From positions 1 to 21,277 of the IMG/VR virus record IMGVR_UViG_3300037200_000335: a stretch of 21,277 bases of DNA; one strand, 5' to 3'. Both the position numbers and the translations under genes were made by a program. The notes beneath the pieces were generated by a model that was given only the letters and a program-made list of their open reading frames with translations, did no database searches and was not told the origin of the DNA. This DNA is from a virus. Positions within the stretch are counted from its first letter, which is position 1; each line of letters starts with the position of its first letter. Below are positions 1 through 21,277 of the stretch, in pieces.

Positions 1-33
1 GGGTAACGGGGGGTAACGGGGGGCCGTTTTCTA

Positions 34-212
34 TACTCTGTTTAAGGGGGGAATAGGCGTGAATAGGGGGTCAATTTACTCTGTTTTTCGGCGGGCCTAC
101 TCTGTTTTTAAGTAGAAAGCCGTGAATACGGGTTTAATATACTCTGTTTTTCGGCACGTGGGCTAAAAATAGGGCGTTTTACTACTCTCGTTTTAGGTTG
201 AACCCCGTGAAG
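34..212 (+). repeat. Iteron-like array with 21-bp phasing
   Basis: TACTCTGTTT occurs exactly at 34-43, 77-86, 98-107 and 140-149, and a variant TACTCTCGTTTT lies at 183-194. The start-to-start distances are 43, 21, 42 and 43 bp, close to two or four turns of the DNA helix. A second element, CGTGAA, starts at 58, 121 and 206 (63 and 85 bp apart), and an AATAGG/AATACGG core starts at 52, 62, 125 and 168. All copies point the same way. Such phased direct repeats are typical of iterons bound by an initiator or of multimeric operator sites. The function is inferred. Confidence 0.65.
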
Positions 213-487
213 CGTTACCCCCCCCCCTTATCAAGCCGTTGACCCGTTACCCCCCCCTAACTTGTAAGTCATTGTTTTCATTCAACCGTTACCCCCCGTT
301 ACCCCCCGTTACCCCCGTTCCCTTAGAGGCTACGGCCGGCGGTAGGGTCATGCTCAACTAGGACCCTCCAAGGGAAATATACGGTTACGGGTAACTCCAA
401 GTACTAAGCTATTATAAAGGTTAGGGTTTTAGGCGTTACCCTCCCCCGTTACCCCCCCCGTTACCGTCCTTTAGGGGGGTAACGGGG
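213..487. repeat. GTTACCCC / GGGGTAAC repeat cluster, G-quadruplex prone
   Basis: GTTACC occurs at 214, 246, 288, 298, 308, 435, 448 and 460 on the plus strand, usually followed by five to ten C. Copies at 288-313 form a tandem 10-bp repeat. The reverse form GGTAAC occurs at 2, 12, 390 and 478. Positions 384-395 form a small inverted repeat, GTTAC-GG-GTAAC. Four or more G-runs in close succession on one strand (1-23 on plus, 286-322 on minus) fit the pattern of G-quadruplex-forming DNA. Confidence 0.6.
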
Positions 488-597
488 ATATGAACTTGGA
501 AATATAGCGCTCAAGGCGCTGCGCGCAAAGCTTTTTGGGCTTATCATTGCGGCTATTTTGGGGTAAGCTGCTCGTCCATTGTACGCTCGGAGTTCCA

Positions 598-1284
598 ATG
601 ATAGCTTGGCACGTTGCGTTGACTTGGCCCGGTCGTGAAGGATACGCGTTGCGCAATCTTATGGGCGTGACCGGCACCGCGGGATGTGCGCCGCCGGCCA
701 CGGAACCGCCGGATTGGGCGACGCACCGTTATGCGACGATCTGGCCCCGCTGGGTCGAATGTCGAAAGATACGTAACAAGGATCACGAGATCGTCCGGTC
801 GTTCGCCTCTGGTATGGTGCTGGTCCGGTTCGAGGCCGCGGACCCGCAAGCTTGGCACGACGTCAGAAGCCGCTGCGGCGACGGTACCCGGTTCATCGGC
901 GGGGAATATCCGGACCCGGTGCCAGAGATCCAAATTGAGAAGCTCATGCGAGAAGCGCTTTCCCCCGATGGGCTTATCCCTAAGCCGACGAAGGTCGTAA
1001 GCGGCGTTGCGTTTGAGTTGAACGAACTCGTTCGCATGACCCATTCGCTATTCGAAGGTCTGATCGGCCGGGTTGTTTGGGTGGATGAGGACGGTGGGGG
1101 CCATCGAATTTCCCTGACTTTCTTTAATCGGATCGTTAATCCCTGGTTCCCGGTCGGCGTCAACGCGTTTGAGAAACTCGATGCTTCGGAGCTGGAACCG
1201 GGAAGCGTGAGTCGCCGCCGGGCCACGAAGGCGCCGCAATACGGTGGGCGAAACGCGGAACGTCGAATTGCGGCTGTCGGCTAA
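598..1284 (+). CDS. NusG-like transcription elongation/antitermination factor
   Basis: The 228-residue protein has the two-part plan of NusG. An N-terminal NGN-type domain starts with WHVALTWPGRE (residues 4-14) and continues through RYATIWPRW (44-52), the SGMVLVRFEA strand (71-80) and the PVPEIQIEKLM segment (107-117). A C-terminal KOW-like domain spans about 140-195, with NELVRM, the LFEGLIGRVVWVDEDG turn and an ISLTFFNRI strand. NusG proteins bind RNA polymerase and alter pausing and termination; phage copies may favour phage operons, which is inference. The linker and first helix differ from housekeeping NusG, and the basic 30-residue tail is extra. I chose the ATG at 598 because GGAG lies five bases upstream and the NGN domain starts there. 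An in-frame upstream start at 535 would add residues that do not fit the family. The gene lies between the repeat region and a promoter repeat. Confidence 0.75.
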   Translation: MIAWHVALTWPGREGYALRNLMGVTGTAGCAPPATEPPDWATHRYATIWPRWVECRKIRNKDHEIVRSFASGMVLVRFEAADPQAWHDVRSRCGDGTRFIGGEYPDPVPEIQIEKLMREALSPDGLIPKPTKVVSGVAFELNELVRMTHSLFEGLIGRVVWVDEDGGGHRISLTFFNRIVNPWFPVGVNAFEKLDASELEPGSVSRRRATKAPQYGGRNAERRIAAVG

Positions 1285-1325
1285 GTTTTTCGTTGACGCT
1301 GCCACGGATCGAGCGTAGTATTCGA
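1264..1325 (+). repeat. Direct repeat copy 1 (nusG 3' end plus promoter)
   Basis: This copy covers the last codons of the NusG-like gene, its stop, a short T-run and a promoter. It is closely matched at 1713-1778, with shared blocks CGAATT, CGGCTG, GGCTAA, TTTTTCGTTGACGCTGCCA, GGATCGAG and GTAGTAT, and a few small indels. The two copies bracket the AT-rich gene at 1363-1692. Confidence 0.75.
1293..1321 (+). promoter_or_regulatory. Sigma-70-type promoter for the AT-rich gene
   Basis: TTGACG at 1293-1298 is followed after exactly 17 bases by TAGTAT at 1316-1321, a near-consensus housekeeping promoter. It lies just after the NusG-like stop codon. Transcription would start near 1328, leaving a leader of about 35 bases before the ATG at 1363. 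Confidence 0.65.
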
Positions 1326-1362
1326 CATTCCCTGCTTGATGATTGAAAAGGAATAACAATTG

Positions 1363-1692
1363 ATGCAACATATAACAAGAATTGGAGGTTCATGGGGAAG
1401 TGGACCTGAAAGTGCTGACAGATTTTGTAAGTTGAGAGTCGTCGATGACCAAGGTAAAATAATAAGAAAACTAAATATTTATGAATATTTCTTTGGTCGA
1501 GCCAGTAAAGAGATATGGGAATCACATGAACTGATCAAAGAGGTTAAAGAAGGAAGAATCAACTTCTCTCGTTGTCATAATATTAACCGTTTATGTTTGT
1601 TCGAGAATGGTCCAATGACCACTATATTTATAATACTAACATTAATAATCTCTTCTTTGATATTTTTAGGAATGCTACTGGCTCAACCCTAA
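1363..1692 (+). CDS. AT-rich small protein with C-terminal membrane anchor
   Basis: The 109-residue protein was not recognised. Residues 1-84 are mixed and charged, with several basic patches, and residues 86-106 form one strongly hydrophobic segment (TIFIILTLIISSLIFLGMLL), so a tail-anchored inner-membrane protein is likely. The gene is strikingly AT-rich: 1441-1500 has about 27% GC and 1621-1680 about 22%, against roughly 60% around it. It has its own promoter, an AAGGA ribosome site at 1348-1352, and is bracketed by direct repeats, the layout of a phage moron acquired from a low-GC source. An in-frame TTG at 1360 is an alternative start closer to the ribosome site. Superinfection exclusion or defence is possible for such a membrane moron, but nothing in the sequence proves it. 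Confidence 0.65.
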   Translation: MQHITRIGGSWGSGPESADRFCKLRVVDDQGKIIRKLNIYEYFFGRASKEIWESHELIKEVKEGRINFSRCHNINRLCLFENGPMTTIFIILTLIISSLIFLGMLLAQP

Positions 1693-1712
1693 AAGGCGCC
1701 TGAGGGCGGGCA

Positions 1713-1778
1713 CGAATTTCGGCTGCTGGCTAAATATTTTTTCGTTGACGCTGCCAAGGGATCGAGTGTAGTATACGA
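1713..1778 (+). repeat. Direct repeat copy 2 (nusG 3'-end remnant plus promoter)
   Basis: This is the second copy of the 1264-1325 sequence. Its left part still resembles the last codons of the NusG-like gene but is no longer attached to that frame, so it is best read as a duplicated remnant carrying the promoter. Confidence 0.7.
1745..1774 (+). promoter_or_regulatory. Second copy of the sigma-70-type promoter
   Basis: TTGACG at 1745-1750 and TAGTAT at 1769-1774 are separated by 18 bases, one more than in the first copy. The predicted transcription start, about seven bases after the -10 box, falls on or next to the ATG at 1782, so a message from here might be leaderless for that ATG. Confidence 0.6.
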
Positions 1779-1825
1779 CCCATGGACAACACACTCCCAT
1801 TCGACGGTGCAGATACACTTGGGAC

Positions 1826-2098
1826 GTGCGTGCGGTCTGCGACATCGCACCGGGCGATAAGGTTGTTTTTGCTAAGTATGATCCGGCCGACGCTCCATGT
1901 AGATATGCGTTTGATGACAGCAATCAGCCCGATGATCCGGCAGCAAAAGAGGGCCGTAACGTGTTGACGTGGTGGGATATCGTCGGTTTTATCTGGGCCG
2001 GGTTTCTATTCTCGGCTGAAGGTGTGATGTTTTACGCAATGTTCGCGTTGAGTTATAACTGGTGGTTGCCTAAGTGGTTTGACGGCGACGGGGTGTGA
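1826..2098 (+). CDS. Small protein with C-terminal membrane segment, unknown
   Basis: The 90-residue product is not recognised. After an N-terminal part rich in Asp and Pro (IAPGDKVVFAKYDPADAPC), it has a long aromatic hydrophobic stretch (WWDIVGFIWAGFLFSAEGV and onward), consistent with one or two membrane passes, and ends in an acidic tail. The GTG at 1826 is the only usable start in frame and has no proper ribosome site. An ATG at 1782, placed where transcription from the upstream promoter should begin, opens a different frame that runs to 1967. A small frameshift near 1822-1835 joining MDNTLPFDGADT to this frame would give a more natural leaderless gene. The start is therefore uncertain, but the membrane frame looks real. 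Confidence 0.45.
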   Translation: MRAVCDIAPGDKVVFAKYDPADAPCRYAFDDSNQPDDPAAKEGRNVLTWWDIVGFIWAGFLFSAEGVMFYAMFALSYNWWLPKWFDGDGV

Positions 2099-2169
2099 CG
2101 TGACAAAAACTTGTCCGTGTGGGGGTGTGTAGCGTGAACATCAGCCTGGGCGTCGGCATCAACTCGTGA

Positions 2170-2373
2170 AGGCAATCGAAGGCATGCGCGATTGGGACGA
2201 GGCCATCGCACCGCCTTTCCCCGAGACCTGGTCGAGCTCTCGATGCGACCGAGCAAGCCTACCGTCGCTCCGACGCGCTCGCCCGGCGGGCGCCGATCAT
2301 GTCGGCGTGGGCGGATTTCTGCACCATGCCGACGCCATCCGGCGAGGTGGTGCCCCTGAGGGGAGCGGGATGA
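2170..2373 (+). pseudogene. C-terminal remnant of a tyrosine-type phage integrase
   Basis: In this frame the sequence reads LDATEQAYRRSDALARRA, then PIMSAWADFC and GEVVPLRG before the stop. That pattern matches the last 50 or so residues of many phage tyrosine recombinases (a typical form is VEAAYRRGDALEKRRALMDAWADYC). The catalytic part with the Arg-His-Arg-Tyr residues is missing: a stop lies at 2167-2169 and nothing integrase-like is seen upstream. The remnant stop overlaps the next start as ATGA, as expected if the intact integrase once began this gene chain. It suggests a recombination junction or loss of lysogeny functions. Confidence 0.5.
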
Positions 2374-2564
2374 ACCTGATCTACACGGTCGACGGCCAAA
2401 TCTTTCGCGTCCCGGAGCGCCCAGCGCATAACCCCTGGCAGAAATGCGGCTTTGTCGCCGAGCCCTTCCGGGCGTTCCAGCCGCCGTGCGCGCTCTGCGG
2501 CAAATATCCCCCGCCATGCCCGCTGCAGGAATTCGCCGCGATGGAACCGGAGAAGACGCCATGA
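2370..2564 (+). CDS. Small cysteine-containing phage protein
   Basis: The 64-residue protein begins MNLIYTVDGQIFRVPERPA and carries a Cys cluster, CALCGKYPPPC, that could bind a metal ion, plus one further Cys near residue 26. No family was recognised. The start ATG overlaps the integrase-remnant stop as ATGA, and its own stop overlaps the next ATG in the same way, so translation is probably coupled along the chain. An in-frame upstream start at 2166 exists, but the extra residues run across the integrase remnant in another frame and are unlikely to be real. No function can be assigned. Confidence 0.55.
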   Translation: MNLIYTVDGQIFRVPERPAHNPWQKCGFVAEPFRAFQPPCALCGKYPPPCPLQEFAAMEPEKTP

Positions 2565-2959
2565 TCGTAAAGGTCTGGGTGACGCTCGGGCTCGTCGGCT
2601 GCCATCGGGAAACCGAGATCGAATTGCCGGACGACGCGACCGACGAAGAGATCGAGGCAGAAGCGCGCCGCGATGTTCGAACTGATCGAATGGGGCTGGA
2701 ACAAGACATGAGATCGATGGGCGAGACGACCGACTGCAAGGGCTGTCGCTTCTGGTCGGAGATGATCGCGCGCAGCTACGGCGGGCCAGTCGAGGCGCTC
2801 TGCCTCAGCGGCGATGGCCCGCTCGCCGGTCACTACGTGACTCCGCGCATGACCTGTACGGCCTGGAAGTCGGGCCATCACGGCGCGGTCGATGATCCTC
2901 CCGACTACGGCGAGGCGACCCGCGCTCTTTACGCGGAAGAGGACGGGCCGCCGCCCTGA
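2561..2959 (+). CDS. Fused small phage protein (DUF7167-like N-part plus Cys-rich C-part)
   Basis: The open frame gives 132 residues but looks like two genes joined by a one-base frameshift. Residues 1-36 (KVWVTLGLVGCHRETEIELP, then an acidic DATDEEIEAEAR) match the small phage family that normally ends in a MIEWGW-like motif. That ending is present in another frame: ATGTTC at 2673 reads MFELIEWGWNKT and stops at 2711. An ATG at 2708 overlaps that stop as ATGA and opens the second part, with DCKGCRFWSEM, EALCLSGDGP and MTCTAWKSG. This Cys-rich pattern is common in small phage proteins and may bind metal. The fused form may be a natural mutation, a sequencing error or a real fusion. The second part could also be made alone from 2708. 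Confidence 0.55.
   Translation: MIVKVWVTLGLVGCHRETEIELPDDATDEEIEAEARRDVRTDRMGLEQDMRSMGETTDCKGCRFWSEMIARSYGGPVEALCLSGDGPLAGHYVTPRMTCTAWKSGHHGAVDDPPDYGEATRALYAEEDGPPP
2673..2711 (+). other. Displaced C-terminus of the DUF7167-like protein in a second frame
   Basis: This out-of-frame stretch encodes MFELIEWGWNKT and a stop, the expected end of the protein begun at 2561. Removing one base from the CGCCGCG run at 2666-2672 would restore it and separate the downstream Cys-rich gene at 2708-2959. Confidence 0.5.
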
Positions 2960-2985
2960 TCCACGTCATCTATGAGGAGACAAGC

Positions 2986-3258
2986 ATGATTGCGATCTGG
3001 AAATACGAGCTTGCCCTAAAAGAACGTCCAGTCCTTGACCTGCCGCGCGACGCTAAAATACTGCACTTCGACAACCAGAGTGAGCGCCCTTGCATCTGGG
3101 TAGAGGTGGTGGACGCCGCGGTCGCATGGGACACGGCTCCACGCAAGTTCCGGCTTGCCGGGACGGGGCATGAACTCGGCTCCGAGCGCCGCGAATACAT
3201 CGGCTCTGCTCTCTTCTCCGGCGGCGCCCTCGTGTTTCACCTCTATGAGATTTTTTGA
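2986..3258 (+). CDS. DUF7352-like small phage protein
   Basis: The 90-residue protein follows a recognisable pattern of small phage proteins: an N-terminal IWKYELALKERPVLDLP, then AKILHFDNQ, a CIWVEVVD strand, FRLAGTGHEL, and a C-terminal REYIGSALFSGGALVFHLYE. Several phage proteins of about 90 residues share the series W-K-[FY]-[EP], AKIL, GTGH, YIG and LVFH. Their role is unknown. The ATG has a strong GAGGAG ribosome site about seven bases upstream. The gene follows 2959 with a short gap and runs up to the methyltransferase. It is probably expressed with the same early chain. Confidence 0.7.
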   Translation: MIAIWKYELALKERPVLDLPRDAKILHFDNQSERPCIWVEVVDAAVAWDTAPRKFRLAGTGHELGSERREYIGSALFSGGALVFHLYEIF

Positions 3259-3262
3259 GCCT

Positions 3263-4597
3263 ATGAAAAAAGCCGGGCGCGCCGACCCCAGAGCCGACCT
3301 GGACGAACGCATGCGATACAAGGGCGACCTGAGCGTTGCTCACGCCGGAGACAACATGACGGCGCTTGCGCGGAGCGCCCTACGTCAACGGGCGGACTAT
3401 ACGCATAAGTTCAATCTCCGCACCGGGCGGCACGGATGGTTGCGCCTCACTCCGGCTTACTCGGTCAAAATTGTCGAAGAGCTGATCGGGAGTTTCAGTG
3501 CGCCGCTGAGGGTTCTCGACCCATTTTGTGGGACTGCGACCACGGCTCTGAGCGCGGCCTATCACGGGCACACGGCCGCCACTACAGATGTAAATCCGTT
3601 CCTCGTCTGGCTCGGCCGCGCAAAGACAGCGGACTACTCACAAGCGACAATCGCTGCCGCTCGCGACGCGTGCACGCGTGCCCTGCGGCTTGTGGACAAA
3701 AGGGCTGTGCACCCTGTTCCTGAACCGCCTCTACACAACATCGAGAGATGGTGGCCCCGCGACGCGCTGATGTTCTTGCGCCTCCTTCGGGCGGCGATCA
3801 TTGCTGTTGCGGCCTCTGGTACGCAGGAAAGGGACCTTCTCGATATCTCCTTCTGCCGAACCTTAATCAAGCTGTCGAACGCCGCTTTTAATCATCAGTC
3901 GATGTCGTTCCGGGATTCGGCTCAAATATCGCTGCATCTTGACGACGATCGAGCTACTTTCTTTAGAGATGATGTCGACTTTGTTCTTGAGGGAGCGAGC
4001 GTCAACCCGTCTGGGTCATGCTCTATAATAGAGGCGGATTCTCGCAATCTTCGTGATCACCTAACAGGCACCTACGATCTTGTAGTCACGTCACCGCCTT
4101 ACGCCAACCGGATGTCGTACATTCGGGAGCTGAGACCTTACATGTATTGGCTCGGCTACCTCGTGAACGGTCGCGACGCCGCCGAACTCGATTGGGGTTC
4201 GATTGGCGGGACGTGGGGAGTTGCAACCAGTCGCCTTATGGATTGGAAGCCAACCAGTAAAGGGCGCTATCACTCTCAGGAACTAGATGAGGTTGCAGAG
4301 AGGATCGCGCACGAGAAGAACGCTAATGGCCGCCTGCTCTCAAACTATGTAGCAAAATATTTTCAAGATATGTGGATGCACTTAGGGCAATTACGCACAG
4401 TTCTCTCGCCGTCTGCCAAGGTGCACTACATCGTAGGAAATTCTACATTTTATGGCGTTCTGCTTTCTAGTGAAAAAATATACGCCGACATGCTTTCACG
4501 TCTTGGATTTACCGAAGTGAACGTTAGGGCTGTTCGTAAGCGCAATTCAAAAAAGGAACTCGTCGAGTTCGATATCTCTGCAACGTTTCCGGGCTAG
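3263..4597 (+). CDS. Orphan DNA methyltransferase (SPPY-type, m4C or m6A)
   Basis: The 444-residue protein is an S-adenosylmethionine-dependent DNA methyltransferase. Motif I is VLDPFCGTATT (84-94), preceded by the motif X-like stretch KFNLRTGRHGWLRLTPAYS (49-67). The catalytic motif IV is DLVVTSPPY (272-280), followed by RELRPYMYWLGYL. SPPY is most common in N4-cytosine enzymes but also occurs in N6-adenine ones. The order X-I-IV, with about 190 residues between I and IV, is consistent with a helical target-recognition insert. No restriction enzyme gene is adjacent, so it is probably a phage protective or regulatory methylase. Codon use drifts towards AT after about 3840, hinting at transfer. 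The start is uncertain: 3263 lies just after the preceding stop, while the ATG at 3356 has the best ribosome site (GGAG, five bases away) and still keeps the domain. Confidence 0.85.
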   Translation: MKKAGRADPRADLDERMRYKGDLSVAHAGDNMTALARSALRQRADYTHKFNLRTGRHGWLRLTPAYSVKIVEELIGSFSAPLRVLDPFCGTATTALSAAYHGHTAATTDVNPFLVWLGRAKTADYSQATIAAARDACTRALRLVDKRAVHPVPEPPLHNIERWWPRDALMFLRLLRAAIIAVAASGTQERDLLDISFCRTLIKLSNAAFNHQSMSFRDSAQISLHLDDDRATFFRDDVDFVLEGASVNPSGSCSIIEADSRNLRDHLTGTYDLVVTSPPYANRMSYIRELRPYMYWLGYLVNGRDAAELDWGSIGGTWGVATSRLMDWKPTSKGRYHSQELDEVAERIAHEKNANGRLLSNYVAKYFQDMWMHLGQLRTVLSPSAKVHYIVGNSTFYGVLLSSEKIYADMLSRLGFTEVNVRAVRKRNSKKELVEFDISATFPG

Positions 4598-4646
4598 ACC
4601 GTGGCTCTAGATTTGGGACTTACATACTTGACTCCCTTTGAACCAA

Positions 4647-4841
4647 TCATTCGGGAGCCTTTTTCTCGATCTTTATCAGCCGGTAAGCCGCGCGTTTCCG
4701 CTTTCTCGCCGGTTTGGATTTGGGCTTCGGCTTGTAGGACAGCACGAGATGCACGAAGCGGTTCAGGGCTTGCGCACGATCGTGATCGAAGACACTGGCG
4801 TAAAAAACAAAAATTTCGGCGGCCGGCTGAAATTTTTCGCT
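4647..4841 (-). pseudogene. Possible remnant of a minus-strand gene with basic C-terminus
   Basis: On the minus strand this frame reads ...FVFYASVFDHDRAQALNRF, VHLVLSY, then a Lys-Arg-Pro-rich tail (KPKPKSKPARKRKR) and AAYRLIKIEKKAPE before a stop. It looks more protein-like than the plus-strand reading, which is a run of Leu, Phe and Arg. There is no good start codon, and a stop lies just upstream at 4842-4844. If real, it is the 3' end of a decayed nucleic-acid-binding gene. No family was recognised. Confidence 0.25.
4809..4837. terminator. Bidirectional terminator-like hairpin
   Basis: Perfect nine-base arms, AAAAATTTC at 4809-4817 and GAAATTTTT at 4829-4837, are extended inwards by one G-T and two G-C pairs around the loop GGCCG. 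On the minus strand the stem is followed by a T-rich run broken by one G (TTTTTGTTTTTT), a good intrinsic terminator. On the plus strand the T-run is the right arm itself. It lies about 210 bases after the methyltransferase stop. Confidence 0.45.
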
Positions 4842-5169
4842 TTACGGACGTTTCGTTTTCGGGTATATGACCAGTTCTCGATCGAAGCTTGGGCTCGACG
4901 CTTATCGTCGCAAGAGGCCGCTTCGGACCGATACAGTTGGCAGCGGAGCAATGCTCTGTTGCAAAGTGCGGTGCATTGCCACCGATTGCTGCGGCGCCTT
5001 TTTGGGAGATCCCCAGGCAATGCTTTGGATCTTATGATCGCCCAAGCTCTCGCGAGCGGCGTTTCTCGAATTTGAGCGACGCGCACCCCCGATCGACCAC
5101 GTAAAGTATGGTTATCGAGGCCCTGCCGGTTCGTGCCTCCGTGATAAAAACGACCGGCCGCTTATTCAC

Positions 5170-6054
5170 ATGAAAACCTATTCCCCATCCCCCCGCCCGC
5201 CGGGCAAGGTCCTCGCGCCGAATCGCTCCCTCGATCCCGATCGTCGTAGGTTCATAGACGCGTTCGTAACCACGAACGATTGGCTAGAAGCCGAGCGCCG
5301 AGCTAAGCTCGCGCCCGGTACGGGCCGTCGTCTCATGGGCGAGCTTAGCGTGCTGCGGGGCATCGAGGCGGCCCGGCGTAACCCGAGCGCTCCGCAAGCC
5401 AACGCGGCGTATGTCAAGGCGTGCTGGCTACGGGTCGCCGCCGCTGACCGTCGCGAGCTCAGCGAGTACTGGCAAGTATGCTGCCGGCATTGCTGGGGCG
5501 AACGCCATCACTACCAGTGGCGCGACGAGGAAGAGTACAACGAAGCGCTGCGTAAGCACAAGCAAGATTGGAAGCTCGACGACCTGGGCGGCTACGGCTA
5601 CACGATCAACCGTACGCCGATGCGCGGCCCGGACTACGTAGCCTTCATCGAGCGGGTATGCGAGGAGAGCGAGCGGTCGCCGCCGCGTTACCTCGCGGCG
5701 AACTCCGATCACGATTGCCCGCGGTGCTTTGGGCACGGCGAGGGACGCGCGATCTATCACGACACGCGCTATTTGAGCCCGGCCGGCCGGGCGATCTTTC
5801 TCGGGGTTAAGAAGACCGCGGGCGGTGGTATCGAGATTCAAACTCGGGACCCGGACCACGCGCTTACGCAGCTCGGCAAGCATTTGGGCATGCTCAATAA
5901 CCGCGAGACGATCAAAACCCTGGACCCGGCGTTGATGACGAGAGAGAACCTCATTGCTGCCATCGCTGGATACACTGAGCTCCATGGACCAGACGGAGCT
6001 GACGAAGACGTACCTCTCTTGCCTGCAACATCAGCTGTTGGTGCAGGAGAATAA
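5170..6054 (+). CDS. terS: Terminase small subunit
   Basis: The 294-residue protein directly precedes the large terminase and overlaps it by 71 bases, the usual place for the DNA-recognition subunit of the packaging motor. The N-terminal part (about 20-80) is helical and resembles the DNA-binding region of Terminase_2-type small subunits: RRRFIDAFVTTNDWLEAERRA. The middle carries a conserved-looking insert with two CxxC pairs, CRHCWGERHHYQW at 105-117 and CPRCFGHGEGRAI at 183-195, probably a zinc-binding module. The C-terminal part has GKHLGMLNNRETI, typical of this family near the end. No ribosome site is visible before the ATG at 5170, but the upstream sequence offers nothing better. The protein is longer than many small subunits because of the Cys insert. 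Confidence 0.75.
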   Translation: MKTYSPSPRPPGKVLAPNRSLDPDRRRFIDAFVTTNDWLEAERRAKLAPGTGRRLMGELSVLRGIEAARRNPSAPQANAAYVKACWLRVAAADRRELSEYWQVCCRHCWGERHHYQWRDEEEYNEALRKHKQDWKLDDLGGYGYTINRTPMRGPDYVAFIERVCEESERSPPRYLAANSDHDCPRCFGHGEGRAIYHDTRYLSPAGRAIFLGVKKTAGGGIEIQTRDPDHALTQLGKHLGMLNNRETIKTLDPALMTRENLIAAIAGYTELHGPDGADEDVPLLPATSAVGAGE

Positions 6055-7486
6055 TCTTGACGATATCGTCGCGCGTCATCGGGGTCAACCGCTAGGTTTT
6101 ATCATTAATGGTTTGCGTCAGCTCCGCGGTTCATCGTGGAATGTTTGGCGTATTGTGCTAAAGGCGGCCTACGGTTATGGTCTGACCGGAGACGAATTGC
6201 CGATTTTCAAAGAGATTTCGGGTGGGCGTGAGCCGCCGAAACGACGCGTTAAAGAGCTCTGGTTGATCGTTGGTCGCCGCGGCGGCAAGGATTCGGTGAC
6301 GAGTTTAATCGCCGCGCAGGCAGCTTGCTATGCGGACGAAGGCGTGGCGTTACGGCCTGGTGAGCAGGCGCTCGTGGCGTGTTTTGCGACGGATCGCCGA
6401 CAAGCACAGATCATCTATAATTATACCAAAGCGTACTTTGAGCAAATACCGTCGTTACGTCGGTTTTTGGCGAAGAATTTAACCGCGGGCGTGCAGCCGA
6501 TTATGTTGCAGAACGACGTGCAAATCGTCGTGGCAACGTCGAATTTTCGCGCCCCGCGCGGCTGGCCTATCGCGATGGCTATCTTTGACGAGATAGCTTT
6601 TTGGCGAGACGAAGAGAGCGCAATCCCGGACGCTGAAATCTATGCTGCCGTACTCGGTGGTATGGGCACGCTCCCTAATGCGATGATCGTCGGGATCAGC
6701 AGTCCGTATCGTCAGAAGGGTTTGCTATTCGATAAGTGGAAACGCCATTACGGTAAGGAATCGGATGACGTTCTCGTCATTCAGGGTCCGACCACGACGT
6801 TTCACCCGACGTTCGATCAAAGCGTGATCGATCGGGCGATGATGGAAGACCCCGAGAAAGCCGGGGCCGAGTATTATGCCCGTTGGCGGCGAGACCTTGC
6901 CGATTACGTGGACCGGGAAGTCGTGGAGAGCGCGGTCATAAAGGGTCGCGCGCTGATTCCCTGGAAAGCCGGGGTCCATTACGAAGCATTCTGCGACCCG
7001 TCGGGCGGTAGCGTCGATTCGATGACGCTGGCGATTGCGCATCGGGAGAAGGATACGGGTGTGCTCGATATCGTGCTAGAGCGGCGGGCGCCGTTTCAGC
7101 CGAGCGAGGTGGTAGCACAGTTTGCCAAGCAGTTGAAGGAATACCGGCTGGGGCGCGTCAAGGGCGATCGCTACGGTGGCGAGTGGCCCGCCGAGTCGTT
7201 TCAGCAGCACGGTATCACGTACGAAGCAAGCGAATTGACGAAGTCTGATATTTATCGCGACTTCCTGCCGTTTCTTAATTCGGGTCGCGTCGACTTGCTC
7301 GACCTGCCGCGCTTGATCAACCAGCTCTGCCGGCTAGAGCGCCGTACGGCGCGGGGCGGGCGTGACAGCATTGACCACCCGCAGGGCGAGCACGACGACA
7401 TAATCAACGCCGCCGCGGGCGCCGTGCTGTTGGTGATCGGCGAGGTCGATCCGGTGACGCAGATGATCCGGGCCATGGGTATGTAA
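5984..7486 (+). CDS. terL: Terminase large subunit
   Basis: This 500-residue protein is the ATPase-nuclease that drives DNA into the prohead. The ATPase domain shows an adenine-motif region near 60-90, Walker A in LIVGRRGGKDSVTS (94-107) and Walker B in AMAIFDEIAFW (197-207), with the acidic pair DE. A coupling-motif-like GISSPYR follows at 237-243. The RuvC-like nuclease domain starts at EAFCDPSGGSVDSMTLA (Asp338, Asp345), continues with VKGDRYGGEW (Asp396) and closes with EHDDIINAAAGAVLL (Asp471/472). All expected catalytic acids are present, so it should be active. I chose the ATG at 5984, with GAG just upstream, over an in-frame TTG at 5954. The start lies inside the small-subunit gene, implying coupled translation. 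Confidence 0.95.
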   Translation: MDQTELTKTYLSCLQHQLLVQENNLDDIVARHRGQPLGFIINGLRQLRGSSWNVWRIVLKAAYGYGLTGDELPIFKEISGGREPPKRRVKELWLIVGRRGGKDSVTSLIAAQAACYADEGVALRPGEQALVACFATDRRQAQIIYNYTKAYFEQIPSLRRFLAKNLTAGVQPIMLQNDVQIVVATSNFRAPRGWPIAMAIFDEIAFWRDEESAIPDAEIYAAVLGGMGTLPNAMIVGISSPYRQKGLLFDKWKRHYGKESDDVLVIQGPTTTFHPTFDQSVIDRAMMEDPEKAGAEYYARWRRDLADYVDREVVESAVIKGRALIPWKAGVHYEAFCDPSGGSVDSMTLAIAHREKDTGVLDIVLERRAPFQPSEVVAQFAKQLKEYRLGRVKGDRYGGEWPAESFQQHGITYEASELTKSDIYRDFLPFLNSGRVDLLDLPRLINQLCRLERRTARGGRDSIDHPQGEHDDIINAAAGAVLLVIGEVDPVTQMIRAMGM

Positions 7487-7502
7487 GCGCGTATGTAAGC
7501 GC
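7479..7502 (+). repeat. Tandem 12-bp repeat at the terL stop
   Basis: GTATGTAAGCGC occurs twice head to tail (7479-7490 and 7491-7502). The first copy contains the terL stop codon. The core GTAAGCGC recurs at 17282-17289 and, inverted, at 17304-17311 and 17918-17925. Confidence 0.6.
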
Positions 7503-7536
7503 GCGAAGCGGGGTTACAGGTCGCGTTGTGATGCGA

Positions 7537-7836
7537 TCAATTTAGTCCTACGAAGACGTCACCTGTGAATTTTTCACCATCCGTAGGCTCTGGGTTGTAC
7601 GTGAGCCGCAGCCCATGCTGTAGCGTTAACAAGGTTGTGAGGTAGATGTCGACCTTGTAACCGCCGTGGCAGAACGAAGTGCGAAAGCCATAGACGACGG
7701 GATCGTCGGACGCGCAGATCTTTGGGTTACGCGCGAAATTCGATTGTTCGTCGATCCAGCCTATCACGCGACGGTCGGGAAGGGTAACGGCATAGCCGCC
7801 CCGGAAGTCCTTGAGGGTGACGGTGATAGTCGTCAT
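7537..7836 (-). CDS. Small minus-strand protein of unknown function
   Basis: The 99-residue protein begins MTTITVTLKDFRGGYAVTLP and reads like a small soluble beta-rich protein: DRRVIGWIDEQSNFA, VVYGFRTSFCHGGYKVDIYL, and an ending in FTGDVFVGLN. No family was recognised. The ATG at 7836 has a strong AGGAG ribosome site (ACAGGAGAACACC ATG), and a promoter with an overlapping palindrome lies upstream, so the gene is probably expressed apart from, and against, the rightward structural operon. Two Cys residues are present without a pattern. A longer frame continues upstream on the same strand but has no support. A lysogeny- or host-interaction role would fit the layout but is only a guess. Confidence 0.7.
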   Translation of the reverse strand: MTTITVTLKDFRGGYAVTLPDRRVIGWIDEQSNFARNPKICASDDPVVYGFRTSFCHGGYKVDIYLTTLLTLQHGLRLTYNPEPTDGEKFTGDVFVGLN

Positions 7837-7860
7837 GGTGTTCTCCTGTCTGACATTCAC

Positions 7861-7889
7861 ACTATGGCGCTGAGTCGTCCATTTGTAAA
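7861..7889 (-). promoter_or_regulatory. Minus-strand promoter for the 99-residue gene
   Basis: On the minus strand TTTACA (plus positions 7884-7889) and CATAGT (7861-7866) are separated by exactly 17 bases. They match the housekeeping consensus at five and four of six positions. The predicted start gives a leader of about 20 bases containing the AGGAG site. Confidence 0.5.
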
Positions 7890-7892
7890 TGG
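7879..7892. promoter_or_regulatory. Operator-like palindrome over the -35 box
   Basis: CCATTTGTAAATGG has perfect six-base arms around a two-base centre and covers the -35 box of the minus-strand promoter. It lies in the divergent gap between the minus gene at 7836 and the plus gene at 7904, where a repressor could control one or both. Only one copy was found. Confidence 0.35.
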
Positions 7893-7903
7893 GAAATCGT
7901 TCG

Positions 7904-8083
7904 ATGTCCGAAGAAAAAGCTAAAGCGACCCCCGAGCAGCAACACGAAGTTGTCTCCGGTGAGGTGCGCACCGTCGTTGAACACCTGAAGGCAAATCGCA
8001 CGACCGCGACCGAAGCGCTTGAGCTCGAAAAGGCCGCGCATCGATCGGTGGCCGACCACGCCGCGTCGAGGGCCTTTCGCTGA
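7904..8083 (+). CDS. Small charged helical protein before the portal
   Basis: The 59-residue protein begins MSEEKAKATPEQQHEVVSGE and is rich in Glu, Ala and Lys, with a likely amphipathic helix (VVEHLKANRTTATEALELEKAAH). No family was recognised. A weak GGGA lies about nine bases before the ATG at 7904; an upstream in-frame GTG/ATG-type start at 7889 adds little. Immediately past its stop another frame encodes a hydrophobic segment. The natural product may therefore be a helical head followed by a membrane anchor, produced through a frameshift or by two overlapping genes. The gene lies between the minus-strand gene and the portal in the packaging operon. Confidence 0.5.
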   Translation: MSEEKAKATPEQQHEVVSGEVRTVVEHLKANRTTATEALELEKAAHRSVADHAASRAFR

Positions 8084-8148
8084 TCGTGCTTATCGTGGGC
8101 GCGTGTATCGTAGCGACGATTATTATCGTTGGATGGTTGAGGCGCTGA
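8080..8148 (+). CDS. Possible 22-residue single-pass membrane peptide
   Basis: This frame reads LIVLIVGACIVATIIIVGWLRR and a stop: one complete hydrophobic helix with a positive end. It overlaps the stop of the 7904 gene. GAGGG at 8068-8072 lies seven bases before a CTG at 8080, which would be a rare start; a GTG at 8086 is the alternative. Its stop at 8148 sits directly before the portal GTG at 8150. It could instead be the C-terminal anchor of the 7904 protein after a -1 frameshift. Evidence is limited to hydrophobicity and position. Confidence 0.35.
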   Translation: MIVLIVGACIVATIIIVGWLRR

Positions 8149-8149
8149 G

Positions 8150-10186
8150 GTGCCACCGCCCGAGGACGATGGTCCGACGCCGGCCGCGATCAATCCCGAC
8201 GTAGCCCGTGCCCGGCGGGAAGAACGATCAGCGATCCGTCGTCGGAAGAAGGTAACGACGGACGCGGCGACCGCGCGTACGAAGACGACTTTCGACAGTT
8301 TCCAGAATTTTGTCGCGAGCGTAGGCGTTGGAACGAATAATGTAACCTCCGCGAGTGGTTACGGGTTTTCGCCGATCACCCGCAACCACATAGAATTGGA
8401 ATGGATGTATCGCGGTTCCTGGATAATCCAGGTCGCGGTTGATTACCTGGCCGACGATACGATGGCCCGCGGCATCAAGCTGGGGTCCGAGCTCGACCCG
8501 GAAGACGGCGAGAAGCTGCTCCGCGCGATACGCAAGTCCGGTAACTGGGATAAGTTGCGTCTAACGCATAAGTGGGGCCGGCTATACGGCGGCTGTATGG
8601 CGATCATGATGATCGACGGGCAGGACATGAAGACCCCGTTGAATATCGAGTCGATCCGGCCGGGCCAGTTTAAGGGCCTAATCGTGATGGACCGGTGGAT
8701 GGTCAACGCCTCGGTCGGCGAACTGGTGGAAAGCCCCGGCGACGACTTCGGGCAACCAAAGTACTATGACGTGCAGGTGGCGATACCGGGCCTAGGCAAC
8801 GCCCGTGTGCACCATAGCCGGTGCCTGCGGATCGACGGGATCGAGTTGCCCTATTGGCAGAAGGTCTCGGAAAACTATTGGTCCATGAGCGTGGTCGAGC
8901 CGCTATGGGACCGGCTGATCGCGTTCGACTCGACGACGCTCGGCGCCGCGCAGCTCGTCTTCAAGGCGTACCTGCGTACGTGGAAGGTTAAGGGCCTGCG
9001 CGATATCTTGGGATCGAACGTGATCGCCGAACAGGCGCTGGTACGCAACGCCCAATACATGCGGCAGTTCCAGTCGAACGAATCCATCAGCCTCGTGGAC
9101 GCCGAAGACGAGTTCGACGCGCAGACCTATTCGTTCGCCGGTTTGCCGGAAACGCTGCAGCAGTTTGCGCAGCAGTTGAGCGGTGCGTTGGGCATACCGC
9201 TGGTGCGGCTGTTCGGGCAGAGCCCGAGCGGCTTTTCCAGCGGCGAAGCCGACATATCGAATTACGACGATAACGTTGAGCACCATCAGGAAGCGCGGGT
9301 TCGCAAGCCGCTGGATAAGCTCTTACAGGTGTCAGCGCGTTCGATCGGCATTAAGCTGCCCGATACATTCTCGTGGACGTTCAACCCGTTCCGCGTGCTC
9401 GACGAAAATCAGAAAGCCGACGTGGCGGAGAAGATCACGCGTACGGTGGGCGATGCCCGCGAGCGCGGGCTGGTAAGCGACCAAGCCGCCGCGAAAGAGC
9501 TCAAACAGCAATCCGTGACGACCGGTATTTTCACGAATATCACGGACGATTTTATCGAGCAGCTCGATGATAAGCCCCCGCCGGCCGGTGAGGGCGAGAT
9601 GGGCGGCGGTGAAGGCGCGCCGGGGATACCGGATATGGGCGCTGGTGCAGGTGCAGGTGCTGCAGGTCAGAACGAAGAACGTTCCGACCAACTGCAACCG
9701 CAGATGGAAGAAGATTCTGTCATCCCGCAAGGGCGGACTAACAACTGGCGTCGCGTTCACTTTCACGTGGTAGATGCGGCCCGTGAGCTTATGCTTCACG
9801 GCCTGCCGATCTATCTCGAGACGCGTCGCGGCGAAGAACGCCGGGGCCTGCGCGGGTGGACGACGAAGATGCCAGCGGATTACGGTTTCATCCGTAATAC
9901 CGGCAGCGCCGAGGGGCCGAGCGAGGGCCTGGACGTGTTCGTCGGGCCGGAGCGCGATTCGAAGGAAGTATTCGTGATCGACCAGGTCGATCCGAGTACG
10001 GGTGATTTTGACGAACACAAATGCATGCTCGCCTATCCGTCGCGCGTGCTGGCGCTGCGTGATTATCAGCGCGCGTTTTCGGACGGCAGCGGCGCGGCGC
10101 GGATCGGCGGCGTGAAGCATATGTCGATGGATCAGTTTAAGGATTGGCTCGAAAACGGCGATTGCACGAAGCCGGTGGCCGCGTGA
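8150..10186 (+). CDS. Portal protein (DUF1073 type) with C-terminal pyrophosphatase-like domain
   Basis: The 678-residue protein has two recognised parts. Residues about 45-480 form a DUF1073-type portal, the ring at the capsid vertex through which DNA passes. Typical segments are YRGSWIIQVAVDYLADD, WGRLYGGCMAIMMIDGQD, IELPYWQKVSENYWSMSVVE and LPETLQQFAQQLSGALGIP, followed by VRLFGQSPSGFSSGEADI. A Gly-Ala-Pro-rich linker (about 480-515) leads to residues 552-668, which match the InPase-like pyrophosphatase domain known from phage and mobile-element polyvalent proteins: TKMPADYGFIRNT, DVFVGPERDSKEVFVIDQVD, FDEHKCMLAY and MSMDQFKDWLEN. The fused domain may be carried in the virion or act on phosphorylated substrates; this is inference. 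The start is the GTG at 8150, with GAGG seven bases upstream. Confidence 0.85.
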   Translation: MPPPEDDGPTPAAINPDVARARREERSAIRRRKKVTTDAATARTKTTFDSFQNFVASVGVGTNNVTSASGYGFSPITRNHIELEWMYRGSWIIQVAVDYLADDTMARGIKLGSELDPEDGEKLLRAIRKSGNWDKLRLTHKWGRLYGGCMAIMMIDGQDMKTPLNIESIRPGQFKGLIVMDRWMVNASVGELVESPGDDFGQPKYYDVQVAIPGLGNARVHHSRCLRIDGIELPYWQKVSENYWSMSVVEPLWDRLIAFDSTTLGAAQLVFKAYLRTWKVKGLRDILGSNVIAEQALVRNAQYMRQFQSNESISLVDAEDEFDAQTYSFAGLPETLQQFAQQLSGALGIPLVRLFGQSPSGFSSGEADISNYDDNVEHHQEARVRKPLDKLLQVSARSIGIKLPDTFSWTFNPFRVLDENQKADVAEKITRTVGDARERGLVSDQAAAKELKQQSVTTGIFTNITDDFIEQLDDKPPPAGEGEMGGGEGAPGIPDMGAGAGAGAAGQNEERSDQLQPQMEEDSVIPQGRTNNWRRVHFHVVDAARELMLHGLPIYLETRRGEERRGLRGWTTKMPADYGFIRNTGSAEGPSEGLDVFVGPERDSKEVFVIDQVDPSTGDFDEHKCMLAYPSRVLALRDYQRAFSDGSGAARIGGVKHMSMDQFKDWLENGDCTKPVAA

Positions 10187-10362
10187 GACAACTAGTCGAC
10201 CCGCAACGTCCACGTAACGATATTCACGTTGTGGTGGAAACGTACGCGGAGCGCAAGCGCCGGTTGAGTTATGAACGCTATACGGCGCCGTTGCCGCCGC
10301 TGGCGCGGCCGGCGTGGTTCGAGGAGCCGCATTTGCGCGATAAACTGGTGGCTGGTAGATGA
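10183..10362 (+). CDS. Small basic protein after the portal
   Basis: The 59-residue protein (MRQLVDPQRPRNDIHVVVET, then YAERKRRLSYERYTAPLPP) is basic and Pro-rich, with an ending FEEPHLRDKLVAGR. No family was recognised. Its GTG start overlaps the portal stop as GTGA, and its own stop overlaps the next ATG as ATGA, so it is almost certainly translated with its neighbours. Small genes between portal and gp7-like head protein are common in such operons and often encode minor head components; that role is not shown here. Confidence 0.55.
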   Translation: MRQLVDPQRPRNDIHVVVETYAERKRRLSYERYTAPLPPLARPAWFEEPHLRDKLVAGR

Positions 10363-10544
10363 GAAATCCCGACTCCTATCGGGCCGCCCGCCGCGAGCGC
10401 GCCCGTATCGGCGGCAAGTTACCGGATTGGCGTACGTTATCGCGACGGCAGGTCACGGCGGTAACCGCGGCCAATCGGCAACTCGACCACGACTTAGCGC
10501 GGGCGGTCACCGAGGCGTTGCGCGTGGCGGATCAGCTCGTTTAG
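10359..10544 (+). CDS. Small basic helical protein
   Basis: The 61-residue product starts MRNPDSYRAARRERARIGG and continues with a likely helix (RRQVTAVTAANRQLDHDLAR, then AVTEALRVADQLV). No family was recognised. Translation is coupled to the preceding gene through an ATGA overlap. Its stop at 10542-10544 overlaps the stop of the minus-strand gene at 10541-10543, tail to tail. The high Arg content at the N-terminus suggests contact with nucleic acid or a negatively charged partner, but this is weak. Confidence 0.5.
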   Translation: MRNPDSYRAARRERARIGGKLPDWRTLSRRQVTAVTAANRQLDHDLARAVTEALRVADQLV

Positions 10545-10756
10545 GGGGCTGTATCGTCGTTAATGATTTCGTAGTCATCGGCGGTGATCGACCATGTTTG
10601 GTAAGGCTTGCCGTTGTCGTCGCGGGGATACCGATAATCGCGCACATGTAGCACGACGCCGGCAACTCCCGGCGTCATGCTATCGACCAAGAAAGTCATT
10701 CCGACTTGGCCATTGAGCACGCGGCTTAGGCCGCGCTCCGTGAGCTTCACAATCAT
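10541..10756 (-). CDS. Second small minus-strand protein of unknown function
   Basis: The 71-residue protein begins MIVKLTERGLSRVLNGQVGM, continues with TFLVDSMTPGVAGVVLHVRD, and ends in a polar tail (YQTWSITADDYEIINDDTAP). The pattern suggests a small beta-barrel-like fold; no family was recognised. I chose the ATG at 10756 because GGAAGG lies about eight bases upstream on that strand. A longer in-frame start at 10834 would overlap the gp7 gene start. It faces against the structural operon like the 7537-7836 gene, but I found no equally clear promoter. The antisense position means rightward read-through could also reduce its expression. Confidence 0.6.
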   Translation of the reverse strand: MIVKLTERGLSRVLNGQVGMTFLVDSMTPGVAGVVLHVRDYRYPRDDNGKPYQTWSITADDYEIINDDTAP

Positions 10757-10812
10757 TTCGGGCACCTTCCATTGTGGTGATCCCAATGTCGGTCTTCCGC
10801 TCGAGAAAGTAA

Positions 10813-11607
10813 ATGGTAAAAACGCAAGCGACATCGTTTTTCGACCGTAAACGCGAAACCCTAGCCGAGCGTCACGCGTTCTCGCAGGCGCGGCTCGCGG
10901 AGCTCGAATACGGCCGCAAGCTACGGCAGGTAGCGAAGAACGTCGGCGAATACGTTAAGGCTCTGTTTCCGGGTGGCGAGCCGACGCACCCTAGCGCGTT
11001 GGCCCAGCTTCATTATACGATGCGCGCGTACGCGCAGCTCTTGCGCCCGTGGGCCACAGCGGTAGGCAACCGGATGATCGCCGACGTCAGTCGCCGGAAC
11101 GCGCGGGCCTGGTTCAAGGCGGCGGAAAAGATGGAGAGGCCGCTGCGGCGGGAGTTGGCAACCGTTCAGGTCGGCGACGTGGTTCGCGCCCGCTTGAATG
11201 CCCAGGTAGCGTTGATCACGAGCCTACCGATTGAGGCCGCGGAACGGGTACATAAGCTCACGCTCGAAGGTATGGTGACCGGCGTGCGCGCCAAGGAAAT
11301 CGCGGCGGAAATCGCCAAGTCGGGCGAGGTCACCGCGAGCCGCGCCACGTTGATCGCGCGCACGGAGGTCGGCCGTACTTCGACCGAATTCACCCGCGTC
11401 CGCGCAGAGCGGTTGGGCTCGACGCATTTCGTTTGGCGGTCGGCGCGCGATCGCGACGTACGTAAGATCCATAAAGCGTTGGAAGGCACGGTACATCGGT
11501 GGGACGACCCACCCGTTGCCGGTGAAAATGGTGAGCGGGCTTTACCAGGGGCTATCTATAATTGCCGCTGCTGGCCCGAGCCCATCTTGCCCGACGCAAT
11601 CTATTGA
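10813..11607 (+). CDS. SPP1 gp7 / Mu F-like head morphogenesis protein
   Basis: The 264-residue protein belongs to the minor head proteins that bind the portal and help start capsid assembly or DNA delivery. The N-terminal 110 residues are helical and basic. The C-terminal half carries the family pattern: VTASRATLIARTEVGRTSTE (about 175-194), HFVWRSARDRDVRKIHKALE and the closing PGAIYNCRCWPEP, with the conserved Asn-Cys-Arg-Cys. The position after the portal fits. The ATG at 10813 has a GAGAAAG-type site upstream. A run of genes for exported proteins begins about 110 bases after its stop, where capsid protease genes would usually follow directly. Confidence 0.85.
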   Translation: MVKTQATSFFDRKRETLAERHAFSQARLAELEYGRKLRQVAKNVGEYVKALFPGGEPTHPSALAQLHYTMRAYAQLLRPWATAVGNRMIADVSRRNARAWFKAAEKMERPLRRELATVQVGDVVRARLNAQVALITSLPIEAAERVHKLTLEGMVTGVRAKEIAAEIAKSGEVTASRATLIARTEVGRTSTEFTRVRAERLGSTHFVWRSARDRDVRKIHKALEGTVHRWDDPPVAGENGERALPGAIYNCRCWPEPILPDAIY

Positions 11608-11717
11608 GCCCCTGGCTCGACCTACCGCTCTGTCTTGGTGTCTTATCGGCCGGCGGCTTCGTCTGGTTTCGTTCGTACCGCGCGGCGTTGCGACGGTATC
11701 GCAAAAGTGAGGGAATT

Positions 11718-12194
11718 ATGAAACTTCGCCGTTTCCCGCTGTTTTCGTTCGCCGCCCTGCTCGTGGCGTTGCTGCTCACCGATTCGGGTATGGCCGCGGC
11801 GCAGAAGCCGCAGCAAACCTTCGGCGTGCTGCCGTTGCCGAACAGCGGCATCGTGATCAGCCACGTCGAGAGTGTGGCGTCCTCGACGAATTGCAACGAG
11901 GTCTTCGCGACGACCGCGTCGCAATCGATCAGCGCGATCTGGGGCCTCAACGTCGTCAACACGAACGCCACGACGTATTACTTGAAATTCTACGATACGG
12001 CTACGGTGCCGACGGCCGGTTCGGGTACGCCGAAGCTCGTCTTCGCGCTGCTGCAAAACCAGCCTCTTCAGAAGGGCTATTTGTTCGGCTTACCGTTCAA
12101 GAACGGCATCGGCTATTGCATCGTTGGCGCGATCGCGGACGCCGACAGCTCGAACTCGGCGGCCGGTATCTCGGTGGACGTGGCCCACTACTAG
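11718..12194 (+). CDS. Exported virion-like protein 1 (Sec signal peptide)
   Basis: The 158-residue protein opens with a textbook Sec signal peptide: basic MKLRRF, hydrophobic FAALLVALLLTDSG and a likely cleavage after MAAA or AQ (about residue 28). The mature part resembles a small module of phage fibre or decoration proteins, with TTYYLKFYDTATVPTAGSGTP, then FALLQNQPLQKGYLFGLPF and NGIGYCIVGAIADAD. It holds exactly two Cys (in TNCNEV and GYCIVG), which could form one disulfide after export. GAGGGA lies five bases before the ATG at 11718. An upstream in-frame extension is unsupported. It is first in a set of four exported proteins in the head operon. Confidence 0.7.
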   Translation: MKLRRFPLFSFAALLVALLLTDSGMAAAQKPQQTFGVLPLPNSGIVISHVESVASSTNCNEVFATTASQSISAIWGLNVVNTNATTYYLKFYDTATVPTAGSGTPKLVFALLQNQPLQKGYLFGLPFKNGIGYCIVGAIADADSSNSAAGISVDVAHY

Positions 12195-12230
12195 GTCATT
12201 AGCTCGCGCAGCGAAACGCACGCAAGCTTC

Positions 12231-13547
12231 ATGAAGCAGTTCGCGCTCCTACTATCGGCGCTCCTATTCGTCGCGTTCCCGGCGCTCGCGCAGGCGCCGC
12301 AGCCGACCATCGCGTATGTTGTCACTTCGACGGGCACGGGAAGCTTGTCAGCTTCTACGACCTCGGGCAACGTCGCGATTCCCGCGGGCGGTCCGACCCT
12401 CTGGGTGCAGAATACGGGGACCGTCCCGGTCTGCGTGGCCCTCGGAACGTCCAGCGCGGTAAAGGCGGTGCTGCCTTGCCCAGCGAGTCCGCCGGTCACG
12501 AACATAGCGCCGGGTGCCACGGCGCAGTTGGGCATCGGGTCGAGCACCTACATCGCGGCGATCACCGGGACCGGGACTGCCTCACTCGTGCTGACGTCGG
12601 GCTACCTGACGCTGGCGAGCGACACGATAGCCGGGTCGGTGACCGCGAACCAGGGCACACCAAACACGGACGCGAACGCGTGGCCGGTTACGCTCGTTAT
12701 CGGCGGCGCGCTCAACAGTGCGACGAACGGCACTTACACGAACCTGTTGCAGGGCAACGCGGTCCTGTCGACCACGAATCCGCTGTTCTTTACCCCGGCG
12801 ACGGGCGCCAATCTGGCCCAGGAGACCGGCGGTAATCTCGCACAGTCGGTCACCGACTTCGGCGCGCCAGGCGCCACGGCCTGCGCGACGGACACGTCGA
12901 GCTGCAACTTCAATCAGTTGTTCCAACGCATCGCGCAGCGACTGTCGACGATCAACACGACACTCAATGCGCCAATGCAAACGACGGGTGGCGCGGTAGG
13001 GCTCGTCGCGGGTACCGCGAACATAGGTGGCGTGGCGCTGTCGCCGGTCATCACAAATCCGACCTCAACTCTCACGCTTCCAAGCTCAACCTCGGCTTAT
13101 ACCGCTGGGCAGCTTATCGCGAACAATGCGACCGCAGGTTCTATTACGGTACCGAGCTTCGCCATCGCGACGAGCGCGGGCGCAGCGGCGATCCCGCGCC
13201 TGCGTTTGTCGACGAACGACACGACCTCGACATCATGGGGCGGCGTTCAGGTGCAGGTTGACCTGTGGTCCGCTGCGCCGACATGGACGAACGGTGATCA
13301 TGCAACGTGGCTTCCGGCGACCGGCTCGGCTGTGCACCTTGGAGCGTTTACCTGCGCGTTCCCCGGTGCGAGCGGTACGATCTGGGGCGACGGTCTCGCG
13401 ACCGAGTGTTATCCGCAGGTCGGAAACTTCCCGATGCCCAAGCTCGCGAGCGGTACCTCGATCTTCTGGTCACTTCAGGCACTTACCGCGTCGGGTGTGA
13501 TCGGCGCGAGCAAGGTGTTTACGCTGACCGCCGAGTTGCAGAACTAA
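12231..13547 (+). CDS. Exported virion-like protein 2 (Sec signal peptide)
   Basis: The 438-residue protein begins MKQFALLLSALLFVAFPALA, a clear Sec signal peptide with an ALA-type cleavage site near residue 20. The mature protein is Thr, Ser, Ala and Gly-rich and reads like beta-structured phage tail or decoration proteins: SVTANQGTPNTDANAWPVTL, AYTAGQLIANNATAGSITVP and VQVDLWSAAPTWTNGDHATW. It has six Cys after the signal peptide, again an even number. Its role is unknown; receptor or polysaccharide binding would fit the composition. No strong ribosome site precedes the ATG at 12231; it follows the first exported gene by 36 bases, so coupled expression is likely. Confidence 0.7.
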   Translation: MKQFALLLSALLFVAFPALAQAPQPTIAYVVTSTGTGSLSASTTSGNVAIPAGGPTLWVQNTGTVPVCVALGTSSAVKAVLPCPASPPVTNIAPGATAQLGIGSSTYIAAITGTGTASLVLTSGYLTLASDTIAGSVTANQGTPNTDANAWPVTLVIGGALNSATNGTYTNLLQGNAVLSTTNPLFFTPATGANLAQETGGNLAQSVTDFGAPGATACATDTSSCNFNQLFQRIAQRLSTINTTLNAPMQTTGGAVGLVAGTANIGGVALSPVITNPTSTLTLPSSTSAYTAGQLIANNATAGSITVPSFAIATSAGAAAIPRLRLSTNDTTSTSWGGVQVQVDLWSAAPTWTNGDHATWLPATGSAVHLGAFTCAFPGASGTIWGDGLATECYPQVGNFPMPKLASGTSIFWSLQALTASGVIGASKVFTLTAELQN

Positions 13548-13549
13548 AG

Positions 13550-14797
13550 ATGCGTCGCCTTCTCGCTTCCGCATTGGTCTGGTTGGCGCTCGCCGGCGCA
13601 GCGCACGCGCTGCCGACGCAGGCGATGTTTGGTCGGCCGGTACAGTTCTTCGCCGGTAAGCCATTCGACTGCATTTTGACACAGAACATCTGCGCGCAAC
13701 CGGGACGCGGAACGGGACCGGCCGCCGCGTTTTTGACTACTTCGCGTGCCTCGACGGGCTACAACAGCGATCAGAACGGCTTCTACGTCAGCTTTCCGAA
13801 CAACGCGCTGCGTTTCGTTTACGGCGTTGGGCCGGTGATCGAGGAAAGCCGGACAAACGACGCGCTCTGGTCGCGCGACATGACCAATGCCGCCTGGACT
13901 AAGGTGGGCATGGGGACGGCGAAGAACGCCGTTGGGATCGACGGGACGGCCAATTCCGCGACGACGCTGACGGCGACAGGGACGGCGAGTTCTTGCACGG
14001 CATCTTGCACGGCACTCCAAACGATCACGCTGGGTTCCACGGCGGACACCTACTCCGTGTTTCTCAAGCGAGTATCTGGTTCCGGCGCGGTCAATATCAC
14101 AATCAACAATCTGGTCGGTACGACTGCCTGCACGTTGGTCACGACCGGCTTCAAGCGCTGCACGGTGACGGCGACGCTTGCCAATCCGGTCATTGGCATT
14201 CAGATGGCCGGGCTTAATGATGTGATTGTCGCCGACTGGAACCAGATGGAGCCGGGCAGTTTCGTGACGACGCCGATCGGGCCGACGACGAGCGGCTCTG
14301 CTGTTCGCGCAGCGGACGTGGTGACGGCGACGACTGTGCCAGCGTTCGGTCCCGCTTATACGCTTTACGCGAGCGGGACGCCGGAAGCGCCGACGAGTTA
14401 TGGAACGAGCCAATATCCAATTAGCGCGGGGTTGACGTCCTCGACAAATAACTTTGTTGGCATGACTAGAATGTTCAGCAGTGGGCAACCAGTTTTGTTA
14501 GTCATAGTTGGCGGTAGCGTGACGGCAAACCAGAGCATCTCAGGTAGCGCTTGGGCCGCAAACGCTTTAGGGAAAGTAGCCACCGCGTTTTCAAGCGGAA
14601 ATCAAAACGCTACGTTTAACGGGGGGGCTATTTCAAATACGACCGGAAGTATACCTGCCTTAGCAGAAGTTAATATTGGTTCTGTCGTTAATAGCTCTCA
14701 GTATTTCAACGGCACTATCTCCCGCGTCGCGCTCTGGCCCACGACGGCGCTGTCGAGCGCGCAGTTGCAGCAAATCACCTCGGGGCCGGGGCCGTGA
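13550..14797 (+). CDS. Exported virion-like protein 3 with lectin-like domain
   Basis: The 415-residue protein starts MRRLLASALVWLALAGAAHA, a clear Sec signal peptide. After it comes a segment frequent in phage tail spikes and fibres, with VIEESRTNDALWSRDMTNAA and WTKVGMGTAKNAV, followed by a Thr and Ser-rich beta region and a C-terminal part (INNTTG-type repeats, then FNGTISRVALWPTTALS) that resembles concanavalin or LamG-like sugar-binding folds. Six Cys lie in the mature part. The stretch 14440-14700 is visibly lower in GC than its flanks, suggesting a swapped C-terminal domain. The ATG sits two bases after the preceding stop, so translation is tightly coupled. Confidence 0.7.
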   Translation: MRRLLASALVWLALAGAAHALPTQAMFGRPVQFFAGKPFDCILTQNICAQPGRGTGPAAAFLTTSRASTGYNSDQNGFYVSFPNNALRFVYGVGPVIEESRTNDALWSRDMTNAAWTKVGMGTAKNAVGIDGTANSATTLTATGTASSCTASCTALQTITLGSTADTYSVFLKRVSGSGAVNITINNLVGTTACTLVTTGFKRCTVTATLANPVIGIQMAGLNDVIVADWNQMEPGSFVTTPIGPTTSGSAVRAADVVTATTVPAFGPAYTLYASGTPEAPTSYGTSQYPISAGLTSSTNNFVGMTRMFSSGQPVLLVIVGGSVTANQSISGSAWAANALGKVATAFSSGNQNATFNGGAISNTTGSIPALAEVNIGSVVNSSQYFNGTISRVALWPTTALSSAQLQQITSGPGP

Positions 14798-14874
14798 TTT
14801 ATGTGGCGACGCACTCTGGGGCCGTACGGGCTGATGACCTGCGAAGACTTGATCTTAGAGGAGTTACATCGTGA
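14794..14874 (+). CDS. Possible 26-residue coupled peptide
   Basis: This short frame reads MIYVATHSGAVRADDLRRLD and LRGVTS. Its GTG start overlaps the stop of the preceding gene as GTGA, and its own stop overlaps the GTG of the next gene in the same way. The double overlap is the main support and explains why the 70-base gap has no stop in this frame. It may be a translational bridge rather than a functional peptide. Confidence 0.3.
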   Translation: MIYVATHSGAVRADDLRRLDLRGVTS

Positions 14875-15467
14875 TGTTCAATCGTTTCCTCGCCGCCGCT
14901 ATCGTCGCCGCGCTGTTGGCGACCCCGCTCACCGCGCCCCGCGCCGAATCGTACGTCGATCGCAACGAGGCCGCGGCCGGCGCGTTTCAGAGTGGTAACG
15001 CCCCGCATCACGTTATGCCGTGGGGCGTTATCTACGAAATCCTGGCGACTGCGGCCGGCGCGACCGGTACGGGCGAGCAGACGCTCGGCACGTATTCGCT
15101 GCCCGCGAACGCGCTTGACGTGGCCGGGCGTCACCTGCGTATTACGGCCGACTTCGCCAAGGCCGCGAATGGCAATAGCGTGACTCCGAAGCTCTATTTC
15201 GGTAGCGAGTCGCTCGCGACCGCGGCCAATACGACCTCGGCCGGGGCGATGAAAATCGTTTGCGACGTGTTGAAGACCGGCGCCTCGACCCAATCGGTCA
15301 ACTGTTGGGGCCTCGGCGGCACGTCGGGCGTGACGCCGGTTATCTACTCGCAGCCGGCGGCGACGGAAACTGATTCTTCAGCGATTACCATCAAAGCGAC
15401 CTGCACGGGCGGTACGACCGGCGCCGATTGCACACTTTCTGACTTCGTGGTCGAGTACCTCAATTAG
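14871..15467 (+). CDS. Exported virion-like protein 4 (Sec signal peptide)
   Basis: The 198-residue protein has a Sec signal peptide, MFNRFLAAAIVAALLATPLT, with a likely cleavage after APRAE or nearby. The mature part matches a beta-rich module of phage tail and fibre proteins: LGTYSLPANALDVAGRHLRI, TADFAKAANGNSVTPKLYFG, and a closing TLSDFVVEYLN. It contains four Cys, again even. AGAGGAG lies seven bases before the GTG at 14871 and ten before the ATG at 14874; either could be used, and the signal peptide is unaffected. It closes the exported cluster, directly before the protease-scaffold gene. Confidence 0.7.
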   Translation: MMFNRFLAAAIVAALLATPLTAPRAESYVDRNEAAAGAFQSGNAPHHVMPWGVIYEILATAAGATGTGEQTLGTYSLPANALDVAGRHLRITADFAKAANGNSVTPKLYFGSESLATAANTTSAGAMKIVCDVLKTGASTQSVNCWGLGGTSGVTPVIYSQPAATETDSSAITIKATCTGGTTGADCTLSDFVVEYLN

Positions 15468-15536
15468 GTTTCATGTCGAGGGATATCGGAAATCGTCTCG
15501 CGCAACCCCGGCGTTCTAGCACGGGTCGATAGCAGA

Positions 15537-17282
15537 ATGCGTTTCTACGCTGACCCGGTTGCTTTGGGTTCGAAGCGGGCGTACACGCCCGAGGGCTACC
15601 TCGTCATCGAGGACGTGCCCATCGCGAGAACCGGTGACCAGCTCTATGCACCCCACGAAGTAGGCTTGCAGGGCGATAGGGACGGAGTCGTTCGCGTTAG
15701 CCGCGAGCCGGAGGAAGTATTCCGACCCGAAACGTTGGCGAGCTGGAATGGCAAAGACGTTATCAACGATCACCCTTCCGACGGTCAGCTTCTCACGACC
15801 GATACGTGGCGAAAATATACCTGCGGCACGATGCTTAACCCGCGCCGCGGGACCGGCAACCGAGACGATTTAACGCTGGTCGATTTCGTGGTCAAGGACC
15901 CGAAGACGATTCGAGACGTGTTAGACGGCAAGATCGAAGTGAGCGCCGGATATGATTGTGAATATGAGCAGACCGGTCCAGGTCGCGGTCGTCAGTTGAA
16001 TATCGTGGGCAACCACGCCGCTTTCGTGGACGCTGGCCGGTGCGGAATACGCTGCGCGGTCGGCGACCGCCTACCCCCCAAGTTTCGAACGAGGAGTTCC
16101 CTTATGGCCCTTACCGCCACCTTGGACCGCGGCACGACGCGGATTCGCTCGCGCTGGCATCGTTTTGCCGATCGGCTCAACCGAGCGATTTCGACCGGCG
16201 ACGAAGAAGAACTCGAGCGCCTGGGCGGCGAGGCGGAAACGCTGGCGGGCGAGGAGCATTTTTCCGAAATGTCCGAACCCACCGAGGCCGGCGAAGAGGG
16301 CAGCGGCGGCGAATTGCACGTACACGTCCATACGGGCGACGAAGAAGAGGAACCGGACGATATGACGGGTATGGATCGCGGTCGGCGCCACCGTGGGGGC
16401 CGGGACGCCCCCGAACCGGGCGAAGGTCTCGACCCCATGGGTGGTGAGCCCGATGGGGACGAGCCGGCGACCAAAGCCGATATCGCGGCGCTCGCGGCGA
16501 TGATCAAGGATTTGGCGGACATGGACGACGAGGGCGACGACCTCGACGACGAGGAAGCCGAGGGCGGCGAGGTAGCCGATCGACGAATGCAGTTGCGGGA
16601 TCGTCGGCGCGGCGCCCGCGACGCCATCCGTCGGTTTGCCGACGAGGTCGGCGAAATCGTCGAGACGAAACACAATCCCGATTCGACCGGTCGTAACGAC
16701 GCGCCGGGCACCGCCGGTTCGGGCGCGAAAGGCATCAAGTCGGAGCCGGTGCATAAGGGCGACGCGCCGGGCGCGAATGATCGGCGTACCGTTGGAGGAA
16801 GACGTCGCAGCACCGGCGACGGTGCAACGATGGACAGCCGCGCGCTGCAAAGCGCTTGGGACTTGGCGGTGAGCCAAGCCGAGATCCTGGCGCCGGGCGT
16901 CGAGCTTTACGAATCGGGGCGTAAGATCGCGTTCGACGCGGCGGCGCCCGCGACGGTCACCGAACGGCGTATCTGCGCGCTGCGCCGTCGGGCGCTCGAC
17001 TCGGCGCTGCAGACCCGCGAGGGCCGCGCGGTACTCGACGAGGTGACCGCCGGGGTCACGGTCAACTTGCGCACCGTGGGTTGCGACGCGCTGACGCCTT
17101 ATTTCAACGCGGCGGTTGGGATCGTTGCCGAGCGTAATCGCAGCGTTACCGCGCGGGTCGCGGCGACCAAGGCGACGGTGGACGCGGGTAAGAACGAGCG
17201 ACCGTTGAGCGCGGCGGCTACGCCGGCCGATATGAACCGCGTATTCCGGGAACGGTACAAGTCCACGGCGACGCTGCGCTAG
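15537..17282 (+). CDS. DUF2213-type prohead protease with scaffold region
   Basis: The 581-residue protein combines a DUF2213 domain, a predicted capsid-maturation protease, with a long acidic scaffold-like part. The N-terminal domain (1-180) has NDHPSD (His79), VSAGYDCEYE (Ser136) and VGNHAAFVDAGR (His160), the pattern expected of a serine protease related to other prohead proteases. Residues about 210-360 are Asp, Glu and Gly-rich, probably flexible. The C-terminal 150 residues (from MDSRALQSAWDLAVSQAEIL) look folded and conserved, ending MNRVFRERYKSTATLR. Proteases of this class cut the scaffold and capsid proteins during head maturation. An internal start at 16104 probably yields the scaffold alone. 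Confidence 0.8.
   Translation: MRFYADPVALGSKRAYTPEGYLVIEDVPIARTGDQLYAPHEVGLQGDRDGVVRVSREPEEVFRPETLASWNGKDVINDHPSDGQLLTTDTWRKYTCGTMLNPRRGTGNRDDLTLVDFVVKDPKTIRDVLDGKIEVSAGYDCEYEQTGPGRGRQLNIVGNHAAFVDAGRCGIRCAVGDRLPPKFRTRSSLMALTATLDRGTTRIRSRWHRFADRLNRAISTGDEEELERLGGEAETLAGEEHFSEMSEPTEAGEEGSGGELHVHVHTGDEEEEPDDMTGMDRGRRHRGGRDAPEPGEGLDPMGGEPDGDEPATKADIAALAAMIKDLADMDDEGDDLDDEEAEGGEVADRRMQLRDRRRGARDAIRRFADEVGEIVETKHNPDSTGRNDAPGTAGSGAKGIKSEPVHKGDAPGANDRRTVGGRRRSTGDGATMDSRALQSAWDLAVSQAEILAPGVELYESGRKIAFDAAAPATVTERRICALRRRALDSALQTREGRAVLDEVTAGVTVNLRTVGCDALTPYFNAAVGIVAERNRSVTARVAATKATVDAGKNERPLSAAATPADMNRVFRERYKSTATLR
16104..17282 (+). CDS. Probable nested scaffold protein from an internal start
   Basis: Within the protease gene and in the same frame, GAGGAG at 16091-16096 lies seven bases before an ATG at 16104, a better ribosome site than that of the full gene. 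The product (392 residues, starting MALTATLDRGTTRIRSRWHR) would lack the whole protease domain but keep the acidic and C-terminal parts. This mirrors lambda C/Nu3 and similar phages, in which a scaffold is translated from inside the protease gene. Confidence 0.55.
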   Translation: MALTATLDRGTTRIRSRWHRFADRLNRAISTGDEEELERLGGEAETLAGEEHFSEMSEPTEAGEEGSGGELHVHVHTGDEEEEPDDMTGMDRGRRHRGGRDAPEPGEGLDPMGGEPDGDEPATKADIAALAAMIKDLADMDDEGDDLDDEEAEGGEVADRRMQLRDRRRGARDAIRRFADEVGEIVETKHNPDSTGRNDAPGTAGSGAKGIKSEPVHKGDAPGANDRRTVGGRRRSTGDGATMDSRALQSAWDLAVSQAEILAPGVELYESGRKIAFDAAAPATVTERRICALRRRALDSALQTREGRAVLDEVTAGVTVNLRTVGCDALTPYFNAAVGIVAERNRSVTARVAATKATVDAGKNERPLSAAATPADMNRVFRERYKSTATLR

Positions 17283-17312
17283 TAAGCGCTAAGCGTAGCG
17301 CCAGCGCTTACT
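17281..17312 (+). promoter_or_regulatory. Perfect 10-bp hairpin at the protease stop
   Basis: AGTAAGCGCT (17281-17290) and AGCGCTTACT (17303-17312) pair perfectly around a 12-base loop. The left arm starts inside the TAG stop. There is no T-run afterwards, so it is not a standard terminator; message processing, stability or a protein site are alternatives. It contains the GTAAGCGC octamer in both orientations. Confidence 0.5.
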
Positions 17313-17359
17313 GTTACCACCGGGTAGCGTCGAAGTAAATCGCGAAAGGAAAAGTTCCA

Positions 17360-17887
17360 ATGGTTTCACTAACTTATCGCATGGGCGCGGGCTATCCCGG
17401 TGATTACAATAGAACCGCCGCCGGCCAAACCATCACGCCCGAGGCCGCCAACCCCTCGTTTCCGATCCCCGCTTACGGCTTGCCCGTCAAGTACGTGAGC
17501 TCCGGTTCCGGTATTGGGCCAATCGTGAACGGTGATACGTCGGCCGTGGTCATCGGCGTGCTGATGCGCGAGTTCCCGTCGCAGGCGATGCCGCCCAATA
17601 CGTACGGCGCGGGTCAGTCGCTTTCCGTGCCACCGGTCCCGCCGACGCAGGGGCCGCTCTCGGTCATGCGCCGCGGATTTTGCGTGGTAAACGTGAACGC
17701 GGGGTCGAGCGCCGCGGCGGTTAAAGGCAACCCGGCTTACATTTGGACCGCGGCGGCCTCGACTGGCCACCTCGTGGGCGGTATCGAGGCGACCGAAGTG
17801 CCCGGCTCGACGATTCTGTTTCCCGGCGCGACGTTTCGCGGCGGCGTTGATAGTTCAGGAAATGTTGAACTAGAATGGAACCTTTAA
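17360..17887 (+). CDS. Capsid cement/decoration protein (DUF2190/gp24-like)
   Basis: The 175-residue protein sits between the protease-scaffold and the major capsid gene, where decoration or cement proteins lie. It begins MVSLTYRMGAGYPGDYNRTA and contains strands such as GLPVKYVSSG, VVIGVLMREFPSQAMPPNTY and PLSVMRRGFCVVNVNAGSSA, then KGNPAYIWTAAASTGHLVGG. These match the cement proteins that stabilise expanded capsids in DUF2213/DUF2184 phages. AAAGGA lies before the ATG at 17360 with a normal spacing. One Cys is present. The assignment rests on gene order and these motifs. Confidence 0.7.
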   Translation: MVSLTYRMGAGYPGDYNRTAAGQTITPEAANPSFPIPAYGLPVKYVSSGSGIGPIVNGDTSAVVIGVLMREFPSQAMPPNTYGAGQSLSVPPVPPTQGPLSVMRRGFCVVNVNAGSSAAAVKGNPAYIWTAAASTGHLVGGIEATEVPGSTILFPGATFRGGVDSSGNVELEWNL

Positions 17888-17895
17888 AGAACAAA

Positions 17896-17926
17896 AGTAA
17901 CCGCCGCGCTATGCTTGGCGCTTACT
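17896..17926 (+). promoter_or_regulatory. Imperfect hairpin before the major capsid gene
   Basis: AGTAACCGCC (17896-17905) and GGCGCTTACT (17917-17926) pair with one mismatch around an 11-base loop. The stem resembles the one at 17281-17312, including the GCGCTTAC octamer. It stands in the leader between the cement and capsid genes, with no T-run. Confidence 0.45.
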
Positions 17927-17955
17927 AGCAACCCTCCCGATAGGAATTTTTCGAA

Positions 17956-18984
17956 ATGATGCTAGATTTCACCAGCGCTCGCGGGTTGGGCGCCGCCGCC
18001 ACTATGGATCGTGGCAATCCGACGTTCGACTCGACTGGTGTTTTCTTCGTCAACGAGCTCGAACGGCTTGACATGACTTTGCACGAGCCGCAAGTAAATA
18101 TCACGTGGCAGCGCGATATTGACCTGCGCGAGGACGTGACGATCGGCGACGACAGCGCGTCGTTTACCGTTTCGAATTACGGGTCGCCGGGCGGTCTCAC
18201 CTCGACCGGTATCAATTGGATGTCCAAGGACGCGGACGCCATCACCGGGCCTAGCGTTGATATCGGCAAGACCGCGCAACCGCTTATCCCTTGGGGCACC
18301 GAGGTTCGGTACACGCAGCTCGAAGTCGAATCGTCCAAGCTGGCCGGGCGCCCGATCGACGCGCAGAAATATGCGGCGATGCAGCTCAAGCACCAGATGG
18401 ACATTGACCAGATGGTGTATATCGGAGATTCGACCTACGGGGCGGGTTATACCGGTATGGCGAATGCGGCGGCGGTTACGGCGTCGTTCGCCGCGGTGGG
18501 CGCGAGCGGTTCCACGCTTTGGATCAACAAAACCCCGACCGAAATTCTCGCAGATATCGATGCGGTCTGCGTCAATACGTGGATCGCGACCGGCGGCGCG
18601 GTGTTCCCGGATCGGGTGCTGATCCCGTTCGCCCAAGAGGCGTATATTGCATCGCAGTTGATCAGCGGCGCCGGCAGCGCGTCGATCCTGTCGTTCGTGC
18701 TGGCGAACTCGCTTTGCAACCGACGCAACGGTCGGCCGCTCGATATCCAATCCACGAAATGGATGCTCGGGATCGGGGTCGGCGGGACCCAGGGCGTCGC
18801 GGGTACGGTCGATCGGATGATGGCCTATACGCGCAACCTTAACTTCGTGCGATACCCGATGACGGGCATGGTACGGACGCCGGTGCAATACCGCAGCCAG
18901 TTCATCGCCAGCACCTACATGTGCAAACTCGGCATCATCGAGGAAGTTTACAGCGAAAATTCTTACTATCTTGACGGAATTTAG
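17956..18984 (+). CDS. Major capsid protein (DUF2184 type)
   Basis: The 342-residue protein is the shell subunit of the phage head. It matches DUF2184 capsid proteins: FFVNELERLDMTLHEPQVNI near the N-terminus, a DIGKTAQPLIPWGTEVRYTQ strand, LEVESSKLAGRPIDAQKYAA, HQMDIDQMVYIGDSTYGAGY, and a C-terminal NLNFVRYPMTGMVRTPVQYR followed by YMCKLGIIEEVYSEN. The DUF1073 portal and DUF2213 protease upstream are its usual partners, which supports the call. The start ATGATG at 17956 has AGGA about ten bases upstream. A prepared cleavage site after the N-terminus cannot be judged from sequence alone. Confidence 0.85.
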   Translation: MMLDFTSARGLGAAATMDRGNPTFDSTGVFFVNELERLDMTLHEPQVNITWQRDIDLREDVTIGDDSASFTVSNYGSPGGLTSTGINWMSKDADAITGPSVDIGKTAQPLIPWGTEVRYTQLEVESSKLAGRPIDAQKYAAMQLKHQMDIDQMVYIGDSTYGAGYTGMANAAAVTASFAAVGASGSTLWINKTPTEILADIDAVCVNTWIATGGAVFPDRVLIPFAQEAYIASQLISGAGSASILSFVLANSLCNRRNGRPLDIQSTKWMLGIGVGGTQGVAGTVDRMMAYTRNLNFVRYPMTGMVRTPVQYRSQFIASTYMCKLGIIEEVYSENSYYLDGI

Positions 18985-19001
18985 GTTACCAGGCATGGGC
19001 G

Positions 19002-19754
19002 ATGGCGGCACGGGACGATTCAGAAAGCTCCGCACAAGCTTCGGATCGGCTTATCGTCGCACTTGATGTCCCGAACTTCAGCGCTGCAGAGGTTTTGGTC
19101 GATGGACTAAACGGAGAAGTATCCTTTTACAAGATCGGGCTGCATCTACAACTTGATCGCGGTCTACACAGATTATTTGAAAAGATTGTGTCAGATAGAA
19201 AACATATTTTTCTAGATTTCAAGACGTTCGACATTCCAGCCACTGTAGCTGGGGCAGTACGTGCCGCGTCGGCGCTTGGAATCGATTTTATCACTGTAAC
19301 CGGACAACGGGCAATAGTTGAGGCTGCCGTGAGCGCCCGCAGCAATGGGCTAAAAATTTTAGTTGTTACCTTGCTTACAGGGATGAACGAACAGGATATG
19401 TGGCACGATTACGGTACGAAAATGCCTATGAACGAATTTATCGCTCAACGTGCGCAATTTGCGGCCAGCGCGGGTTGCGATGGTGTCATTTCGTCCGCTC
19501 AAGAAGTGAGCCTTATCCGTGACGCTGTGAAGGGTCGACCAGATTTTTTGATTGTAACACCCGGCATTCGCCCGAGGGGTGTTGATGTGGACGATCAAAA
19601 ACGGGTGGCTACGCCATATGAGGCAATTAGGAACGGGGCCGACTATTTGGTCGTGGGTCGTCCCATCATCCACAACCCCCATCCCTTGGAAGCCGCTCGC
19701 GACATTCTTCGTGAAATGGATATGGGGTTCGAGACACGGCTAGTTCAATCATAG
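19002..19754 (+). CDS. pyrF: Orotidine 5'-phosphate decarboxylase
   Basis: The 250-residue enzyme converts orotidine 5'-phosphate to UMP, the last step of pyrimidine synthesis, in the cytoplasm. All key motifs are present: LIVALDV (Asp22), FYKIGLHL (Lys44), the catalytic FLDFKTFDIPATV (Asp72, Lys74, Asp77), FITVTGQ, VTPGIRPRG and the phosphate-binding VVGRPI. The usual DLKFHDIP is altered to DFKTFDIP, but the charged residues are kept, so activity is expected. GC is clearly lower than in the flanking genes (about 40% over 19141-19260), and no other pyrimidine gene is near. Its place right after the major capsid gene marks it as a transferred auxiliary gene. Only a weak ribosome site precedes the ATG at 19002. 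Confidence 0.9.
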   Translation: MAARDDSESSAQASDRLIVALDVPNFSAAEVLVDGLNGEVSFYKIGLHLQLDRGLHRLFEKIVSDRKHIFLDFKTFDIPATVAGAVRAASALGIDFITVTGQRAIVEAAVSARSNGLKILVVTLLTGMNEQDMWHDYGTKMPMNEFIAQRAQFAASAGCDGVISSAQEVSLIRDAVKGRPDFLIVTPGIRPRGVDVDDQKRVATPYEAIRNGADYLVVGRPIIHNPHPLEAARDILREMDMGFETRLVQS

Positions 19755-19768
19755 GAGCCTAATCCCCG

Positions 19769-20110
19769 ATGCTCATCCTAAACCTCCCCCGCCCGCTCGT
19801 GTTGAAATTCAGCGGCGCGTTTTTCGCGCTGGACCGCGTTCCCCATCCGACGACGCGGGACAAGGAGACCGGTGACGCCGTTATCGTCGACAATCCCCTC
19901 AAAAGATTTTCCGGTCAGGAAATGCACCTGCACCAGGGCATCAATACGGTGGTGGACGAACTGCGATTCGACCCGCGCATCCAGCGGTTTATCGTCGATC
20001 CGCAATCGGCGGAAGCGCAGCCGATGGCGCCGAGCCCGCCGAAGATTCCTACCGAATCGGTGGCGCAACCGGCGGTAGCGGTGGCGCAGCAAAAGGCAAA
20101 TACTAAGTAA
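19769..20110 (+). CDS. Small protein related to the collagen-tailed gene downstream
   Basis: The 113-residue protein starts MLILNLPRPLVLKFSGAFFA and shares its N-terminal 65 residues with the next gene: the series LPR, F-x-G, GQ-(E/I)-MHL, (H/K)-x-G-x-N-x-V-x-DE and F-(I/V)-VD recurs at matching places. The C-terminal part is Pro and Ala-rich and probably disordered. Neither protein matched a known family. AGGAG at 19753-19757 overlaps the pyrF stop, about eleven bases before the ATG. The pair arose by duplication, and its position in the operon suggests a minor structural role. Confidence 0.6.
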   Translation: MLILNLPRPLVLKFSGAFFALDRVPHPTTRDKETGDAVIVDNPLKRFSGQEMHLHQGINTVVDELRFDPRIQRFIVDPQSAEAQPMAPSPPKIPTESVAQPAVAVAQQKANTK

Positions 20111-20145
20111 AGCCGTCGTTCCTCACTCCGTTTTGGAGCTAACCG

Positions 20146-20733
20146 ATGATCCTTCTCAAACTCCCCCGCGACATCACGGTCAGTTTTACCGGGGCCGGCG
20201 TTCTGGCGCATAACGCGATGCGCGCGCTCAGCGGCCAGATCATGCACCTCAAGGAAGGTTTTAATCGGGTCGCGGACGAGGTGGCGCAGCATCCGATGCT
20301 GCGTCCGTTCGTGGTGGACGACAGCGCGTTGCCGGAACCGGTCGAGGAGAAGACCGTAATCGAAACGGCGGTACACGAGCCCGAGCTGGAACCGCCGACG
20401 TCGGTAGCGAGTCTGATGGCGACGTCGAACGAGCCCGACGCCGATGCCAAAGCCGTGGAGCGAGCTAAGATGGCGTCCGCGGACGCCGAAGCCGCCCGCC
20501 GTGCGGCAGTTGGCGCGCAAAGCGGGGCGACTGGAACTATCGGCCCGACCGGCGCCACGGGAATGACAGCCGGTCCGACCGGTACGACCGGAATGACCGG
20601 CGCCACGGGAATGACCGGCGCCACGGGAATGACCGGTACGACCGGAATGACCGGCGCCACGGGAATGACCGGTACGACCGGTTCGACCGGAATGACCGGG
20701 ACTACCGGTTCGACCGGCCCGAGCAACGCGTAA
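20146..20733 (+). CDS. Collagen-like repeat protein sharing a domain with its neighbour
   Basis: The 195-residue protein begins [20 protein letters not shown], a domain of about 65 residues shared with the 19769 gene. A charged, probably helical linker follows ([20 protein letters not shown]), then a collagen-like tail of Gly-X-Thr triplets from about residue 126 ([15 protein letters not shown] and onward) to the end (GSTGPSNA). Gly-X-Y tails form trimeric stalks in phage fibres and surface proteins, with Thr and Met here in place of Pro. GGAG lies seven bases before the ATG. A trimeric head or tail fibre is plausible but not shown. Confidence 0.7.
20524..20727 (+). repeat. Collagen-type DNA repeat
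   Basis: Nine-base-based units coding for [12 protein letters not shown] and GSTG follow one another, with near-identical blocks such as GGAATGACCGGCGCCACG repeated several times. Such tracts change length easily by slippage and recombination, so copy number may differ between related phages or be misassembled. Confidence 0.7.
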
Positions 20734-20737
20734 TTCG

Positions 20738-21277
20738 ATGCCCCTGACCCCCGCCAAACCCGGTACGCCCGGTTTCAGCCGTAACGTTTCGGAAATGGTT
20801 AAAGCCGGTCACCCACGGAAACAAGCGGTGGCTGCGGCTTTTCGCGAATCGAAGAGCGCCGACGCGGAGAGCGTCCGCATTGCCCCGCGCCCAGCTTCGG
20901 TTCGCGTATTGGGCGGCGCCAGCGATCCGAAAGAACAAACGCTGCAGCCCGTTACCGCGTACCGCCCGAGCGAGTATCGTCAGGCCGCCGGCCAACCGTG
21001 GGGAGTACCGCCTAACCCTGCGGCCGAACCGGGATACGCTCCGATCGTCAGTAAGACCCCACACGAGGCGCAGTCAAGCCACCCCGCGCCGCCGTTTCCC
21101 GGCGAGCCGCTACTACGGGTCGCGAGCGCGGCGGGTAACGACCGTCGCACGGTTCCCGTGTTGGGCGCGAGCGACGCCGATACCGGTAGCGTGCTTCCCG
21201 ATTCGATGACCGGCGGATATAAACCGCCGCCGGAAACTCATGCGTCCGGTAATATCTTACCGGATAGCATGGTCACG
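20738..21277 (+). CDS. Phage protein of unknown function, cut by the window edge
   Basis: At least 180 residues are open to the right edge. The N-terminus, FSRNVSEMVKAGHPRKQAVA followed by AAFRES, matches a short motif found in several phage head-module proteins (a typical form is IKTEVAAGKPQKQAVAIAL). The remainder is Pro, Ala and Ser-rich and low in predicted structure, with two related segments near the end, GSVLPDSMTGG and GNILPDSMV, hinting at an internal repeat. The ATG at 20738 lies five bases after the preceding stop, so translation is likely coupled. The C-terminal part is outside the window. Confidence 0.55.
   Translation, partial: MPLTPAKPGTPGFSRNVSEMVKAGHPRKQAVAAAFRESKSADAESVRIAPRPASVRVLGGASDPKEQTLQPVTAYRPSEYRQAAGQPWGVPPNPAAEPGYAPIVSKTPHEAQSSHPAPPFPGEPLLRVASAAGNDRRTVPVLGASDADTGSVLPDSMTGGYKPPPETHASGNILPDSMVT

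Follow-up and report, generated by a model that had tools for sequence, protein, structure and literature searches.

Results

Gene content of the phage fragment

The window, by which we mean the whole stretch of DNA analysed, is a complete IMG/VR record and consists of a linear fragment of 21,277 bases. Its rightward operon opens with a plus-strand gene at positions 598–1284, which had been overlooked in the preliminary description, and the encoded protein has NGN and KOW-like domains. This protein has weak matches to PHROG 6386, TIGR00922 and PDB NusG chains, and as a query against IMG/VR, phages and plasmids it retrieved no close relative. A profile ties it to the corresponding proteins of two related phages, L085 and L065, which match the Pfam NusG family PF02357 clearly (1.7e-11 and 8.4e-10). 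The predicted membership in the NusG/RfaH family, weak from the protein's own matches, becomes firm through these two relatives.

To the right of the NusG-like gene lie genes for a DNA methyltransferase, the small terminase subunit TerS (5170–6054, plus strand), which served as synteny anchor, and the large terminase subunit TerL (5954–7486, plus strand), which served as query for relatives, followed by portal, head and major capsid protein genes. The terminase, portal, head and major capsid genes identify the virus as a tailed phage. In the portal protein (8150–10186), residues 546–668 form a C-terminal domain that matches Pfam InPase PF18823 (E 4.2e-29). A phage-borne orotidine-5'-phosphate decarboxylase gene, pyrF, directly follows the major capsid gene (19002–19754, NF001273, E 3.5e-68), and a protein with a collagen-like Gly-X-Thr repeat is encoded at 20146–20733, with matching 18/54-bp tandem DNA repeats at ~20547–20717.

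Phased boxes at the left end

A repeat array reaches the left end of the record. Four exact copies of TACTCTGTTT are found on the plus strand at 34–43, 77–86, 98–107 and 140–149, and a fifth, degenerate box on the same strand, TACTCTCGTT at 183–192, has two mismatches to them; the successive gaps are 43, 21, 42 and 43 bp. Plus-strand CGTGAA elements start at 58 and 121, with a third at 206–211, and are separated by 63 and 85 bp. The preliminary description had given these boxes, elements and spacings correctly. It had also proposed near-21-bp phasing, and the best common period of the boxes is indeed 21.25 bp, with a vector length of 0.997. When the outer two boxes were held fixed and the inner ones placed randomly, only 0.0175% of trials gave equal gap regularity. 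The first two CGTGAA elements lie within a 38-bp block that is present twice on the plus strand, at 55–92 (from AGGCGTGAATAGGGG to TACTCTGTTTTTCGGC) and at 118–155, offset by 63 bp. Because the two blocks are 87% identical copies, the five spacings are not independent events, and local duplication of the block explains part of the box phasing.

Exact TACTCTGTTT occurs nowhere outside the array in the 21,277-base record, and at up to two mismatches there are 16 matches in the record, compared to a shuffle mean of 6.7. The preliminary description had named loss of the spacing in relatives as evidence against its proposal, and for the boxes by themselves this is what we find: clustered TACTCTGTTT boxes with this spacing are present in none of the four syntenic relatives described below, nor in the TerL loci searched. 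The 21-bp TACTCTGTTT/CGTGAA array is a repeat specific to this phage. Its phasing suggests either binding along a single helical face or a repeated melting element. The boxes resemble TACTCCGTTAC of another locus, L161, by eye only, and an origin of the boxes as decayed iterons is not established.

On the minus strand at 58–66 and 121–129, the CGTGAATA elements read CTATTCACG and GTATTCACG, with a weak likeness (two mismatches) to the DnaA box TTATNCACA. The best matches in a DnaA box scan of the region have two mismatches, and five of these were counted where the remainder of the window predicts 1.7. GC skew cannot place an origin here, because the array adjoins the fragment's end and nearly all genes point in one direction.

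Searches with the array DNA against phages and plasmids gave short matches at chance level only, and exact GTTACCCCCCGTTACCCCC was not found in IMG/VR. A search of IMG/VR with the box-pair pattern returned 12 loci, which share the word by construction; some, L008 among them, look iteron-like, no shared genes were seen, and we do not claim homology. At L008:4040–4099 three TACTCTGTTTCAC boxes, 25 bp apart and iteron-like, are found just past the end of a gene for a RepA-like ATPase.

A second repeat around the boxes

A second repeat, CGTTACCCCC, likewise missed in the preliminary description, occurs in both orientations at 1–20 and 213–484. The region contains 13 GTTAC cores, compared to about 0.95–0.98 expected. 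The left set (1–23) is clipped by the contig end and comprises two GGGTAACG units at 3 and 13, 10 bp apart, with GTTACCC on the minus strand. It is inverted relative to the right set (213–316), in which GTTACCCC is found on the plus strand at 214, 246, 288, 298 and 308 and the plus strand is C-rich and G-poor. Between the two sets lies an AT-richer spacer (24–212, GC 0.44–0.46 versus ~0.60 for the record), the predicted melting region, which contains the 21-bp-phased boxes. Further to the right are a palindrome, GTTACGGGTAAC, at 384–395 and additional GTTACC units at 434–487 (starts 435, 448 and 460, and 479 on the minus strand), which include a 14-bp hairpin (444–457/474–487).

The GTTAC sites of the window are in helical register with the boxes for a turn of 10.55–10.6 bp (p = 0.002 when the GTTAC sites are taken by themselves), and phasing at 10.6 bp is not significant for the GTTAC sites of any of the four relatives. 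The iterons of L085 show lags of 21, 64 and 85 bp, and those of L058, L065 and L127 show other lags; the two-turn spacing thus recurs at least once, in L085. A scan of 1–597 for sigma-70 promoters gave no matches.

Syntenic relatives

Single-protein searches produced few relatives. An alignment built from the TerL proteins of Methylobacterium and Komagataeibacter plasmids yielded 79 IMG/VR loci, one of which, L058, has in the same order as the window a NusG-like gene, a further small ORF and the genes for TerS and TerL. The region upstream of its NusG-like gene (4430–5031) contains no TACTCTGTTT and has GTTACCCC units and a hairpin matching that of the window; the hairpin precedes the NusG-like gene by ~110 nt in the window and by ~120 nt in L058. 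The arrangement in L085 and L065 is the same, and a fourth locus, L127, was added through a scan with a primase alignment. In all four, the GTTAC region is divergent, situated between a leftward small ORF with a VapE-type primase-helicase gene and the rightward NusG-like gene, which leads to the terminase. By analogy, the window's own VapE gene probably lies beyond base 1 of the record. The preliminary description had noted that no initiator gene is adjacent to the array. This is true within the window solely because base 1 is where the contig stops; on that side the relatives have genes for the VapE primase-helicase and the small protein. In L085 an intein-like insertion appears to split the TerL gene (9887–12286, a 799 aa ORF) ahead of the DEIAFW motif.

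GTTAC ranks first of all 5-mers for joint enrichment in the five syntenic control regions, with 13, 6, 9, 11 and 14 copies compared to 0.98, 0.83, 0.85, 0.36 and 0.37 expected. Its flanks vary: the repeat is GTTACCCC in the window, L058 and L085, TGTTACACC in L065 and GGTTACG in L127. In three full records GTTACCCC is mostly restricted to the control region (8/8, 4/5 and 6/9 copies). What is conserved is a GTTACCC-type repeat and the gene order around it, and the best reading of both is that they point to a VapE-type replication origin. The small ORF beside VapE was modelled from three sequences with a pLDDT of 81.7. Foldseek returned no match to this model at E < 0.001, and a second structure aligner gave many winged-helix proteins with weak scores (Z 4–6.5), so the small protein may, on this weak likeness, have a winged-helix fold.

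Several plasmids also carry a TerL of this family. On pKNA06 of Komagataeibacter (L023) and pM44601 of Methylobacterium (L021/L022) its companions include genes for ParA, a recombinase and a VapE or P4-type primase, with no annotated capsid gene; much of the gene set of pKNA06 is present twice, ~15.2 kb apart. We rejected derivation of the boxes from these plasmids, none of which has the array. A scan of genome contigs with TerL found one satellite-like prophage, in which the array is also absent.

Repeats beside VapE genes

We next extended the comparison to loci fetched by protein, with a GTTAC cluster defined as at least seven cores in 450 bp. Such clusters are present at 15 of 90 VapE loci and at one of 94 other loci, that one being the window itself; with the window left out the second count is 0/93 (Fisher p = 1.2e-5), though VapE loci share ancestry to unknown degrees and the counts are only partly independent. 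The clusters never fall within the VapE gene, and a few lie 1.7–3.7 kb downstream. The other large clusters lie beside VapE genes near which no NusG-like gene was detected. Most of these clusters are directly 3' of the VapE gene, often as opposed groups separated by roughly 70–110 bp.

Other words are repeated in the same place. A 6-mer occurs at least eight times within the 400 bp 3' of 25 of 94 VapE genes, compared to 0/89 for the 5' flank and 1/338 for background stretches. CGTTCC, with 9–11 copies in 400 bp, forms a second origin-like class 3' of VapE (L129, L130, L132, L136 and L139). Among named phages, chosen blind to repeats, the words at VapE are GGTCACCCC in Marinobacter PS3, CTCACC in Rhodobacter RcAqua, TTGTCCC in Corynebacterium Lederberg, CTGCAACA in Paenibacillus Dante, GTGTCAACA in Listeria LWP01 and AAACTACAA in Javan652. 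Caulobacter BL94 has 6 GTTAC cores and Staphylococcus vB_SpsX-DS12 has 12, and no clear array was seen at VapE in Bacteroides BF503P2, Xanthomonas FoX3 or Pam3.

Discussion

From the computed arrays and the way they are conserved, together with the relatives' gene order and the link between GTTAC and VapE, we propose that bases 1 to ~490 probably constitute a replication origin of the VapE/PICI-like kind, placed in a divergent intergenic region with divergent promoters. It would lie between a leftward replication operon, off the contig, that encodes the VapE-type primase-helicase, and the rightward NusG-like/terminase operon. The C-terminal domain of the primase-helicase, perhaps aided by the product of the neighbouring small ORF, would bind the GTTACCC iterons flanking 24–212; the spacer would then melt, and two helicase rings could load there. 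We infer that binding, melting and replication take place at bases 1–490. The TACTCTGTTT boxes in the predicted spacer may be sites for a phage-specific regulator or a repeated melting element. The preliminary description had pointed to cooperative binding by an initiator or repressor. The region is best read as one that binds an initiator, which partly supports the proposal, though on grounds other than those given there: the conserved element is GTTACCC and not TACTCTGTTT.

PICI and SaPI origins are situated 3' of the initiator (rep) gene and have two iteron sets around an AT-rich melting site (PMC6092414, in which phage P4 is also mentioned), and the iterons are read by the C-terminal domain of SaPI Rep (PMC7581432). 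The window likewise has two opposed sets of short iterons around a spacer of lower GC content. Iterons beside a primase-helicase gene are seen in all four syntenic relatives, the corresponding side of the window being off the contig, and a similar layout is found 3' of many phage VapE genes. There are also differences. In L058, L085, L065 and L127 the array is not immediately 3' of the initiator gene but 5' of it, in a divergent region shared with the late operon. The window spacer is longer and contains the second, 21-bp-phased array, and the window, having portal and capsid genes, belongs to a phage and not to a satellite. The alpha protein of phage P4 is a primase-helicase initiator whose C-terminal origin-binding domain reads short repeats at ori and crr. 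The candidate origin would share with P4 the combination of a primase-helicase initiator and short repeats, and would differ from it in the helicase and in the repeat word.

Several observations speak against the origin model. The VapE gene of the window phage lies outside the record. The array is separated from VapE by the small ORF in the four relatives, and in L058, L085 and L065 the gap 3' of VapE is almost zero. The window spacer is ~200 bp and moderately AT-rich, compared to roughly 70–140 bp in other arrays, several of which have spacers that are not AT-rich. No relative has a counterpart of the TACTCTGTTT boxes, the likeness of the small protein to winged-helix folds is weak, and GTTAC clusters are found only at a minority of VapE loci.

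An alternative that we regard as unlikely is that the boxes and GTTACCC are operators, bound by a phage repressor or activator of divergent replication and late promoters, and that the origin is elsewhere. The region is divergent and intergenic in the relatives, the 10.6- and 21.25-bp phasing is in keeping with cooperative binding, and the leftward operon opens with a gene for a small, possibly winged-helix protein. However, GTTAC arrays also lie 3' of VapE genes beside which neither such a small ORF nor such a NusG-like gene was detected; this location is characteristic of origins and not of operators, and at least 10 sites across 480 bp are many for an operator.

We consider it distinctly improbable that a phage-plasmid has a RepA/Rep_3-like origin here with the boxes as its only iterons, GTTACCC being something else. 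The boxes are direct repeats ~21 bp apart, within the ~17–22 bp typical of plasmid iterons, and one of the Methylobacterium and Komagataeibacter plasmids with a TerL relative has RepA and 22-bp repeats. Against this, the array is in none of those plasmids and the boxes are absent from the syntenic relatives. No Rep_3/RepA gene was recognised among the window proteins scanned, the left side being off the record. Conservation tracks GTTAC and VapE, and the repeat that is conserved is a short word occurring in either orientation, unlike 20–22-bp direct repeats.

Least probable of all is a leader element of the ops, nut or LoaP kind, acting as RNA or non-template DNA, in which repeats and hairpins recruit the NusG-like antiterminator to the late operon: as with RfaH/ops and LoaP the NusG-like gene directly follows the repeats, similar hairpins precede it in the window and L058, and shuffled versions of the 595-base stretch fold less well than the stretch itself (z –3.1), but other phages have GTTAC arrays with no NusG-like gene, the arrays are found on either side of VapE, hairpins are inevitable given the mixed orientation of the units, and an Rfam search gave no matches.

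A tentative extension of the origin model, to which we give clearly less weight than to the model itself, is that the origin has shifted from 3' of VapE to the divergent intergenic region that it shares with the NusG-like antiterminator and the late operon. One control region would then govern both initiation and late transcription, and the 21-bp array would be a platform for a second, phage-specific factor joining the two. An origin of such a layout has been little described.

A repeat array at a contig edge, so far unexplained, thereby becomes a testable origin prediction. Our results suggest that the origins of VapE-helicase phages could be findable by computation: the repeat word differs from phage to phage (GTTAC, GGTCAC, CGTTCC, GTTGCC, TTGTCCC, CTGCAACA and others), whereas its place relative to the helicase gene tends to be fixed. 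Pairing each helicase C-terminus with its repeat word could help to reveal how such initiators read DNA.

What the first reader, a model, noticed from the sequence alone, without database searches (positions are those of the whole stretch)
11718..15467. Four consecutive Sec-exported, virion-like proteins inside the head operon
Proteins starting at 11718, 12231, 13550 and 14871 each begin with a classical signal peptide, and their mature parts read like phage fibre, decoration or lectin modules. Virion proteins are normally assembled in the cytoplasm and are not exported. Finding four in a row between the gp7-like and protease-scaffold genes suggests a dedicated exported set made during late infection: surface decoys against superinfection, host-surface modifiers, or virion parts added in the periplasm. 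This is the best candidate for an undescribed system in the window.
Basis: partly seen in the sequence, partly recalled or inferred. Interest (0 to 1): 0.85.

Follow-up and report, generated by a model that had tools for sequence, protein, structure and literature searches.

The report
Exported virion-like proteins in head operon
In the middle of its capsid genes this soil-type phage carries four genes whose products look like pieces of virus surface fibres but carry export signals and paired cysteines, and related phages keep doing the same in the same place, so these viruses probably release surface-active proteins outside the cytoplasm late in infection.

Summary
Four consecutive ORFs (SP1-SP4, 11718-15467) between the MuF-like gene and the DUF2213 protease gene begin with Sec-type signal peptides; no other gene in the window does. 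It is not chance. In about 50 related loci, signal-peptide ORFs are enriched in this same slot (16/151 against 20/1237 elsewhere, p=2e-7). SP1 has at least eight divergent relatives that keep a signal peptide. SP-bearing proteins have even cysteine numbers (33 even, 7 odd) far more often than others (276 even, 390 odd; p=3e-7). In the SP1 family, two cysteines at fixed columns occur only in signal-peptide copies (9/9 and 8/9, against 0/9 in phages whose copy lacks the signal). This indicates real export and disulfide bonding. SP3 is the distal half of a 'tail protein' family (phrog_5939) with a lectin-like end; its N-terminal half is replaced by a signal peptide. My best explanation is a late, exported set of detached receptor- or glycan-binding modules acting at the envelope or on debris (receptor masking). 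Virion decoration added after lysis remains a live rival. Caveat: in a few relatives MCP and cement proteins also have signal-like N-termini, probably propeptides. No description of such a set was found in the searchable literature. Function is inferred.

The parts
10813..11607 (+). MuF/gp7-like head morphogenesis protein; upstream border of the slot
   Evidence: PF04233 E 2.4e-17; phrog_324 E 3e-61
11718..12194 (+). SP1: signal peptide plus all-beta phage domain; mature part has 2 Cys
   Evidence: Sequence; exported relatives L005, L063 x2, L066 x2, L074, L133, L137; non-exported relatives in cultured phages; AlphaFold2 mean pLDDT 73.5, pTM 0.69, all beta; top BFVD matches are uncharacterised Caudovirales proteins, TM 0.75-0.79
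12231..13547 (+). SP2: signal peptide plus multi-module protein with the TANQGTPNTDANAWPV module; 6 mature Cys
   Evidence: C-terminal domain 48% identical to an exported protein in L107
13550..14797 (+). SP3: signal peptide plus distal half of a tail-protein family and a LamG/ConA-like C-terminus; 6 mature Cys; starts 2 nt after the SP2 stop
   Evidence: phrog_5939 E 1.4e-21 (residues 63-412 to profile 372-763 of 801), Laminin_G_3 E 3e-5, below cut-off; SP-less relatives L104-L106; last 125 aa have GC3 0.576 against 0.741 for the rest
14871..15467 (+). SP4: signal peptide plus beta-rich-looking protein without detected relatives; 4 mature Cys
15537..17282 (+). DUF2213 head maturation protease/scaffold; downstream border of the slot
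   Evidence: PF09979 E 3.2e-43; phrog_1961 E 7e-82
17360..17887 (+). capsid cement protein
   Evidence: PF22758 E 1.6e-14
17956..18984 (+). major capsid protein (DUF2184 type), used as bait for related loci
   Evidence: PF09950 E 3.5e-61
8150..10186 (+). portal protein with C-terminal InPase domain; upstream context
   Evidence: PF06381 E 3e-95, PF18823 E 4e-29

Best explanation
SP1-SP4 are late-operon proteins exported through Sec, cleaved by signal peptidase and folded with disulfide bonds in the periplasm. They derive from receptor- or glycan-binding modules of virion fibres, with the virion-anchoring part lost (SP3) or absent. I think they act at the host envelope and on cell debris: they bind the surface glycans that the phage uses, so late in infection and at lysis they mask receptors against superinfection and against futile re-adsorption of progeny, as T5 Llp does for FhuA. 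Shown by sequence: four signal peptides in one operon; conservation of signal peptide and position in relatives; cysteine pairing tied to the signal peptide; homology to virion modules. Inferred: cleavage, disulfides, crossing of the outer membrane or release only at lysis, ligand, and the receptor-masking role.
For: Four adjacent signal peptides, none elsewhere in the window. Strict signal-peptide ORFs in relatives: slot 16/151 (10.6%) against 20/1237 (1.6%) elsewhere, odds ratio 7.2, p 1.9e-7. SP1 relatives keep the signal peptide at 25-43% identity, in tandem pairs in L063 and L066. Cys parity: SP+ 33 even/7 odd/6 zero, SP- 276/390/294, p 3e-7. SP1 family: Cys at two columns in 9/9 and 8/9 SP+ copies, 0/9 in SP- copies. 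SP2 module: SP+ copies have 2, 2, 8, 4, 4, 4 and 6 Cys, SP- copies mostly 0 or 1. SP3 matches only profile positions 372-763 of an 801-position tail family, with a signal peptide where the N-terminal half would be, and has Cys pairs absent from its signal-less relative L104. Other relatives export envelope-active proteins: GDSL hydrolases joined to tail-type parts (L049, L056, L064) and a PEP-CTERM sorted protein (L029). No terminator or promoter signal above background separates the block from the head genes.
Against: No experiment and no virion proteomics. No direct link to a receptor or to exclusion. A soluble periplasmic protein reaches the cell surface only by another route or at lysis. 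Position among head genes fits virion decoration equally well. Some MCP and cement proteins of relatives have signal-like N-termini, so such N-termini are not proof of export by themselves. The SP+ SP1 copies form one clade, so signal and Cys pair may have been gained once. The home-made SP rule has clear false positives (for example a DNA methylase, L090 5839-6834).
Confidence: 0.42

Rival explanations
1. Extracytoplasmic virion parts: SP1-SP4 are head decorations or fibres that are exported, matured with disulfides in the periplasm, and attach to virions when lysis mixes the compartments.
For: Location inside the head operon beside MuF and protease genes; modules are homologous to ORFs lying among virion genes in cultured phages; weak fold resemblance to viral coat and appendage proteins.
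Against: SP3 lacks the N-terminal half of its tail-protein family; none of the identified SP1-SP4 proteins carries the head-type R-x-[KR]-T-x-D N-terminal motif seen in MCP and cement; lysis dilutes periplasmic proteins; no precedent found in the searched literature.
Confidence: 0.27
2. Moron-like host-surface modifiers or adhesins that change the infected cell or lysogen (lysogenic conversion) rather than protecting progeny.
For: Exported GDSL hydrolases and a PEP-CTERM protein in related phages; rapid module turnover, with the lectin-like end of SP3 differing in composition.
Against: No promoter or terminator above chance around the genes; they are embedded in the late head operon and so probably silent in a lysogen; no integrase seen in this fragment.
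Confidence: 0.13
3. The N-termini are not export signals but hydrophobic propeptides or membrane anchors used in head assembly and removed by the DUF2213 protease.
For: In L043, L058, L070, L072, L086 and L091, MCP and/or cement carry signal-like N-termini with plausible ribosome sites.
Against: Those extensions occur in protein families with an RxKTRD-type motif (MCP 32/94, cement 13/78) that SP1-SP4 lack, and these proteins show no even-Cys preference (0, 0, 1, 1, 3, 4), whereas slot proteins do.
Confidence: 0.1
4. Chance or misannotation: spurious ORFs or chance hydrophobic N-termini.
For: Heuristic predictor; SP4 has no relatives.
Against: Four in a row, family conservation, slot enrichment and Cys statistics.
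Confidence: 0.03

Closest known systems
Phage T5 Llp (receptor-blocking lipoprotein) and other superinfection-exclusion proteins (own knowledge)
   Same: Phage-encoded exported protein; the proposed role is blocking the phage's own receptor and protecting progeny from inactivation by envelope debris
   Different: Llp is a small lipoprotein encoded by a single gene outside the head module; here four non-lipoprotein, disulfide-type proteins derived from virion modules lie in the head operon
phrog_5939 tail proteins with LamG/ConA-like ends
   Same: SP3 residues 63-412 match this family (E 1.4e-21)
   Different: SP3 has a signal peptide in place of the N-terminal half and gained Cys pairs
SP1-domain ORFs of cultured phages (Caulobacter KSC, Cr30, S2B; Octadecabacter DB2; Xanthomonas PBR31; Synechococcus DSL-LC07; Arthrobacter Tweety19; Mycobacterium Funsized)
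   Same: Same domain, most of them lying near tail, packaging or lysis genes
   Different: No signal peptide and no Cys at the two diagnostic columns
Exported slot proteins of related uncultured phages (L005, L015, L040, L048, L053, L056, L059, L063, L066, L074, L081, L090, L094)
   Same: Same operon slot, signal peptide, mature part mostly with 2 Cys
   Different: Different modules; usually 1-3 genes rather than 4

Membership tests
Sec / signal peptidase I substrates | basic n-region, hydrophobic core, A-x-A site | tested here: met
   SP2 and SP3 pass the strict rule, SP4 the relaxed rule; SP1 has the strongest core but fails the rule on an Asp before the site; eight SP1 relatives carry a signal peptide. 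SignalP not available.
Sec / signal peptidase I substrates | signature of extracytoplasmic folding (paired cysteines) | tested here: met
   2, 6, 6 and 4 mature Cys; family-wide parity and column tests
Sec / signal peptidase I substrates | cleavage and export shown in cells | not testable with these tools
   needs fractionation or fusion assay
Receptor-masking / superinfection-exclusion proteins | exported to the envelope | tested here: inconclusive
   export supported by prediction and cysteine pairing only; envelope location unknown
Receptor-masking / superinfection-exclusion proteins | binds or blocks the phage's receptor | not testable with these tools
   SP3 lectin-like end is suggestive only (Laminin_G_3 below cut-off)
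Phage tail protein family phrog_5939 | sequence match over the family | tested here: inconclusive
   only profile 372-763 of 801 matched; N-terminal half absent
Head proteins processed by the prohead protease | R-x-[KR]-T-x-D-type N-terminal motif seen in MCP and cement of relatives | tested here: not met
   absent from the first 75 residues of SP1-SP4 and of the SP1 relatives; present in 32/94 MCPs and 13/78 cements
Structural virion proteins | present in purified particles | not testable with these tools
   no virion available
Lysogenic-conversion morons | own promoter and terminator | tested here: not met
   1 promoter-like and 5 terminator-like sites, not above shuffles; scan covers sigma-70-type sites only

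The most novel reading that the evidence does not exclude
A whole lineage of environmental tailed phages completes its particles outside the cytoplasm: surface modules are exported through Sec, disulfide-bonded in the periplasm and attached to heads at lysis, giving tailed phages an extracytoplasmic maturation step encoded inside the head operon.
Probability: 0.2. Interest if true: 0.9.

Novelty: new variant of a known kind. Interest (0 to 1): 0.62.

Why it matters
Exported phage proteins are usually single lysis, exclusion or moron proteins. A recurring slot inside the head operon that holds exported, disulfide-paired copies of virion surface modules would be a general and overlooked class of phage-secreted proteins. 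It would show that fibre modules are repurposed as soluble envelope-active proteins, or that some tailed phages add virion parts after the cytoplasm. Signal peptide plus cysteine pairing is a simple sequence test that could find such proteins in many genomes where they are now listed as hypothetical or tail proteins.

Tried and rejected
Near DNA search of the window in phages: no match. SP1 and SP4 as single queries in viral contigs: none. SP2 in phages and plasmids: none. SP3 in phages: none; in plasmids one weak SGNH/GDSL match in Mesorhizobium. Pfam: no hit for SP1, SP2, SP4. PDB by sequence: nothing credible for SP1, SP3, SP4. AlphaFold2 of SP3: pLDDT 33.6, unusable, not searched. PDB Foldseek for SP1: only weak coat or jelly-roll-like matches (TM at most about 0.5), not used as evidence of kinship. 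No coordinates were available, so Cys-Cys distances could not be measured. Literature searches for exported virion-like phage proteins gave no description (five papers opened mention signal-peptide prediction only as a method or for lysis proteins). A sample of 398 genomes gave two SP1-domain matches: one exported copy close to another exported protein (L137), and one without a signal (L138). Considered and rejected: spurious ORFs, and lipoproteins (none of the four has a Cys right after the predicted site).

Full report
OBSERVATION. The window is a whole 21,277-base IMG/VR fragment. Its gene order is terminase, portal (fused to an InPase domain), MuF-like, SP1, SP2, SP3, SP4, DUF2213 protease/scaffold, cement, DUF2184-type major capsid protein (MCP), pyrF. 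SP1-SP4 lie on the + strand with gaps of 110, 36, 2, 73 and 69 bases from MuF to DUF2213. Promoter-like and terminator-like sites are not above shuffles. Each starts with a Sec-type signal peptide: basic n-region, hydrophobic core, A-x-A-like site. With a home-made rule (10/10 E. coli controls pass relaxed, 7/10 strict), SP2 and SP3 pass strict and SP4 passes relaxed. SP1 fails only because an Asp lies between the core and AAA|Q. No other window gene passes.

MORE THAN CHANCE? The MCP was used as bait, and ORFs in related loci were sorted by position. Strict signal-peptide ORFs of at least 90 aa are 16/151 in the MuF-to-DUF2213 slot against 20/1237 in the pre-portal, core and post-MCP classes (Fisher p 1.9e-7); 0.07% of internal pseudo-starts and 0.5% of shuffled N-termini pass. 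The window was excluded. Some loci are related to each other, so the p-value is optimistic. Eleven of 54 loci have a strict case; a relaxed listing adds more. The rule has false positives (for example the cytosine methylase-like L090 5839-6834).

SP1 FAMILY. Signal-peptide-bearing relatives occur in L005, L063 (two), L066 (two) and L074 upstream of the DUF2213 gene, at 27-35% overall identity, in L133 upstream of a terminase-like gene and in L137, a contig of a bacterial genome. The same domain without a signal peptide occurs in eight cultured phages and in L138. In an alignment of 18 copies, Cys at one column is present in 9/9 signal-bearing and 0/9 signal-less copies, and at a second column in 8/9 and 0/9; the window copy has its second Cys elsewhere. 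The signal-bearing copies form one clade in a midpoint-rooted tree, so the gain may be a single event. It has nevertheless been kept across very divergent copies.

SP2 AND SP3. The SP2 module TANQGTPNTDANAWPV or a neighbouring part was found in 25 viral contigs. Signal-bearing copies (L107, L109, L110, L111, L114, L131, window) have 2, 2, 8, 4, 4, 4 and 6 mature Cys; signal-less copies mostly 0 or 1 (exceptions L121 with 4, L128 and L129 with 2). SP3 matches positions 372-763 of the 801-position tail-protein family phrog_5939 (E 1.4e-21) and weakly Laminin_G_3. Its relative L104 (48% identical over the shared part) has no signal peptide; the SSCTASC insert and the C...C of TACTLVTTGFKRC in SP3 are non-Cys there. 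The SP3 C-terminus has lower GC3 (0.576 against 0.741), suggesting a recently exchanged module. SP4 has no detected relative.

CYSTEINE PARITY. Over all loci, signal-bearing ORFs have 33 even, 7 odd and 6 zero Cys counts; gene-like signal-less ORFs 276, 390 and 294 (Fisher p 3e-7). Cytoplasmic proteins have no reason for such pairing; exported, disulfide-bonded proteins do. This is the main reason I take the signal peptides as functional.

A COMPLICATION. In L043, L058, L070, L072, L086 and L091 the MCP and/or cement gene also has a signal-like N-terminal extension. MCP and cement N-termini of this group often contain an R-x-[KR]-T-x-D motif (MCP 32/94, cement 13/78; 1 of 346 upstream unassigned ORFs) that SP1-SP4 lack. 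I read those extensions as head propeptides, perhaps processed by the DUF2213 protease (inference). They show that a signal-like N-terminus alone is not proof of export.

WIDER PATTERN. Runs of exported virion-like proteins also occur elsewhere: L109 (three adjacent, one weakly like a tail-fibre-assembly family), L131 (after baseplate-like genes), L110, L133 and L137. L056 has, besides its slot protein, two exported proteins with the tail-fibre-like motif ARTNLGLGT, one with GDSL hydrolase and Ig-like domains. L049 and L064 also export GDSL hydrolases, and L029 exports a PEP-CTERM protein. These point to the envelope and its glycans as the place of action.

MECHANISM. Shown: sequence features, conservation, homology. 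Inferred: Sec export, signal peptidase I cleavage, disulfide bonding, release to the envelope or lysate. Most likely role (0.42): detached receptor- or glycan-binding modules that mask receptors late in infection and on debris. Rivals: extracytoplasmic virion decoration (0.27), moron-like surface modification (0.13), head propeptides (0.10), chance (0.03). The absence of the N-terminal half of the tail family in SP3 favours a soluble module over a virion part, but this is weak.

STRUCTURE AND LITERATURE. AlphaFold2 gives SP1 as an all-beta domain (pLDDT 73.5, pTM 0.69). Its best BFVD matches are uncharacterised Caudovirales proteins, and PDB matches are weak. The SP3 model failed. Searches of open-access papers found no description of this set; subscription papers and preprints were not searchable, so novelty is not proven.

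VERDICT. Observation confirmed; interpretation partly supported. A new variant of a known kind (phage-encoded exported proteins), with a more radical reading (extracytoplasmic maturation) not excluded.

Noticed in passing
L086 9143-9736 and 9800-10975; L091 9158-9745 and 9812-11005; L070 and L072 9755-10966; L043 8131-8760; L058 1085-2152: Major capsid and cement proteins of relatives carry signal-peptide-like N-terminal extensions with plausible ribosome sites.
   Followed up: partly
L015-L094, N-termini of MCP and cement genes: A shared R-x-[KR]-T-x-D motif (RAKTRD, RMKTRD, RARTRD) near the N-termini of MCP (32/94) and cement (13/78), sometimes also DUF2213, portal and MuF proteins; possible propeptide, protease site or head-targeting tag.
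   Followed up: partly
window 19002-19754: Complete pyrF-like (OMP decarboxylase, PF00215 E 2.6e-48) gene directly after the MCP gene, with GC3 0.476 against about 0.75 in neighbours; probably a recent acquisition.
   Followed up: no
window 8150-10186: Portal protein fused to a C-terminal InPase (PF18823, E 4e-29) domain in one continuous ORF.
   Followed up: no
L029 13615-14508 and 14501-15181: Phage contig encodes an exported protein with a PEP-CTERM sorting motif next to a second signal-peptide protein, downstream of the MCP.
   Followed up: partly
L056 17090-18916, L049 1989-3311, L064 7044-8768: Exported GDSL/SGNH hydrolases, some with tail-fibre-like N-terminal parts, in three related phages.
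   Followed up: partly
window 20146-20733: Collagen-like Gly-x-y repeat protein downstream of the capsid genes, similar to collagen-like tail proteins.
   Followed up: no
window 3155-4597: DNA methyltransferase-like ORF (phrog_18146, E 1e-28) upstream of the terminase genes.
   Followed up: no

Follow-up and report, generated by a model that had tools for sequence, protein, structure and literature searches.

A complete pyrF gene of foreign composition directly downstream of a phage major capsid gene

Does the pyrF gene that lies among the head genes of a 21,277-base IMG/VR virus record (the window) encode an intact enzyme, where did it come from, and what might it do for the phage? The open reading frame begins with ATG, ends with TAG and contains zero internal stops (Table 1). 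Its product matches PF00215 in Pfam (E 2.6e-48; 165.3 bits vs. a cut-off of 27) and exceeds the curated cut-offs of both NCBIfam pyrF models (229.5 bits vs. 193 for the equivalog PRK00230.1/NF001273, and 156.6 bits vs. 92.3 for TIGR01740); the hexulose-phosphate synthase models of NCBIfam score far below their own cut-offs. At the sequence level, these profile scores exclude a chance match as PyrF. The search of PHROGs returned no match for the product, and the 83 distinct solved chains that match it by sequence at E ≤ 0.001 are headed by OMP decarboxylases.

In an alignment of 52 rows, the window included, D22, K44, D72, K74, D77, T81, L125 and T126 are invariant, as are G158, P187, G188, R190, D198, R201, V217 and R220, such that the catalytic Asp and Lys, the DxKxxD motif and the phosphate-site residues are all present; D22, K44, D72, K74, D77, R220 and others are the residues with catalytic or phosphate-site roles in this family. 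The AlphaFold2 model of the protein (mean pLDDT 94.2, pTM 0.90) has the predicted fold of the solved enzymes, the top Foldseek matches being the OMP decarboxylases of B. subtilis, Klebsiella and E. coli (TMq 0.85 and rmsd 1.8 for 1dbt_A). The first-pass annotation had described the gene as complete and apparently active: the full-length frame and the profile scores bear out the former, and the equivalog score, the invariant residues and the predicted fold support the latter, so that the PyrF of the window is likely to be active as an OMP decarboxylase.

The same annotation had noted a clearly lower GC content, which we confirm. The GC content of pyrF is 0.505 and its GC3 is 0.476, compared to a pooled GC3 of 0.744 over the 3494 codons of ten other phage genes (z = -9.7), and the lowest GC3 of any 250 consecutive codons among these ten genes is 0.588. 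With a GC3 so much lower than its phage neighbors have, pyrF is a foreign insert that arrived later. Elsewhere in the window, a low-GC patch (1251-1750, 0.392) surrounds an ORF without a Pfam match (1360-1692, GC 0.339), and a DNA methyltransferase-like gene is present at 3155-4597 (phrog_18146, E 9.6e-29).

As had also been noted, pyrF directly follows the major capsid gene, which is identified by both Pfam and PHROGs. The same-strand genes upstream further include one for a Mu-F-like head protein (Pfam, PHROGs), and 14 bases separate the end of pyrF from the next same-strand ORF. The gene is thus flanked by phage genes, firmly on the left (capsid and head genes) and more weakly on the right, where the first ORF has no Pfam or PHROG match and the second matches tail fiber PHROGs mainly through its repeat. 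The first of these ORFs resembles the N-terminus of the second (32% identity over 77 columns, E 1e-12, BLASTP); the second is a head-region ORF with a collagen-like repeat. In the portal protein, the InPase domain occupies residues 546-668; portal matches in four relatives (L158, L159, L160 and L166) reach residues 675-678, and those in seven others (L161-L165, L167 and L168) end at residues 471-501, so this domain seems to come and go.

Table 1. Features of the window that bear on the pyrF locus
Feature	Coordinates	Strand	Evidence
Terminase large subunit	5954..7486	+	PF03354, phrog_2
Portal protein, C-terminal InPase domain	8150..10186	+	PF06381 (E 3.2e-95), PF18823
DUF2213 / head maturation protease-like protein	15537..17282	+	PF09979, phrog_530 and others
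Capsid cement protein	17360..17887	+	PF22758 (E 1.6e-14), phrog_563
Major capsid protein, 342 aa	17956..18984	+	PF09950 (E 3.5e-61), phrog_264 'major head protein'
Capsid gene-pyrF gap, 17 bases, weak ribosome-binding site	18985..19001	+	Direct reading
pyrF, orotidine 5'-phosphate decarboxylase, 250 aa, complete	19002..19754	+	PF00215, NCBIfam pyrF equivalog, AlphaFold2, Foldseek
pyrF stop overlapping AGGAG of next ORF (TAGGAG)	19752..19757	+	Direct reading
ORF after pyrF, 113 aa	19769..20110	+	N-terminal likeness to 20146-20733
ORF with collagen-like C-terminus, 195 aa	20146..20733	+	PF01391; tail fiber PHROGs mainly via repeat

Within positions 17200-21277, promoter-like and terminator-like sites are not more frequent than in shuffled sequence. 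The scan found no promoter-like site in the gap ahead of pyrF; a plus-strand promoter-like site begins at 17847, close to where the cement gene ends, and a plus-strand terminator-like site lies at 19798, within the ORF after pyrF. Across the scanned region, then, no site is suitably placed to give pyrF a transcription unit of its own. Since neither a promoter nor a terminator of its own was seen, pyrF would be read from the late operon, which is consistent with the strand that it shares with its two neighbors, the capsid gene and the following ORF, and with the short gaps between them. No other pyrimidine gene was recognized among the 20 ORFs of the window that were scanned with Pfam.

We compared the PyrF of the window to 142 collected loci, building a tree from 106 of the resulting 143 sequences; the 37 rows left out were copies, fragments, very long branches and near-identical clade members. 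The branch of the window is long (1.48 changes per column) and lies among alphaproteobacterial PyrF, which places its origin among cellular genes; its grouping with L020, L126 and L129 has weak support (89/84, not starred). Six rows from large phage contigs form a clade (100/92) that holds for the rows kept, the long rows left out including phage L115 and L117-L122, which are present in a quick tree of 107 rows. The T4-like phage row L101 falls inside a Rhodobacteraceae clade (100/99). A clade of the window with seven large-phage PyrF rows (L105 included) was rejected (AU p = 0.004), and one with L101 was borderline rejected (p = 0.047); a single phage PyrF lineage is thus rejected in the former case and borderline in the latter, and pyrF has likely entered phages at least three times (in the window phage, in T4-like phages and in the large-phage group). 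Grouping of the window with the Rhodobacteraceae clade had p = 0.25, such that a donor there is neither demonstrated nor rejected. Phylogeny, which the first-pass annotation had proposed as a way to find the donor, thus identifies an alphaproteobacterial type of PyrF, but with the sister group weak, the exact donor cannot be named.

The search for a near relative of the window pyrF found none, the best match having about 50% identity. Genomes were chosen by similarity patterns, together with an even draw of 385 from one class, of which 279 contain a match (best 49% identity), and patterns matching the protein alone yielded no true relatives on viral contigs (0/13) or genome contigs (0/46). We considered whether the nearest cellular PyrF sequences might be hidden phage copies and rejected this, given that the pyrF neighborhoods of L154 and L157, the two clear ones among four stretches fetched, are presumably chromosomal.

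We further examined the post-capsid slot in related phages. Capsid relatives were found at 10 loci in viral contigs, in 7 of the 12 records found via portal or terminase, and in BgManors32; the DNA after the capsid gene was read in 14 of the 18 records having a capsid relative, leaving out L002 (whose ORFs equal those of L003), L011, L175 (truncated) and L176 (distant). In 2 of the 14, a GIY-YIG homing endonuclease gene (Pfam, PHROGs) directly follows the capsid gene (7013-7738 in L006 and 18248-19114 in L161), and in one more (L171) two small ORFs precede a head-type ORF. In the other 11, by plain ORF reading, the first ORF that reaches 60 amino acids begins 3-142 bases after the capsid gene. 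The search for pyrF in related phages that had been suggested earlier came back empty: PF00215 has matches in 0/11 and 0/12 of the related records, a set that includes many fragments. The two ORFs to the right of pyrF correspond to the relatives' small post-capsid head gene in position only, the best E value between them being 0.41, and no relative of the capsid protein was found in the 385 genomes of the drawn class, in a search without a positive control.

Taken together, these findings suggest that a complete bacterial pyrF, alphaproteobacterial in type, was acquired by a phage whose portal belongs to Phage_portal_3 and whose capsid protein belongs to PF09950. The gene would have entered the slot after the major capsid gene, where some relatives have homing endonucleases or small genes. 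The gene would be read from the late structural operon, its product would act as an OMP decarboxylase that converts orotidine monophosphate to UMP during late infection, and the added UMP may offset a falling or blocked host supply. We consider it somewhat probable that pyrF is a recently acquired auxiliary gene that is expressed with the late operon and adds UMP; of this reading, the activity, the late expression and the benefit are what we infer. OMP decarboxylase is not known to be a general bottleneck, so it is not self-evident that this step by itself would benefit the phage, and the weak ribosome-binding site of pyrF argues against the addition of UMP, as do the lack of another recognized pyrimidine gene among the scanned ORFs and the two departures from conserved residues described below. 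In favor of this reading, a study of Lactococcus reports that infection by phage sk1 severely lowers translation of pyr operons, which its authors interpret as depriving the phage of nucleotides (PMC10986495). The locus is a further, independent case of a phage acquiring the final reaction of UMP synthesis, at a place where expression should be both late and high.

The first-pass annotation had raised added UMP, complementation of the host and a plain moron as possible roles. The addition of UMP has to be weighed, first, against the possibility that pyrF is harmless cargo, a plain moron that was inserted recently and by chance into a permissive slot and brings no benefit. The foreign GC3, the absence of the gene from 23 of 23 related records, the variable content of the slot and, again, the weak ribosome-binding site are all compatible with such an insertion; however, the reading frame and the invariant residues listed above have remained intact on a long branch, and unrelated kinds of phages keep pyrF too. 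We therefore regard cargo without benefit as possible but doubtful.

The post-capsid gap might, second, be a homing hot spot, in which homing nucleases in co-infecting phages promote both the uptake and the spread of metabolic cargo, pyrF being a passenger expressed at the level of the capsid gene. Homing endonucleases do occupy the same site in 2 of the 14 relatives, but the window contains neither a nuclease (no match in Pfam among the 20 ORFs scanned) nor an insertion footprint (direct repeats at the pyrF edges amount to short chance-like matches), and we rate this reading as rather unlikely. If it were true, cargo expressed at capsid level could help the phage against a host that shuts UMP synthesis down. 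The locus also marks the slot as worth searching, across this group of phages, for cargo genes as well as homing endonucleases.

Third, the protein could have changed toward a different substrate or toward a role without catalysis. Compared to the 112 other rows of a wider alignment (which include the window itself once, as L001), the window has T at position 100, where 104 rows have H, and G at position 127, where 102 rows have S; both T100 and G127 are unique to the window in this alignment, and the branch is long. Position 100 is located directly after the strand 96-98 of the AlphaFold2 model. The Rhodobacteraceae sequences L050, L087 and L099 have Q at this position, and the phage sequences L101-L103 have M, which suggests that H100 is not strictly needed in this branch and weakens the case for an enzyme that is dead for want of a conserved His. 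All the invariant residues listed above are retained, and the protein passes the pyrF equivalog cut-off with hexulose-phosphate synthase models far below theirs; an altered function is accordingly improbable.

Finally, misassembly or contamination, in which a phage contig would have been joined to a fragment of host pyrF and which the first-pass annotation had named as the refuting case, is unlikely to the point that we give it hardly any weight, because, although the composition breaks at both edges of pyrF and host pyrF does occur in the flanks of provirus-type records from public collections, the insert is exactly one gene with gaps of 17 and 14 bases, its stop overlaps the AGGAG of the next ORF, no host neighbor gene accompanies it, a row of phage genes lies to its left and same-strand ORFs to its right (the second with a tail-fiber-like repeat), and relatives have other inserts at the same slot.

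How unusual the gene is among viruses can be judged from public collections. INPHARED holds 10 records with pyrF, of which 3 were examined: in two annotated ones the gene lies amid chromosomal genes (including rpsA and himD in one, and beside a lipopolysaccharide assembly protein gene and YciH in the other), and the third is without annotation. In IMG/VR, we found 24 pyrF loci, for 19 of which the neighboring ORFs were read; 6 of the 23 records that hold these loci match a terminase profile, the match being marginal in G419 and interrupted by 7 internal stops in G412, a provirus-type record whose pyrF neighbors we take to be host pyr genes. The best named matches in BFVD come from giant viruses and are UMP synthases and OMP decarboxylases, with no phage PyrF among the named matches listed. 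The expectation that pyrF is rare in phages therefore holds in part: no PHROG matches it and the two annotated INPHARED copies examined lie amid chromosomal genes, but the IMG/VR loci number 24, several in records with a terminase, and phage pyrF is uncommon but real. The further expectation that the gene normally lies in the early region is not supported, given that the T4-like phages L101-L103 have it about 2 kb behind gp23. In the literature searched, with subscription papers mostly outside, the wording 'phage pyrF' or 'viral pyrF' is absent; cyanophage genes are reported to include pyrE and a carbamoyltransferase (PMC9146016), Roseobacter phages are linked to pyrimidine pools (PMC11981692), and one paper names pyrF among the viral pyrimidine genes of estuarine viromes as an auxiliary metabolic gene (PMC13288924). 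The estuarine gene is likewise a viral pyrF; the passage in question does not give its place or phage type.

Among the viral loci themselves, the closest parallel in arrangement comes from L101-L103, which are tailed phages with PyrF near capsid genes, of alphaproteobacterial origin and with H100 replaced, as in the window. They differ from it in phage type, in their place in the Rhodobacteraceae clade (from which we would guess that they are marine phages) and in the flanks of pyrF, which lies between UvsY-like and UvsW-like genes (the order in L101 is head protease, scaffold, gp23-type capsid, tail tube, UvsY-like, pyrF, UvsW-like). L104, L105, L107, L108, L110, L112 and L113 resemble the window in carrying PyrF on viral contigs, mostly long ones, but six of the seven (not L105) form their own supported clade apart from it. 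In one of these, the 197-kb viral contig of L107, an amidohydrolase gene (185-1192, PF01979), presumably dihydroorotase-like by its sequence, lies about 5 kb from pyrF, and the ORFs ahead of pyrF on the viral contig of L122 (40-5473) resemble purine synthesis genes in their sequence.

The cellular PyrF proteins of Alphaproteobacteria (L020 from a Nitrobacter MAG, L034 from Sulfitobacter, L124 and L125) share the family and the catalytic residues with the window at 48-50% identity, and in both a short loop replaces the HASGG loop of E. coli-type rows. Their neighbor genes, where readable, look chromosomal to us, whereas those of the window are phage genes, and the GC3 of the cellular genes is 0.72-0.78 in L020, L124, L125 and L126, 0.581 in L034 and 0.377 in L129, compared to 0.476 in the window. 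The GIY-YIG homing endonucleases of L006 and L161 share the slot with the window pyrF in related phages, but they are nucleases, whereas the slot gene of the window is metabolic. Compared to these known systems, the locus is a new example of a phage auxiliary metabolic gene whose form is uncommon, and it does not amount to a new type of system.
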